DNA of 64,000 bases from Candidatus Dormiibacterota bacterium. Lineage in GTDB: Bacteria; Chloroflexota; Dormibacteria; Dormibacterales; Dormibacteraceae. Both the position numbers and the translations under genes were made by a program. Below are positions 1 through 64,000 of this stretch, in pieces. The DNA is taken from the NCBI GenBank assembly GCA_003151935.1, contig PLYZ01000044.1, positions 1 through 64,000 of the forward strand, given 5' to 3'. The number at the start of each line of letters is the position of its first letter. Positions within the stretch are counted from its first letter, which is position 1. The notes below the pieces were generated by a model. That model had not been told where the DNA came from, made no database searches, and saw nothing but the letters and a program-made list of their open reading frames with translations.

Positions 1-39
1 AGCCGGCGCGCGGCTGCGTCGGATGGGAGGACATTAAAT

Positions 40-1725
40 TCATTCGACACCCAGCGGCACCAGCGCGAACCGAGCCACGTCGACCAGGCGTCGATCCGTG
101 ATCTTCAGCTCCGGGATCACCGACAAGGCCAGGAAGCTCAGGGTCATGAAGGGAGCGGTCACCGTCACGCCCATGCCCGCGAGTCGCTTCTCCATCGAGC
201 GCAGGCGCTCGTGCACGAACGCGAGGGGTTGATCGCTCATCAGGCCGGCCACCGGGAGCGGAAGCTCCTCCACCACCCGCCCGCCGTCGGCGATCACGAT
301 GCCGCCTCCGATCTCGGCGAGGCGAGATGCACAGGCGGCCATGTCGGCGTCATCGACGCCCAGCACGACGACGTTGTGCGCGTCGTGCGCGACCGTCGAC
401 GCGAAGGCGCCACGCCGGAGACCGATGTTGGTCGCAAAGCCGAGGCCGACGCGGCCGCTTGCGTGGTGCCGCTCCAGCACGGCGATCTTGACCAGGTCTC
501 GCCCAGGGTCGGCCACGATGCACCCGTCGCGCGTGGTCGGTTCCACGAGCTCGGTGCCGGTGAGCAGCTGGGTGGGGATGACCCGGATGACTCGGATGCG
601 TCTCGGACCGGCCGCGATAGTAAAGGTAGAGCTGTTCACCTCCGCCAGGTGCACGGTCTGTCGCACCCACTCCGGCACCTCGAGCTTGACGAAGCGAGGC
701 GCCGCTCCTTTCTTCAGCACCTCGCGCGGCATGAAAGAGGTCAGGTCGTCGAGGACCAGGATGTCGGCTTGATAGCCCGGCGCGATGGCCCCCAGGTTCC
801 ACAGCCGGTGATACGTGGCGGGGTTGATCGTCGCCATGATCACGGCATCCTCGGGCGCGATTCCCTCCGCAACCGCGACGCGCACCATCTGGTTGATGTG
901 TCCCTCCTCGACGATGAAGCTCGGCTCGCGGTCGTCGGTGCAGAACATGCAGCGCTCGCTGCCGTAGCGCTTGACCAGCGGAAGCAGGTCGCGCAGGTTG
1001 CGGGCGATGGATGCCTCGCGGAGCATGACCCACATGCCCAGGCGACGCTTCTCCAGGGCTTCCTCGTAGGTGGTGGCCTCGTGGTCGGAACGGATGCCCG
1101 CGGCGATGTAGGCGTTGAGAGCGGGACCCCGAACGCCGGGAGCGTGGCCGTCCACGTGGTCGGTGAGACCGGTCTGCAGCTTCGCCACCTCGTCTTTGTC
1201 GCCGGCGATGACTCCTGGGAAGTTCATCATCTCGGCCACGCCGATGGTTCGGTGCCGCCGGAGCAGGCTCTCGATGTCGCCGGGTGTAAACGGCCGGAGC
1301 GGTGACTCGAAGACGGATGCCGGCACCGAGGACGACGCCATGACGAAGACGTCCAGCGGCAGGTCCGCGCAGGAGTCGAGCAGCCAGTGAATGCCGTCGG
1401 TGCCGAGCACGTTGGCGATCTCGTGCGGATCCGCGACCACGGTGGTCGTGCCGTGAGGGAGGACCGCCCGCGCGAACTCGTCGACGGTCAGCTTCGACGA
1501 CTCGATGTGCATGTGAGCGTCGATGAACCCAGGCACGAGGAAGGCTCCGCCGACATCAGTTCGCGTATGGCCCTCGTAGCGTCCCAGCCCGACCACGTGG
1601 CCGCCGGCGATCGCCACGTCCACTTCCAGCCACTCCTTCGTGAAGACGGAGAGCACCCGGCCGCCCGCCAGGACCAGGTCGGCGGGCTCGTCCCCGCGCG
1701 CGACGGCCATCCACTGCGGGTTCAT
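40..1725 (-). CDS. ade: Adenine deaminase (amidohydrolase superfamily)
   Basis: 561-aa ORF; GFIDAHMHIESS metal-binding motif, DPHEIANVLG, C-terminal adenine deaminase domain-like sequence. Confidence 0.9.
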   Translation of the reverse strand: MNPQWMAVARGDEPADLVLAGGRVLSVFTKEWLEVDVAIAGGHVVGLGRYEGHTRTDVGGAFLVPGFIDAHMHIESSKLTVDEFARAVLPHGTTTVVADPHEIANVLGTDGIHWLLDSCADLPLDVFVMASSSVPASVFESPLRPFTPGDIESLLRRHRTIGVAEMMNFPGVIAGDKDEVAKLQTGLTDHVDGHAPGVRGPALNAYIAAGIRSDHEATTYEEALEKRRLGMWVMLREASIARNLRDLLPLVKRYGSERCMFCTDDREPSFIVEEGHINQMVRVAVAEGIAPEDAVIMATINPATYHRLWNLGAIAPGYQADILVLDDLTSFMPREVLKKGAAPRFVKLEVPEWVRQTVHLAEVNSSTFTIAAGPRRIRVIRVIPTQLLTGTELVEPTTRDGCIVADPGRDLVKIAVLERHHASGRVGLGFATNIGLRRGAFASTVAHDAHNVVVLGVDDADMAACASRLAEIGGGIVIADGGRVVEELPLPVAGLMSDQPLAFVHERLRSMEKRLAGMGVTVTAPFMTLSFLALSVIPELKITDRRLVDVARFALVPLGVE

Positions 1726-1729
1726 GCGG

Positions 1730-3001
1730 TCAGCGTACCGATGGTTTTAGGAAGTCGACGGCCTCCTCGCGCCCGTCCCAGACCACCGTCGTCTGAGCGG
1801 GCTCGGTGCGCGCCACGACCTTTCCACCGCGCAGCACGAGCTTGCGTGGAGCGACGAGGCGGATGGCATCCATCTCGGTGGGCGCCGCGAACGCGCAGAG
1901 GTCCGCCTTGCATCCGGGCTCCAGGCCGTAGCCCTCGAGGCCGAGGGCGCTGGCCGGGTTGACGGTGATCATGTCGATCAGCGTACGCAGCTCGTTGTGG
2001 CCCGACATCTGGCCGTAGTGCGCGAGCACGAACGCCGCCTGGAGCGGATCGCCATACCCGAGCGGGTACCAGGGATCCATCACCGAGTCGTGGCCGACGC
2101 AGACGTTCACGCCGGCCGCCAGCAGCTCCTTGACGCGGGTGTGGCCGCGCCGGATCGGATAGCTGTCGAAGCGCCCCTGGAGAGTCGAGTTGTCCAGCGG
2201 GTTGGTGACCATGTGCATCTGGGCGCGTTTCAGGTTGTTGATCAGCCGGTAGGCGTAGGCGTTGTTATAGGAGTGCATGGCGGTCGTGTGGCTGGCAGTC
2301 ACCCGGCCACCCATTCCCAGCCGGATCGTCTCGGCGGCCATCACCTCGACGAAGCGCGAATGGTCGTCGTCCGTTTCGTCGCAGTGGATATCGACACGCA
2401 GACCTTTGTCGGCTGCCAGCGACATCGCGAACTTGACCGAGCGCTCGCCGTACTCGCGAGTCAGCTCGAAATGCGGAATGGCGCCCACGACGTCGACGCC
2501 CATGTCGACGGCACGCCGCATCAGGTCCTCGCCTCCGTCAAAGGACATGATCCCCTGTTGGGGAAACGCGACCAGCTGGAGCACCATCTGGTCGCCGATC
2601 TCCTCACGCAGCTCGAGCAGGGCGCGAACCGCGCGGAGCTCTGGGTCGCATACATCGACATGGCTGCGCACGAACTGGACCCCATTGGCCAGCTGCCACC
2701 GCAGCACGGTGCGCACGCGGCGCTTCACGTCGTCAATGGTCAGGTGCTTGACCCGCTCCGACCAGATGGCGATGCCCTCGAACAGCGAGCCGCTCTCGTT
2801 GTGGCGCGGCTCGCCCACAGTGAGCACAGCATCGAGGTGGATGTGAGGCTCGACCAGCGCGGGCGTGACGAGGGCACCACCGAGGTCCACGACCGTCCGC
2901 GCCTCGGGCTCGGGCGGGACGATCCGGCCGTCCCGAACTCCGATCTGGCGATCTTCCGACTGCCCTGCGAGGCGCGCGCCCTTCAGAAGCAAGTCCAACA
3001 T
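1730..3001 (-). CDS. codA: Cytosine deaminase / amidohydrolase family protein
   Basis: 423 aa; EPHIHLDA, HCDETDDDHSRF, ASHTTAMHSYNNAYAYRL, GHDSVMDPWYPLGYGD resemble CodA. Confidence 0.85.
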   Translation of the reverse strand: MLDLLLKGARLAGQSEDRQIGVRDGRIVPPEPEARTVVDLGGALVTPALVEPHIHLDAVLTVGEPRHNESGSLFEGIAIWSERVKHLTIDDVKRRVRTVLRWQLANGVQFVRSHVDVCDPELRAVRALLELREEIGDQMVLQLVAFPQQGIMSFDGGEDLMRRAVDMGVDVVGAIPHFELTREYGERSVKFAMSLAADKGLRVDIHCDETDDDHSRFVEVMAAETIRLGMGGRVTASHTTAMHSYNNAYAYRLINNLKRAQMHMVTNPLDNSTLQGRFDSYPIRRGHTRVKELLAAGVNVCVGHDSVMDPWYPLGYGDPLQAAFVLAHYGQMSGHNELRTLIDMITVNPASALGLEGYGLEPGCKADLCAFAAPTEMDAIRLVAPRKLVLRGGKVVARTEPAQTTVVWDGREEAVDFLKPSVR

Positions 3002-3068
3002 TCACGGGAGGCTAGCAGAGACCTAAACTCTGCGGAACGGAGGCGGCCGGTTTCTGGAGGGGGAGCCC

Positions 3069-4541
3069 ATGCAAACTGTCGAGGAAGTAGGGAAAGACGT
3101 CCCGATTCGTGAAGGCGACTATGGGGAAAGGATCGCCAAGGTCGAACCCGGCGGTGTCGAATACATCGCCCTGAGGGAGAGGCACGGCAAGCCCATCGAC
3201 CTCTTGTGGACCTGGCTGTCTCCCAACCTGGAGTTCGCGACGGTCTTCGTCGGCGTTCTGGGCATCGCGGTCTTCGGTTTGAGCTTCTGGGAGACCGCCA
3301 TCGCGATCATCGTCGGCAGCGCGCTCGGGTCTTTGACGCAGGCGATCCTCTCTTCGTGGGGCCCGAAGTTCGGCGTGCCGATGATGGTCGAGAGCCGGGG
3401 AGCCTTCGGGTTTCTCGGCAACATCCTGCCGGCCGGGCTCAATGCGTTTACCGGCTCCATCGGCTGGTTCATTGTCAACAGCGTCAGCGGTGCCTTCGCG
3501 CTACAGGCTCTGGCGCTTCTCGTCAACTGGAACCTTCCGTTCTGGCTGACTTTCCTCATCATCGTCGTCGCCCAGGTGACCATCGCCACCTTCGGCCACA
3601 ACTTCATCCAGTTCTTCGAGAGATGGGCACTGCCTCTGCTGGGCGTGGTCTTCGCTCTCGCCACCCTCTTCATCTTCAGCAAGGCCAACTTCGGGGTCGC
3701 TGCAAACCCCGGAGCAGTCGGACATTTCGGTGCCTTCACGCTGCTGTTCACGGCGACTTTCGGCTATGCCGCAGGGTGGAATCCGTACGCGGCCGACTAC
3801 ACCCGTTACTTGCCCCCTACAACCAACCGAAACATGGTCGGATTCTGGGCAGGCATGGGAGTGTTCGTTTCCTGCGTGGTTCTTGAGCTTGCCGGCGCGG
3901 CACTTGCTACGGTCTCAGGCACGAAATGGGGTCCGAATGACATTCCGACCGTACAGCTGAGGCAGGGCATGCCCGATTTCCTTTACTACCTGACACTGCT
4001 GTGCATCGCCGTCGGGGCCGTGGCAGCAAACGCAATCAACATCTACAGCGGCACGATGTCTTTGGTGGCGGTCGGAATCCGCGAGATGGGAATGACGCTC
4101 CGGCAGCGGCGCGCGCTTCTCGCCGTCACGGCCGGCGTGCTGGGCTACCTGATCGGTGTCATCGGGCAGGCCAACGTCGGACCCGGCAGCAAGTACGAAT
4201 CCTTCCTCCTGCTCATCAGCTACTGGATCGCGGGCTGGCTGGCGGTCGTCCTCGTGGACTACTGGATGCGCCGCGGCGACTACGGCGACGAGTCGCTCTT
4301 CTACGACACGAAGCACCAGCGCTGGCAGGGCTTCGTCGCGATGTTGGTCGGCGTGGGGGTGTCCGTCTACCTGTTCGGAAACGTCTACGGCGTATGGGTC
4401 GGACCGATCGCGAACAACAACCCGCAGATCGGTGACATCACGTTCGTCATCGGCTTCGTGCTCACCGCAGTGCTCTACTACGCGTTCAGCAAGGTCTCGC
4501 GTAGGCAGAGCGCAGCCACGACCGGGTCGCGGGCGGCCTGA
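3069..4541 (+). CDS. NCS1 family nucleobase (cytosine/purine) permease
   Basis: 490 aa, about 12 hydrophobic segments; NPYAADYTRYLP motif typical of NCS1 transporters; adjacent to nucleobase deaminases. Confidence 0.85.
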   Translation: MQTVEEVGKDVPIREGDYGERIAKVEPGGVEYIALRERHGKPIDLLWTWLSPNLEFATVFVGVLGIAVFGLSFWETAIAIIVGSALGSLTQAILSSWGPKFGVPMMVESRGAFGFLGNILPAGLNAFTGSIGWFIVNSVSGAFALQALALLVNWNLPFWLTFLIIVVAQVTIATFGHNFIQFFERWALPLLGVVFALATLFIFSKANFGVAANPGAVGHFGAFTLLFTATFGYAAGWNPYAADYTRYLPPTTNRNMVGFWAGMGVFVSCVVLELAGAALATVSGTKWGPNDIPTVQLRQGMPDFLYYLTLLCIAVGAVAANAINIYSGTMSLVAVGIREMGMTLRQRRALLAVTAGVLGYLIGVIGQANVGPGSKYESFLLLISYWIAGWLAVVLVDYWMRRGDYGDESLFYDTKHQRWQGFVAMLVGVGVSVYLFGNVYGVWVGPIANNNPQIGDITFVIGFVLTAVLYYAFSKVSRRQSAATTGSRAA

Positions 4542-4599
4542 GCAAGCAACTTACTGGGCGCCGTTGCCATTCGCGGCAGCGGCGCCCGCATTTTCTGTG

Positions 4600-5898
4600 A
4601 TGGGCAAGGACGACCTGGCCTGGCTGCCGGCGGCAGAGATCTCGCACCGTGTCGGGACGGGTGAGCTCGATCCCCAGGCTGTTGCGCGAGCACATCTCGA
4701 TGCGATCGAGCGAATCGATCCCCGCCTGCACGCCTACGTCTACGTGGACGAGCACGCCCAGTCCTCGAACGGCGCGCTTGCGGGAGTGACGATCGCCGTC
4801 AAGGACAACCTGCCGGTCGCGGGCATGCCGTGGACCGAAGGCAGCGCTGTGTGGCGCGACCGCGTCCCCGATGAGGACACGGTTCCGGTGGCCCGAGCCC
4901 GGGCGGCCGGCGCGGCCATCCTCGGGAAGACCAACCTCCCGGAGCTGGCAGCCGCGGTGGGCACGACCAACGCCATCTTTCCGGCCACCAACAACCCGTG
5001 GCGCGCAGGGATCACCCCCGGCGGCTCCAGCGGCGGCAGCGCCGCTGCGGTGGCCGCCGGAATGGCCGCAGTCGCGATGGGGACCGACATGGGCGGCTCG
5101 ATCCGGATACCCGCCTCTTGCTGTGGAGTCGTCGGACTGCGCCCCTCGCCCGACCGCGTGCCAAGCGAGATCGTCGAGCCGGCCGGTTTGTCGGTGGTCG
5201 CCCCTCTCGGACGGACCGTCGGCGACGTGAGGCTCCTTTTCTCGGTGATGTCGGGGGCGCCGGCTCCCAGATCGGCCCAGAACCCGCGCGGCTTACGAAT
5301 TGGCCTGGCCGACACGACCGCCCTGGGCATGGATGCCGCCTGCGCTGACGCATGCCGGCGCGCCGGCGCCGCGCTGGAGTCGGCCGGCCACCAGATTCGG
5401 CTTATCCCGTGGGAATCGGAGGCGGTGGCGGCGGGCTACGGAGTGGTGCGCCGCGCCAGCATGGCCTCTTTTCCGGCCAACCCGGAGCTATTCGCGGCCG
5501 GCATCCGCAAGCTGGTCGAGCAGGGGCGCGCTCTCTCAGCGCTCGACTACTTCCAGGCATTCGAAAGCGCAAGCGGTGGTGCGTATCAAGTTGTGGTCAA
5601 GCCGCTGCTAACGGAGTTCGACTTCCTGCTCACCCCTACCCTGGGGCTGGTCCCGATGCGCATCGAGGAGGTGCCGTCATTTCTCAGCGAGCCCTACGGG
5701 CGCTACATCCAGTTCGTCCTGCCAGTCAGCTTCGCACGCACGCCCGCGGTATCGATCCCCGCCGGCCTACACGATGGATTGCCCATCGGCGTGCAGCTGG
5801 TAGGACGGTCCGGCCACGAATGGGAGCTACTGGCCGTGGCCGAACAGCTCGAGGCGATGCCCGGCTTCGGTTTCCAACGCCCACCCGGCTACGACTGA
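4600..5898 (+). CDS. Amidase signature family protein (candidate ureidomalonase or carboxybiuret hydrolase)
   Basis: VAVKDN-like TIAVKDNLPV, GGSSGGSAAAVAAGMAAVAMGTDMGGSIRIPAS amidase signature; start reassigned from the longer ORF (4156) to ATG 4600. Confidence 0.85.
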   Translation: MGKDDLAWLPAAEISHRVGTGELDPQAVARAHLDAIERIDPRLHAYVYVDEHAQSSNGALAGVTIAVKDNLPVAGMPWTEGSAVWRDRVPDEDTVPVARARAAGAAILGKTNLPELAAAVGTTNAIFPATNNPWRAGITPGGSSGGSAAAVAAGMAAVAMGTDMGGSIRIPASCCGVVGLRPSPDRVPSEIVEPAGLSVVAPLGRTVGDVRLLFSVMSGAPAPRSAQNPRGLRIGLADTTALGMDAACADACRRAGAALESAGHQIRLIPWESEAVAAGYGVVRRASMASFPANPELFAAGIRKLVEQGRALSALDYFQAFESASGGAYQVVVKPLLTEFDFLLTPTLGLVPMRIEEVPSFLSEPYGRYIQFVLPVSFARTPAVSIPAGLHDGLPIGVQLVGRSGHEWELLAVAEQLEAMPGFGFQRPPGYD

Positions 5899-5911
5899 CA
5901 ATGTGTACTCG

Positions 5912-7057
5912 ATGAAAGTTCAGAAGGTCGACATGTTCGTCTGTCCCATGGCCACGCCTTCGGATACTTCCGGGCTGCAGCAGCTCGCCGACTCGGGAAA
6001 GATCAAGCCCGACACGCTGGTCGCGCTGGCCGGGAAGACCGAGGGGACCGGGCAGCACGACGACTGGGGTCGCGTGTGGGCCGATGTCGCGCTGCGCGAT
6101 TGGACGGCGAAGTTCCTCGGCATTCCGGTGAGCGAGGTCGCGAAGCAGGTCATCTTCGTCCTCTCCGGTGGATGCCCCGGCGTGATCACGCCGCACATCG
6201 CGGTCGTCACCCGCGAGTGGGTCGAAGTTCCGGAAGGCGCCGCTGGCGATGGTGGAGACAAGCGCCTGGTCGTCGGCAGAGCCGGATCTGATCCCATGCC
6301 GCCCGAGGAGGTCGGCCGGATGGGCCAGATCCGAAAGGTGGCCGAGGCAACCCACCGGGCCATGGCCGATGCAGGGTTGAGCGATCCCAAGGACGTGCAC
6401 CTCGTCATGGTCAAGGTGCCCGGGCTGACGACCGCCAGCGTGAAGGATGCAGAGTCGCGCGGGAAGACCGTGGTCTCGCACGACCTTACGTTCGGCGCCG
6501 AGGGCGCGGGCGTGTACGCGAACGACGCCGCGGCGCTTGGGGTCGCGATGGCGCTGGGCGAGGTCCCCGAGTCGAAGTTGTCGGATGAAGTCGTGCGCCG
6601 CGACTGGAGCCTCTACTCGGAGGTCGCGATGACCTCCTCGGGTGGAGAGAAGAGGCACGGCGAAGTCCTCGTCTTCGGAAACTCGAGCCATTCGCGCAGC
6701 CCGCTGCGGATCGGCCATGCGGTCACCAAGGACTTCATCGACGCGGAGGGCGTCAGGAACGCGCTCCGCTCAGCCGGGCTCCGCTTCACCGGTGGGTTGC
6801 CTGATGAAACCGACCTGTCGCGGCTTGTTCACGTTTTCGCCAAGTCGGTCATACCTGGCAGCGACCAGGTCCGAGGCCAGAGGATCACGCTTCTCGACGA
6901 CGTCGACGCCTACCAGATCGGAAAAGCGCTGGGAGGGATGCTCGTGGCGTCGGTCACGGGGCGCACCACGAACTACGTGAGCGGGGGCGAGCGCAACTCC
7001 CACCAGGGACCACCGGGAGGCAACATCATCGCGGCGGTCGTCAGGACCGAGTCTTAA
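5912..7057 (+). CDS. Ring-opening amidohydrolase (barbiturase / cyanuric acid amidohydrolase family)
   Basis: Three SGG-type blocks (LSGGCPGVITPH, SSGGEKRHGEVLVFGNS, VSGGERNSHQGPPGGNI) as expected for the three-fold AtzD/TrzD/barbiturase fold. Confidence 0.88.
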   Translation: MKVQKVDMFVCPMATPSDTSGLQQLADSGKIKPDTLVALAGKTEGTGQHDDWGRVWADVALRDWTAKFLGIPVSEVAKQVIFVLSGGCPGVITPHIAVVTREWVEVPEGAAGDGGDKRLVVGRAGSDPMPPEEVGRMGQIRKVAEATHRAMADAGLSDPKDVHLVMVKVPGLTTASVKDAESRGKTVVSHDLTFGAEGAGVYANDAAALGVAMALGEVPESKLSDEVVRRDWSLYSEVAMTSSGGEKRHGEVLVFGNSSHSRSPLRIGHAVTKDFIDAEGVRNALRSAGLRFTGGLPDETDLSRLVHVFAKSVIPGSDQVRGQRITLLDDVDAYQIGKALGGMLVASVTGRTTNYVSGGERNSHQGPPGGNIIAAVVRTES

Positions 7058-9377
7058 CCAACTCAAACAGTTTCAGCGGTGACAGCGGCATCTCGGTGAT
7101 CGGCACGCCCAGGGCCTCCTCGATCGCCGAGGCGAGGACGGCACCGACCGGGATCACGCCCGCCTCGCCAGCACCCTTCACGCCGAGTGGGTTGAGTGGC
7201 GACGGCGTCTCGATGTGGTCGATCTCGATCGCCGGGATCTCCGTCGCATACGGCATGAGGAACTCCATGAACGACGCGTTGCGGAGCTGACCTTCCGAGT
7301 CGTAGTGCAGCCGCTCGTAGAAAGCGCCCCCGATGCCCTGCGCCACCCCACCCTCGATCTGGCCCTCGACCACGAGCGGGTTGATCACCCTCCCGCAGTC
7401 GTGGACCACCACGTACTTGAGAATCTCCAACCGGAAGGTCTGCGGATCGACCCGCACGTAGCAAGTGTGGCAGCCCGCGGCCCAGGTCGACGCGGGCGGG
7501 CTGTAGTAGCCGGTCGCCTCGAGACCCGGCTGTTCGCCCTCATGAAGAGGAGGCCCGGGACGCGGCCGGGCCGTGAACTGGGTCGCCGCCTCCGTGCCAC
7601 CGCCGAACGCGTAGCGGACCGGGTTGGCCAGCACGGCGACGGCTGCCAGCGCGATGCCGCGATCGGGCGACCCTTTGACCTGGACCTTGCCCCCGACCAG
7701 CTCCAGGTCGGCTGGATCTACCTCCAGGTGATCGGCCGCGATCTGCCTGGCCTTCTCGGCCACCATGCCGGCAGCCACCGCCATCGCATTGCCGGCCGTG
7801 ACCGCGCCTCGCGAGGCGAAGGTCCCGACGCCCCAGGGAAACCGGCGCGTGTCGCCGCCCGTGACCTCGACATCGGCGACATCCACCCCAAGCTCGTCGG
7901 CGACGATCTGAGCCCAGACGGTCGCATGAGCCTGGCCCTGGCTGGGGATCCCGGTCGCCGCAACCACCTTGCCCGAGACAAGGACCTGGACGTGCGCGCC
8001 CTCGTACGGCCCAACCCCCGTGCCCTCCACGTACATGCCAAGCCCCATCCCGACGTGATCGCCCCCGGGCCTCGGGCCGAGGTTGGCCAGCGCCTTCTCT
8101 AGAAGCACCGGGTAGTTCCCACTGTCGTAGACGACCGCGTTCCCATCCTGCCAGGCAACCCCGACCTCGTACGGAAACTGGTCGGGCTGGATGAGATTGC
8201 GGCGGCGCACCTCGGCCCGGTCGAGGGCGAGCTCAGCGGCGATCCTATCGAGAGTTCGTTCCATCACGAAGCACGCATGCGGCCGGCCCGCGCCCCGATA
8301 GGGCGACGTGGGCGTGGCATTGGTGTACACGTCGCGGAATCGCACTCGATAGTTCGGCACGCGATATGGCCCCGGGACCTGGCCCGCGGTGATGATGGGC
8401 AGGATGATTCCGTAAGGCGTGTAGGCGCCGGCGTCGTGGACGAAGTCGACATCCAGCGCCAGGAGCTTGCCCTCATCGTCGAAGCCGACCTCGACTTCGT
8501 GAACCTGGCCGCGCTCCTGGTTCACGGCGGTGAAATGCTCCTGCCGGTCCTCGGTCCATTTCACCGGCCTCCCGAGCTGCATGGCGGCGAAGGGGACCAG
8601 GAGCTCGTCGGGGTAGAACAGCATGATCTTCGGCCCGAAGCCACCCCCCACGTCCGGCGCGATGACCTCGACGCTCGATTCCGGCAATCCGAACAAGACC
8701 GCGAGCCCACCGCGGATCGAGGTCGGGGACTGAGTCGAGTCGTAAACGGTCAGCCTGCGCTCTGAGGTGGACCAGCGTGCCCATACCGCGCGAGCCTCCA
8801 TCGGACAGGCCGCACCGCGCTCAAAGCGGAAGTGCAGCCGCTTGCGCCGCGGTGAGGCGGCCAGCGCCGCCTCGACGGAGCCGGCCTCCTGGATCATCTC
8901 CGCCGCGACGTTTCCCGGCACGTCGTCGTGGACCAGGTGCTCGGCTCGGGCCGCGGACTCCGGGGTGATCACGACGGGCAGCGGCTCGTAATCGACCTCC
9001 ACCATCTCGGCCGCGTCCTCGGCGAGGCAGCGGCTTTCGGCCACCACGAACGCGACCGCCTCGCCCACGTACCTCACCACCTCGGAGGCCAGGCAGCGCT
9101 GCGTGCGGCCGTGCGTCAGGTTCGGATGAGGGATGAGGATGGGCAGGTCGGTCTGGCCGAAGGGCAGCTCGGCGGCCGTGTAGACGGCGATCACCCCCGG
9201 CATCGCACGCGCGGCGGTGACGTCGATCGAGCGGATCCGGGCGTGGGCGTAAGGCGAACGCACGAGGCACGATTCCAACGCACCGTCGTCGATATCGTCG
9301 GTGAAGCGGCCGTGGCCGCGCAGCAGCCGATCGTCCTCGACGCGCTGCACTCTGGCACCGAACCACCTGGTGGTCAC
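7041..9377 (-). CDS. Xanthine dehydrogenase family, molybdopterin-binding large subunit
   Basis: G-RFTDDI, DVGGGFGPK, PYRGAGRP, GAGEAGVIPVGA; GTG start 9377 overlaps the stop of the upstream 2Fe-2S gene (GTGA). Confidence 0.88.
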   Translation of the reverse strand: MTTRWFGARVQRVEDDRLLRGHGRFTDDIDDGALESCLVRSPYAHARIRSIDVTAARAMPGVIAVYTAAELPFGQTDLPILIPHPNLTHGRTQRCLASEVVRYVGEAVAFVVAESRCLAEDAAEMVEVDYEPLPVVITPESAARAEHLVHDDVPGNVAAEMIQEAGSVEAALAASPRRKRLHFRFERGAACPMEARAVWARWSTSERRLTVYDSTQSPTSIRGGLAVLFGLPESSVEVIAPDVGGGFGPKIMLFYPDELLVPFAAMQLGRPVKWTEDRQEHFTAVNQERGQVHEVEVGFDDEGKLLALDVDFVHDAGAYTPYGIILPIITAGQVPGPYRVPNYRVRFRDVYTNATPTSPYRGAGRPHACFVMERTLDRIAAELALDRAEVRRRNLIQPDQFPYEVGVAWQDGNAVVYDSGNYPVLLEKALANLGPRPGGDHVGMGLGMYVEGTGVGPYEGAHVQVLVSGKVVAATGIPSQGQAHATVWAQIVADELGVDVADVEVTGGDTRRFPWGVGTFASRGAVTAGNAMAVAAGMVAEKARQIAADHLEVDPADLELVGGKVQVKGSPDRGIALAAVAVLANPVRYAFGGGTEAATQFTARPRPGPPLHEGEQPGLEATGYYSPPASTWAAGCHTCYVRVDPQTFRLEILKYVVVHDCGRVINPLVVEGQIEGGVAQGIGGAFYERLHYDSEGQLRNASFMEFLMPYATEIPAIEIDHIETPSPLNPLGVKGAGEAGVIPVGAVLASAIEEALGVPITEMPLSPLKLFELVKTRS

Positions 9378-9829
9378 TTTTGCGAGAGCTCGGCGGCGCG
9401 GTGAACCGCCCGGCGGATTGATGCGTAGCCCGTGCAGCGGCACAGGTTGCCTGCGATGCCTTCATCGACCTGCTCGGGAGTTGGATTGGGGTGCTGCGCG
9501 AGCAGCCCAACCACCGACAGCACGAACCCTGGGGTGCAGAAACCGCATTGAAGCCCGTGACACTCGTGAAATGCCTGCTGCACCGGGTGCAGCGGAGCGG
9601 CATCCGAAGCAAGGCCTTCGATCGTCGTCACCTCATGGCCTTCCGCCTGGACCGCGAGCAGGAGGCACGAACGTACCGGCGCGCCGTCCAGCAGCACCGT
9701 GCAGCAACCGCACACGCCGTGCTCGCAGCCGACGTGGGTGCCGGTCAGGCCGAGATCGTGGCGCAGGTGGTCCGAAAGCAGGCGGCGCGGATCGGCGGGT
9801 GTGGGATAGACCACCCCGTTCACCTTCAT
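9374..9829 (-). CDS. Xanthine dehydrogenase family, 2Fe-2S subunit
   Basis: GCEHGVCGCCTVLLDG and CGFCTPG...GNLCRCTGY cysteine motifs; ATG 9829 overlaps the FAD-subunit stop. Confidence 0.92.
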   Translation of the reverse strand: MKVNGVVYPTPADPRRLLSDHLRHDLGLTGTHVGCEHGVCGCCTVLLDGAPVRSCLLLAVQAEGHEVTTIEGLASDAAPLHPVQQAFHECHGLQCGFCTPGFVLSVVGLLAQHPNPTPEQVDEGIAGNLCRCTGYASIRRAVHRAAELSQK

Positions 9830-10614
9830 GCGGCGAAGGCCTTCCCGGTCAGGACCCGGACCAGGTGGAGGCGAAACTCGGCCGTCGCCTCGAGGTCGCC
9901 GCTGGGCTGAAGCCCACGAGCCGGATCGCGCGGATCGGCCAGGACCGGGGTAGGCGCAACACCGAACAACGCCAGCCGGTCCACGGCCCGCACGACGCCC
10001 GCCAGCGCGAAGTCGCCGTGGCGGCGCGACTCCTCGATCACCGCGAACGGTTGGGACGATGCGGGAAACCACGCTTCGACCAGCAGCTCGTCCGGCGCCA
10101 GGGCCGTCTCCATCACGCCCGAAAAGAGCCGATCAGCTTCGATCACGCGCTCACCTCGGATGGAGCGCGCGACCACGTGACCGCCCAGCGCGAGCAGGAC
10201 CGCCGGCAGCTCGGAGGCGGGATCCGCGTGGGCGAGATTGCCGCAAAGGGTGCCGCGGTTCCGGATCACGCGATGCGCGACCAGGCGCACCGCCGCGGTC
10301 AGGAGCGGGCACACGCGCGCGACGATTTCCGAGTCCTCGACCGCCGCCTGGCGTGCGAGCGCCTGCACTGCGACGCCGCCGTCTCGCTCGTAGATCCGAT
10401 CGATCGCGGCGATGCGGTTGATGTCGACGATGTACGCGGGCCGGGCGAGGCGGAAGTTCAGGAGAGGAACCAGCGACTGGCCGCCCGCGAGCACCTTCGC
10501 GTCCTCTAACGAGGCGAGGACGGCGCACGCCTCTTCGACCGTGGTCGGGGCGCGGTACTCGAACGGCGGCGGCTTCACTCGTCCGAGTAGTGTGTCTGGG
10601 AACCGGCTCGACAA
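9826..10614 (-). CDS. Xanthine dehydrogenase family, FAD-binding medium subunit
   Basis: FEYRAPTTVEEACAVL...LAGGQSLVPLLNFRLARP, RNRGTLCGNLAHADPASELPAVLLAL; true start may be GTG near 10578. Confidence 0.88.
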   Translation of the reverse strand: MSSRFPDTLLGRVKPPPFEYRAPTTVEEACAVLASLEDAKVLAGGQSLVPLLNFRLARPAYIVDINRIAAIDRIYERDGGVAVQALARQAAVEDSEIVARVCPLLTAAVRLVAHRVIRNRGTLCGNLAHADPASELPAVLLALGGHVVARSIRGERVIEADRLFSGVMETALAPDELLVEAWFPASSQPFAVIEESRRHGDFALAGVVRAVDRLALFGVAPTPVLADPRDPARGLQPSGDLEATAEFRLHLVRVLTGKAFAA

Positions 10615-10774
10615 GGCGCGGCATCGGCGGCCGGAGCCAAGGAGCCGACGAGCACGTGAGGGAGTGCATCGCGTAGATGCACGACCGAGCGCGCGCAGGA
10701 GGCGACGCCGGCTTTCGCGCCGAAGGCGCCCGGCCGCCTAGGCCGATGCATTGGCGAGCGCGTTTCCAGACGCA

Positions 10775-11554
10775 CTACTCCACCATCGCGACGGCGCGGC
10801 ATAGGGCGGCCTCGCCGCCCTGGAAGCGCCACGGAAAGCAGCCGAACTGGATCTTCTGGTCCAGCACCTCATCGATCTGCCCGCCCAGGTTCTCGATGTG
10901 AATGATGTCGTGCGGGAAGAGCAGCGTGTGCATGATCTGGTAATCGGGCCTGGGAAAGATCTCGTCCAGGCTGCGGCCCAGCTTCTTCTCCGCCTCCTCC
11001 GCCTCGTCGGCACGGATGCGGCGGATGACGGTGTTCATCGGATGGTCCGCGCTGCCGGCGTCGACCGCGATCCAGCGCACGCCGCGGTTCAGGACCCACT
11101 CGGCGAATGCGCGGGTCGGTCCCGGGTGGCGGATGAAGTAGGTGGTCTCGTCTGCCTTCAAGCGGTCCGTCCAGTTCTCGGGATAGAACTTGTGGTAGCC
11201 GGTGTGGATGACGAGGATGTCGCCTCGCTCGATCCGGTGACCTGTGTCTTTCTCCCAGCGCTCGAAGTGCTCAGGCCCGTACAGGTCGTAGTCGCCCACG
11301 CCCATCCGCTCCAGGTCGACGACGCATGCCGGACCGACCAGGAAGTTGAGGGTCAGGTCCCCGATGAACTTGCCGCGCGTCATGAAGTGGGCGGGCGCGT
11401 CCAGGTGCGTGCTGACGTGCAGCGTCATCGTGATCTCCTGGCCACCCGCCCTGTCGAAGGCGAGATGCTTGATCCAGCGGATGGCCGGGCCCGGGTAGCC
11501 CGCGAACGCCGGCGTGTGCAGCGAGAAGTCCTGCGTGAGATCGAGAAATCTCAT
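10775..11554 (-). CDS. Cyclase family protein (kynurenine formamidase-like metal-dependent hydrolase)
   Basis: STHLDAPAHF motif and ILVIHTGYHKFY; 259 aa. Confidence 0.8.
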   Translation of the reverse strand: MRFLDLTQDFSLHTPAFAGYPGPAIRWIKHLAFDRAGGQEITMTLHVSTHLDAPAHFMTRGKFIGDLTLNFLVGPACVVDLERMGVGDYDLYGPEHFERWEKDTGHRIERGDILVIHTGYHKFYPENWTDRLKADETTYFIRHPGPTRAFAEWVLNRGVRWIAVDAGSADHPMNTVIRRIRADEAEEAEKKLGRSLDEIFPRPDYQIMHTLLFPHDIIHIENLGGQIDEVLDQKIQFGCFPWRFQGGEAALCRAVAMVE

Positions 11555-11580
11555 GGCACCGCGAGCTTAATCTTCTCCGC

Positions 11581-12240
11581 GTGTCTGACGACGAGGTCCT
11601 GGGGCTGCTGGTTGCCACGCGCGACGAACCGGGCATGCTGTACCGGATCTCGGAGGCGATCTTCAAGCACGGCGCCAACATCACCTACATCGCCGGCGGA
11701 TCTTCAGCGGATTCGGCCGAGCTTCAGCTCGAGGTAACCGGCGCCGGAGACGAAGCGAGGTTGGTGGCGGACCTGGTGGCGCTGCACGGGATAACGAAGG
11801 TGACCCACGTGCCGACGTTTCAGCGCATCTACGGGAAACGCGTGATCGTGATCGGCGGCGGCGCGCAGGTCGGCATGGTCGCCCAGGGCGCGGTGTCCGA
11901 AGCGGACCGGCACAACATCCGTGGCGAGCGGATCTCAGTCGACACGATTCCGCTGGTCGGTGAGGAGCAATTGGCGCAGGCGGTGCGAGCGGTCGCCCGC
12001 CTCCACCGCGCGCGAGCGCTGGTGCTGGCGGGAGCCCTGATGGGCGGCGACATCACCAACGCCGTGCGCGAGATCAGGGGGGCCGGGATCATCGTCGTCT
12101 GCACCAGCATGGCCGGGTCGGTGCCCGATGCGGCCGACGTCGTGGTCAGCGACCCGGTGGAAGCCGGCGTGATGGCGGTGATGCTGATCGCGGACACCGC
12201 GAGCTTTTCGATCGAGCACGTCCGGGGCCGCCGGTTCTAG
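11581..12240 (+). CDS. ACT-domain protein with C-terminal DUF5612-like domain
   Basis: N-terminal ACT pattern (LLVATRDEPGMLYRISEAIFKHGANITYI) and C-terminal GGGAQVGMVAQGAVSEADRHNIRGERISVDTIPLVGEE. Confidence 0.65.
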   Translation: MSDDEVLGLLVATRDEPGMLYRISEAIFKHGANITYIAGGSSADSAELQLEVTGAGDEARLVADLVALHGITKVTHVPTFQRIYGKRVIVIGGGAQVGMVAQGAVSEADRHNIRGERISVDTIPLVGEEQLAQAVRAVARLHRARALVLAGALMGGDITNAVREIRGAGIIVVCTSMAGSVPDAADVVVSDPVEAGVMAVMLIADTASFSIEHVRGRRF

Positions 12241-12348
12241 CGGAGCGGCGCCTGAACGTTCGGGAAAGCGAACCGCGCCTCGAGGCTCGGGTCTTGGCGA
12301 CCGAAAGACCGCGAACCCCAGACTCCCATCAACCGTCATAGGGGCTGG

Positions 12349-12486
12349 TCATGAAATTGGGTTCCAGCTCGGGGTGAAGCTGGAGGTACCCGTGACGGTC
12401 GCGAGCAGGCTCCAATGCTCGGTGGCGAGGAACTGCAGCTTGGCGGCGACACCTTCCGGTTCAACCTGCGGAGTATTGCTCGACAT
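12349..12486 (-). CDS. Hypothetical 45-aa protein, possibly a truncated gene
   Basis: MSSNTPQVEPEGVAAKLQFLATEHWSLLATVTGTSSFTPSWNPIS read directly; GGGAG ribosome-binding-like sequence upstream; lies 19 nt after the 12506..12808 gene. Confidence 0.4.
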   Translation of the reverse strand: MSSNTPQVEPEGVAAKLQFLATEHWSLLATVTGTSSFTPSWNPIS

Positions 12487-12505
12487 GTTCGGCTCCCGGT
12501 TACTA

Positions 12506-12808
12506 CTACTTCAGCCGGTATTTCTGTGGGCTCGAGGACGTTCTCTCGATCAACTTTCTGGCTTCCAGATCAAGCTTGACGACCATCACATGCCAGCCAA
12601 CGTTCCCTGAGAATTTTCCCTTCAGGCTCTTCGTCAACTCGTTCAGCAGCTCTGTGTGCGTGAGCTCCCTCCGTCCCAGAGCCGAGAGGATGGCCGCCTT
12701 GAACGTGTCGTAGTCGTGCTTCAAGACAGGCTTGTTGGCCTTACCCAGCGGGTGTTTGGTCAGTACTTTTTCGTCGTTCATTCCTGGTTCTTCGGCGGGC
12801 TTCATCAA
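12506..12808 (-). CDS. Hypothetical protein (DUF6958-like)
   Basis: 100 aa; HPLGKANKPVLKHDYDTFKAAILSALG...GWHVMVVKLDLEARKLIER; family name from memory. Confidence 0.55.
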   Translation of the reverse strand: MMKPAEEPGMNDEKVLTKHPLGKANKPVLKHDYDTFKAAILSALGRRELTHTELLNELTKSLKGKFSGNVGWHVMVVKLDLEARKLIERTSSSPQKYRLK

Positions 12809-12841
12809 GACGACGAACGGAGCGGCCCTGAATCGACGCTC

Positions 12842-13561
12842 TCAGATCGCTCTGAAGGCTCGGCCGAGCGCTACCGGCTGAACAGGCGCCGAGTCTGTGT
12901 CATCCCAGCGATAGCTGAGCCGATCCACCACCCCAACCACGCCGTCGAGCTCCCTCGTCAAGCGGGTCAATATCTCGGCGTCGCTCTTCCGGTCGACCTC
13001 GCCCGAGAGCGTGGCGATGTTCCAGTTGACAGCGACTACAACGGCATGCTCCGGCAACGGCAGGACCGCGGGGATCAACCTGTCGGCGATCTCGCGACGG
13101 AGCTCGTCATCCGGGCGAAGGAAGACCTGCAGCAGGTCGCTCCGGCTCACGATGCCGGCGATCCGGCCGCGTTCGTCGACCACGACCAGGCGCCTCACAT
13201 TCCTCTCATGCATCAGCCGAGCAGCATCGCTCAAGCTCACATCGAGCGCAACCGTGATCGCGGGAACGGTCATCACTTCCGAGGCAACCGTACCTGCGGC
13301 CTTAGCCCTGTCTTGGCGGCGCTTCTGAGAATGGAGGAGGTCGCGTGAAGATTCCAGCTCGTGGCGCCTCTCCTTGAGCAGCAGGTCGCTCTCCGAGACG
13401 ATTCCCATCGGAACGCCGTGCTGATCGACGATGGGAATCGCGCTGACCCGATTCTCTTCGATCAGGCGCACCAAGAGCTTGAAAGGGGTCAATGGACTTG
13501 CGACATGCACGTGACTGGTCATCACGTCCGACACGGTTCGATGGCGCGGCAGGGTGTTCAT
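12842..13561 (-). CDS. CBS-domain pair plus BON domain protein
   Basis: Two CBS repeats (SDVMTSHVHVASPLT..., SEVMTVPAITVALDVSL...) followed by a BON-like region; start overlaps the upstream USP stop (ATGA). Confidence 0.85.
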   Translation of the reverse strand: MNTLPRHRTVSDVMTSHVHVASPLTPFKLLVRLIEENRVSAIPIVDQHGVPMGIVSESDLLLKERRHELESSRDLLHSQKRRQDRAKAAGTVASEVMTVPAITVALDVSLSDAARLMHERNVRRLVVVDERGRIAGIVSRSDLLQVFLRPDDELRREIADRLIPAVLPLPEHAVVVAVNWNIATLSGEVDRKSDAEILTRLTRELDGVVGVVDRLSYRWDDTDSAPVQPVALGRAFRAI

Positions 13562-14427
13562 GCCGGCACGCGCTCGGCAACAAGCACGGGTCGATCGGTC
13601 ATGTGAAGCAGGTCGTGTGAGACGGAGCCCAAGAAAAGGCTGCCGATGTCGCCCATGCGGCTCGAGCCGACAACGATGAGGTCGGCATTCCAGTCTGCGG
13701 CGATCTCCGCCACCGCCTTCGCGACCGGTCCTCCATGCGCCACCATCCCCTGGACCTTCACGCTGGCGGCCGTGAGCAGCTCGCCGGCCCGTGCCATCGT
13801 CTCGCGGATCTCATCCTCGGACTCCACGTAGGCAAAGCCCTGCACCCCGACGATGGCCTGGGCCACGTGCACGACCATCACCGACGCGCCCCGACCCGCG
13901 ACCGCCACGGCGGCCCGCGCGGCAGGCGCCAGGTCGTCACCGCCAGCTATGGCCAGCACAATTTTCGATACCTTGCCCGGCGATGAGGCCGACCGCCCGC
14001 GTGCGATCAGCACCGGGCAATCCACCGCGCACAGCAGCTCGTGGCTGACGCTGTGCTTGGTCATCGACTGCCAGTCGGTGAGGCCCCGCGACCCCAGGAC
14101 GACCAGGTCGGCCTGAAAGTCTCGTGCCGACAGGGCGATGGCGGCGGCGACGTGCTTGCTGTCCGCGCGGCAAATCTCGCGCTCCGCGATCACGCCGGCC
14201 TTGAACAGGCGCTCCACGGTGACGTCCACCAGCTTTTCCGCCTCACTGCGAACCTCGACATCCCAGACTCCATGGCGATGGTGCACCTCGAGATTCCAGA
14301 CGTGTGCCACCCTGACCTTTGCGGTCGGCGACTTGGCGATCGCGATCGTCGCATCGACGGCCGCCTGCGAAGGCCCGCTGCCATCGGTGGCAAGCAGGAT
14401 TCTCTCAAAGCGCTTCGTTGTCGCCAT
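13558..14427 (-). CDS. Tandem universal stress protein (two UspA domains)
   Basis: FERILLATDGSGPSQAAVDAT... and KIVLAIAGGDDLAPAAR...; GSRGLTDW and VGSSRMGDIGSLFLGSVSHDLLHMTDRPVLV. Confidence 0.87.
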   Translation of the reverse strand: MATTKRFERILLATDGSGPSQAAVDATIAIAKSPTAKVRVAHVWNLEVHHRHGVWDVEVRSEAEKLVDVTVERLFKAGVIAEREICRADSKHVAAAIALSARDFQADLVVLGSRGLTDWQSMTKHSVSHELLCAVDCPVLIARGRSASSPGKVSKIVLAIAGGDDLAPAARAAVAVAGRGASVMVVHVAQAIVGVQGFAYVESEDEIRETMARAGELLTAASVKVQGMVAHGGPVAKAVAEIAADWNADLIVVGSSRMGDIGSLFLGSVSHDLLHMTDRPVLVAERVPA

Positions 14428-14462
14428 GAACAACAGCTTTTCACCGTCCAGACCGCCGCTCT

Positions 14463-14479
14463 AGGGCCAAACGGCCCCT
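14463..14479. promoter_or_regulatory. Candidate DosR/NarL-type palindrome AGGGCCAAACGGCCCCT
   Basis: Matches GGGNCNNNNGNCCC; divergent intergenic region between the USP and devS-like genes. Confidence 0.5.
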
Positions 14480-14535
14480 CTTGAGATGGTCGGACGCCCG
14501 GACCCAGGGAGCCCGCCTGGAGTAGATTCGCGATC

Positions 14536-16227
14536 GTGACTCGTCCGGCAGATCGCAAGGATGTGCTGCTCGAGGCCGGTCTGACCCTCGCCTCAGAACT
14601 TTCGCTGCCGATCGTCCTGCAGCGGATCGTGGATCTCGCCGCTCAGGTCACAGACGCCCGATTCGGCGCATTGGGCGTGATCGGCGATGGAGGCGAGCTG
14701 GTCGAGTTCATCACCACCGGAGTGTCAGCCAAGCAACGCCGCGCCATCGGACCGCTTCCGCGGGGCCTAGGGGTTCTCGGGCTCCTCATCAAACAGCCCA
14801 GGGCAATCCGGATCACGGACATCGCAAGTCACCCCGACGCGGTCGGGTTCCCTGCGAATCACCCTCCAATGAAGTCTTTCCTGGGCGCGCCCGTGCAGGC
14901 CATGGGAAGAGTGTTCGGGAACATCTACCTCGCCGGGAAGCGCAGCGCGCCGAAGTTCAGTCAGGAAGACGAGGAATCGGTCGTCATCCTGGCCACCCAG
15001 GCAGGAGTGGCGATCGCCAACGCGACCCTCTATGCCGAAACCCATCGGCGAGAGCTTTGGCTCAATGCCCTCCAGGACATCACGAGCGCGATACTTGCGG
15101 GCTCCGATGTGGAGTCGCTGCTGGCTGGAATCGCTGAGCATGCGCGCGACCTTGCCGCCGCGGATTCGGCGAGCATCCTGACCACAAGCTCAACGCCGGG
15201 ACAGCTCGTGGTGGCTGCTGCTGCGGGCGCGCAAGCGGCCCAGGTCCGGGGACAGTCGTTTCCCGCTTCGAGCTCGATTTCCGGCGGGGTTATGGAATCC
15301 GGCCGGCCGCTTGTCACCGAGGACGCAACCACCGACCGCGGCGCCTATCAGCCGATGATCCGACTAGGGCGGGTGGGGCCGGCCATCTTCGTGGCGCTTC
15401 GGGTGCGGGGTAGAGCCACCGGCACCCTCATGGTCGCCAACCTGAAAGGCGGGCGCAAGTTCGACCGCGAGACCGTCCGGCTCGTTGAAACTTTCGCCGC
15501 CCAGGCGTCGGTGGCGATGGAGTATGCCCGCGCCCAGGCCGACGTCCAGCGGGTGGGCCTGATGGAGGAACGGGAACGTATCGCGAGAGAGCTCCACGAC
15601 GGGATCATCCAGTCGTTGTTTGCCGTCGGGATGAATCTCCAGAGCACAGCGTTGACGTCCGGCTCGCCCGAAACGGCGGCCCGCGTCGAGGCATCAGTGG
15701 GTGAGCTCGACAAGGTCATACGCGACCTCCGGAACTATATCTTCGGGCTGAGGCCCGGGATCCTTGCCGACCGGCAGCTCGACCAGGCGTTGCGCACCCT
15801 CGGGGAAGAGGTTCAGGCCAATTCGGGTTCGATGATCGTGGTCGAGGTGGACAGCGACCTGGCGGCCCGCCTTTCGGGCCGCTCGCACGAGATCGTCCAG
15901 CTGACCCGGGAGGCGCTTTCCAACGTGGCCAGGCACGCTGGGGCGAAGAATTCGGCGGTCAGGCTCGTCCGGGCCGGCCCCAGCGCCGTGCTGACCATCG
16001 AGGACGACGGCTCGGGCTTCGATCCGCGGCGGGAATTCGGCGGGAACGGGCTGCGAAACATGCGAGAGCGGGCGTCCGCGCTGGGTGGAACAATGCGCAT
16101 CACGAGCAAAAATGGGCGGGGCACCAGCCTCCGAATCACGTTCCCGGTGTCTGTAGACAGGGCCGCTCGGCCCGCTCGCAAGAGGTCCACGGACCGTGCA
16201 ACGACTCGTCGCGGGATGGGACGATAG
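14536..16227 (+). CDS. GAF-GAF-HisKA_3 sensor histidine kinase, DevS/DosS-like
   Basis: Two GAF domains, ERERIARELHDGIIQSLFAVGMNLQ H-box, HATPase motifs; GAF1 block VGFPANHPPMKSFLGAPV...FGNIYL resembles DosS. Confidence 0.88.
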   Translation: MTRPADRKDVLLEAGLTLASELSLPIVLQRIVDLAAQVTDARFGALGVIGDGGELVEFITTGVSAKQRRAIGPLPRGLGVLGLLIKQPRAIRITDIASHPDAVGFPANHPPMKSFLGAPVQAMGRVFGNIYLAGKRSAPKFSQEDEESVVILATQAGVAIANATLYAETHRRELWLNALQDITSAILAGSDVESLLAGIAEHARDLAAADSASILTTSSTPGQLVVAAAAGAQAAQVRGQSFPASSSISGGVMESGRPLVTEDATTDRGAYQPMIRLGRVGPAIFVALRVRGRATGTLMVANLKGGRKFDRETVRLVETFAAQASVAMEYARAQADVQRVGLMEERERIARELHDGIIQSLFAVGMNLQSTALTSGSPETAARVEASVGELDKVIRDLRNYIFGLRPGILADRQLDQALRTLGEEVQANSGSMIVVEVDSDLAARLSGRSHEIVQLTREALSNVARHAGAKNSAVRLVRAGPSAVLTIEDDGSGFDPRREFGGNGLRNMRERASALGGTMRITSKNGRGTSLRITFPVSVDRAARPARKRSTDRATTRRGMGR

Positions 16228-16232
16228 CCGCC

Positions 16233-16892
16233 ATGGCCTCGCATCGACTCCGCATCCTGCTCGTCGACGACCACGAGGTCGTACGCGACGGCGTGAAGGC
16301 CCTCATCAACGCCCACGACGACCTGACTGTGGTCGCCGAGGCCGGGTCGGTGCAGGAAGCCGTCGACCAGGCGGTGAGGACCAAACCGGACGTCGTCGTC
16401 ATGGACGTCCGCCTCGCGGATGGCAGCGGGATCGAGGCCACCCGCGAGATTCGCGCCAGGCTCGAGAAAACGCAGGTGTTGATGCTGACCTCGTTCGCTG
16501 ATGACGAGGCGCTGTTTGCCTCGATCATGGCGGGCGCGGCCGGGTACGTGCTCAAGCAGATCCGGGGCGGCGAGCTGATCCGGGCCATCCGCGAGGTCGG
16601 CGCCGGCAGGAGCCTCCTCGATCCGGAGGTGACCCGATCCGTTCTGGAGCGTCTTCGCAAGGGCAAGACGATGCGGGATGAGAAGCTCGCCCGATTGTCA
16701 GCCCAGGAAGAGCGAATCCTCGTGCTGGTGGCCAAGGGGAAGACCAACGGGCAGATCGGCAAGGAGCTGAAGCTGGCCGAGAAGACAGTGAAGAACTACG
16801 TGTCGACCATCCTGTCGAAGCTCGAGGTTGCTCGCCGGGCGGAGGCTGCCGCCTATCTCGCCAGGCACACCACGCTTCCGGGGTCGCAGTAA
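16233..16892 (+). CDS. NarL/FixJ-type response regulator, DevR/DosR-like
   Basis: LLVDDHEVVRDGV, PDVVVMDVRLADGSGIE, VGAGRSLLDPEV, LAEKTVKNYVSTILSKLEV. Confidence 0.9.
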   Translation: MASHRLRILLVDDHEVVRDGVKALINAHDDLTVVAEAGSVQEAVDQAVRTKPDVVVMDVRLADGSGIEATREIRARLEKTQVLMLTSFADDEALFASIMAGAAGYVLKQIRGGELIRAIREVGAGRSLLDPEVTRSVLERLRKGKTMRDEKLARLSAQEERILVLVAKGKTNGQIGKELKLAEKTVKNYVSTILSKLEVARRAEAAAYLARHTTLPGSQ

Positions 16893-16916
16893 GAAACCAG
16901 ACGCAAGAGCCCCGAA

Positions 16917-17414
16917 CTACCTGGGGGCTTGAGACGACGCCCTGACATCGACGGTCTTGCCGATCGTCTCGGCAAGGTCCCTCACGGTGGCCTGAGCGAC
17001 CTTGTGCATGAGCGCATCGTCAAGCTGCTTGCCGAGGCGGCCGAGCGGGGGCTCGTACATTCCGGAGACGGTCAGTCTCGTGGTCTGTGCGTCAGCGGGC
17101 GCCAGCTCGACCTTTCCGGTCATGACCGGAAATAACTGCTCGATGAATGTCGCCTTCCAGGTGATCGGTACCTCGGTCCAGTCGCCGGACGTTACCGGTT
17201 CGCCGACCTCGATCGTGACGTCCTTTCTGAGCGAGACCCCGCCGACCTGCGGGCCGACCCCAGCGTGGCCCGAGCCATCGAGGCGATCGAACCACTCGCC
17301 AGGACCCAAAGCCAGAACGGCCCTCGCCGCCTCGACCGGGTGGGCTATGTGAACCGAATGCTCAACAAACACCCGACGAGTGTGGTGCCAGGAACACTGG
17401 AATACAGGTGCCAT
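16917..17414 (-). CDS. SRPBCC (CoxG-like) domain protein
   Basis: Ligand-binding SRPBCC pattern; likely start GTG near 17370 (VFVEHSVHIAHPVEAA). Confidence 0.65.
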   Translation of the reverse strand: MAPVFQCSWHHTRRVFVEHSVHIAHPVEAARAVLALGPGEWFDRLDGSGHAGVGPQVGGVSLRKDVTIEVGEPVTSGDWTEVPITWKATFIEQLFPVMTGKVELAPADAQTTRLTVSGMYEPPLGRLGKQLDDALMHKVAQATVRDLAETIGKTVDVRASSQAPR

Positions 17415-17429
17415 CAGGCCCTATCCGCC

Positions 17430-17446
17430 AGGGTCCGACGGCCCGT
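17430..17446. promoter_or_regulatory. Candidate DosR/NarL-type palindrome AGGGTCCGACGGCCCGT
   Basis: Matches GGGNCNNNNGNCCC just upstream of the SRPBCC gene. Confidence 0.45.
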
Positions 17447-17458
17447 ACGGTTTGGCGC

Positions 17459-18220
17459 CTAAGCCGGGTGTTTCCCGCCGCCGCCAAGGCGGCGGAGAAG
17501 TGATCGCACCGGGTCGAAGTACACGTCGTCCATGCGCTCCTTGAGCGGGATGATCGCGTTGTCCGTGATGTGGATGTGCTCGGGACAGACCTCAGTGCAG
17601 CATTTCGTTACATTGCAGTAGCCGAGCCCGGCCTTTCCCTTCAGGAGCGCGCGCCGGTCGAGGACGTCCTTCGGGTGCATCTCGAGGCTTGCGATCCTGA
17701 CCATGAATCGCGGGCCCTGGAACGCACCCTTCAAATCGTGGGCTCGCAAGACATGACAGACGTCCTGGCACAGGAAGCACTCGATGCATTTGCGAAACTC
17801 CATCACGCGCTCGACGTCCTTCTGCTGCATCCGCCATGGCTCGCTGCTGGAGAGGTCCTTCTCGCTCGGCGTGAATGGCGGTATCTCCTTGTTGACCTCG
17901 TAGTTCCAGCTGACGTCCGTGACGAGGTCCTTGATGACCGGAAACGCCTTCATCGGCCCGACGCTGATCCGGCCCCCGTACTCGGCGATCGGCGTCTTGC
18001 ACATGAGGCGCGGGAAGCCATCGATCTCGGCCGAGCACGACCCGCACTTGGCTGCCTTGCAGTTCCAGCGCACGGCGAGGTCGGACGCCATGTTGGCCTG
18101 CACCCACAGCACGGCGTCGAGGACGACCATGCCCTCCCGAACCGGCACGCGGTAGGAGACGAGCTCGCCGCCTTTCGCGTCGCCTCGCCAGATGTTGAGG
18201 TCGAGGGTGGTCAGCTCCAT
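17459..18220 (-). CDS. sdhB: Succinate dehydrogenase/fumarate reductase iron-sulfur subunit
   Basis: CKAAKCGSCSAEIDG and CIECFLCQDVC, CNVTKCCTEVCPE ferredoxin motifs. Confidence 0.9.
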   Translation of the reverse strand: MELTTLDLNIWRGDAKGGELVSYRVPVREGMVVLDAVLWVQANMASDLAVRWNCKAAKCGSCSAEIDGFPRLMCKTPIAEYGGRISVGPMKAFPVIKDLVTDVSWNYEVNKEIPPFTPSEKDLSSSEPWRMQQKDVERVMEFRKCIECFLCQDVCHVLRAHDLKGAFQGPRFMVRIASLEMHPKDVLDRRALLKGKAGLGYCNVTKCCTEVCPEHIHITDNAIIPLKERMDDVYFDPVRSLLRRLGGGGKHPA

Positions 18221-19987
18221 TTACTCCATCTCCTCCGGCGTGTAAGTCGCATAGGACCGGTGCAAGATCTCGGCGAGATAGCTGGGCATGGTCGGGATGG
18301 GCTCAGCCTCGACGCTCATGCCATGCGGCGTCTGCTTAGTGATGTAGTTGACTGAAGCAAGCTGATCGTCGGTCTTCGGGTAGTCCGACCGAGCGTGAGC
18401 GCCTCGGCTCTCCTTGCGTTCGAGCGCCGACCGCAGCAACGCTTCGGCGTTGACCAGCATCGATCGGATGTCCCACGAGGTGTGCCATCCGGGATTGAAG
18501 GCGAGCGTCGTCGAGCCGCCCGTCCCACACACGTTTGCCCGTTCACGCAGATCCTCGATCTTGACCAGCCCCTCTTTCAGGCCGGCTGCCTCACGAACGA
18601 TCGGCGCGTGCGTCGACATCGTGTCCTGGATCTCCGCGTGCAGCTTGTACGGACTCTCGCCGGCAGGCCGGTCGAAAGGTGCCATGAGCGCCGCGATCGC
18701 CTGCTGCACTTGCGCCGGATCGATCTTTGTGTTGCCGGCCTTCGGGCTCCGCTTCACCGCCTCTGCCGCGGCGTCGCCGGCCCGTTTGCCGAAGACCAGC
18801 AGGTCACTCAGGGAGTTGCCGCCCAGGCGATTGGCCCCGTGCAGCCCCGCCGCGAGCTCGCCCGCGGCGTAGAGGCCGGGAACGTTCGTCGCGCCGGTCT
18901 CGGGCTCAACCCGCACGCCGGCCATCATGTAGTGAAGGGTTGGCGCCACCTCCATCGGCTGCTTGGTGATGTCGACATTTGAAAGTTTCAGGAACTGCTC
19001 GTACATCGACGGTAGCTTGCTCTTGATGAACTCAGGCTTCCTGTGGCTGATGTCAAGGTAAACGCCGCCGTGCGGTGTCCCGCGGCCGGCAATGACCTCC
19101 GAGTTGATGGCGCGGGCCACGACGTCTCGCGACGACAGCTCCATTCGCTCGTGGTCGTATCTCTCCATGAAGCGCTCGCCGTCCTTGTTCCGCAACACGC
19201 CACCCTCGCCGCGCACCCCTTCGGTGACCAGTAGGCCGCGCACGCCCGCGGGCCAGACCATGCCCGTCGGGTGGAACTGGACCATCTCCATGTCACGGAG
19301 CTGCGCGCCGGCGTCGTAGGCGAGCGCAGTCCCGTCGCCCGTGCTCTCCCACGAGTTGGAGGTGACGCGGTACATCTTTCCGGCGCCGCCCGAGGCAAGC
19401 ACGAGCGCGGAGCAGCGATAAAGGATCAGCGAGCCATCCGAGCGCCGGTAGGCGAGCGCGCCGACCACTCGGCCGTCTGCCGTCAGCAGCTTGAACGCCG
19501 TCGTCTCCATGTGGACGTCTACACCGGCGGTGTGCACGGCGCGGTCCTGGAGGGTCCTGATGAGCTCTAGCCCGGTGCGATCCCCGATGTGGGCCAGGCG
19601 CGGATACGTGTGGGCTCCAAACGGCCGCTGGTGGATGCGCCCCTGCCACGTACGGTCGAAAACCGCGCCCCAGCGCTCGAGCTCGATAACCCGATCTGGC
19701 GACTCTTTGGCGTGGATCTCGGCCATCCTCCAATTGTTGATGAGCTTGCCGCCTTTCATCGTGTCGGCGAAGTGCACCTCCCACGAGTCCTGGTAGGCGA
19801 CGTTGTGCATCGCCGCAGCGACGCCGCCTTCTGCCATGACCGTGTGGGCTTTGCCCAGGAGCGACTTGCAGACGACCAGCACGCGCGCACCGGCCTCCGC
19901 CGCCGCGATGGCGCCGCGCAGGCCCGCTCCGCCCGCCCCTAGGATGAGGACGTCGGTCTCGACCGTCTCGTAGGAGGCGGTGCTCAC
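18221..19987 (-). CDS. sdhA: Succinate dehydrogenase flavoprotein subunit
   Basis: LILGAGGAGLRGAIAAAEAGARV, GGVAAAM, HGANRLGGNSLSDLLVFG; start set to GTG 19987 (VSTASYETVE) rather than the 716-aa ORF start. Confidence 0.9.
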   Translation of the reverse strand: MSTASYETVETDVLILGAGGAGLRGAIAAAEAGARVLVVCKSLLGKAHTVMAEGGVAAAMHNVAYQDSWEVHFADTMKGGKLINNWRMAEIHAKESPDRVIELERWGAVFDRTWQGRIHQRPFGAHTYPRLAHIGDRTGLELIRTLQDRAVHTAGVDVHMETTAFKLLTADGRVVGALAYRRSDGSLILYRCSALVLASGGAGKMYRVTSNSWESTGDGTALAYDAGAQLRDMEMVQFHPTGMVWPAGVRGLLVTEGVRGEGGVLRNKDGERFMERYDHERMELSSRDVVARAINSEVIAGRGTPHGGVYLDISHRKPEFIKSKLPSMYEQFLKLSNVDITKQPMEVAPTLHYMMAGVRVEPETGATNVPGLYAAGELAAGLHGANRLGGNSLSDLLVFGKRAGDAAAEAVKRSPKAGNTKIDPAQVQQAIAALMAPFDRPAGESPYKLHAEIQDTMSTHAPIVREAAGLKEGLVKIEDLRERANVCGTGGSTTLAFNPGWHTSWDIRSMLVNAEALLRSALERKESRGAHARSDYPKTDDQLASVNYITKQTPHGMSVEAEPIPTMPSYLAEILHRSYATYTPEEME

Positions 19988-20748
19988 ATCACCCACCGCG
20001 GGTCGTGCAGCACGCCGGCCAGCAGGAGGCGGATGTAGATGTCGGTCCCCGCGACGGAGATCAAGCTCGCCCACGCCCAGCGGTCGTGCTTGATGTTGAG
20101 CACGGTCACGCCCTTCCACAACTTGTGCCGTGCGCGAGCCGCGAGCGAGCACGAGAAGCAGTCGAGGTCTCCGCCGGCCAGGTGCCTGAAGGCGTGGCAG
20201 CCGAAGGTGTAGCCGGACAGCAGGAGCACGTTGGCCAGCATCAGCACGCTGCCCAGGCCGACGCCGAACCGGCCGCCGAAGTCGAACGCGACGATCGCGT
20301 CGAACCAGAGGAAGGCCACCTGTACCACGGTCGCGTAGAACGCGAACCGGTGGAAGTTGTTGAACACCCACGGGAAGGCGGTCTCACCGCGATATCGGCG
20401 GCCGGCCCGCTCTGGCACCGCGCACGAGCGGGGATGCCCGAAGAAGCTCCGGAAATAGGCTTTGCGGTAGTAGTAGCAGCTGAGGCGGAAGACCAGCGGC
20501 GCCCATGCCACCCAGACTCCGGGTGGGATCGGGCCGACCTTGATGAGCGGCGAGTAGAACGGGCTGAGGTACGGGGCGTAGTAGCCCTCGTGCTGGAAGA
20601 ACACGACCCAGATTGCGAAGATGCCGAAGAGGCTGAGAGCGACGACCACGAAGGCCGGATACAGCCAATTCGGCAGGACGCTGTACGGGTTGTGGATCCG
20701 CGGGCGACCTGGGGTTACCTCGCGATCAACCGGCTGGGTAAGCGCCAC
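19984..20748 (-). CDS. Succinate dehydrogenase membrane-anchor-like protein
   Basis: Multiple TM segments, position immediately upstream of sdhA with 4-nt overlap. Confidence 0.7.
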   Translation of the reverse strand: MALTQPVDREVTPGRPRIHNPYSVLPNWLYPAFVVVALSLFGIFAIWVVFFQHEGYYAPYLSPFYSPLIKVGPIPPGVWVAWAPLVFRLSCYYYRKAYFRSFFGHPRSCAVPERAGRRYRGETAFPWVFNNFHRFAFYATVVQVAFLWFDAIVAFDFGGRFGVGLGSVLMLANVLLLSGYTFGCHAFRHLAGGDLDCFSCSLAARARHKLWKGVTVLNIKHDRWAWASLISVAGTDIYIRLLLAGVLHDPRWVM

Positions 20749-20783
20749 GTGTGTCAGTTTCGCCTATTCGCAGTGCACAAAGA

Positions 20784-20813
20784 AGCCCCGGCGGGCCGAG
20801 GCCCGCCGGGGCT
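20784..20813 (-). terminator. Rho-independent terminator hairpin
   Basis: agccccggcgggc-cgag-gcccgccggggct, 13-bp perfect stem, followed by ttcttt on the minus strand, downstream of the 20830..21465 gene. Confidence 0.75.
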
Positions 20814-20829
20814 GCCGTCCGAAGAGGTG

Positions 20830-21465
20830 TCAGGCAGCGACCATCTGCGCAACCTTGACTTTGATTGACTCGGGCTTGCGCACGGCGATGAAGAGCTCGA
20901 ATATCAGAGCACCCAAGGCCACGATGGCCGCGACCAGGAGTCCGATTCCGGCGAATGTGGTGTAGACGCCGAGGGTCCACCAGCCCCATGAGTTGAGGAG
21001 CGTGGCGCGCAGCATCTCGCCAGTGAAGAGCGTGGTCTTCTGACCGTTGAGTGTCGCGACGTTGGCCTGAAGCGTTGCGTAGTTAGGGTCCGTCTTGGAC
21101 GCGGCAGCGAGCGCGGCGTTCGCGGCCGTGATCTTGGTGCCGATCGAGGCGTAGGTCGAGCCGCCTGCGACAGTTTGCAGGTGCTTGCCGAGGAAGTCCT
21201 GGGCATAGATCCTGGCCTGGTTACCGTCGATGACCTGGTTGCCGGCCTGGTCCCGAATCTCCTGCGGGAACTCCGCGGGGTCCAGCGCGCCGCCGGCCTT
21301 GATCTGGTCGGAGGTTGGGAAGAAGACCTGCTGAGCGGTCAGCTCGTCCTTGACCATGTTCGTCACGAAGCTTCCCTCGTAGAAAAGGAAGCCAGAGGCC
21401 CCCGCGAGAATGAGCACCAGCATCGCCTGAAGAGAAACGATTCGCCACCGAATTGACTTGTTCAC
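20830..21465 (-). CDS. Hypothetical two-TM protein with about 130-aa extracytoplasmic domain
   Basis: Start GTG 21465 with strong RBS (CAGGAGGAAACAAC-GTG); N- and C-terminal hydrophobic segments. Confidence 0.75.
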   Translation of the reverse strand: MNKSIRWRIVSLQAMLVLILAGASGFLFYEGSFVTNMVKDELTAQQVFFPTSDQIKAGGALDPAEFPQEIRDQAGNQVIDGNQARIYAQDFLGKHLQTVAGGSTYASIGTKITAANAALAAASKTDPNYATLQANVATLNGQKTTLFTGEMLRATLLNSWGWWTLGVYTTFAGIGLLVAAIVALGALIFELFIAVRKPESIKVKVAQMVAA

Positions 21466-21777
21466 GTTGTTTCCTCCTGGAATTGGCCTCTTGCGAGGTT
21501 TTGATTGAGCTTTTGGACGGCTCTTCATCAAGTCAACAGGTCGGCGGGATCGGTGACGCCTGCCATACGGCACAGGAGGAATAGGTGCTGGGTCCCGCGC
21601 TGGAGGGGTCTTTCGGCCATGAGGAGGGGCCGGAGAGCTTCCGGCCCCTTCGATACGGGGGACAGTCCGTCGACTAATCGGCTGGCGGCCGCTTTTTCGA
21701 CTCCTCCCTGGCGGCCAGCGATGCCGCCCACACGGCTGCTCGGAAGCCACCCCGGCTCCGCCCTTGGTTGCGGCGAG

Positions 21778-24384
21778 CTACGGTCGCGGATCAGCTAGCG
21801 CTGCGACAACGCGCTTCTTCGCCGGTCGTGACCCTGGATCGCGGACCGGATGCGTGCGGATGAACGCCCTCTGGAGCGCGTCTGCGATGAGCAGATAAGC
21901 GACGGAGTAGGCCTCGATCTCGAGCTGTTCGGGCACAGTGAGAGTGCCGAAGTGGAGCAGGCTCCGAGCATCGGGAACATTCACCAGCGCGACAGTCACC
22001 ACGAATGCCGTGGCCACCGCGATCACGATCGGGAGGCTGGGCCATGGCCTGCTCCAGAACCAGCCGGGCGTGCGTACGGCGAACAGAACCAGGAGCGCGG
22101 TTGAGCCGAGGAAGAGAAACCACGCTGCGTGGACGACCTCTGGAGACCGCGCTGACAAGAGACGCAGCAGTCCGAAAGCAAAGAGCGCGTTGACGAGCCC
22201 GAGAAAGACCGAAAGCTCGACCAGCCGGCGCACGTCCCACCGACGCGGCGTGGCGACGTCCTCGAGTGAAACCACGTCCGTCACGATCGCGAGCATGGGC
22301 AGGTCGGCGATCACGTTAAGAAGCAAGACCTGGTCCGGAAGCAGCGGGAGGTAGTTGAGCACAAGCGATGCGACAGCGACGATGATCACGTTGGCGAAGT
22401 TGCTCACCATCGTGTAGAGCAGGTAGCGGTTGATGTTAGTGAACGTTCGGCGACCTTCCTCGACGCCGTCCACGATCACGCCGAGGTCGTCCTGGAGGAG
22501 CACGAGGTCCGCCGCGCCCTTGGTGGCGTCGGTACCGCTGGCCAGCGCGATTCCGACGTCCGCGGTCTGCAGTGCGGGCGTGTCGTTTACGCCATCGCCC
22601 GTGACCGCCACGTGCCTGCCGAGACCCTGCAGCGCCTGAACCAGGTGGAATTTGTCGGCCGGCGCGAACTCCGCGAAGATTCGGCCGCGCAGCGCGACCT
22701 CCGCAACATCGCTGCCGCGGAGCTCGCTCGCCGACACGATCGCCTCGTCCGGCACGTCGATCCCGATCTGGCGCGCCAGCGCACCCGCGCGCGATCGAGC
22801 GTCGCCGGTCACGATCTTGACCTCGACTCCGATCTGGCTCGCGCGAGCCAGGGCCGCCGCGGCGCCCGGTCGAGGGGGATCGGACAGCGCGAGGAGACCG
22901 ATGAGGGTCAGATCGCCCGAGCCTGGCGCATCGCCGCCGGCAGTCCCGCCGAGAGCCGTCTCGTTCGCGACGGCGAGGACCCGGCCTCCGCCGGCTTGGA
23001 GCCTGTTGAGGTCCCGCGCGATCGTATTTTTCAAGTTGTCGTCCAGCGCGCGATCGCCGGTCGGGGTCCGGATCCGCGAGCAGCGCTCCACCACCACCGC
23101 AGCCGCGCCTTTGTAAATGAGCTCTCGGTTGCCCGGCCGATCCACAGCGACGCACATCTGCTTGGTCTCCGAGCTGAACTGCATCACCGTGTGGCGCCGC
23201 AGCGCGCCCAGGACTTGGAGATCGAGCTCATTGGCCGCATCGATGATCGCGTCATCGATGGTGCTCACCCCTGTGCGCGGGTAGCTCGAGCAGAGCAGCG
23301 CTGATTCCAGCAGGGCTTGAGTTGGGACGAGAGCCCACGTGTCCACCAGTTGAGTGCGGTTTTCGGTGATGGTGCCTGTCTTGTCGATGCAGAGGGTGTC
23401 GACCACGCTGAGGTCCTCGACCGCGGCCAGGCGTCGAACCAGCACCTTTTTCCTGGCCAGCGCGGCGGCGCCGAGCGCAAGCGTGGTCGCGGTCACCGCG
23501 GGCAATGCCTCCGGCACGATGCCCAGCGCCAAGGCGAGAGCCAGGGTCAGCGACACGAGGACGCCGCGCCCGAGAAGCGAGTTGCTGATGAACACCCCCG
23601 CGGCGAGGACGAGGCCGAACCTCAGAAGGAAAGCCGCGAAGTGTGAGAGGTTGACCTGGAAGTCGCCGGGGGCGTGGGCACCCTTGACCAGCGAAGCGGT
23701 CTTCCCGAATTGCGTCATCGAGCCGGTGCCGATCACAATCCCCTTCCCCTCGCCGCCCACAACGGTTGTTCCGGCGAAGACGATGTCGGTCCAATCGATC
23801 GCCGCTCGGCTGACCACGGGGGCGATCGATTTGGGCTGGGGCACCGACTCGCCGGTGAGCGTTGCCTGATTCACCTCGAGTCCGTCAGCCTCGAGAAGAC
23901 GTATGTCCGCGGGCACCAGGCCGCCGCTGCGAATGAAGATGACGTCGCCTGGCACCAGCTGCTCAGCCGGCAGGTCCAGCTCCGCTCCATCGCGGATCGC
24001 CTGGCAGTGAAGCGGAAGAAGGGCCCGCAACGCGGAAAGCGCTCTCTCGGCGCGGTACTCCTGAACGATGCTCAGGCCGACGTTGAGCGCAATCAGTCCC
24101 AGGATGATCGCCCCGTCGACGAGGTCGCCGGTGACAATCGTGAGCACGCCGGCGCCCGCAAGCAGGATGTTGATGCCGTTGCGCAACTGTTCCAGCACGA
24201 TCGTCCACAACGACCGCGACTCGACCGCGAGGGCGTTGGGACCAATCCTCGCCATCCGGCTGGCGGCCTCGCGTGCACCCAGGCCTCGCGGGCTCGACTG
24301 CAGGATATCCATCACCGCCTCGGGGGCCGCCGCGGCAGCAGTCTCCGCGGTCGGTGCGGGCTTCACTGAGACGTCAGTTGCCAC
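21778..24384 (-). CDS. Cation-transporting P-type ATPase
   Basis: TLTGESVPQPKS, DKTGTITENRTQL, TGDGVNDTPALQTADVGIA; 868 aa. Confidence 0.9.
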   Translation of the reverse strand: MATDVSVKPAPTAETAAAAAPEAVMDILQSSPRGLGAREAASRMARIGPNALAVESRSLWTIVLEQLRNGINILLAGAGVLTIVTGDLVDGAIILGLIALNVGLSIVQEYRAERALSALRALLPLHCQAIRDGAELDLPAEQLVPGDVIFIRSGGLVPADIRLLEADGLEVNQATLTGESVPQPKSIAPVVSRAAIDWTDIVFAGTTVVGGEGKGIVIGTGSMTQFGKTASLVKGAHAPGDFQVNLSHFAAFLLRFGLVLAAGVFISNSLLGRGVLVSLTLALALALGIVPEALPAVTATTLALGAAALARKKVLVRRLAAVEDLSVVDTLCIDKTGTITENRTQLVDTWALVPTQALLESALLCSSYPRTGVSTIDDAIIDAANELDLQVLGALRRHTVMQFSSETKQMCVAVDRPGNRELIYKGAAAVVVERCSRIRTPTGDRALDDNLKNTIARDLNRLQAGGGRVLAVANETALGGTAGGDAPGSGDLTLIGLLALSDPPRPGAAAALARASQIGVEVKIVTGDARSRAGALARQIGIDVPDEAIVSASELRGSDVAEVALRGRIFAEFAPADKFHLVQALQGLGRHVAVTGDGVNDTPALQTADVGIALASGTDATKGAADLVLLQDDLGVIVDGVEEGRRTFTNINRYLLYTMVSNFANVIIVAVASLVLNYLPLLPDQVLLLNVIADLPMLAIVTDVVSLEDVATPRRWDVRRLVELSVFLGLVNALFAFGLLRLLSARSPEVVHAAWFLFLGSTALLVLFAVRTPGWFWSRPWPSLPIVIAVATAFVVTVALVNVPDARSLLHFGTLTVPEQLEIEAYSVAYLLIADALQRAFIRTHPVRDPGSRPAKKRVVAALADPRP

Positions 24385-24491
24385 GGCTCATTAAATCGCC
24401 TCGTGGCTGCACGCGGCGGCTCAGAGCCGGACGGCCCGCCGAAGAGAGGTCCTCTGCACCTGTCACAGAATTGCCGCCGGCGGCAGTGTTG

Positions 24492-25148
24492 ATGGCCATG
24501 AAGGTCCGCGAGATCATGTCGCGTCCGGTGATCACGGTTTCAGCCGAAACGGGCATCAAAGCCGCGGCGAACCTGCTGGTGGAGCACCGCGTATCTGCCC
24601 TGCCGGTACTCGACGCGAAGGGCCGGCTCGTCGGCATCGTATCCGAGGCTGACCTGCTGTCGATCGAGACTCGACCTGATCCGCGCGCCCAGGCGACCCC
24701 GCTGGTTCCGACGGCCGGCAGCTCGCCGAAAACGGTTGGCGAAGTGATGACCCGCGACGTGCTGACGGTCTCGCCCGGCAGCGAGGTATCCGAGGCGGCA
24801 CGCATCATGCTCGATGAGGGCATCAGGCGGGTCCCGGTGGTACAGGGGCGCCGCGTGGTCGGCATCCTGAGCCGCCGCGACCTGGTCAAGGTGATAGCTC
24901 GGGGCGACGGAGAGATCGAGGCCGAGATCGAGCTCCGGCTGGGGGAGCTCGGAATGGGAATTGGCCGCGGCGCCGTCAACGTGGCCTCCGGGGTCGCCAC
25001 CATCCAGCTGGAGAGCCTGGAAGCCGGAAGCAGGCTGGTCGAGTCTGTGGCCTTGACCGTTCCCGGGGTACTCGAGGTCCGGTTCGCTCCAAGGGTGCCA
25101 GCTCGGTCCGCGCTCGGGCTAGGGTCTCGAGCGCACCGCCCCCTTTGA
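24492..25148 (+). CDS. CBS-domain pair plus BON domain protein
   Basis: MAMKVREIMSRPVITVSAETGIKAAANLLVEHRVSALPVLD... two CBS repeats, C-terminal BON-like; start corrected from 24273. Confidence 0.85.
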   Translation: MAMKVREIMSRPVITVSAETGIKAAANLLVEHRVSALPVLDAKGRLVGIVSEADLLSIETRPDPRAQATPLVPTAGSSPKTVGEVMTRDVLTVSPGSEVSEAARIMLDEGIRRVPVVQGRRVVGILSRRDLVKVIARGDGEIEAEIELRLGELGMGIGRGAVNVASGVATIQLESLEAGSRLVESVALTVPGVLEVRFAPRVPARSALGLGSRAHRPL

Positions 25149-25509
25149 CGCATTGACAGGCGGCGAGTTGAGGTCGGCCGGCGCCGGACCGGTAAATCAA
25201 CCAGAGGTGACCGCGGCGGGCCGCAAACAGGTCCCCTCCGCGGCAGGCCGATAGGCCCTATTGGGCCATCGCCGCGAGCGAGATGCTGAACTCGGTAATT
25301 CAGGTGAAGGTCATGGGTGAAAGGCGGCGCACGCACAGTCTGGGCAAGCGGCTGGTCGAGGGTGTTCAACTGCGGTCCCTTCCGCCGATCGAACTACCCT
25401 GGATCACCACTTTCAATCTGCGCTGGTGGCGTCATGCCGAAGAAGAAAGCTCTCGGCACAAGCAGGGGCCTCGGGGCCGAGCCGGGATACCTAACTGACG
25501 CTCGCCGCG

Positions 25510-28209
25510 TCAGCGCGATCCTATAGGCGGTCTGGATGCGCCAGGCTCGAGCCGGATCCTGGCATCGACGACCACCGCTCCCGCAGTGTGCACGACGAGC
25601 GGGTTGAGGTCCATCTCCGCGACTTCGGGATGAGCCTCCACCAGGGCGCTCACCCGGAGCAGCACGTCTTCCAGCGCGGCCACGTCCGCGCGCGGGGCGC
25701 CGCGGTAGCCATCGAGTTGAGGAAATGTCTTCAGCGACCGGACCATGCGGTCCGCGTCGCCCTTCGTGATGGGGGTGATCCGGACCGCCACGTCCTTCAA
25801 CAGCTCTGTTGCAGTGCCGCCGGCCCCGCATGCGAGCACGGGTCCGAAGTGCTGGTCCTGGACCACTCCGACCAGCATCTCGACGCCATCCGGCACCATC
25901 GGCTGGACCTGGAAGCCGGAGACATGGTGCCCGGCGGCTTCCAGGGCGTCGGCCATTTGAGTGGCGGCGTGTTCCACCTGGCTCGCCCCTCTGAGATGCA
26001 GGCGAACGGCCCCGGCATCCGACTTGTGCAGAACTCCTGTCGCGACGGCCTTCAAAGCGATCTCCTCTCCCATCCGCTCGGCCTCACGGCCGGCTTGATC
26101 GGGAGAGCTCGCCTGACGGGTTTCGACGAACGTGATCCCGTAGCAGGTCAGCAGCTCGGAGACCGCGGACGCCTCCAGCCACCCTGCCCCGGACGCGAGG
26201 GCGGCCGCGATGATCCCAGCCGCGCGATCGCCGTCGATGCCGCCGATCTGGGTGACCGTCTCTTCGGGCGCTGAACGCCAGGCGCCGTAGCGGGCGACCA
26301 GGCTCAATGCACGTGCGGCCTCCTCGGGGAACGGGTAGTGCGGAATCCGGACACCGCATGCCTCGATCACGCGCGGTGCGGCCTGCTTCGACATGAACAC
26401 GCTGAGCACGGGGATCGCGCGGGACAGGGCGGCGGCGGCTCGATGGATCGCGCGCACAACCTCTGTGCCTTTTGTGATCAGCGGCGGCGTGAAGATCACG
26501 ATGATGGCGTCGATCTCCTCGCAAGCGGCCAGAACCGAGATCGCCCGCTCGTAGTCTTCGCCATTCGCGGCCGCCAGCATGTCGACCGGATTGCCGGTCG
26601 ACCCTGCAGCGGGCATGGAAGCAGCCAGCGCCTTGCGAACGACCTCCGGAAGGGGCGGCACGACAAGACCGTTGGCCTCGCAAGCGTCGGCACACAGAAT
26701 CGCCGGACCGCCCGCATTGGTCAAGATGGCGACCCGGTTGCCCACGGCCAGGGGTTGGCTGCCCAGAAGCAGCGCGGCATCGAACAGCTCCGCCAGGGTG
26801 TCGGTCCGGATCACGCCGGCTTGCTGGAAAAGAGCATCCACTGTGATGTCGGAGGCAGACAACAGCGCGCCCGTGTGGGAGGAGGTGGCCCTGTTGCCGG
26901 CCTGAGTGCGCCCGCCCTTCACAACCAGGATGGGCTTCGACCGGCTCACTCGTCGCGCGACACGCGCGAACTTGCGCGGATTTCCGAAGGACTCGAGGTA
27001 CAGCATGATCACGTCCGTCTGGGGGTCGCCCTCCCAGTACTGCATGAAGTCGTTGCCGGACAGGTCGGCCTTGTTGCCGACCGACACGAAAGACGAGAGA
27101 CCGGAACCCATAGCCTGAGCGCGAGCCATCACCGCCAGACCGAGGCCGCCGCTCTGCGAGAGAAAGCCGATGCGGCCAGGGACGGGCTTGTCAGGCGCGA
27201 ATGTCGCATCGAGGCTCACCTCCGGCGCGCTGTTGATCACGCCCATGCAGTTGGGGCCCACCAGCCGCATGCCGACCTGGCGGCAGATCTCGACCAGCTC
27301 ACGCTGAAGGCCGGCGCCTTCGGGCCCGGCTTCGGCAAATCCGGCAGAGATCACAACAAGTCCGCGGACTCCTTTCTGGGCGCACTCGCGGGCGACCGTC
27401 GCGACCACCGCGGCGGGAACCGTGACCACCGCCATCTCCACGTCGCCGGGAATTGCCAGCACCGAGGGATAGGAGGGAACGCCTTCGATCTCGGTCGCGG
27501 CGGGGTTCACCGGATATAGAGGGCCGTGGTATCCGTACGCGACGAGGTTGTGTACGACGGCGGCGCCGATGCTTCCGGCCTGCCGCGACGCGCCGATCAC
27601 AGCCACGGACCGCGGCGCAAGCAGGTGGGTCACGGCTGCTACCGCCGCCAGCCGTTCGCGGTCTTCGAACTGGCGGATCCCATCGGGGCCGATCTTGGTC
27701 GGCAGGTCAGCGTGCACCTCGCCCGGTGTAGACCGGGCGTGCACCGGAAAGCCGCTCTCACGGAGCATCTGGAGCATCCGGTGGTTCTCCGGCCGGACCA
27801 CCGCCTCGAACATGTCGAACCCGGCGGTGGCTGCGGCCTCCGCCAGCTGGCCAAGCAGGATCGTGCCCAGGCCCCGACCCTGGTAGGCGTCGGCCACAGC
27901 CAGCGCCATCTCAGCTTTTCGCGGCGCGATCTCGACGTACATCGCGTGTCCGACGATCTGAGCCATCGCACCTGCCACAGCTACGAGGCCGTAGTTGGAC
28001 GTGTAGTTGACGTTGACCATTCTTTGAATCGACGAGTCCGCATTGGCGACGGCCGCGAAGAACCTGAAGACACGGGATTCCAGCGACAGGATCGAGAAGA
28101 AGCGACCGAGCTCGACGGCATCTTCGACGCGCACCGGCCTGATGGTCAGCGTCGACCCATCGCGCAAGACGACCGTCGCCTCGCGATGGGCGGGGTATGC
28201 CGCCGTCAC
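25510..28209 (-). CDS. GNAT acetyltransferase fused to NDP-forming acyl-CoA synthetase-like protein
   Basis: N-terminal GNAT (ADAYQGRGLGTILLGQLAEAA), CoA-binding/succinyl-CoA-ligase-like and ATP-grasp regions; SSHTGALLSASD. Confidence 0.85.
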   Translation of the reverse strand: MTAAYPAHREATVVLRDGSTLTIRPVRVEDAVELGRFFSILSLESRVFRFFAAVANADSSIQRMVNVNYTSNYGLVAVAGAMAQIVGHAMYVEIAPRKAEMALAVADAYQGRGLGTILLGQLAEAAATAGFDMFEAVVRPENHRMLQMLRESGFPVHARSTPGEVHADLPTKIGPDGIRQFEDRERLAAVAAVTHLLAPRSVAVIGASRQAGSIGAAVVHNLVAYGYHGPLYPVNPAATEIEGVPSYPSVLAIPGDVEMAVVTVPAAVVATVARECAQKGVRGLVVISAGFAEAGPEGAGLQRELVEICRQVGMRLVGPNCMGVINSAPEVSLDATFAPDKPVPGRIGFLSQSGGLGLAVMARAQAMGSGLSSFVSVGNKADLSGNDFMQYWEGDPQTDVIMLYLESFGNPRKFARVARRVSRSKPILVVKGGRTQAGNRATSSHTGALLSASDITVDALFQQAGVIRTDTLAELFDAALLLGSQPLAVGNRVAILTNAGGPAILCADACEANGLVVPPLPEVVRKALAASMPAAGSTGNPVDMLAAANGEDYERAISVLAACEEIDAIIVIFTPPLITKGTEVVRAIHRAAAALSRAIPVLSVFMSKQAAPRVIEACGVRIPHYPFPEEAARALSLVARYGAWRSAPEETVTQIGGIDGDRAAGIIAAALASGAGWLEASAVSELLTCYGITFVETRQASSPDQAGREAERMGEEIALKAVATGVLHKSDAGAVRLHLRGASQVEHAATQMADALEAAGHHVSGFQVQPMVPDGVEMLVGVVQDQHFGPVLACGAGGTATELLKDVAVRITPITKGDADRMVRSLKTFPQLDGYRGAPRADVAALEDVLLRVSALVEAHPEVAEMDLNPLVVHTAGAVVVDARIRLEPGASRPPIGSR

Positions 28210-29234
28210 TGCGTCAGCATGCGCGATCTGCGCGGTCGATCAACCCGCGATGGCCCTGGTCCGTGCGGGCGCATTGCGGCCGCCCGTACATGCCGGCCGA
28301 CGAAGGCGAGGCCCCCACCTTGTCGCTTGGCCGTGTACAGGGCGAGGTCCGCGTGACGCATCAGCTCATCAGGGTGCGTGCCATCGTCCGGGAACAACGC
28401 CATGCCGGCGGATAGGCCCACCTCGATTTGCTTACCATCGATCGAATAGTTCCGTGCAACAGAGCGAAGCAGCGACCTGACCCTGCGGACAGCCGCTCCC
28501 GAACCGGCGACGTGGGGCAGGATCCAGGCAAACTCGTCGCCGCCTATCCGGGCCACTGTGTCCGTCGACCGAAGGCCGGCCTCGAGGTGGGCCGCAAGCC
28601 GGCGGAGGATGAGATCGCCGGCGACGTGGCCGAACGCATCGTTGACGGTCTTGAACCCGTCGAGGTCGAGCATCACGACGGCGACGGGCCGGCGGTCGCG
28701 TTTGAAGCCGAGCATCGCCTGATTCAGGCGGTCAAAGAAAAGAGTTCGATTGGCGAGCCCTGTCAGGGGATCGTGGAGCGCCCTGTGCTCCAGGTCGCGT
28801 TCCAATCTTTTCCGTTCGGTCGCATCGCGTATCGCTGCGACGGTCTGCATGCTGCCGGGCCGCCCGATCGAGCCGAGGGCGATGTCTACCACAAATTCCG
28901 AGCCGTCCTTCCGCCTCAGGCGGAAATCGTTAGCGGCGGACCCCATGGGTCTCGGTTTTGGTCTGACGGAGTAATTGAGGCGCCAGTCACGGTGCCTCGC
29001 GCGAAGGCTCGGCGGCACGAGCACCTCGACGGGACGTCCCAACAGCTCGTTGCGTCGGTATCCGGTCAGCTGTTCTGCCTGCCGGTTGGCGTAGACGATC
29101 CGGCCCATCTGGTTGACGACCACCACCCCGTCTGGAAGCGATTCCAGCACGGCCGTCTCCAACAACGCCGGCGAGACGCGGGGCCGGCCTTCAATCCGCG
29201 TCTCGCCCCCGGGAACACCCAGAAGCCGAACCAA
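28206..29234 (-). CDS. PAS-GGDEF diguanylate cyclase
   Basis: PAS (LESLPDGVVVVNQMGRIVYANRQAEQLTGY) and RIGGDEFAWILPHV; start approximate (TTG 29234); stop overlaps the next gene start (GTGA). Confidence 0.82.
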   Translation of the reverse strand: MVRLLGVPGGETRIEGRPRVSPALLETAVLESLPDGVVVVNQMGRIVYANRQAEQLTGYRRNELLGRPVEVLVPPSLRARHRDWRLNYSVRPKPRPMGSAANDFRLRRKDGSEFVVDIALGSIGRPGSMQTVAAIRDATERKRLERDLEHRALHDPLTGLANRTLFFDRLNQAMLGFKRDRRPVAVVMLDLDGFKTVNDAFGHVAGDLILRRLAAHLEAGLRSTDTVARIGGDEFAWILPHVAGSGAAVRRVRSLLRSVARNYSIDGKQIEVGLSAGMALFPDDGTHPDELMRHADLALYTAKRQGGGLAFVGRHVRAAAMRPHGPGPSRVDRPRRSRMLTQ

Positions 29235-29244
29235 GGGTGGCGTC

Positions 29245-29712
29245 TCAGTCCCTGGACGAAGGCACCAGATCGTTGGTGACAGGCGCGCTCTTGATTGACG
29301 GCCTGACCACCAGGACTGAGATGCCGGCTGCCTGCATGACCTTGTGCGTGACGCTGCCGAGCAAGAGCCCCTGTACGTCGGATAGGCCACGCGAGCCCAT
29401 CACGATGAGGTCGATCCCGTTCGCCTCAGCGGTTTCGACGATGGCCTTCGCGACGTGCCCAGCGGCCATGTCGCGAACCTGACCCTTGGCAGCGAGACCC
29501 AGATCGCGCAGCTTCTTCACGGCGTCGCCGACCATGCCTGCCGCCCCGGCGGGCGTCTCGAGTGAGTAGATGACAGCGCGGCCCTTGTCGTGCTCGCTCA
29601 CGTGCAGGACAAAGATCTCGCTGTCGAACTTCCTTGCCACCTCGATCGCGACAGGCAGCACCTCCTGCGAATATGTGGAACCGTCGATGGCGACCAATAT
29701 GTGTTTGAACAT
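29245..29712 (-). CDS. Universal stress protein UspA
   Basis: MFKHILVAIDGSTYSQEVLPVAIEVA, GSRGLSDVQGLLLGSVTHKVMQAAGISVLVV; RBS upstream of ATG 29712. Confidence 0.88.
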   Translation of the reverse strand: MFKHILVAIDGSTYSQEVLPVAIEVARKFDSEIFVLHVSEHDKGRAVIYSLETPAGAAGMVGDAVKKLRDLGLAAKGQVRDMAAGHVAKAIVETAEANGIDLIVMGSRGLSDVQGLLLGSVTHKVMQAAGISVLVVRPSIKSAPVTNDLVPSSRD

Positions 29713-29770
29713 CTCAAAGCCCTCCAGCCCGGAATACCCCAAGCTTGAGACCAACACGCTGTGCGAGGCT

Positions 29771-29809
29771 AGGGCCGGGGTCCCCATCTGAGTAGGGTCT
29801 TCAGGCCCT
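29771..29809. promoter_or_regulatory. Tandem candidate DosR-like boxes AGGGCCGGGGTCCC and AGGGTCTTCAGGCCCT
   Basis: Second box (29794-29809) fits GGGNCTNNAGNCCC exactly; first is a one-base-shorter variant; TTGACA at 29811-29816; between uspA (-) and cytochrome b operon (+). Confidence 0.55.
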
Positions 29810-29873
29810 GTTGACACTTGTGCTCCGCGGGTTCAAATTGACGCCAACGCAAAACGTCCTAAAGGAGAAACGT

Positions 29874-30026
29874 ATGGATACGCCGGCGACTTACTTTCAC
29901 TGGGGCTTTATCCTTATCTCGGTTCCCAACCTACTCGTGATCGCGGGAATGATCGTTCTCTTTGCGATCGCACTCATCGCACCGTTCCCACACGCTGAGG
30001 GGGACGACGATGGCGGTAACAAATAG
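29874..30026 (+). CDS. Small single-TM protein, first gene of cytochrome b operon
   Basis: MDTPATYFHWGFILISVPNLLVIAGMIVLFAIALIAPFPHAEGDDDGGNK; AAAGGAGA RBS; overlaps the next gene. Confidence 0.7.
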   Translation: MDTPATYFHWGFILISVPNLLVIAGMIVLFAIALIAPFPHAEGDDDGGNK

Positions 30027-30675
30027 CCCTCAAGGGGCAGACCCCGGCGCGGCGGCCCGGCCAGAGTCCAACAGCTGGACGCTGCGCCTCCGTCAGGCGA
30101 TCGACCGACATCTCCCGATGGACCACCTGCTCCCCGACCGGCAGCCCTACTACGTCGGTTCGTGGGTCTACGTTTTCGGCGTCGTCACGATCGCGGCGTT
30201 GGCCTGGGTGATCGCCAGCGGCGTCGTCCTGTCGTTCATGGGACCGCAGTGGTGGCACGACTCAAGGGTCGGCCACTTCTTCAACAGCCTCCACTTCTGG
30301 TCCGTTCAGCTGTTCTTCATCTTCATGGTCCTGCACCTCTGGGGCCAGTACTTCATGGCCGGATGGCGCAGTGGTCGCGCGGCGACCTGGATGATCGGAG
30401 TGATCATCTTTGGAACAAGCATCCTCACCGCCTTCACCGGCTACCTGTCTCAGCAAAACTTCGCGTCGCAGTTCATCGCCATCAACGCCAAGGACGCGAT
30501 GAACGGCGCCGGCATCGGAGCTTTCTTCAACGTTTTGAACTTCGGCCAGATGTATGGGCTGCACGTGATGCTGCTGCCGATCGGGATCACGATCCTCGTG
30601 GTCGCGCACATCGTCATGGTGCGCACGCGCGGCGTTGTGAAACCGATCGACCCCGAAGGAGGCGCACGGCCATGA
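30010..30675 (+). CDS. Cytochrome b6-type N-terminal domain protein
   Basis: H-X13-H (LHFWSVQLFFIFMVLH) and H-X14-H (HVMLLPIGITILVVAH) bis-heme ligand spacing; four TM helices. Confidence 0.87.
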   Translation: MAVTNSPQGADPGAAARPESNSWTLRLRQAIDRHLPMDHLLPDRQPYYVGSWVYVFGVVTIAALAWVIASGVVLSFMGPQWWHDSRVGHFFNSLHFWSVQLFFIFMVLHLWGQYFMAGWRSGRAATWMIGVIIFGTSILTAFTGYLSQQNFASQFIAINAKDAMNGAGIGAFFNVLNFGQMYGLHVMLLPIGITILVVAHIVMVRTRGVVKPIDPEGGARP

Positions 30676-31655
30676 AATCGATGGGCGCGACTCAAGAGGA
30701 GTACTACCGCGGCGTGCGAATGGAGCGCTACGACCTCGTGAAGGAGCTCGTCATAGCCGTTGTGGCAGTCGGCGTCATCGCTTTGATCGGCGCCGCCGTG
30801 CTGTCCTCGCCCGATGTGGCGCCGGTGACGATCGCGACCTGGTCGCAGGCGGACCCGGTGGACTTCGTGACCACCGCCACCGGGGAGCTCGCAGGCTCGA
30901 GCACGAGCGCCGGTTACGGCGCCCCCTACAACTCGGCGGGTCCAGGCCAGAGCTGGGGGCCGATCGCCCCACAGAGCTGGTTTGGAGTGCGTATACCCAT
31001 CGATTCCGCCAACGCATTCGTGATCCAGCCGCTGCAGCGGGCGAGCTTCAGCAATACGACCCTGGGCACAGCGCTCAGCACCTGGCAGAACGCCACAGCC
31101 GATCAGCAGACCACATGGCTGGACGCGTATTCGAAGGCACTCGTCGATGCAACCGTAAGCGACGGCGCGGTGGCCGTTGCTGACGGCGACTATGGCCCGC
31201 TGCCGGTGATGATGTCCAACCTGGTCGGGATCGCCCAGGCGGGTGGGCTCGATGGATTGCTCGTGATCAACGGGCGGTTCTACCAGACCGACTACACGCA
31301 GCCCCTGCTCTTCATGGGCGACGGCGGCTATCTCGCGGGGCTTGCCGACCAGGCGCATCTGACGGGCAGCCTGTGGGGAATGATGAACGAGACCGGCCAG
31401 TACCCCGGCCAGACCTGGCTGTGGCTCTACACGATGTGGTACCAGGTGTTTCCCTTCAACAGCGACACAGGATTCATCGGCGTGAATGCGGGCAACGCTG
31501 ACCTCGGGATCATCATCCTCATGACGCTGCTCACCGTAGCGCTGGCCCTCGTGCCGTTCATTCCGTTCCTGCGCGACATTCCGCGCTGGATCCCCATCCA
31601 CCGCTTGATCTGGCGCCAGTACTACGCCCCACGCAAGGGTGCGGCTCGCACCTAG
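30672..31655 (+). CDS. Hypothetical membrane-anchored subunit of cytochrome b operon
   Basis: ATGA overlap with cytochrome b stop; N-terminal TM, about 220-aa extracytoplasmic region, C-terminal TM. Confidence 0.7.
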   Translation: MKSMGATQEEYYRGVRMERYDLVKELVIAVVAVGVIALIGAAVLSSPDVAPVTIATWSQADPVDFVTTATGELAGSSTSAGYGAPYNSAGPGQSWGPIAPQSWFGVRIPIDSANAFVIQPLQRASFSNTTLGTALSTWQNATADQQTTWLDAYSKALVDATVSDGAVAVADGDYGPLPVMMSNLVGIAQAGGLDGLLVINGRFYQTDYTQPLLFMGDGGYLAGLADQAHLTGSLWGMMNETGQYPGQTWLWLYTMWYQVFPFNSDTGFIGVNAGNADLGIIILMTLLTVALALVPFIPFLRDIPRWIPIHRLIWRQYYAPRKGAART

Positions 31656-31680
31656 AGATTCTTTTCACCAAACCACCCGC

Positions 31681-31707
31681 AAGGGGCCGCGCCGGCGGCC
31701 CCTTTAT
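31681..31707 (+). terminator. Rho-independent terminator
   Basis: aaggggccgc-gccg-gcggccccttt then tattt, after the cytochrome b operon. Confidence 0.75.
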
Positions 31708-31726
31708 TTCTGGTACCGGGCCCTGG

Positions 31727-32044
31727 CTACTTGGTAGGGGTGGTCTTCTGGCGCAGCGCCTTGTCCAGCTCGTCGCCGACCTCGCGAAGGGTTCCTCCCA
31801 GCGCAGCTCCAAACGATCGCGCCGCCTGCTTCGTGGTGGCCCGAACCTCCGGGTCGCTGGTGGCCTTATCAAGGGATTCAAAGAACTTCTCAGCGGCCTG
31901 CCCGATCTGCCGCAGCGCGCTGTTGATCTCGGCGGTTTCCTTCTCGTGATCCGCCGCCTTGTAATGGCGGTTGAGCTCGCTCGCGAGCGATCTCATGTCC
32001 GCCTGGAAACGGTTCCACGACTCCTTCGTATTCGTGTCTGTCAT
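31727..32044 (-). CDS. Hypothetical coiled-coil/helical protein
   Basis: MTDTNTKESWNRFQADMRSLASELNRHYK...; start corrected from 32752. Confidence 0.6.
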   Translation of the reverse strand: MTDTNTKESWNRFQADMRSLASELNRHYKAADHEKETAEINSALRQIGQAAEKFFESLDKATSDPEVRATTKQAARSFGAALGGTLREVGDELDKALRQKTTPTK

Positions 32045-32200
32045 TGGTTCGATCTCCTTTGACTCAAGGTTACGCAGGCGCTGCAGCGTCCGCATGTGCG
32101 CAATGACCTGCATTTTCCAGGCCCATGTCCTCGGGCGCTTTCGCCGCCGAAGGCGCATCGTTATGGTCATCCCGAAGCCTTGCGAGAAATAGAGAGCTGA

Positions 32201-32581
32201 ATGAACGACGAGACCAGCGGCCGGCGGACTCCAATCCGGACGCGTTATCGCAACCGGGGTTGTGGATGCGGCGGCGGTGGTTTCATCTTCGTGCTGACCG
32301 TGGGCATCCTTTTGAGTCTCTTTAACGTAGGCATTGGAATCGGCTTGTCGGCGCGCATCCCGTTCACCCAGAGCAACCTCACGGTGGCCGGCGCGGTGGG
32401 CGCGAAGAGCAAGGCCGTCGCGGCCCTGCCCAGCTATACCGACGGGCGCCTGGGCGGGAACCAGAACCTCTTTAACAACTCGACGACGATGACCATCGGC
32501 CCGGCCGAAGGCGCCGCGCTGGTGATTCTCGGCAGGCAGGACGATGCGCCAGCAATCGACCTGCACCTGGACATTCGATAA
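32201..32581 (+). CDS. Hypothetical small membrane protein with Cys/Gly-rich juxtamembrane motif
   Basis: RNRGCGCGGGGFIFVLTVGILLSLFNVGIGIGL; about 126 aa. Confidence 0.5.
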   Translation: MNDETSGRRTPIRTRYRNRGCGCGGGGFIFVLTVGILLSLFNVGIGIGLSARIPFTQSNLTVAGAVGAKSKAVAALPSYTDGRLGGNQNLFNNSTTMTIGPAEGAALVILGRQDDAPAIDLHLDIR

Positions 32582-32606
32582 AGCCGGTGGTTTAGGAGGC
32601 ACACAT

Positions 32607-33107
32607 ATGGCGACCAGGCGTTCGGGCATCAGGCGGATCGTCGTAGGCGTAGACGGTTCGGAGCATTCGGACGCGGCCGTCGAGTGGGCTGCTCGGATGG
32701 CGAAGGGCATGGGCTCCGAGGTGGTCGCCGTGTTTGCGATCGCACCGCCCATCTACTTCGATACCGCTTACAACGCTCCGGTCGAGCTCGCGCAGTTCGA
32801 CCCGGAATGGCGGGCCGAGATGAAGAAGGAATTCGAACACGACTGGTGCAAGCGGCTTCGAGCTGCCGGAGTCAAATACCGCACCGTGATGGAGGATGGG
32901 CGGCCCGCTTCGGTGCTGGCGGCTGTCGGTGACAAGGTTGACGCGGACCTGATCGTCGTCGGTCGCAGAGGCCGCGGCGGGATCGCTGAGCTGGTGCTCG
33001 GAAGTGTGAGCCACGAGCTGGTCATGCACTCCAAGCGTCCAGTCCTCGTCATTTCAGGTCCGGTGCAAGGACAGGTCACGATTGGGTCGAAGCGTCGACG
33101 GACCTAG
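32607..33107 (+). CDS. Universal stress protein UspA
   Basis: MATRRSGIRRIVVGVDGSEHSDAAVEWAARMA, VGRRGRGGIAELVLGSVSHELVMHSKRPVLVI; RBS taggaggc. Confidence 0.88.
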   Translation: MATRRSGIRRIVVGVDGSEHSDAAVEWAARMAKGMGSEVVAVFAIAPPIYFDTAYNAPVELAQFDPEWRAEMKKEFEHDWCKRLRAAGVKYRTVMEDGRPASVLAAVGDKVDADLIVVGRRGRGGIAELVLGSVSHELVMHSKRPVLVISGPVQGQVTIGSKRRRT

Positions 33108-33184
33108 ATGAGGGACGGCGGCGGGGCCGCCGAGGCCATGAGCACAGAGGTGTTGCGCGTTAGCGCGGTGGCCTGAAAGAAGAC

Positions 33185-33211
33185 GGAGCGCGCCGGTGAT
33201 CGGCGCGCTCC
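33185..33211 (-). terminator. Terminator hairpin
   Basis: ggagcgcgccg-gtgat-cggcgcgctcc 11-bp stem, T-rich on the minus strand side; downstream of the ADH gene. Confidence 0.6.
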
Positions 33212-33221
33212 GAGTGCGAAC

Positions 33222-34313
33222 CTAAACCGCTGTCGTGATTCCGACCTTCGACTTCGTCTCGGTGGAAACCTCAGTTCCCTTGAGTACGACTTTGAGCGCG
33301 TGGGTCTTGGCCGCATCGCCAAAGACGTCGTACGCCTGCATGGCCTCGTCCATCGCGAAGTGATGGGTGGCCAGCACCGTCGGGTCCAGCTTGCCGCCCT
33401 CGATCAGGGATAGGAGCTGCGGGATGGTGCGGGTGTCGACCAGCCCGGTGGTAATGGTGACGTCCTTGATCCAGAGCTTCTCGAGGTGGAGCGTCGCGGG
33501 CTTGCCGTGTACGCCCACGTTGGCCAAGGTTCCGCCGGCACGGATCAGCTCCGCGGCCAGCTCGAACGTCGCCGGAATTCCGACCGCCTCGACCGCAACA
33601 TCTGCGCCAAGGCCGCGCGTCAGCTTGAGGACCTGCTTCACCGCATCTTCGCGGCCGTTGTTGATGGTCACGTCAGCGCCGAACTCCTTCGCCTTCGCGA
33701 GACGGCCGTCATCGAGGTCGATCACCACGATGTGAGCCGGGGAGTAGAGCTTGGCGGTCATGACCGCGGCCAGGCCGACCGGACCCGCCCCAACGATGGC
33801 GACAGTGTCTCCCGGTCGCACTCTGCCGTTCTGGACGCCAACCTCGAAAGAGGTCGGAAGGATGTCGGACAGGAACAGGACCTGCTCATCAGTGAGCCCC
33901 GATGGCACCTTGTAGAGCGAGTTGTCCGCAAATGGGACCCGTGCGTACTCCGCCTGCAGTCCGTTGATCAGATGTCCGAAGATCCAGCCTCCGCCGCCGG
34001 TGCATTGGCCGTAGCGGGCCTCTTTGCAGAACCGACAGCTGCCGCACGCCGTGATGCAAGAAATCAGGACGTGATCGCCGATCTGGAAGTTGCTGACCGC
34101 AGCCCCTGTCTCGACGATGGTTCCAACGGCCTCGTGGCCAAGGATTGTGCCTGGCTTCACCGCGGGCACGTCGCCCTTGAGGATGTGCAGATCCGAGCCG
34201 CAAATCGTCGCGGTGTCGATTTTCACGATGGCGTCAGTGGGCGCCTGGATGGTGGGGTTGGGGACGGTGTCCCAGGACCGCTGTCCGGGACCGTGATAGA
34301 CGAGAGCTTTCAT
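33222..34313 (-). CDS. Zinc-dependent alcohol dehydrogenase family protein
   Basis: GHEAVGTIVETG, CGSCRFCKEARYGQC structural zinc motif, VGAGPVGLAAVMTAK Rossmann fold. Confidence 0.88.
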   Translation of the reverse strand: MKALVYHGPGQRSWDTVPNPTIQAPTDAIVKIDTATICGSDLHILKGDVPAVKPGTILGHEAVGTIVETGAAVSNFQIGDHVLISCITACGSCRFCKEARYGQCTGGGGWIFGHLINGLQAEYARVPFADNSLYKVPSGLTDEQVLFLSDILPTSFEVGVQNGRVRPGDTVAIVGAGPVGLAAVMTAKLYSPAHIVVIDLDDGRLAKAKEFGADVTINNGREDAVKQVLKLTRGLGADVAVEAVGIPATFELAAELIRAGGTLANVGVHGKPATLHLEKLWIKDVTITTGLVDTRTIPQLLSLIEGGKLDPTVLATHHFAMDEAMQAYDVFGDAAKTHALKVVLKGTEVSTETKSKVGITTAV

Positions 34314-34403
34314 GGTCATTTCCTTTTGTTGCTCGAAATGGACTGGGCCGGCGCCGTCGGACGGCACCGGTATAAAGGCTGGCCTCATGCCTGGGTTCCA
34401 TCG

Positions 34404-34420
34404 AGGGCCAAAGGACCCCT
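34404..34420. promoter_or_regulatory. Candidate DosR/NarL-type palindrome AGGGCCAAAGGACCCCT
   Basis: Matches GGGNCNNNNGNCCC about 90 bp upstream of the ADH start. Confidence 0.45.
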
Positions 34421-34486
34421 GGGCTTCAGGACAGACGCCTAGATGTGAGCTTTCGCCATGCGGAGCTGCCAGCGACCGTGGCTACC

Positions 34487-36604
34487 TCACGCGACCAGCC
34501 CAGCAGCCTCCGGTTCGAGCCGGCTGATCGACTTTGCTGGAGGCAGCGTGAAGTGGGAGATCGAACCGACACCTTCGAGGTGGTCGACGCCGATCTGCCC
34601 GCCGTGCATCTCAACGATCTGGCGGGCGATGCCAAGGCCGAGCCCGGTTCCGACCACCTTCCGAATCGGGTTGTTCGTGTAAAGGTCGCCCTCGCCGAAG
34701 AGGCGGTTGTCGAAGTCGGCGCGGACGGCCAGCCCCTCGTCTTTCACGCTCACCCGGACCTGGCCATCGTGTGTCGCGCTGGCGATCACGATCAATCCTC
34801 CGTCGGGCGAGTATTTGATTGCATTGCGCAAAAGCGTGCGCACGACCTCAGACAGCTTGGTCGCGTCACCGACCACGGCGGGTAACGAGGCCTTGAGGTT
34901 CACACTGAGCACGGCGCCGTCCAGGTTCGCTCTCACCCCTTGAACTTCCCGAGCGATGATCGCATTCAGGTCGACTGGCGCAATCGAAAGGCTCCCCCGG
35001 CCAGTCTCGATCCGGTCCAGATCGAGCATCTCGGTGATCATGCGATCGAGGCGGGCGCCGTTCTTGTAGATGTCACCGGCGAGGGCCTTCACCTCCGAGG
35101 CCTCGAGGCCGTCGCCATCCCGTATGAGCTCGCTGCTGCCGTTGATCTCCATCAAGGCGGTCTTGAACTCATAGGTGACACCCTGAAGAAACTCGCTCTT
35201 CAGCTCGTTCAATCTTTCGAGCATCACGAGGTTGGCCTCGGCCGACTCTTCGGCTTCGTGTGTGGCGGTGACGTCCTCGAGCGTGGTCAGGAAGTACTCG
35301 AGCTCGCCGGTTGAGCTCCTGACCGCGGTCGAGGTCCAGTGCACCCAGACTTCGGTGGCGTCGGCGCGGATCATGAGGTTGTCGGCCTGGATGCCGGCGA
35401 CTGATTCGCTCATCAAAGCACCGATCTTTTCGTAGGCAAGCGCCCGGTCATCGGTTCGAAGGTACCTGGCAATCGTGGATCCAACCATCACGTCGGTCGG
35501 GTCGCGCAGCAGCTGTGCCATACCTGGGTTGGCGTCGATGATCTTGAAGGTCCGGTCGACACGGGCTATCCCGATCGGCGCCTGGGCGATGACCTCCGCC
35601 AGCATGGCTTCCGACCGCCGGCTCGTCACCACCATGGACAGGGAGTCGATGTGCGTCAAGACCTCGCTCACGATCAGCAACGCTGCCATCGCCACCGCGA
35701 GCTCCGTCTGGAATTGATCGGTCCGTCCACCCCGCAGCACGACCACAAGCGCGGTGGTGGCGGCCGCGACGATTACCGTCCAGGGCAGCGCGATCTGCCA
35801 CAAGTCGATCGGCAGCCTGTCGGCGACTCGGTCATTGGGGCGCGCGGGCCACAGCGCGGCCAGGCCGATCATCAGGTATCCAACCACCCATCCCGTGTCG
35901 AAGACGTTCAGATAGGTGCCGTTTGTGGTCATGTACGCGAAAGCGCTGTCCGAGATTGAAATTGCCGCGAGACCTCCGAGCAGAAGAAGCATTCGCCCGT
36001 GCTGGTAGCGGGTTGCCCGGCGGATGCCCAGGACGAGCACGGTCGCGATCAGGATGTCCCCGACCGGATAGGCCAGCCCGATCGCCCGCTCGGCGAGGCT
36101 TCCTCCGCTGAGCCAGACCTGTTGAAGCCCCAGAGCCCATCCGGTGAATGTCAGCGCGAGGACGATGTTCACGCCGTCCAGCCACAGGTGCCAGCGCTCG
36201 GCCGTACCCCTGGGGGCGGTCCAGAACGAAAGCAAGCCGGCGATCGCGAGAGGCACCGCCGCCAGGAATCCGACATCGGCCACCGACGGGAAAGGCGCCA
36301 CGCCGAGCACGACCTCGTCCACGGTCCAGACCACCTGGCCGAGGCACCAGGCGGCCGCGGATGCGCCCAGAAGGGCCCACGCGCGCTGGAACTGGCTGTC
36401 TGATCGACTCGCCGCCCACGCGCAGGCCCCAGCCGCGATCAGGGCCGCAAGCGCTTCACCAATGTCGTCCAGGGCCGTGACGAAGTGCGGGCTGCCCAAG
36501 GGCAGGCCGACGATGAGCGCGAAGGCAAGGGTGGTTGCCGCGACCGCAGCCGCCGCCACCCCAAATGCCTTCCATCCATAAGGGCGGACGGAGGGCAAGG
36601 ACAT
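34487..36604 (-). CDS. Multi-TM, PAS, histidine-kinase-like protein lacking the canonical H-box His
   Basis: About 8 N-terminal TM helices, PAS, FLQGVTYEFKTALMEI in place of SHELRTPL, LLRNAIKYSPDGG N-box, GTGLGLGIA. Confidence 0.82.
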   Translation of the reverse strand: MSLPSVRPYGWKAFGVAAAAVAATTLAFALIVGLPLGSPHFVTALDDIGEALAALIAAGACAWAASRSDSQFQRAWALLGASAAAWCLGQVVWTVDEVVLGVAPFPSVADVGFLAAVPLAIAGLLSFWTAPRGTAERWHLWLDGVNIVLALTFTGWALGLQQVWLSGGSLAERAIGLAYPVGDILIATVLVLGIRRATRYQHGRMLLLLGGLAAISISDSAFAYMTTNGTYLNVFDTGWVVGYLMIGLAALWPARPNDRVADRLPIDLWQIALPWTVIVAAATTALVVVLRGGRTDQFQTELAVAMAALLIVSEVLTHIDSLSMVVTSRRSEAMLAEVIAQAPIGIARVDRTFKIIDANPGMAQLLRDPTDVMVGSTIARYLRTDDRALAYEKIGALMSESVAGIQADNLMIRADATEVWVHWTSTAVRSSTGELEYFLTTLEDVTATHEAEESAEANLVMLERLNELKSEFLQGVTYEFKTALMEINGSSELIRDGDGLEASEVKALAGDIYKNGARLDRMITEMLDLDRIETGRGSLSIAPVDLNAIIAREVQGVRANLDGAVLSVNLKASLPAVVGDATKLSEVVRTLLRNAIKYSPDGGLIVIASATHDGQVRVSVKDEGLAVRADFDNRLFGEGDLYTNNPIRKVVGTGLGLGIARQIVEMHGGQIGVDHLEGVGSISHFTLPPAKSISRLEPEAAGLVA

Positions 36605-36694
36605 GATATGGAGTCATGCTAAGGAGGCCCTTCCGCATGCGCACCCTGCAATCGGCTGGGGGATCCACCCGGCAATCAGCGGGCGGGTCGCGGG

Positions 36695-38182
36695 TTAGAC
36701 CTGGATCGCCAGCCGGCCGATCGGCTCGAGCAGGTTGTCCTCCTCGTACTGGAGATGCGCCAGCAGGGCGTCGCTGAGATGCTCGACCGCGGACTGGGCG
36801 CCGTCCAGCTGCTCCTCGTCTTCGACCGTCGCGACAAGAGCGGCGTCGACCGCGGCAAGCACCTTCGCGATGCCCTCGTGCTCGTGCTGCAGACGTTCGA
36901 TGACCGGCGCGAGCGACTGATCGGCGGCCTTGAGGTCAGGGAACAGCGACTGATCTTCGATGGCGTGGTGCACGCTGACGACCCTGCAGTACGCCGCGCA
37001 AAAAGCTCCCAGCGTCCAGTAGTTCTGACGCATCGTCATCGTGTTGAGATAGGAGCGCGCCTGGACCGCGCTCGACCGGCCCGCGCGAACCTCATCGATC
37101 ACCTCACGCAGCCTCGCCAGCTCCTGCCTCAGGTGCTGATGGATGGCGAGCAGCATCTCCTGGCCGGCTCGACCCACGGCGGGACTCCCCTCTTCCTCAC
37201 CGACCAGTCGCTGAGCCTCCCGCGCGGCTACGGAAGCAGCCTCACCCGTGCCATCCGCCGGCGCTTGATGGCTGGTGGCGGTGGCAGGACGGCCTTGCCT
37301 TTCGCTCGCGACCGCCTCTCGAACCGCGGGCGCGACCTCATCTGCCCACCGTCTCAGGTCGCCATCCGAACCAGGCGTCACGGCCAGGTTGAAAGCGCTG
37401 ATGCCATGTTCGAGCGCCAGCGCGGCGAGCTGCTCGACCCAGACGCGAGAAGGGCCCTGCAGGAACCCCGAGCCGGAGGTGGCGAAAGAGCCGCTGACGT
37501 TGAACCCGCGGCGGATGTCGGATGGTTTCCTGCCCGCCGCCTCGGCCGCTGCGTCGATGGTCCGGTTCATCTGGCCGAGCTCGCCGGGAGACGCGTAGCC
37601 CAGCGACGGGATCCATCCGTCGGCCGCGCGCCCGGTGAGCTCCAGCATCCGCCGCTTGTAGGCGCCGAGCCAGATGGCGATCCGGTGCGGTGGCACCGGG
37701 CCCGGTTGGGCGCCGGTCAACGAGTAGTAATTCCCCTGGAAATGGACCGGCGGTCCAGGTTCCAGCAAGGCGCGAATCACTGCGATGGCCTCCTCGAGGG
37801 CGTCCACCAGCTCCCCCCTCGTCCGGCGTGGTCCGCCCATGGAGGCGATCGGGGCGAGGAAGTAGCCGGCCCCCAGCCCGAGCTCGACGCGCCCGGCGCT
37901 CAGGATGTCGAGGGCGGCAGCGCTCCGGGCGAGCACTGCGGGCGGGCGCAGCGGAATATTCGCCACGTTGGGGAACAGCCGGATGTGTTGTGTTTTTCCG
38001 GCTACATAAGACAGGAGAGTCCAGGCGTCGAGGAAGGTGGCCTGGTACGGGTGGTCCTGGAAGCCGACGATGTCGAGCCCCAGGTCGTCGGCCAGCTCCG
38101 CCGTGGCCAGCACCGCCTGGTGGTCGCGGGCGCTTGGCGGCACAGCAATTCCAAAGAGAAGGCCGTGCTGGTAGTCAGGCAT
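36695..38182 (-). CDS. LLM-class (F420/flavin) oxidoreductase fused to hemerythrin-like domain
   Basis: N-terminal LLM (ELADDLGLDIVGFQDHPYQ, GRVELGLGAGYF) and C-terminal HHE-like region (VHHAIEDQSLFPDLK..., HEHEGIAKVLAAVD, HLQYEEDNLLEPIG). Confidence 0.82.
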   Translation of the reverse strand: MPDYQHGLLFGIAVPPSARDHQAVLATAELADDLGLDIVGFQDHPYQATFLDAWTLLSYVAGKTQHIRLFPNVANIPLRPPAVLARSAAALDILSAGRVELGLGAGYFLAPIASMGGPRRTRGELVDALEEAIAVIRALLEPGPPVHFQGNYYSLTGAQPGPVPPHRIAIWLGAYKRRMLELTGRAADGWIPSLGYASPGELGQMNRTIDAAAEAAGRKPSDIRRGFNVSGSFATSGSGFLQGPSRVWVEQLAALALEHGISAFNLAVTPGSDGDLRRWADEVAPAVREAVASERQGRPATATSHQAPADGTGEAASVAAREAQRLVGEEEGSPAVGRAGQEMLLAIHQHLRQELARLREVIDEVRAGRSSAVQARSYLNTMTMRQNYWTLGAFCAAYCRVVSVHHAIEDQSLFPDLKAADQSLAPVIERLQHEHEGIAKVLAAVDAALVATVEDEEQLDGAQSAVEHLSDALLAHLQYEEDNLLEPIGRLAIQV

Positions 38183-38211
38183 TGCCGACCATTCTCACGA
38201 GATCCGCGGAA

Positions 38212-38637
38212 CTACGGCTCGGCCACGACCTCGCCGACTGCTCGACGCACACCCCGAACCACCGCTTCCATCAACTTAGGGTCGAGCCTTCCGACCGGAC
38301 CTCGCGCAAGGAAGTCTCGATCGATGGTTGTGATCTCCTCGCAGAAGATCACGCTGTCGCGGCGCAAGCCGCTCGACCGCGCGGGCACGGTCACACGCGT
38401 GGGGCCGATCTGGCCTGTTGAGAACACGGGTACCACGATCAAATCGTCTCGCATCCTGTTTCGGATATTTTCTGAAACCACCACGGCAGGACGCGGCTGA
38501 TGTGGGTCATCCGGGTGGCCGGGCGTGAACACGTACCAAACGTCTCCACGTCGAGGCTTCAGAGCTGGGGGCGGGCGCCGCTCGCTCAAGGGCGTGAGAG
38601 CCGCCGCTTCGCAGCTGCTCGTCGCAGCGATCGCCAC
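38212..38637 (-). CDS. PemK/MazF-like toxin
   Basis: RRGDVWYVFTPGHPDDPHQPRPAVVVSENIRN...LIVVPVFSTGQIGPTRVTVPARSSGLRRDSVIFCEEITTIDRDFL. Confidence 0.72.
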   Translation of the reverse strand: MAIAATSSCEAAALTPLSERRPPPALKPRRGDVWYVFTPGHPDDPHQPRPAVVVSENIRNRMRDDLIVVPVFSTGQIGPTRVTVPARSSGLRRDSVIFCEEITTIDRDFLARGPVGRLDPKLMEAVVRGVRRAVGEVVAEP

Positions 38638-38854
38638 GCCTTACGTTCTGATGCGATCCCGTCCTCAGGCGCTGCGTACTGCGCTTCCATCGCGACTTCC
38701 TGCTGCTGGGCGTACCAGTGGTGTAGCGCTTGATCGATCACTTTGCAGGATATCTTGTCGCCCGGTCCTGACCTTCTATACGAACGGCTAGGGGCCGAAT
38801 CGACAGGCGAATGGGCTTCGGGCGCCATCTGGCCGGAGCCTAAGATTCGTCCTC

Positions 38855-39769
38855 GTGGCTCCTGGCGCTTTGCGAGTGGCGGTGCTGGGTCCGGGAGGGG
38901 TCGGCGGGCTGCTGGCGGCGCTCCTGACGCGAGCCGGGAGCTCGGTGGTGGTGCTGGCAGGCGACAGCACATCGCGGGTCATTTCCGAACGAGGTCTCCG
39001 CGTCGAGAGCAGGCTCTTCGGAAACTTCGAGGTCAACGTCGAGACTGCTACGCGGCTTCAGAGCGAGGTGGACGTGTGTCTGATCACGGTCAAGGCGACC
39101 CAGCTCGAGCGGGCCCTCGAACGTGTCCCCGCAGACGTCGCCGGCCAGGCCCTAGTGATCCCGTTTCTCAACGGAATCGACCACGTCGACCTTCTGCGGA
39201 CCCGCTTCCGCACGACCGTGGTCCCGGCCACTATCCGAGTCGAGGTCGCGAGGGTCGGGCCCGGCCTCATCCGCCAGACCAGCCCCTTCGCATCGGTTGA
39301 GATCGCAACTTCGGACATGGTTCGGGAGCGGATTGAGCCGCTCGCCGCTCAGCTTCGAACGACCGGCCTCGAGGTCACGCTGCGCGAGGACGAGGTGGCG
39401 ATGCTGTGGGACAAGCTCGCGCTCTTGGGTCCCCTGGCCTTGCTGACCACGCACCAGCGCGGCAACGTCGGCGTCGTGCGGACGATCCGCCGTGACGACG
39501 CCATCGCACTCATCGGGGAGGTGGCCGCAGTCGCGAGAGCGGAGGGAGCCTCAGCGGACCCCGAAGCTGCCCTCCGCCTCCTGGACCTCGCCCCGGAGAC
39601 CATGGAGTCATCGATGCAGCGAGACCAGGCGGCGGGCCAGCCGCTAGAGCTCGACGCCATCGGGGGAGCCGTGCTTCGCCATGCCGCCGCACAGGGCGTG
39701 CCGGTCCCGGTCACCACCCGCCTGGTTGACGAGCTACAAGCGAGGGAGCGGGCGCGGACCGAGCGCTAG
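38855..39769 (+). CDS. Ketopantoate reductase family protein (2-dehydropantoate 2-reductase)
   Basis: VLGPGGVGGLLAALLTRAG NADP motif; KLALLGPLALLTT. Confidence 0.82.
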   Translation: MAPGALRVAVLGPGGVGGLLAALLTRAGSSVVVLAGDSTSRVISERGLRVESRLFGNFEVNVETATRLQSEVDVCLITVKATQLERALERVPADVAGQALVIPFLNGIDHVDLLRTRFRTTVVPATIRVEVARVGPGLIRQTSPFASVEIATSDMVRERIEPLAAQLRTTGLEVTLREDEVAMLWDKLALLGPLALLTTHQRGNVGVVRTIRRDDAIALIGEVAAVARAEGASADPEAALRLLDLAPETMESSMQRDQAAGQPLELDAIGGAVLRHAAAQGVPVPVTTRLVDELQARERARTER

Positions 39770-39790
39770 CGAGCTCGTTCTAGTGTTCGG

Positions 39791-42010
39791 TTAGCGCCAC
39801 CACGGTTTTCGCGCTGCCTCGACGGCGCCGGTCACTGGTTCTTCCAGGTCTTCTTCGAGGCGCGCGAGGTTCTGCACCCACTCGCCGGCCATCACCACCG
39901 CCATCGCGCCCCTCCCCACCTCCGGATCGGTCTGCCAGCGGCGCAGGCAACCGAGCTCTGCCTTACGCAGCGCGGGTAAGGAAACGCGTGACTCAAGTCC
40001 CGCGGCCGGCGCGAGATCCAGGCGGTCCGCGAGGCGAAGGTATGCGCCCAGCAACGCGTGCACCTGCTCTCGCGCCTCGCGCGCACCATCGGCGCAGCTG
40101 CCGGCCTGATAGCCCATGCCGGCGATCACCTCGAGCAGGTCGCCCGCCAGGATCGCGTGGTTGGCCGAGGACAGCAGGAACGCCGCCGTCTCCTCGTCGA
40201 ACGCGCGGTCACCCCGCTCGGTCAGGAACGTGTCGAACGCCGCGTCGGCGCGGTCCCGCGCACGCACCACGACCTTCCGAGCCGAGTCCGCGCCGGCCGT
40301 TTCAAAACCCGCTGCCGCAGGCACGAAACCCAGGACATGATCGAAACCCTGGTCCAAGTAGACAGCGAAGCTTCGATAAACGCTCCCCAAGGCGCGCGCA
40401 AGCTCGCGGCGGGCCCCATGCGGCCAGAGCAGCACACCAACCAGCAAGCTGATGAAGGCGCAGACCATCAGGTCTTCGATGCGGACCAGGCCGACCTGCC
40501 AACCCGCCGGAGAGATCAGGTTGAAAACGATGATCAGGTTGATGGTGAAGGCAGCCTGGCTCAGCATGAAACCGATCGTCGTGGCCGCGTAGGCAGCCAC
40601 GAACACCGAGAGCGGAAATGCGATCCACATCACCGTGGGCTGGTTGCCTGCGACCACCGCGAACAGCCCGCCGAGAACGACACCGATCGCGTTGCCGGCC
40701 ACGGCGAGGACGATCGTGCGGCCCGTGCCAAGCGCATTGCTGCGCAAGACCTGGATCGTTCCCAGCACGACCCAGAAGGCATGTGAGAGATCGAGCGTGC
40801 GCGCTACGAAGACGGCAATAGCCAGTCCGACGGCCACGCGAAGGCTGCCCTGCAGCACGGTCGAAGGCGACTCGAGATACGTTCGGATTGCCCGTAGAAC
40901 ATCTATCGCGGCATCGCCGGCATCGGGTTTCGCGCCCGCGGCGGTTACCGCGTGCCGGCCGAGCGTGAAGGTCACGTACGACACGACGCGGAGCGTGTCA
41001 TCGACGTCGAGTCCATCGAGCACCTGCTCGACTGGACGGCCGGCCCGTAACTGCTCGGCCGCCCATCGGTCCAGGGCAGCGCGATGCTGCAACCGCACGA
41101 CCTCGATGGCGTGAAGGTCCGGTTTGGCGTCACCTTTGAGCACGCCCGCGCTGGAACGCAATGCAGCGACCATGGAGGCGACGAGCTGGTCCCCCTCGGG
41201 CAAGGCGGGACGCATTGTCGCCCGATCTTCGTTGAAGGGGCGCTCGATGATGTCGACGATCCGCTCACACTCGATGAGCAGCTGGACAAAGGCCCGGTCG
41301 CGACGCGCCGGCGCGATTGGACGTTTGGCCATCGCGGCAAATCCCTGTCGAGCCTCCTCCACCGCCTGGCGCGCAATCGCTTTGAGGCGCGTCAAATCGC
41401 CGTCGACCGCACCAGGCCGCATGCCTTCGACGAGATCGGCGACTGCGAGCAACGCTTTCGTCGCCTGCCGGTACATGGTCACGCGCTCGAAGCGCGGCCA
41501 CAGCGCAACCGAGGCCAAGGTGGACACCAACCCTGCCATCGCCCAACCGCCGACGCGCGCCGGAATTACGTCGGGCGAGGCCGGGATCGTGACGGCAATC
41601 ACGAAGGAGAGCAGCATGCCGAGGTTCGCGGCCGCGACGTAGCCGCCGAAGATGCGGCTGAACGTGATCGCGAAACCGACCAGCAACATCACGACCGCCG
41701 GAAGCCAGGCCGAGGTGGAGACGAGCGTTCCGAGCGCCACCAGCGCGGCTCCCACCAGAGTCGCCGTCAGGTAGGCGAGCGCCCGCGCTCGCCGCAGGCC
41801 TCCGAAGTCGGACATCACGAGCAGCGAAAAACAGCCGAACATCACGAAGACCAGGCTTTGCGGTGCGCCCAGAAGCAGGTCGGCGAATGCGAAGGCAAGC
41901 GGGACGACGATGGCGGCGCGGGCGGCGCGCCGGAGGGCCCCGTAGCCAGGATCGCGAGGCGGTTTGACAGCGATGCGCAGGCGCCGGCTGAGTGCTTGCG
42001 GATAGATCAA
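39791..42010 (-). CDS. FUSC-family aromatic acid exporter-like membrane protein
   Basis: Two blocks of TM helices, FUSC-like repeats; 739 aa. Confidence 0.75.
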   Translation of the reverse strand: MIYPQALSRRLRIAVKPPRDPGYGALRRAARAAIVVPLAFAFADLLLGAPQSLVFVMFGCFSLLVMSDFGGLRRARALAYLTATLVGAALVALGTLVSTSAWLPAVVMLLVGFAITFSRIFGGYVAAANLGMLLSFVIAVTIPASPDVIPARVGGWAMAGLVSTLASVALWPRFERVTMYRQATKALLAVADLVEGMRPGAVDGDLTRLKAIARQAVEEARQGFAAMAKRPIAPARRDRAFVQLLIECERIVDIIERPFNEDRATMRPALPEGDQLVASMVAALRSSAGVLKGDAKPDLHAIEVVRLQHRAALDRWAAEQLRAGRPVEQVLDGLDVDDTLRVVSYVTFTLGRHAVTAAGAKPDAGDAAIDVLRAIRTYLESPSTVLQGSLRVAVGLAIAVFVARTLDLSHAFWVVLGTIQVLRSNALGTGRTIVLAVAGNAIGVVLGGLFAVVAGNQPTVMWIAFPLSVFVAAYAATTIGFMLSQAAFTINLIIVFNLISPAGWQVGLVRIEDLMVCAFISLLVGVLLWPHGARRELARALGSVYRSFAVYLDQGFDHVLGFVPAAAGFETAGADSARKVVVRARDRADAAFDTFLTERGDRAFDEETAAFLLSSANHAILAGDLLEVIAGMGYQAGSCADGAREAREQVHALLGAYLRLADRLDLAPAAGLESRVSLPALRKAELGCLRRWQTDPEVGRGAMAVVMAGEWVQNLARLEEDLEEPVTGAVEAARKPWWR

Positions 42011-42026
42011 GAGAGTTGGCCTTTGC

Positions 42027-42947
42027 TCAGCGAGCCCGTTCGATCACGAGGTGCGGATCCCACCGTGCGAGGCTGGCGCCCGCGGCATAGGTGCTCTCGA
42101 AAAACTGGAGGATCGCGCGTTCGGGCGACGCGCTGGTGCGGACGTCCTCGTACGGGAGGGCAAACTCGCCCAGCTCCGTGCTCCAGGCAGCCCCGTGCGG
42201 CTGGATCACCTGCTGCTCGATTCCGTCTGGCTTCGGGTAGGTGTACGAGAAGAAGGCGGGGCGTGGATACCGCTGGTCCCCCGGCCAGAACCCGGCGCAT
42301 ATCTCCTCGGCGTCGGCAGACATGCGCCTGATGATTCCGGCGCCCGGCGGCGGTTCCGCGCCGCGGCCTGAGAATCTCGTGAGCGCGAGGTCGAAGCTGC
42401 CCCAGAAAAAGTGCACCGGCGACGTCCGACCTCGAAATCTGGAACGATGCTCTTTGAGCACGAGGTCGACCTGCGACAGCACGCGCCAGAAACGGTTGGC
42501 CGATTCCGGATCGTACGTCGCGTGCACAGTGTCCTCGGCAAAGGGAACCGGATCGTCGACCTCGGAAGGAATGGGCCGGAACTCAGGGTCGATGCCGAGC
42601 GCGTGCAGGTTTGACATGAAATCGGCATAGAAGTCCGCGACCGAACGTGCGGTCAAGGCCACGCGTTGGGTCTCGCCCCGGACGGTCTGAATGATCACCT
42701 CGTGGACGACGAGGTCGACGTCGATCTGGAAGATCAAGCCCGCGTACTCCATCGGCGTCGTGGTCAGCCCGCGGGCGCTCAGATAAAGCGGCACGTTGGC
42801 CCATTGAGGTTCGAACGGGGTCAGCGCAAGCCGGGCCTTGCCCACGATCTGCAGGTTCATGTGCAGCGTCTCGAGCGTGTCTTTCCAGGCGCTGTAATTC
42901 AGCTCGGGCCACGCATCCATATGGTCTGACCGGCCGGGACCGTTCAT
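42027..42947 (-). CDS. DUF5996 family protein
   Basis: WPELNYSAWKDTLETLHMNLQIVGKARLALTPFEPQWANVPLYLSARGLTT pattern. Confidence 0.75.
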   Translation of the reverse strand: MNGPGRSDHMDAWPELNYSAWKDTLETLHMNLQIVGKARLALTPFEPQWANVPLYLSARGLTTTPMEYAGLIFQIDVDLVVHEVIIQTVRGETQRVALTARSVADFYADFMSNLHALGIDPEFRPIPSEVDDPVPFAEDTVHATYDPESANRFWRVLSQVDLVLKEHRSRFRGRTSPVHFFWGSFDLALTRFSGRGAEPPPGAGIIRRMSADAEEICAGFWPGDQRYPRPAFFSYTYPKPDGIEQQVIQPHGAAWSTELGEFALPYEDVRTSASPERAILQFFESTYAAGASLARWDPHLVIERAR

Positions 42948-42959
42948 CGATCTCAGTCT

Positions 42960-43733
42960 ATGGAAGACCGGAACAAAGGCGGACAAGGCCGAGTTGCGGT
43001 TAGTGAGTTGACAGGAGCCGGAGTGGTCCTGCTGACCACATTCCTTGCCTCGTCGGTCGAAGCGATCGAGATGGTCATCATCGTGCTCGGCGTGGGCGCG
43101 ACACGCGGCTGGCGCTCAGCGTTGATCGGCGCCGCCACCGGCTTCGCTCTCCTGGCCGTGATCGTCGCGATCCTCGGCGCGGCGCTCGCGTCGATTCCGA
43201 TTGGACCACTGCGCGTGGTGGTGGGGGCTTTGCTTCTGCTGTTCGGCCTGCAGTGGTACCGCAAAGGCATCGCGCGCGTGGCGGCGCGAGGCCTGGCCGG
43301 AATGAGCGAACAAGACGTACAGGACAGCGACGTCCCGCTGCACGGCATGGACTGGGTCGCGTTCGTCCTCTCATTCAAGGGAGTGCTGCTCGAGGGCCTT
43401 GAGATCGCGTTGATCGTCGTGTCGTTCGGACTCGCGGCAGGGCAGCTTGGCCTTTCCGTCGTCGGTGCGGCAGCCGCCGTCGTAGTGATCGGCGCTTCCG
43501 GATTTGCCCTGAAAGGCTTCGTCACCCGAATTCCACGAAGCCTGCTGCAGCTGATCGTGGGAACGCTGCTGACATCTTTCGGCACTTTCTGGTCCCTCGA
43601 GGGCCTTGGCGTGAGCTGGCCTCAGAGCGACCTCGACATCGTGGCCCTACTCGTCGTGTACGGCCTCGCCGCGGCCACGTACATCGAACTCGAGCGCCGC
43701 CGAACCCATCGCGCGCGCCTCGAGGTGGCGTAA
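42960..43733 (+). CDS. COG4280-like integral membrane protein
   Basis: FLASSVEAIEMVIIVLGVGATRGWRSAL; multiple TM. Confidence 0.65.
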   Translation: MEDRNKGGQGRVAVSELTGAGVVLLTTFLASSVEAIEMVIIVLGVGATRGWRSALIGAATGFALLAVIVAILGAALASIPIGPLRVVVGALLLLFGLQWYRKGIARVAARGLAGMSEQDVQDSDVPLHGMDWVAFVLSFKGVLLEGLEIALIVVSFGLAAGQLGLSVVGAAAAVVVIGASGFALKGFVTRIPRSLLQLIVGTLLTSFGTFWSLEGLGVSWPQSDLDIVALLVVYGLAAATYIELERRRTHRARLEVA

Positions 43734-43973
43734 GTGCGAATGGTCTTTTCAGGGGCTGTCGGCGTCGGGCGCTTCCTTTACCGGTTCATCGTTGGAGACG
43801 ACTGGACGGTGGCGGTGGTGATGCTGCTCGCGCTGGCGGCAACCGGCGTGCTGGTGGCACATCGGATTTCAGCCTGGTGGCTGGTGCCACCGCTCGCGAT
43901 CGTCACGACCGGCATCAGCCTCCGTCGCTCGGGCCGACAACACGAGGCGGCCGGGCATCGCCTGAGACGCTGA
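43734..43973 (+). CDS. Small hypothetical membrane protein
   Basis: Immediately follows the previous stop; two TM segments. Confidence 0.55.
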   Translation: MRMVFSGAVGVGRFLYRFIVGDDWTVAVVMLLALAATGVLVAHRISAWWLVPPLAIVTTGISLRRSGRQHEAAGHRLRR

Positions 43974-43977
43974 AGGA

Positions 43978-44826
43978 TTAGCGGACAAAGCGCTGGACGA
44001 AGGCCAGAGCCTTTTCCGCGACCTCGCGCCAGCCGCTGTCGATGACCAGCGCGTGCCCGCGGTTCGGAATTTCAACGATCTCCGTCACTCCCTGGTTGCG
44101 CTTCTGCCGCTTGTACGAGGCATTCGCGATGGCCCACGGGACGGTGTTGTCCTTCTGGCCCGAGATGATGAGAAGCGGTCCTCGGGCCGGGTTTTTCGAG
44201 TCGACCTTCGCCTCGGTCCACGGGTTGAGGTTGGCGAATGCCGCCTGGAACAGAGGCGCGCCGGAGGCCGGGACCGCGAAGGTGTCGTAAAGCTCCTTGG
44301 CCTCGTCCTCGCTGACTGCGTTCGCGAAGGCAAAGCGGAACTGCGGGTAGGTGAGGGGGATGGAGCGGTTGCGGTTGGCGGGGTTGCCAATCACGGGCGA
44401 CGCCGCCTTCAGGGCCGAGAGCGGGAGCGGCAGCACGCCCCGGAAGGGCGCTGGGTCGATCGCAACCGATGCGGCTGAAAGGCCACGCCCGGCCGCGATC
44501 TGGGTGAGCAGACCTCCGAAGGAATGCCCGACCACGGCGGGCTTCTTCTTCAGGCGGCCGATCAACTCGGAGAAGTGGTCCGCGACCGGCCCAACTTTCT
44601 TTCGGGCGAAGACCTCGGGGTGCGCCCTCGCCTCGGCCACCGTGTCCGGATCGTCCGGCCATCCGGGCGTCAGCGCTGTGTAACCGGCCTGCTCGAACAG
44701 AGCCGCCCAGCGGTCCCAGCTGTTTGGGAGCAGCCAGAGCCCGTGGATGAACACCACAGGAGTCAGGCCCGATCCATTCGCGCGCTCAACCTCGTTTGCG
44801 GTGGTGCGACCCGTTGTGGCGGCCAT
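43978..44826 (-). CDS. Alpha/beta hydrolase
   Basis: VVFIHGLWLLPNSW, VVGHSFGGLL, GQKDNTVP. Confidence 0.85.
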   Translation of the reverse strand: MAATTGRTTANEVERANGSGLTPVVFIHGLWLLPNSWDRWAALFEQAGYTALTPGWPDDPDTVAEARAHPEVFARKKVGPVADHFSELIGRLKKKPAVVGHSFGGLLTQIAAGRGLSAASVAIDPAPFRGVLPLPLSALKAASPVIGNPANRNRSIPLTYPQFRFAFANAVSEDEAKELYDTFAVPASGAPLFQAAFANLNPWTEAKVDSKNPARGPLLIISGQKDNTVPWAIANASYKRQKRNQGVTEIVEIPNRGHALVIDSGWREVAEKALAFVQRFVR

Positions 44827-44921
44827 TTGCGAACCTCCTGACGCTGATCGGGAGCCTCGATGGTATTCGCATCCGGCCTTCCTCGCCACACCTGGTTTGA
44901 AGGACGAATTACACTCGAACC

Positions 44922-45377
44922 GTGGCCGGCGAAACCTCCCTCAGCTCGCTGCAGGCCGGCTACATCGAGCTGGCCGCGATCGTGCGCGCGCTGCATGGTG
45001 ACTGGACCGCTCCCGCGCCGGGTTACGAGGGTTGGACGTGCCGGGACCTTCTGGCGCACCTCTCGAGCTCGGCCGCATCTCTGCCGGCGGTGGTCAGCTC
45101 CGCGACCGAGCCCAGAGACCCGAACGCACCGCCCTTCGACGCCGATCGCTGGAACGCATCGCAGGTCCGGCGACGGGCCGACAAGCAGGCCCAGGAGCTC
45201 GTCGACGAGTACGACATGGGGACCACGCGCCTGGTGATGGTGCTGTCGGACGCGACGTTGGAAACTCCGGTCACGATCGGTCCCTACGCCGGTGAATCTA
45301 TTGGCCAAACGATGGCGAGGATGCTGGAGCACCAGCGCCACCACGTGTCCGACCTCGAGCAAGCGCTTACCAGCTGA
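44922..45377 (+). CDS. DinB/maleylpyruvate isomerase N-terminal-like protein
   Basis: GWTCRDLLAHLSSSA and C-terminal MLEHQRHHVSDLEQAL. Confidence 0.65.
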   Translation: MAGETSLSSLQAGYIELAAIVRALHGDWTAPAPGYEGWTCRDLLAHLSSSAASLPAVVSSATEPRDPNAPPFDADRWNASQVRRRADKQAQELVDEYDMGTTRLVMVLSDATLETPVTIGPYAGESIGQTMARMLEHQRHHVSDLEQALTS

Positions 45378-45398
45378 AATCGCCCAGGCCGTAGTTCC

Positions 45399-45761
45399 TC
45401 AGGCAGATCTCTTGATTGCGTCGCCGATCGCCTTGGCGGCAGCCGGTGGATCGTCGACTCCGATCACCACCTTGGCGTAGTGCTCGTCGCGCAAATGGAT
45501 CGCGATTGCCTTGTCCGGGTCGTGGACGTCCCAGAACGCCCACTCGCCGTGGTTGATAAATCGTCCCGCGGTGATGACGCCAGGCAGGTTGGTGCCAACC
45601 ACTCGAAGCCCGTGCCAGATGGTTCGCGCCTCGGGTGGGCTCACATCAACCGACGCGACGTGTTCAAGAGGCACTTCGAGCTGGCTCCTGAGGGCGAAGA
45701 ACTGATCAGCGCCACGGATGTGAATGATGAGACTGGTGGGGGTGAACTCTACTTCCGCCAT
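45399..45761 (-). CDS. Hypothetical protein
   Basis: 120 aa, beta-rich, clean ORF. Confidence 0.5.
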   Translation of the reverse strand: MAEVEFTPTSLIIHIRGADQFFALRSQLEVPLEHVASVDVSPPEARTIWHGLRVVGTNLPGVITAGRFINHGEWAFWDVHDPDKAIAIHLRDEHYAKVVIGVDDPPAAAKAIGDAIKRSA

Positions 45762-46011
45762 CGACGCCAGCGTACGTCTATCTGGCCCCCGGAGAGTCGG
45801 TTCGTTCCCCCCGTCAGCACGGGTGTCGCGAGGTCAGGCGCCAGGACGCCCGCACCATGCCCGACGATGAATCTCGCCCCAGAAAGGGAAGGGCCGCGCC
45901 GGAAGTGCCGTCAGGCCATCGGCGCGTCATCTGTCTGCCGGAACATTCTGCGAAGCGTCCCTGCGCAAGGCCATAGTCGAGGTCCGTCCTGGGTGCACGC
46001 TCAGAGGAACC

Positions 46012-46419
46012 TCAAAGCTCGCTGGGAGTCTCGGCGCAGGCCGGACACAGCCCGGTGAACACGAGGTGATGACTCGTGACCTTGAAGCCGGTGCTGTTCT
46101 GAACCCCAGCCGCGGCATCCTCTAAAACGCAGCCCGGAACCTCGGCGACCTGGCCGCAAGAGTCGCAGCGGACGTGCTCGTGGTGGTCGTCCCCCACCTC
46201 GTAATGAGCTTTGCCATCCCCCAGGTCGATCCTCCGGATCGCCCCCTCCCGTTCCATGGCGGACACGGCGCGGAAGACCGTGGAGTAGTCGGCTCCCCCC
46301 AGGGCGACTCGCGCGGCTTCGTGCAGCTCGTCGAGCGACCAGGCGTGTCGAGCTTCCCCTCCGAACAGGCTCTTGACCACGTCGGTGACCGGACTCGGAC
46401 GGGGCATTCTCGAGATCAT
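46012..46419 (-). CDS. zur: Fur-family regulator, probably zinc uptake regulator
   Basis: YSTVFRAVSAMEREGAIRRIDLGDGKAHYEVGDDHHEHVRCDSCGQVAEVPGC; divergent from znuABC; start ATG 46419 or 46407. Confidence 0.8.
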   Translation of the reverse strand: MISRMPRPSPVTDVVKSLFGGEARHAWSLDELHEAARVALGGADYSTVFRAVSAMEREGAIRRIDLGDGKAHYEVGDDHHEHVRCDSCGQVAEVPGCVLEDAAAGVQNSTGFKVTSHHLVFTGLCPACAETPSEL

Positions 46420-46437
46420 ACAGGGACCGCACATTAC

Positions 46438-46458
46438 TTGCCCAACTAAGTTGTGCAA
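46438..46458. promoter_or_regulatory. Candidate Zur box TTGCCCAACTAAGTTGTGCAA
   Basis: 21-bp inverted repeat (9 of 10 arm positions pair) in the divergent zur-znuA intergenic region. Confidence 0.65.
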
Positions 46459-46515
46459 TACTCTTGCGCGACTGGGCCCGCTCCTGAGGCCCAGCGCTGG
46501 GTCAGGAGGTTGTCG

Positions 46516-47415
46516 TTGGCGGGCAAGCGAATCTGGGCGTTGATGATCTTGGCCCTGGCCATGAGCGCATGCGGAGGCCCGACCCCCGTCGCGTCGACCG
46601 GCTCGATCAAAGTCGTCGCGGGGCAGAACTTCTGGGGCAGCATCGCCGCCCAGCTGGGCGGATCGAAGGCCAGCGTCCAGAGCGTGGTGTCAGATCCGAA
46701 CGCCGATCCTCACGAATACGAGACCAACACCAATGACGCCCGCGCATTCGCCGACGCCAACCTCGTGATCCTCAACGGAGCCGGCTACGACGATTGGGGC
46801 AACAAGCTCCTGGCGGCGAATCCCAGCAGCCATCGCACAGTCCTCATCGCGGCCGGCCTCCTCGGCAAGAAGGCCGGCGACAACCCTCATTTCTGGTACA
46901 ACCCCGACTACGTCGCGCGGATCGCCGACCAGATCACCGCGGACTACAAGTCCATCGGCGCCGCCGATTCCGCTTACTTCGACCAGCAGCGCGCCGCATT
47001 CACCGCCTCGCTCGAGCCATATACGCAGCGCATTGCCGAGATCAAGGCGAAGTTCAGCGGCGTGCCGGTCGCCTCGACCGAGAGCATCTACGTGTACATG
47101 GCGACCGCCCTCGGCTTGAATCTCATCTCCCCAACCGCGTTCATGAACGCCGTCAGCGAGGGCAATGACCCGCCGGCCGCGGCGGTCATCGAATTCCAGG
47201 ACCAGATCACCGGGAGGCAGGCCAGGGTGCTGGTTTACAACGTCCAGACGGCGACCGCCGTCACGACCAACGTCAAACAGCTCGCGTTGCTCGCGCACAT
47301 CCCGGTGGTGGGCGTATCCGAGACGCTGCAGCCCGAGTCCGCGACATTCCAGGATTGGCAGCTCTCCCAGCTCATCGCCCTGCAGAGCGCGCTGAATGCC
47401 GGATCGGGAGCGTGA
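46516..47415 (+). CDS. znuA: Zinc/manganese ABC transporter substrate-binding lipoprotein
   Basis: Signal/lipobox LAGKRIWALMILALAMSACGG; DPHEYETNTND; NPHFWYNPDYVARIADQI; RBS aggagg before TTG 46516. Confidence 0.82.
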   Translation: MAGKRIWALMILALAMSACGGPTPVASTGSIKVVAGQNFWGSIAAQLGGSKASVQSVVSDPNADPHEYETNTNDARAFADANLVILNGAGYDDWGNKLLAANPSSHRTVLIAAGLLGKKAGDNPHFWYNPDYVARIADQITADYKSIGAADSAYFDQQRAAFTASLEPYTQRIAEIKAKFSGVPVASTESIYVYMATALGLNLISPTAFMNAVSEGNDPPAAAVIEFQDQITGRQARVLVYNVQTATAVTTNVKQLALLAHIPVVGVSETLQPESATFQDWQLSQLIALQSALNAGSGA

Positions 47416-48212
47416 TGAAAATGCAGCCGCCGGCGATCGTTGCGCGGGACCTCGCGGCCGGCTATGGAGCTCATCGAGTATGGGCGCATGCCGACTTTTC
47501 CATCGCAGCGGGATCGTTCACGGCAATCCTTGGACCCAACGGCGGCGGCAAGTCGACGCTGATCCGGACGATCCTCGGGCTGCTGCCACCCGCCGATGGC
47601 CAGCTCCAGGTCCTGGGCGAGAAGCCCCGCCGTGGCAACCGGCTGATCGGTTACATCCCGCAGCGGTCCACGTTCGATCCGGAACTTTCGATCCGCGGGC
47701 GTGACTTCGTCAGCCTCGGCGTAGACGGCCACCGCTGGGGGATGAGACTTCTCGGTGCGGCCACCGCCGCCGCGGCGGACGTGTCGATCCGCTCGGTGGA
47801 CGCCGAGTCGTACGCGGACCGCCCGATCGGGCAGCTGTCGGGAGGCGAGCAGCAGCGGCTTCTTCTCGCGCAGGCATTGGTCGGCAACCCGCGCCTCCTG
47901 CTCATGGACGAGCCGCTCTCGCAGCTCGACGTGCGAAACCAGAGCCTGATCGTCCAGCTGATCGAGGATCTCAAGCGCGCGCGTGAGCTCACGGTCCTGC
48001 TCATCGCGCACGACGTCAACCCGCTTCTCCCCCACATCGACCACGTCCTCTACGTCGCCCAGGGCAACGTCGCGATGGGGACGCCGCAGGAGATCATCAC
48101 CTCCGAATCGCTCACGCGGATCTACTCGACCCCGGTCGAGGTGCTCAAAGACAGCCGCGGGCGAGTGTTCGTGGTCGGCCTCGAGGAGGAGGTCAGCCAC
48201 CCGCATGGTTGA
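47415..48212 (+). CDS. znuC: Zinc/manganese ABC transporter ATP-binding protein
   Basis: GPNGGGKSTLIRTILGLL, LSGGEQQRLLLAQAL, LLLMDEPLSQLD; start overlaps the znuA stop. Confidence 0.9.
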   Translation: MKMQPPAIVARDLAAGYGAHRVWAHADFSIAAGSFTAILGPNGGGKSTLIRTILGLLPPADGQLQVLGEKPRRGNRLIGYIPQRSTFDPELSIRGRDFVSLGVDGHRWGMRLLGAATAAAADVSIRSVDAESYADRPIGQLSGGEQQRLLLAQALVGNPRLLLMDEPLSQLDVRNQSLIVQLIEDLKRARELTVLLIAHDVNPLLPHIDHVLYVAQGNVAMGTPQEIITSESLTRIYSTPVEVLKDSRGRVFVVGLEEEVSHPHG

Positions 48213-49143
48213 GCAATCGATCTTCACCACCATCACCAACACCTCGCCGCAAGTCAGCTGGAACCTGTTCGACGACATTGCGGCGCTTTTCCACTACGAC
48301 TTCATGGTTCACGCTTTCGAAGCGGGCACCATCGTGGCGATCGTCGCAGGCGCGATCGGCTACTTTGTCGTGCTGCGCAGCTCGGCCTTTGCGGCGCATG
48401 CGCTCTCCCACATCGGCTTCGCGGGTGCCACGGGTGCGGTGGTGCTGGCGGTGAACCCGATCTTCGGCCTGCTCGTCTTCACGGTCGGCAGCGGCATCGC
48501 GATCGGCGCGCTCGGCAACCGGCTGCGAGGTCGCGACGTGACCATCGGCATCGTGCTGGCGTGGACGCTCGGGCTCGGCGTGCTGTTCATCTCGCTGTAT
48601 TCGGGCTACGCGAACGAGGCTTACGCGATCCTTTTCGGACTCATCCTCGGCATCAGCGCCAACGACGTGATCTTCACGCTGGTCGCGGGCATCGTGACAA
48701 TCGCCGCCCTGATCGCCATCTACAGGCCGCTGCTGTTCGCATCAGTCGACGAGGAGCTCGCCGGCGCGAAAGGCGTTCCCGTGACCGCGTTGTCGATCGG
48801 TTTCATGGCCATCCTCGCCGTTGCCGTCACCGAGGCCGTGCAGGTGGTGGGCGTCCTCCTGATCTTCGCGCTGATCGTCACGCCCGCCGCCATCGCGGTG
48901 CGTTTCACGAGCCGGCCGTTTGTGGCCATCGCCACCGGCGTCGTGCTGGCCCTCGCCTTCACGTGGGCCGGTCTGACGATCGCGTACTACTCCCCACACC
49001 CGGTGAGCTTCTTCATCACGTCGATCGCCTTCGCGACCTATGTGGTCGTGCGCCTGGCCGAACCCATCGGCCGGCGCCTGCGGAGGAAATCCGCGACCGC
49101 CGCGTCGATCCAAGATCAACAGGGTCACACCAGCGACGCTTGA
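48205..49143 (+). CDS. znuB: Zinc/manganese ABC transporter permease
   Basis: Multi-TM, SAFAAHALSHIGFAGATGAV, ABC-3 family pattern; start corrected to ATG 48205. Confidence 0.87.
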   Translation: MVEQSIFTTITNTSPQVSWNLFDDIAALFHYDFMVHAFEAGTIVAIVAGAIGYFVVLRSSAFAAHALSHIGFAGATGAVVLAVNPIFGLLVFTVGSGIAIGALGNRLRGRDVTIGIVLAWTLGLGVLFISLYSGYANEAYAILFGLILGISANDVIFTLVAGIVTIAALIAIYRPLLFASVDEELAGAKGVPVTALSIGFMAILAVAVTEAVQVVGVLLIFALIVTPAAIAVRFTSRPFVAIATGVVLALAFTWAGLTIAYYSPHPVSFFITSIAFATYVVVRLAEPIGRRLRRKSATAASIQDQQGHTSDA

Positions 49144-49173
49144 GTTCGGAGCACGTGCCTGAAGCAATAAACA

Positions 49174-49192
49174 GGTACCGGATTTAGGTACC
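49174..49192. repeat. Spaced repeat GGTACC-GGATTTA-GGTACC
   Basis: Same geometry and GGTACCGGA core as 54396..54414. Confidence 0.55.
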
Positions 49193-49288
49193 ACCGGCCA
49201 GTCTTCAGGTGTTTCCCACCTTATGAGCCACAGGGTCCCCTTCCTACCTTGGTGCAAGGTCAGAAATCCAGAAGGAGGACAACGAAAA

Positions 49289-49423
49289 GTGAGCGACAAC
49301 TACAGGTTCTATTCGGCAAAGATGGCCGAGCTCCGCGTCTACCGCGCGGCCTCCCGGCCATTGCACGACCAGCTCCACGAGCTCCTGGTGTTCGTGAGGA
49401 TGTGTGAGGCCCTATGGAGATGA
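49289..49423 (+). CDS. Hypothetical 44-aa protein
   Basis: VSDNYRFYSAKMAELRVYRAASRPLHDQLHELLVFVRMCEALWR, AAGGAGG RBS before GTG 49289. Confidence 0.4.
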   Translation: MSDNYRFYSAKMAELRVYRAASRPLHDQLHELLVFVRMCEALWR

Positions 49424-49450
49424 CCCCTAGCGTGAGCTGCTCGGTCCCGA

Positions 49451-50425
49451 TTACCTGGTCGTGGCGGAGGTCAGGGAGGCAAGGGTTCTGAGCTCCGGGA
49501 GATAGGGGACCGATCTATCTCTTGTGACCAGGTTGAGGACCACCTGGTCCGCGCCGGCGCTGAATAGACCGCTGACACGCTCTTGAACTGTTGCGACATC
49601 GCCCCAGGCCACGATCGCATCGAAGAGCTCGTCTGATCCGGGGGGCTCGAGTGCCTCGGGCCGCCAGCCCAGCCGGAGAAGATTGTTTCGGTAGTTCTCG
49701 GTACGGAGGTAAAGGGTCGTGTGCAAGTCTCCGATCGTCCGGGCCGTGGCCCGGTCGGCCGCCAGCACCACCGGCAGATCAGCCGCGAGGAAGGGCTCCG
49801 GACCGAGCTGCTCACGGACCAGCCGGATGTGCTCTGCTGTCGTGAAGTAGGGGTAGGCGCCGGCGGTGCGTTCCCCCGCAAGCCCAACCATGCGGGGGCC
49901 GAGGGCGGCGAGGACAATCGGGGGCAGCGGCGCTTCGGGACCGCGCCATAGGGCTTGGCCCATCCGATCGAGATAGTCGCGCATGGCGGAAACCGGCCGG
50001 GCATAGTCGTGCCCGCGGGCGGCAACCATCGGGGCATGGCTCACGCCCAAACCCAGGATGAATCGATCGGGCCACGCCTCGGCCAAGGCGCGGCCGCCGG
50101 CCGCCATGGCCATCGGATCGCGCGCCCAGATGTTGGCGATCCCGCTGGCGACGACCAGGCTCGAAGTTGCGCCCAGGAAGATGGAGGCTTGAACGAACGC
50201 CTCGCGGCCCACCGCCTCCCCGTACCACAGCGTGCCGTAGCCAAGCTTCTCGATCTCGACGGCGACATCTCGCTGCACAGTCGCGTGCTGAGCAGACAGC
50301 GAACCAGAGAAGATGCCCAGCCTGCGTGGTTTGATGTTGCCTAGTCGCGTCAGACCCATGTGATCGAGGCAATGGTGCCAGGTTGCGATGCAGTGGATAG
50401 GCTTACCCGCAGTTCGGGTTCGCAC
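49451..50425 (-). CDS. LLM-class F420-dependent oxidoreductase
   Basis: GTLWYGEAVGREAFVQASIFLGAT, FILGLGVSHAPMV; 324 aa. Confidence 0.82.
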   Translation of the reverse strand: MRTRTAGKPIHCIATWHHCLDHMGLTRLGNIKPRRLGIFSGSLSAQHATVQRDVAVEIEKLGYGTLWYGEAVGREAFVQASIFLGATSSLVVASGIANIWARDPMAMAAGGRALAEAWPDRFILGLGVSHAPMVAARGHDYARPVSAMRDYLDRMGQALWRGPEAPLPPIVLAALGPRMVGLAGERTAGAYPYFTTAEHIRLVREQLGPEPFLAADLPVVLAADRATARTIGDLHTTLYLRTENYRNNLLRLGWRPEALEPPGSDELFDAIVAWGDVATVQERVSGLFSAGADQVVLNLVTRDRSVPYLPELRTLASLTSATTR

Positions 50426-50732
50426 GCAGCAAAAAGGGAATCAGGCCCAAATGAAGCTCTCGACCGCGGAAACAATCCTCGTGGTGACGTTGCTGATACG
50501 TCGTCTGCGACGTTCTGCGGACTCCGCCGGCACACCTCGAAACCCGGGATCCAGCGTGCGTGACCGGCATCGTCATAGTCGCGCCGGCCCTGCTTTTCGT
50601 CGGGCTTGCGCTGAGCATCGTCGCGCTAGTCCTTCTGTTTTGAAGGTCAGAAAGCACGCCGATCGTCGCGATCGTCGTCGTTTTCGCCGGCTATTGGATG
50701 CTCCGGAGAGGCACCACGAACACAGCCGGACG

Positions 50733-51971
50733 CTAGGTCGCGGCTCGGCCGGCCGAAGGCAGCCTCGTGGTCAGCAGCGCCGCGATCAGTGAGATCGCGG
50801 CCCCGGTCCACAACACGGTGTTGAGCCCTTCGTGCACCAGCAGCCCCCCGACAACGCCGCCCGCAACCGATGCGAAGTAGATCGGCAGGAGGACCAGGTT
50901 GAGCGTGGTGGCGCGACGTTCCTCCGGAACGGCGGTGGCGAGAAGCGCGAAGACCATCGAAATGGCGGTGGCGGTCGCGGCCCCGAGGCCGACCGCGCCC
51001 ACCGTCAACCAGACCACGTTCGGCGCCACCGCCAGACCGGCCAGGCTGCCTGCCGCCAGCACGCAGGCGCCGGCCAGGAGCGGCCGGAAGCCGTAGCGAT
51101 CGCCGGCGGCACCTGCCAGCGGCGATAGAAGCGCGCCCAGCAGGGCCGACGCCCCGAAGACGATCCCGATCTGGCCGGCGGCCCCGACTGTGCCGCCGTT
51201 CAGCCTGATCACGAGCAGCGGAAGGAAAGGGTTCGCGATCTGCTGGGCGAAGTACGCCAGGCCGAAAACACCAAAGACGATCAGGGTCACACGTCCGGTC
51301 AGGGCCAGCCGCAGAGCGTTGAACGCGAGCCGCGTCGCCGATCCGGGCGGCGCCGGCGGGCGTGTCCCCTCCCGGGCGAAGGCCAGGAGGATGACGCCGG
51401 CCGCCAGCGACATCGCGGCGTCGAGGGCGAACAAGCTGTGGAGGTCCAGGACGCCCCGGTCCACGAGCCAGCCGCCGGCGGCGGGGCCAAGCGCGAAGCC
51501 GAGCGACGGCGTGACGCCAAATAGCGAGATTGCAAATCCGACCCGGCCCCGCGGCGTGACCGCTCGAAGGGCGGTGAGCATGACCCCGGTGTTCCCGAGC
51601 TGGAACCCGACCAGGAGCAGCGCGAACGCGGCTTCCCATCGGTTCTGCGCGAGCCAGAGCCCGGCGAAGACCACCATCTCGACGAAGGCGCTGCGGGCGA
51701 TGATCGGGACGCGCCCGTAACGCTCGGCCCAGACCCCCCAGAACGGGACCAGCGGCAGGCCGAAGAGGAAGAAGGCCGCGTTCAGGTAGCCGGTCCATGC
51801 CGGCACCTCCGCCGGCGGAACGTGCACCGTCGGGAGGTACAGGGGCATGAAGCGGAACACGTGGGAGACCGTGGACGCCTCGATGGTTGAAGCAATCCCG
51901 AAGAGCACAAGCAGCGCGATCCACCCCGATGCCCGTCGGGTCGATGTTGCCGTGGCCGTCCCCGCCGACAT
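50733..51971 (-). CDS. MFS transporter
   Basis: 12 TM pattern; WAERYGRVPIIARS-like loop motif. Confidence 0.82.
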   Translation of the reverse strand: MSAGTATATSTRRASGWIALLVLFGIASTIEASTVSHVFRFMPLYLPTVHVPPAEVPAWTGYLNAAFFLFGLPLVPFWGVWAERYGRVPIIARSAFVEMVVFAGLWLAQNRWEAAFALLLVGFQLGNTGVMLTALRAVTPRGRVGFAISLFGVTPSLGFALGPAAGGWLVDRGVLDLHSLFALDAAMSLAAGVILLAFAREGTRPPAPPGSATRLAFNALRLALTGRVTLIVFGVFGLAYFAQQIANPFLPLLVIRLNGGTVGAAGQIGIVFGASALLGALLSPLAGAAGDRYGFRPLLAGACVLAAGSLAGLAVAPNVVWLTVGAVGLGAATATAISMVFALLATAVPEERRATTLNLVLLPIYFASVAGGVVGGLLVHEGLNTVLWTGAAISLIAALLTTRLPSAGRAAT

Positions 51972-52059
51972 GTCAGGCGACTATAAAGGCCTTCTCAGAC
52001 CACCAATATGTCTCGCGCCCCCACGAATGTGTCGGGGCCGCGTGCGCCGTTCGTTGCAG

Positions 52060-52953
52060 TTAGGCAGCCACTCCCAGCTGGGCAGCGATTGGGATCACCT
52101 CGCGTCCCATGATCTCGAGTGGCTTGATCTGGTCGACGCCAACCACCCAACCGAAGACCGACTGGATGCCCATGCCTGCCAGCCAGCGAAGCTTGTCTAT
52201 CACTTCGCTGACCTTCGACCCGTCCACCCCGACATCGAAGCCGAAGGGGACTGTTTTCTCGATCGCGTCGTAATCACGGCCCTCCTGCTCGCAGAGCCGG
52301 CGCAGCAATTCGAGCTGCCGCGGGATCTCAGGCGAGGGGCGAAGATTGCACGCGTCGGCGTAGCGGGCGACCAGGGGCAAAGTGCGGCGCTCCCCGCTGC
52401 CGGCGATAAGGATCGGCGGATGCGGCCGGCTGAGGCTCTGCGGAAGATTCAAGGGACGTTCGATTCGCACGTGCGCGCCCACGAAAGGCTGGTCTCCACC
52501 GTGCTCGCCCTCCCACATCCGCAGGCAGGCCTGGACCGTCTCTTCGAGGAGATCGAACCGCTCACTCAGGGGCGGAAAGGGCAGCCCGAGGCCCTGGGCC
52601 TCTTCGGGATAGTCGCCCGCCCCGATGCCGAGCATCGCGCGACCTCCTGAAAGCACGTCGAGGGTCGTCACCATCTTGGCCAGCAAGCCCGCATGCCGGT
52701 ACGAAACCGCCGTGGCCAGCGCGAACAGGCGCACCCGACGCGTGCGGCCGGCGATGAAGCCAAGCGTCGTGTACGCCTCGATCTGGCTGACCTCGGGCCC
52801 GCCCATGATCGGGTGCTGCCAGAGGTGATCGGCCACGTCGATCGTTTCGAAGCCGGCAGATTCGGCGGCTTGGACGACCTCGGCCAGCTTCGATCCGAGC
52901 CGTTGCGCACCGCCGTCCCAGGTGGTCGACGGGATATGCAGGCCGAGCTTCAT
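52060..52953 (-). CDS. LLM-class F420-dependent oxidoreductase
   Basis: MKLGLHIPSTTWDGGAQRLG, LSGGRAMLGIGAGDYPEEAQGLG. Confidence 0.85.
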   Translation of the reverse strand: MKLGLHIPSTTWDGGAQRLGSKLAEVVQAAESAGFETIDVADHLWQHPIMGGPEVSQIEAYTTLGFIAGRTRRVRLFALATAVSYRHAGLLAKMVTTLDVLSGGRAMLGIGAGDYPEEAQGLGLPFPPLSERFDLLEETVQACLRMWEGEHGGDQPFVGAHVRIERPLNLPQSLSRPHPPILIAGSGERRTLPLVARYADACNLRPSPEIPRQLELLRRLCEQEGRDYDAIEKTVPFGFDVGVDGSKVSEVIDKLRWLAGMGIQSVFGWVVGVDQIKPLEIMGREVIPIAAQLGVAA

Positions 52954-52999
52954 GGTGTCCCCAAGTGTGGATCGACGGTATGTAGAGGTTGTGAAGGGT

Positions 53000-53025
53000 G
53001 CTGGGCCGGGCGAACCCGGCCCAGC
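53000..53025 (-). terminator. Terminator-like hairpin
   Basis: gctgggccggg-cgaa-cccggcccagc perfect 11-bp stem with cgaa tetraloop between two minus-strand genes; weak T tract. Confidence 0.5.
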
Positions 53026-53033
53026 AAACAGGT

Positions 53034-53507
53034 CTATGCGCAGGCGGGCGGCGCGGTCTCGATGCGGAACGGGCTCCCGGCCGGCACGACGATGGTCGCG
53101 TACACGACTGCTTTGTCCGTGGCGCTCTCATTGCTGACCATGAAAGGCGTGGTCCCACTCTCGACGAACGACTGGTGGGCGCCGTAGGTTGCCGTCTGGC
53201 AGTTCGCGTCGTGCGTGGTGACCTGGCCCGACTCGACGACCACGATCACGACGCCTGGGTGGAAGTGCCAGCCCGACGTGCCATGCGACTGGAAGATGAT
53301 CGTCTGGACCAGGACATCAGTCGGATCCTTGGTCTGGAACTTGACCCGATCCTGGTTCACCTGGACACTGTCGGAGAGCGTCGCCCGGTGACCGAGGATC
53401 GTGGTTGTGATCAAGGTTCCCGTGTTGGCGAGCGCAATCGTCGCGCCAAATGCAGCAATGACCGTGATCGTGCCGAGGCCGATGACCAGCTTTCGATAGA
53501 AGTTCAT
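53034..53507 (-). CDS. Exported cupin-domain protein
   Basis: N-terminal signal/TM anchor, HGTSGWHFHPGVVIVVVESGQV cupin motif. Confidence 0.72.
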   Translation of the reverse strand: MNFYRKLVIGLGTITVIAAFGATIALANTGTLITTTILGHRATLSDSVQVNQDRVKFQTKDPTDVLVQTIIFQSHGTSGWHFHPGVVIVVVESGQVTTHDANCQTATYGAHQSFVESGTTPFMVSNESATDKAVVYATIVVPAGSPFRIETAPPACA

Positions 53508-53532
53508 TTGACTTTCTCCTATTGCTTATGGA

Positions 53533-54291
53533 TTAGACGTTTGTGGTCAGCTGCGCGCCGTCGGCCAGGATGAAGGTGGCGACAACCATCAGCTCGGTGC
53601 TTCCGTGGTTGAAGGCCTGCAGCGTGTGGCCCGGCAGCTCGCCGAAGCTGTCTCCCACGCTGTACGTCTTCTCTACGCCGTCGGTGCTGAGAGTGACCTG
53701 GCCCTGGATGACGGTGACCACGCCCGGGCCGCCGTGCTGGTGCTTGAGGGTTTGGGCACCGGGTGCGAAGTCGAGCACCTGCTGGATCAGGCTGTAGCCC
53801 CCGCTGATGCTCGGTTGGGCGAGGGTGAAGCTGTAGAGCGTCTTGTTGGGCATCGCCGGAGCCGGCTGACCGGCGACCGGCGCTGTCGGCTTCGCGCCGT
53901 GCAGCACGGGGAATGCGACCGCGACCATGGCCTCTCCGGAGCCCATGTTGACCGCCTGGACAGATTGATTGAGGGGCTCGATGAGCGCTTCCCCGGCCGA
54001 AGCCTGCTTGTCACCGGAGGCCATCTTGATTGTGATCTGCCCCTGCAGCACCGTGCCGAGGTTGGACGACGTGTGTTTGTGCACCACGCTCGCGGCGCCG
54101 GGGGAAAAGTCGAGGACCGACTGGATGAGGTCGATCGGCGCGACGGCGGTCAGCCCTGGCAGCACGTTTCGGTATGTGGTCACGGGCCCGGGCGGCGTTG
54201 ACGGCTTCGCCGCGACGTTGGCGGTCGCCCCGCCGCAGGCAGCGACCAGCGCGACCGCAACGAGCAGCACTGACAAAGGAACTCTCTTCAT
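53533..54291 (-). CDS. Tandem-cupin lipoprotein
   Basis: MKRVPLSVLLVAVALVAACGG lipobox; two cupin halves (FSPGAASVVHKHTSSNLGTVLQGQITI, FAPGAQTLKHQHGGPGVVTVIQGQVTL). Confidence 0.8.
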   Translation of the reverse strand: MKRVPLSVLLVAVALVAACGGATANVAAKPSTPPGPVTTYRNVLPGLTAVAPIDLIQSVLDFSPGAASVVHKHTSSNLGTVLQGQITIKMASGDKQASAGEALIEPLNQSVQAVNMGSGEAMVAVAFPVLHGAKPTAPVAGQPAPAMPNKTLYSFTLAQPSISGGYSLIQQVLDFAPGAQTLKHQHGGPGVVTVIQGQVTLSTDGVEKTYSVGDSFGELPGHTLQAFNHGSTELMVVATFILADGAQLTTNV

Positions 54292-54383
54292 TCGACCATG
54301 CCTCCTGGATTTCGGTTGCCGGGCCGATGGCCCGGCTGTGGTCTCGAGGCTGAGGCAGGTCGGAGCCCCGCGTCATTCGTAGA

Positions 54384-54414
54384 AGTACCGAGATCGGTAC
54401 CGGAAGTCGGTACC
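54384..54414. promoter_or_regulatory. AGTACCGAGATCGGTACCGGAAGTCGGTACC repeated operator-like sequence
   Basis: Three spaced (A/G)GTACC units in the divergent region between cupin lipoprotein and LuxR-NHL gene. Confidence 0.5.
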
Positions 54415-54442
54415 GGTTTCTAAGGCTGCCGATCAGATCGCG

Positions 54443-55819
54443 TTGTTATGCTCCCTCGCGAATCCAGTGGTCGCGCCCAATCTCACCCGCCGCGAGCGAG
54501 AGGTGGCAACCCTTGTCGCCCAGGGGCTGACCAACCGCGAGATCGCCACCCGTCTGTTCATCTCTGAGCGCACGGCGGAGAGTCACGTCGAGCAGATCCG
54601 AGGCAAGCTGGGGTTCCGTTCGCGTTCACAGATCGCCGCCTGGATGGCGCAGGGCACGCCGGACGACGGCGGTGTTGTATCCACCGTGCCCGCCGCCGTC
54701 CATGCCGAGCCACCAGCTCGCGGACGAGCTCGGCCCCGCCTCCGGGGACGCCTCGGAATCGCGCTCAGCGCAGGCGTGATCGGAGTTGCGCTGCTGGTAG
54801 TGGTCGCGTTCGCAAATTCCTGGCTGCCTGCATCGATAGCCACGGGACCGACGGCCATAACCGTTGCGGGTACCGGCGAGCGGGCCTTCTCTGGGGACGG
54901 ACGCCAGGCCACCGCATCGGCCCTCGTACGGCCGCTGGCGCTGGCCATCGGGCCGGCCGGCGAAATTTACATCGCTGAGGGGAACCGGATACGCGAGGTC
55001 AAAAGGGACGGAGTGATCAGCACATTCGCGGGCACCGGCGTAGCAGGGAACGCCGGTGACAGGGGACCAGCTGCACAGGCGCAGCTCAACACCCCCCAGG
55101 GCCTGGCCGTGGACAGCGCGGGGAACGTCTACATCGCCGACACGCTCAACAATCGGGTCAGGCTCGTCGACGCGGATGGCACGATCACGACGGTCGCGGG
55201 CTCCGGCGCAGCCGGTTATGCGGGTGACGGGCGACCCGGGCCGGAGGCCAACCTGAATCTACCCACCGGTCTCGCCATCGGCTTCAGCGACACGCTCTTC
55301 ATCGCCGACACGGGCAACAACGTGGTCCGTCAGCTTGACCCAGACGGAGCGATCCACACGGTGGCCGGTACTGGCGAAGCCGGATACCGGGGTGAAGCCG
55401 GTTCCGCCGTCGATGCGGTTCTCCACGCCCCGGGCGGCCTCGCGTTTGACAGCGAAGGAAACCTCTACATCGCCGACACGCTCAACCAGCGCGTCCGCAG
55501 GATTGACGTCAACGGACAGATCCAGACCGTTGCGGGAACCGGGGTTGCCGGCTATTCAGGAGACGGACATCCTGCCATCTACGCCGAACTGAACCTGGCG
55601 ACCAATCCTCTCGACGGGATCGGCCAGGCCCTGGCTGTGGATTCCCAGGGAGACGTCCTAATCGCAGACGGGTTGAACCACCGAGTCAGGCGGCTCGACC
55701 TGAAGGGTGTGATCAACACCATCGTGCAGATGAACACACCGCTCGGCGTGGTCGTCGACAGGCAGGGCGCCGTCTATGTCGCCGACGCCGGCGACAACAG
55801 GGTCCGCCGGATCGGGTGA
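54443..55819 (+). CDS. LuxR-type HTH - TM - NHL-repeat protein (membrane-anchored one-component regulator)
   Basis: [47 protein letters not shown] ([21 protein letters not shown]); repeated NHL units [21 protein letters not shown]. Confidence 0.87.
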
Positions 55820-56623
55820 TCAGGCCGCCGGCGGTTGCTGGAGCGGCACCTCGAAGTCTTTTCCGACCGCGGTGGTGATGAATTCGAGATACACCGCCTG
55901 GTCCGGCCCCGAGTTCATCTCCTGAAGCGCGACATCGGGTAGGACGGCGAGACCTTCGCCGAGGCTCAAGGTGACCGAAGGCCGGTGAGCGATCTTGATC
56001 GTCACCGAACCGCTGAGCACGTAGAAGGCGGAGAGGCCGCCGAACCGATGCGCTCCAGGCGTTCCGGCCTTCGCGAGCGTGACCTGACGCAGCACCTGTG
56101 AGTAGGCCACCTGGGGCAGACCGTCGCGGACGATGTCGTCGCTTTCAAAAGCCGCCTGCGCGATCTTGTCGACGAGAGGCTGACCGCGAGCGGAGCTTGG
56201 CCAGATAGCGATCGAGTACCACACGCTCGGGCCCGGCCCTGGGTTGAAATGGGTGTGCGTCACGCTCTGGTGAAACATCGCCTGCCCGGCCATCAGGTCG
56301 ATCGGCGGCTGGCCGTTGAGCGTCAACCGGTGAACGCCCGTCTCGACATAAACGACGCTCGGGACGTGCTGCTTTGAGTTGATGACGTAGCCTGCCGGTT
56401 GCGCGAAGCGAATCATCCGGATGTAGACAGGACCAGTCGGCAGACTGTCGAGCTTGCCGCCGTCGAGCGTCTTCACGGCGGCGCCGCGAGCAAGCGCATC
56501 GGGGTTCGAAGCCGAGGTTGGCGCGGTCCCGCATGCGGAAAGGGCAATCCCGATCGCAATCAGCATGGTCAGCTTCGACTTCACAGCACCCGTAACCCTA
56601 ATCGTGCGAATGGCCCAACGCAC
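55820..56623 (-). CDS. Cupin-like lipoprotein
   Basis: LTMLIAIGIALSACGT lipobox; cupin-like HRFGGLSAFYVLSGSVTIKIAHRPSVTLSLGEG. Confidence 0.68.
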   Translation of the reverse strand: MRWAIRTIRVTGAVKSKLTMLIAIGIALSACGTAPTSASNPDALARGAAVKTLDGGKLDSLPTGPVYIRMIRFAQPAGYVINSKQHVPSVVYVETGVHRLTLNGQPPIDLMAGQAMFHQSVTHTHFNPGPGPSVWYSIAIWPSSARGQPLVDKIAQAAFESDDIVRDGLPQVAYSQVLRQVTLAKAGTPGAHRFGGLSAFYVLSGSVTIKIAHRPSVTLSLGEGLAVLPDVALQEMNSGPDQAVYLEFITTAVGKDFEVPLQQPPAA

Positions 56624-56721
56624 CCGCCTTGAGGCATGATTGCTGTCTCCAGGCGGCTGACCTGGACCGGACCTCAGATGCGGTCAACGAAACCGCGCCT
56701 TTCGTGCAGGGGGGATGAGCA

Positions 56722-59700
56722 ATGCGTAGATTCGACAGCCCGCACCGCAGACGCCTTCTTGCACCGATCGTCGTCGGAGCCTGCCTGGCCCTCGCCGCGC
56801 TGGTCCCGGTCTCCGGCCAGGCTGCGAATCCGCCGACACTTGCGCCGGGCGGCCCGGGGGCCCTCTCCCACTTCGACCTGGCCCGCAAAGACTGCCTCGG
56901 CACCGCCCGCAACACCACCTCGAAAGTCTGGTACACCATCGCGGGCGGGGTGCTCAGCGACGTGTACTACCCGACCATCGACACCACGAACGTCGAGACC
57001 CTCCAGTACATCGTCACGGATGGGTCCACCTTCACCAACTTGCAATCGCGCGACATGACCTACACGGCGCAGGCGCTGGATCCCGGCGGAATGGAGTGTC
57101 AGGTGACCGCGACCGCCAAGAGTGGCGCCTACAGCATCGTCACCGACTACTTCACCGATCCAGCCCGGAACACTCTGCTGATGCGTGTGCGCATGCACAA
57201 TTCCACTCACACTCCCCTACAACTTTTCGCGCGATTCGACCCCAGCATCAACGGCAACGGCGGCGGTGGAGCTGGAAACGGCGGGGCCGACTCGGCGACC
57301 GTCGATACGTCGACAGGCCACGCGGTCATGGTCGCCTACGACACCAAGACAGCAACCAATGCGGTCAATCGTGACTACGCGCAACCGGTCTTCGCGGCTC
57401 TGGATGGGCCTTTCAACGAGACCACCAGCGGCTTCGCCGGAACGCCGAGTGACGGCCTGATCCAGCTCGATTCCTCACATGCGCTGACGCAGGAGTACAC
57501 CGACGCGTCAGCCGGCAACGTCGTTCAGACCGCGCGGATCGCTGTGGCGGGACGTGGTGACGGCAACGTGACCATCGCGCTCGGCTTCGGCGCCGATCAG
57601 GCCTCGGCCGTGGGCAGCGCGGAGGGCTCGCTTCATTCCGACCTGGGCGCGATTCGAGACACGTATCGCAGGGGCTGGACCAACTACGACGCCACGCTTG
57701 CCCCGCCGCCCCACAAGTTGACGGGCTTGGCGCCTGCCGAGGTTCATCAACTCTCCGCCGAGTACTACCTGAGCGCGAACGTGATCAAGGCCTCGGAGGA
57801 CAAGACCTTCCCCGGTGCCATCGTCGCCAGCCTCGCCTCGCCGTGGGGACAGGCGATCTCGGCCGGTGATCCCAACAACACGTACTTCGGCTCGTATCGG
57901 GAGGTCTTCGCACGCGATCTGTACGAGGCGTGGACCGGCCTGGTTGCCGATGGCGACCTTGCCACCGCGCGAGACACGGTGACCTTCCTCTTCGACCGGC
58001 AGCAGCAGGCGGATGGCTCGATGCCTCGCAACAGCCTGGTCAATGGAAAGCTGGCGCCGGATTCATTCAACACCCAGCTCGATGAGTGCTCGTACCCAAT
58101 CCTCATGGCCTGGACGCTTGGCATGACGGACAGCACCCTGTATCAGCAGCACATCCGGCCCGCCGCCTACTTCGTGGTATCTCACGGTCCGAGCTTCGGA
58201 CCTGAACGGTGGGAGGAGCAGAGTGGCTATTCGCCCTCAACGATCGCCGCGGAGATCGCCGGGCTGATCTCTGCCGCCGACATAGCCGATGTCAACGGCG
58301 ACCACGTCTCCGCGCGCGTCTTCCGCGGCACCGCGGATGACTGGCAGCGGTCGATCGAAGGCTGGACGGTGACAACCAACGGACCCCTCGCCACGCATCC
58401 GTATTTCATCCGGCTCTCGAAGACCGGCGACCCCAACGCCGCGATCTTCTACAGCGTGGGCAACGGCGGCCCGACGCTCGACCAGAGATCCGTCATCGAC
58501 GCCGGCTTCCTCGAGCTGTCGCGGCTAGGTGAGCTGGCCGCCTCGGATCCTGCGATTCAGGAGTCACTGCCGGTGGTCGACGCGACGATAGGGGCAACCA
58601 CGCCGAGCGGTCCTGGCTGGCACCGTTACAACGGCGACGGTTATGGCGACGGATCGTCCGACGGGCACCCGTGGGCGCCCAGCGGCCAGGGGACCGGGCA
58701 TCTGTGGCCGGTGTTGAGTGCCGAGCGCGGCGAGAACGGGCTCCAGACCGGTGGCGTCGCGCAGGCCGTGACGCTGCTCGACTCGATGAACAGCTTTGCC
58801 TCCGGGGTCGGCCTGATCCCGGAGCAGGACTGGGAGCTGCCAAACCTTGCGGCTTCGCCTTATGGCACCGATCCGACCGTCGCCTCGATCGGGTTCCAGG
58901 ATGGAGGGCCGGCGGGATCGGCCGCGCCGCTGACCTGGTCGGCGGCGTCGTTTGTTCGCCTGTCCGCCGACATCGGCGCCGGGCGGGTGCTCGATCAACC
59001 CGCCAACACCACAGCCCGCTACATCACGCACCAGCAGGGGACGACCAGCCTGACGGTGACCGCCCCGGCCAATGAGTCCTCGATCAGTGGATCTCCCGTG
59101 ATCGTGACCGGCACGACGGTGGCCGGAAACAACGTGTCGGTGGCGGCCACCAACACCGATACCGGGTTCACCACCGCGACAGCGGCAACAACCGCAGCCG
59201 CCGACGGGTCATTCAGCGTTTCCGTCGCGGTGACGCCTGGCACAAGCGTGATCACGGTGGTGGCCACGGCAGCCAATGGCGGCACGGCACACACCACCCG
59301 GACGGTGGTCTGGGACTTCGTGCCCGGAACCAAGATTCTCGACGTGACGGATCCGACCGGCGACGACAACGGACCAGGCAACTACGCGTATCCCACTTCG
59401 GGCGACTTCCACGCCGGCGCATTCGACATCACGGACTTCCAGGTTTACGACGACAGCGCCGCCAGCGGAAACATCATCTTCCGGCTGCAGACCCGTGACC
59501 TGTCACCCACCTTCGGCAGCCCGCTCGGCGCGCAGCTGGCCGATGTCTATGTGCACGACCCGACCGCGGCCGCCGGCGATACGTCCACGGCCGCCTCGTT
59601 CACACAGCGCAACTACCAGATTGCGGCCCCGGCCGCGTGGAACCGGCTGATCGAGGTCCAGGGCTTCGGCCAGCGCTATGTCGATGCCCACGGGACAACC

Positions 59701-60042
59701 CTGGGTACGGTGGCGATTCGGGCCAACCAGATCTCGCGTTACATCACATTCAGCGTCCCGGCCTCGAGTCTCGGCCACCCGAGCAGCGGCTGGGGCTTCA
59801 GCGTCGTGCTGACGGGACAGGACGGCTTCAGCCAGGATCAAGCGCGAGGGTTCAGCGCCACCCCGGGCTCATACAGCTTCGGCGTTTGCGCCACGGCGAG
59901 CACCGATCCGCACTGCACGGTCGATCCAGGGACGGTGCCCAAGGCGGTGGATGTCCTCACCCCAGCCGGCGTGATGCAGAGCAACGAGCTCGACTACACG
60001 CTGCACAACCCCGTAACGATCACGGACGTAGTGATCCCCTGA
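56722..60042 (+). CDS. Secreted GH15 family glucan glucosidase (glucodextranase/glucoamylase-like) with C-terminal binding module
   Basis: Signal peptide; YREVFARDLYEAWTGLVADGD, RQQQADGSMPRNSLVNG; C-terminal DVTDPTGDDNGPGNYAYPTSGDFHAGAFDITDFQV. Confidence 0.87.
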   Translation: MRRFDSPHRRRLLAPIVVGACLALAALVPVSGQAANPPTLAPGGPGALSHFDLARKDCLGTARNTTSKVWYTIAGGVLSDVYYPTIDTTNVETLQYIVTDGSTFTNLQSRDMTYTAQALDPGGMECQVTATAKSGAYSIVTDYFTDPARNTLLMRVRMHNSTHTPLQLFARFDPSINGNGGGGAGNGGADSATVDTSTGHAVMVAYDTKTATNAVNRDYAQPVFAALDGPFNETTSGFAGTPSDGLIQLDSSHALTQEYTDASAGNVVQTARIAVAGRGDGNVTIALGFGADQASAVGSAEGSLHSDLGAIRDTYRRGWTNYDATLAPPPHKLTGLAPAEVHQLSAEYYLSANVIKASEDKTFPGAIVASLASPWGQAISAGDPNNTYFGSYREVFARDLYEAWTGLVADGDLATARDTVTFLFDRQQQADGSMPRNSLVNGKLAPDSFNTQLDECSYPILMAWTLGMTDSTLYQQHIRPAAYFVVSHGPSFGPERWEEQSGYSPSTIAAEIAGLISAADIADVNGDHVSARVFRGTADDWQRSIEGWTVTTNGPLATHPYFIRLSKTGDPNAAIFYSVGNGGPTLDQRSVIDAGFLELSRLGELAASDPAIQESLPVVDATIGATTPSGPGWHRYNGDGYGDGSSDGHPWAPSGQGTGHLWPVLSAERGENGLQTGGVAQAVTLLDSMNSFASGVGLIPEQDWELPNLAASPYGTDPTVASIGFQDGGPAGSAAPLTWSAASFVRLSADIGAGRVLDQPANTTARYITHQQGTTSLTVTAPANESSISGSPVIVTGTTVAGNNVSVAATNTDTGFTTATAATTAAADGSFSVSVAVTPGTSVITVVATAANGGTAHTTRTVVWDFVPGTKILDVTDPTGDDNGPGNYAYPTSGDFHAGAFDITDFQVYDDSAASGNIIFRLQTRDLSPTFGSPLGAQLADVYVHDPTAAAGDTSTAASFTQRNYQIAAPAAWNRLIEVQGFGQRYVDAHGTTLGTVAIRANQISRYITFSVPASSLGHPSSGWGFSVVLTGQDGFSQDQARGFSATPGSYSFGVCATASTDPHCTVDPGTVPKAVDVLTPAGVMQSNELDYTLHNPVTITDVVIP

Positions 60043-60052
60043 CGAACCGGGT

Positions 60053-60084
60053 GAGGGGCCGGGTTTCGGCCGGCCCCTCCTTTT
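60053..60084 (+). terminator. Rho-independent terminator
   Basis: gaggggccgg-gtttcgg-ccggcccctc then ctttt, just after GH15 stop. Confidence 0.78.
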
Positions 60085-60337
60085 GGTCTCAGGCGCCCGT
60101 GCAGGCGTTCGAGAAAGTCGACGTGATGACTTCGGTGCTGATGCTCGGCGAGGGAGAAAGCTGACCGGCGCATAACCTTTTTTCCCCGCCAGTGTTACTG
60201 AGATTGTTACCGGCGCGTGCCAAAATGTGATCGCGATCAGCCGTTGATCGGTGGGGTTCAACAAACGCCGGTCCAAGGGAACAAAGGTTGTCGCAGGCTC
60301 GGGGCAGGAAGAGCGCAGAGGCTCAGGTCGCGTAGGC

Positions 60338-60988
60338 ATGGGCAACCTTCAGCTGCCGATCGCCTTTCTGGCCGGCCTTCTGCTGGTGCTGAGCATCCCG
60401 CCCATACGGCGAAGGCTCCCGGGGCTCCGCCGCTGCCCAGCAGGACTGGAGCTGCTGGTTTGGGTGGCATTTGTGTTGCTTTGCCTGGCTGCGCTCGCAG
60501 GCGTCCGGACCATCCGGTCGACTGAGCTGAGCAAAGCGGTTGCGCGCGCAGCAGTCGAGGTCGGCGGGCAGTCCCTTGATGCGTGGCTGGGACCGGCGAT
60601 CCGTTGGGTGTCGGTGCACGAGCCGGGGGTTGCCCTGGTGACCGTGGGCATGGCGGGACTTGGTTGGGTTCTCGTCGCCGGGCGTGCGGCCTCAGTCTTT
60701 CGTCGAGCACTCGAGCCTCGCCTGCACCTCAACGACCGGTGGGTTGTGAGACCCAGCCCGAAAGCAAGACCGCGCATCGAGGTTCGCCCAGCCCCTCTCG
60801 TGGCACTGGCCTCCCTCGTCGACGTGCATGCGGCCGCAATGTACCTTGGGGTTTCGCGGGCCACCGTGTACCGGTGGGCACGTGCCGGCCGGCTGCGCTC
60901 TAATCGCACGGGCAGACAGCTTCGTTTCAGCTCGGGCGACCTGGCCGCTTTGCGCGAAACGCATGCCAGAAAGAAGCAGCATGCATAA
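60338..60988 (+). CDS. Membrane protein with C-terminal excisionase/MerR-type HTH
   Basis: N-terminal TM segments; VDVHAAAMYLGVSRATVYRWARAGRLRSNRTGRQLRFSSGDLAAL. Confidence 0.72.
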   Translation: MGNLQLPIAFLAGLLLVLSIPPIRRRLPGLRRCPAGLELLVWVAFVLLCLAALAGVRTIRSTELSKAVARAAVEVGGQSLDAWLGPAIRWVSVHEPGVALVTVGMAGLGWVLVAGRAASVFRRALEPRLHLNDRWVVRPSPKARPRIEVRPAPLVALASLVDVHAAAMYLGVSRATVYRWARAGRLRSNRTGRQLRFSSGDLAALRETHARKKQHA

Positions 60989-63176
60989 GATTGAGCGTCC
61001 GTCGATGACGGCCGCACTACGTCGTGGTGGCCGCCGTGATCGGACCAGGCCCAGGGCCGACAACGGCCTGCTGCTGCGAGCCAGCATCTACAGGAAGCGA
61101 GGGCCCTGGAATCCGTCACCGCTGGCCGACCTCTGGGTGGTGCCCGCCTTGGCGAAGATCGCCGCCATCGCGGTGCTTTTCGGAGCCACATACTTCGGGA
61201 CCTCGCCGGGCTTCACCGCATACATCAATGGCTTGCCAGACGTCCACCTCATCGCGGCCATGCCGGCCACGGAAGACACGGTGATCTACGCATCAGACGG
61301 CACGACGATCCTCGCCGACCTTCATCCCGCGGGTCACCAGCAGTACTTCCAGCCGCTGGCCGCGATGGGCAAATACCTTCCGATGGCCGCGGTCGCGATC
61401 GAGGACCACAATTTCTATTCCGAGCCTGGAATCGACCCGGGCGCCATCCTGCGAGCGGCCGAGATCGACCTGCGGGCGGGTGTGGCTGTGGAGGGTGCGT
61501 CCACGATCACCCAGCAGCTGGTCAAGATCACGCTCGTCGGAAGCCAGCCAACGCTCAGCCGCAAAATCGAGGAGGCGCTCCTCGCTCTTGACGTGGAGCG
61601 AACCTACACCAAGCAGCAGATCCTGGAGATGTACCTGAACACGGTCTTTTTTGGCAACGACGCGTACGGCGGCGCCGCCGCGGCCAAGATCTACTTTCAT
61701 ACAACTCCCGGCAACCTGGACCTTGCCCAGGCCGCAATGCTGGCGGGCTTGCTGCGCGATCCCACCTACACCAACCCGTTCGTCAACGCGCAATACGCCA
61801 AGGCTCGGCAGGGGCAGGTGCTGGATGCAATGGTGCACGCCAAGCTGGTCAGCCCGGCGCAGGCGGCTGCGGCGTCGGCCGAGGACCTGAGCCAGCCCAA
61901 CCACATCTTCATGCCCCAGAACACGATCCTTGCCCCCGGCTTCGTGAGCTACGTCACCAGTGAGCTCGTGTCGCGGTATGGAACCGCGGTGACCTATGGC
62001 GGTGGCCTTCACGTCGTCACCACCCTTGATTGGGGCATGACCCAGAAGGCGCAGCAGCTGATCCAGGCCCAGGTGAGCCGCTACGCCTGGGGGAACGTTC
62101 ACCAGGGCGCAATGGTGGCCATCGATCCCCACTCAGGCGCCATCCTCGCCATGGTTGGCTCGGCCAATCCAAGTGCGTTCGGGGGGCAGTACAACTTCGC
62201 TGTGTGGCCGCCGCGCAACCCCGGCTCATCGATGAAGATCTATACCTACACGGCGGCCATCGCGAGCGGCAAGTTCACAATGGTCTCGCGCATTCCAGAC
62301 CAGCCGGTCTCGATCTCCCAGGGACCGGGCCAGCCGCTCTATACGCCGAAAAACTACGACGGCAGGCTGCATGGCACCTGCCAGCTCCAGGCGTGCTTTC
62401 TCAACTCCTTGAACATCCCCGCCGTGCGCGTCGAGCTGGGCTTGCCCAATGGTCCCGCCGACGTCGCCCAGATGGCCCGGAACATGGGAGCTCCGCCCTG
62501 GCACTGCGACGACCCGCCGGCCTGCACGCGATTCACCAACAACGACCCGCTCTCCAGCTACGGTGCGTCGCTGACGCTCGGCGGCTGGGGCGAGACGCCG
62601 CTGCAGATGGCGACCGGAGCCTCAGTGCTGGCCGCGCAGGGGGTCCTTCATCCGCCGACCTCGCTTCTGTCGATCACGAACGCCGACGGGAAGCCCGTCT
62701 ACAAGCTCGACCCCAACGCGGGCGCCAAGCAGGTGATCGACCCCCGGGTCGCCTACATCGTGGAGCAGATGATGTCCGACGACAGCAACAGGGCACTGAT
62801 ATTCGGCCGCGGCTCCAACCTCACCCTACCCGACCACAAGGTCGCCTCCAAGACTGGTACCACGGAGGACTATCGCGACGGCTGGACGGTGGGTTATACG
62901 CCGGCGATCGCAACCGCCTTCTGGATGGGAAATGCCGACTTCAGTCCCATGGCGCAGTACCTCGAGGCGAGCGTGATCGCCGCGCCGGTGTGGCACGACT
63001 TCATGGAGTGGTCGCTGAGCCAGGATCTGAAGCGGCCCGGCGGTGAGTGGTTCGCGCAGCCAGCCGGGCTCACCCAGCTGTACGTGGCCGGGAAGCTGCA
63101 GTGGTTCCTGCCCGGAACTTCGCCCTACCAGCCCACCCCGCCGCCGCAGGGCATCGTCTCCGGTCGCGCCCATTAG
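60981..63176 (+). CDS. Class A penicillin-binding protein (GT51 transglycosylase + transpeptidase)
   Basis: AIEDHNFYSEPGIDPGAILRA, GASTITQQLVK; transpeptidase PGSSMKIYTYTAAI and KTGTTEDYRDGWTVGY; start overlaps the HTH gene by 8 nt. Confidence 0.88.
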   Translation: MHKIERPSMTAALRRGGRRDRTRPRADNGLLLRASIYRKRGPWNPSPLADLWVVPALAKIAAIAVLFGATYFGTSPGFTAYINGLPDVHLIAAMPATEDTVIYASDGTTILADLHPAGHQQYFQPLAAMGKYLPMAAVAIEDHNFYSEPGIDPGAILRAAEIDLRAGVAVEGASTITQQLVKITLVGSQPTLSRKIEEALLALDVERTYTKQQILEMYLNTVFFGNDAYGGAAAAKIYFHTTPGNLDLAQAAMLAGLLRDPTYTNPFVNAQYAKARQGQVLDAMVHAKLVSPAQAAAASAEDLSQPNHIFMPQNTILAPGFVSYVTSELVSRYGTAVTYGGGLHVVTTLDWGMTQKAQQLIQAQVSRYAWGNVHQGAMVAIDPHSGAILAMVGSANPSAFGGQYNFAVWPPRNPGSSMKIYTYTAAIASGKFTMVSRIPDQPVSISQGPGQPLYTPKNYDGRLHGTCQLQACFLNSLNIPAVRVELGLPNGPADVAQMARNMGAPPWHCDDPPACTRFTNNDPLSSYGASLTLGGWGETPLQMATGASVLAAQGVLHPPTSLLSITNADGKPVYKLDPNAGAKQVIDPRVAYIVEQMMSDDSNRALIFGRGSNLTLPDHKVASKTGTTEDYRDGWTVGYTPAIATAFWMGNADFSPMAQYLEASVIAAPVWHDFMEWSLSQDLKRPGGEWFAQPAGLTQLYVAGKLQWFLPGTSPYQPTPPPQGIVSGRAH

Positions 63177-63427
63177 GGGTCCTGCTGGCCCGGCATTTGA
63201 ACCCCAGGCTTCAAGGTCCCGAAATCCATGAGTCTCGTCCACTGATCAGATCGTGGTCGCGTTCTGGCTCTCTCTTTCCGACCGCCTGATCAACTTCCCA
63301 GAATCCGTGGGGTGGGGCGGGGTCAGACCATGCCTCACCAGTATGCCGCCGAATTCAAGCTTTCGAAGACTCGCTGTCCATGGCAGAATCGAGCCGTCAC
63401 GGTCGGCACGGAGTGGAGGCATCAGCC

Positions 63428-64000
63428 ATGAGCTTGAGCATCACCGATGTCGTAATCGACATCCCCCAGGGCCGCCTGCGCGGCGCGCTCACCGACGGCG
63501 TCGCGTCTTTCAAAGGCATCCCGTACGCCGCGGCGCCATTCGGCGCCAACCGGTTCAAACCGCCGCAGGTGGCCCCGTCCTGGGAGGGGATTCGGGACGC
63601 GCTCGCCTACGGCCCGACGGTACCCAAGCCGCCCTATTTCCCACCCTTCGACGCCATCCTCCCGGAGCCGGTGATCGAGGGCGAGGAGTGCCTCAACCTC
63701 AACGTCTGGACACCCGACCCTGCGGCGACCGGGCTACCCGTGATGGTCTGGATTCACGGCGGCGCCTTCGCCAACGGAACTGGCGCCGTGCCCAACTATG
63801 ACGGCCGCCGCTTCGCGCGCGACGGTGTCGTCCTGGTCACCATCAACTACCGACTCGGTGTCGACGGCTTCCTGTTCCTGGGCGACGGAGTCGCCAACCT
63901 CGGTCTGCTCGACCAGGTGGCGGCGCTCGAATGGGTGCGCAACAACATCGCGGCTTTCGGTGGCGACAAAGCGAGCGTCACGATCTTCGGCGAGTCGGCC
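63428..64000 (+). CDS. Type B carboxylesterase (partial, runs off window end)
   Basis: Read manually, absent from ORF track: MSLSITDVVIDIPQGRLRGALTDGVASFKGIPYAAAPFGANRFKPP...EECLNLNVWTPD...VMVWIHGGAFANGTG...FGGDKASVTIFGESA. Confidence 0.85.
   Translation, partial: MSLSITDVVIDIPQGRLRGALTDGVASFKGIPYAAAPFGANRFKPPQVAPSWEGIRDALAYGPTVPKPPYFPPFDAILPEPVIEGEECLNLNVWTPDPAATGLPVMVWIHGGAFANGTGAVPNYDGRRFARDGVVLVTINYRLGVDGFLFLGDGVANLGLLDQVAALEWVRNNIAAFGGDKASVTIFGESA

Follow-up and report, generated by a model that had tools for sequence, protein, structure and literature searches.

Three overlapping genes lie on the forward strand of the analysed window, a 64,000-nucleotide stretch of DNA (contig C70; the genome comprises 97 contigs and 2.94 Mb, with an estimated completeness of 99.6%): P1 (positions 29,874–30,026; 50 amino acids (aa), with one hydrophobic helix at aa 20–38), P2 (30,010–30,675; 221 aa, a b6-type cytochrome b with four hydrophobic helices) and P3 (30,672–31,655; 327 aa, with hydrophobic helices near both ends). 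P1 and P2 overlap by 17 nucleotides and P2 and P3 by 4 (ATGA), and purine-rich stretches resembling ribosome-binding sites were recognized by eye at the three starts (AAGGAG for P1, GAGGGGG for P2 and AAGGAGG for P3). The reading frames and overlaps bear out an earlier sequence-only reading, which had described three overlapping genes of these sizes, and the terminator that it placed after the operon corresponds to a GC-rich hairpin with a T-rich tail (31,681–31,704, forward strand), a call owed to its position alone, as the hairpin scan yields 1.4 hairpins per shuffled region. CXXCH is missing from P3, as that reading had it, and from the other two proteins as well; indeed, not one cysteine occurs in the window’s P1, P2 or P3, which excludes haem c, haem cn and Cys-liganded iron–sulfur clusters for these proteins.

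The assignment of P2 to the cytochrome b N-domain was confirmed by a match to PF00033 (E = 1.1 × 10−12; Pfam) and by the positions of its histidines, which form the two expected haem-ligand pairs, H95-X13-H109 (30,292–30,336, forward strand) and H185-X14-H200 (30,562–30,609, forward strand; from the alignment), and the solved structures closest to it by sequence are cytochrome b6 chains (PDB sequences). The first pair is retained in every aligned relative, a divergent group included, and all four ligands are retained even at 25–30% identity; that the ligands persist over such deep divergence speaks for transmembrane electron transfer being under selection. The Qo site, by contrast, is degraded: the PW of the cd loop is gone from P2, in which a degenerate GYLSQQN (aa 144–150; 30,439–30,459, forward strand) replaces GYxLPW, and the Glu/Asp of PEWY/PDWY is gone from P3. 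At the alignment position of the b6 haem-cn Cys, P2 of the window has V55, and a Cys is present only in two members of the divergent group (L090 and L091). Tree building placed a 100/100 branch between P2 plus the divergent group and 30 canonical sequences, some of whose branches are long. Among NCBIfam models, the highest score of P2 was to ExtP (NF040969) of selenite/tellurite reduction operons, likewise a lone b6-type N-domain without a Rieske protein, but at 57 bits P2 lies far under the curated cut-off of 290 bits, and no Ext partners were seen nearby.

P3 matched nothing in Pfam, NCBIfam or the PDB sequences, and a 52-member P3 set gave no convincing family match in Pfam and none to PF00032. 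By Pfam, the earlier statement that no recognisable subunit IV is present therefore stands; by profile–profile comparison with subunit IV sequences of the same phylum, it does not. There, helix E of subunit IV aligned with the first ~50 residues of P3 at a score of 36.8; the reversed control scored 15.7, and none of 100 column-shuffled profiles exceeded 17.3. With 80 sequences the match recurred (score of 35.8, P = 1.3 × 10−5), and the relationship of the P3 N terminus to this helix of cytochrome bc subunit IV is significant. An additional ‘N versus P2’ match in the 80-sequence comparison was rejected as artefactual, since it stems from fused tails within the alignment of P2. The P3 helix E itself (aa 22–44; 30,735–30,803, forward strand) lies inside the subunit IV-related stretch and is followed by a mostly helical extracytoplasmic domain (30,804–31,475, forward strand) of ~200 residues that stands where the short ef loop would be. 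This ectodomain has no conserved Cys or His; its predicted structure reached a pLDDT of >90 over much of its length, and a fold search with the P3 model found no match in the PDB (best E = 4).

The remainder of P3 is harder to place. A family signature, WGMMNETGxYPGQxWLWLYTxWYQ (aa 235–258; 31,374–31,445, forward strand), includes a Glu (E240) that is invariant in 52 of 52 sequences and may be a remnant of the PEWY helix; this region was modelled poorly (pLDDT <50). Model and profile comparison together point to a candidate helix F (aa 273–292; 31,488–31,547, forward strand). The W-LYTxWYQ segment pairs with the PEWY helix and the last helix with helix F, in the right order, but the match is weak (26.9 versus 21.8 reversed, P = 0.0014, with 2 of the 100 shuffles giving anomalous scores of 130); in the first alignment, the helix F match was not significant against the reversed control. 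These comparisons suggest that the P3 C terminus could consist of a PEWY-like helix and helix F, and a counterpart of helix G is absent. The family search for P3 that the sequence-only reading had proposed thus returned no known family, yet P3 is probably a derived subunit IV.

Gene fusions tie the three proteins together. P2 and P3 are fused (~530–550 aa) in genomes that we guess, by their size and sequence, to be Ktedonobacteria-like (L078–L082, L084 and L085) and in several Actinomycetota (for example, Acidithrix ferrooxidans, L151); P1 and P2 are fused in two loci (L011 and L012); and in one genome all three occupy a single reading frame (L049, 7,945–10,146). The P2–P3 and P1–P2–P3 fusions indicate that P1, P2 and P3 form one complex, and they are compatible with the predicted topology, in which P1 would be N-out/C-in (by charge) and both ends of P2 and of P3 would face in. 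The fused proteins are as long as actinobacterial QcrB (of the bcc complex), most of which Foldseek aligns, but their extra length is ectodomain rather than further helices and a tail, and they have no QcrA/QcrC partner. A model of the fused A. ferrooxidans protein matched QcrB and cytochrome b chains (E = 4.9 × 10−6), with poor superposition on QcrB (TM of 0.34, rmsd of 21 Å). With PetB and PetD of b6f/bc complexes, the operon shares a split cytochrome b, two haem-b ligand pairs with X13/X14 spacing, the order of b6 followed by a subunit IV-like gene, topology, a related helix E and b6 chains as the best PDB sequence matches of P2. It differs from them in lacking a Rieske protein, cytochrome f/c, Cys, GYxLPW, the PEWY Glu and helix G, in having a ~200-aa domain for the ef loop and in its extra one-helix subunit, P1.

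The operon is widely distributed. Of the 110 genomes of the class, 64 contain P3, as do 59 in a 400-genome sample of the phylum, and at least 547 relatives in named public genomes were confirmed by sequence. The best 80 of these were labelled Candidatus Dormibacterota, Chloroflexi, Limnocylindrales, Actinomycetota (Solirubrobacterales, Acidimicrobiales, Streptomyces, Actinocrinis and Acidithrix ferrooxidans) and, for a few bins, Acidobacteriota; most named relatives are metagenome bins, so single taxonomic assignments may be wrong. The gene order P1–P2–P3 was retained in nearly all loci. The divergent group (L086, L090 and L091) has P2 and P3 without P1, with the haem ligands retained, and a reverse search from it found the main family (E down to 5 × 10−18). 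A search of plasmids gave no match. By eye, the divergent pair has glutaredoxin-, redoxin- and CcdA-like genes next to it in L086 (2,255–6,123) and metal P-type ATPase-like genes in its vicinity in L090, and in two actinobacterial loci (L160 and L161) the operon comes after CtaA-like (heme A synthase) and CtaB-like (heme O synthase) genes.

Upstream of the operon, between P1 and a divergent Usp gene, lies a 16-bp palindrome of the DevR/OsdR type, AGGGTCTTCAGGCCCT (29,794–29,809; 79 bp upstream of P1), which resembles the OsdR boxes tabulated in PMC5069765. Across 102 non-redundant upstream regions, perfect matches to GGGNCNNNNGNCCC numbered 31 (versus 4.3 in shuffles), and 11 of the 102 regions carried one 70–79 bp from P1 (0.26 expected); matches at ~117 bp come from actinobacterial loci. 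An overall excess of DevR boxes within the window was rejected (6 versus 4.3, the chance level); the evidence is the recurring position. The window’s further perfect palindromes, at this chance-level total, include those at 14,464, 16,160 (about 73 bp upstream of a LuxR-type regulator at 16,233), 17,431 and 34,405 (17 bp upstream of where Zn-ADH starts, at 34,388). Genes of the window include a GAF-domain kinase (14,536; DevS-like), that regulator (DevR-like), Usp, CBS, P-type ATPase, ADP-forming acyl-CoA ligase and Zn-ADH genes, and among the best 80 of the at least 547 loci, a related regulator occurred within 8 kb in 27, and a kinase was recorded for 17. An 899-aa protein of the window (25,513–28,209) fuses a GNAT domain to an ADP-forming acyl-CoA ligase. 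The palindrome type, the GAF kinase and LuxR-type regulator, and the Usp, CBS and Zn-ADH neighbours are all shared with the DevR/DosR and OsdR regulons (PMC5069765), although the word ‘cytochrome’ is absent from the main text of that study and the window comes from a different phylum. Judged from these sequence features, the operon is probably under DevR/OsdR-type, hypoxia/dormancy control, a point that the sequence-only reading missed.

That reading had also found neither a Rieske protein nor a cytochrome c in the operon, and the wider comparison agrees: neither is encoded among the three genes, and the neighbours of the operon loci include no recurrent redox partner. Looked for elsewhere in the genome, as had been proposed, both were found: a separate, ordinary operon on contig C69 encodes a Rieske protein with its own b6 (with Cys) and subunit IV (with PDWY) and keeps every one of the features missing from P2 and P3, the cd loop, the haem-cn Cys and the PEWY/PDWY acid, and the genome’s one cytochrome c match is on contig C62. 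The canonical subunit IV (L061, 9,696–10,376; G000, contig C69; PDWY) was not reached by PF00032 at E = 0.001, so in this family even the ordinary bc complex is a divergent one. By hand count, a canonical cytochrome b C-domain also occurs in 35 of the 47 P3-positive genomes in families f2–f4 of the class, suggesting that the P1–P3 complex adds to the ordinary bc complex rather than replacing it. A second bc-type complex of the usual kind, borrowing the C69 Rieske protein and C62 cytochrome c, could draw on components that the genome does encode, but this Rieske gene is already matched to b6 and subunit IV genes with an intact PDWY, the PW loop and PEWY Glu are missing from P2 and P3, and the large inserted domain appears to occupy the outer face; we regard such borrowing as very improbable. 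The idea of a Rieske-less b6-type complex of new composition, as originally put forward, is upheld by the conservation, the fusions, the lack of a redox partner nearby and the separate bc operon, and needs amending in that P3 is not wholly unrelated to known subunits, being probably a derived subunit IV.

Two further roles have to be weighed. The complex could serve a dehydrogenase as its membrane anchor or quinone module, for example the nearby succinate dehydrogenase, whose sdhAB-like genes (17,459–20,371) recur near the operon in close relatives; because a membrane-protein gene (19,984–20,748) is already part of the sdh cluster and this cluster accompanies the operon only in the window’s family, most other loci being without sdh, this candidate was rejected and we give it hardly any weight. 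The sdh-like cluster as a whole (17,459–20,748) comprises an iron–sulfur subunit (Fer2_3/Fer4_8), a 716-aa open reading frame in the flavoprotein position and the membrane protein, which has a GPYLSPFYSP-type sequence in relatives. The main rival is that the complex is not a catalyst at all, and would act either as a haem-based redox or gas sensor or as an assembly or hibernation factor associated with the ordinary bc complex or oxidase under hypoxia. An ectodomain without a redox ligand, the lack of a recurrent redox partner, DevR-type control, the degraded Qo site and the frequent presence of a canonical C-domain alongside would all fit such a role; the four haem ligands, retained at 25–30% identity, point instead to selection for transmembrane electron transfer, and we consider sensing or hibernation unlikely overall.

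The best explanation of the whole, to which we assign a probability of roughly 0.6, is a Rieske-free quinone–haem b complex derived from the b6/subunit IV core and induced by a DevR/OsdR-type regulator at low oxygen. The homology and composition of the complex are well supported by the sequence comparisons, and the quinone chemistry, the direction of electron flow and the partner are what we infer. Specifically, P1–P2–P3 would be one membrane complex whose ancestor was the core (cytochrome b6 and subunit IV) of a Rieske–cytochrome b complex; P3 may end in the PEWY helix and helix F, with helix G lost, and an ef loop expanded to ~200 residues may cap the place at which the Rieske head would dock. 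Ordinary bifurcation is unlikely because Rieske protein, cytochrome c and Qo motifs are all missing; lacking a high-potential branch, the complex would be incapable of a normal bifurcating Q cycle, and electrons may instead cross the membrane via haems bL and bH, between cytoplasmic-side menaquinol and a partner at the capped outer site. The DevR/OsdR-type regulator would induce the complex when oxygen is scarce, and its role would probably be redox balance or low-level energy conservation in dormancy. More tentatively, and with somewhat less than even confidence, we propose a Rieske-free cytochrome b/subunit IV class spanning Chloroflexota and Actinomycetota, in which the cap domain would replace the Rieske docking surface and the complex would carry out oxygen-limited, quinone-linked transmembrane electron transfer without Q-cycle bifurcation.

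We found no description of a Rieske-less cytochrome b of this kind, of P3-type proteins or of the regulon link in the open-access literature, which is not proof of absence. It is usual to regard the Rieske protein and the cytochrome b/subunit IV core as inseparable, and a widespread, conserved lineage that has kept both b haems and lost the Rieske protein, the Qo motifs and (in the window) every Cys would offer a natural test of what this core does without bifurcation. If the regulation holds, the dormancy response of abundant soil bacteria, among them the culturable Streptomyces and Acidithrix, would also gain a respiratory component.
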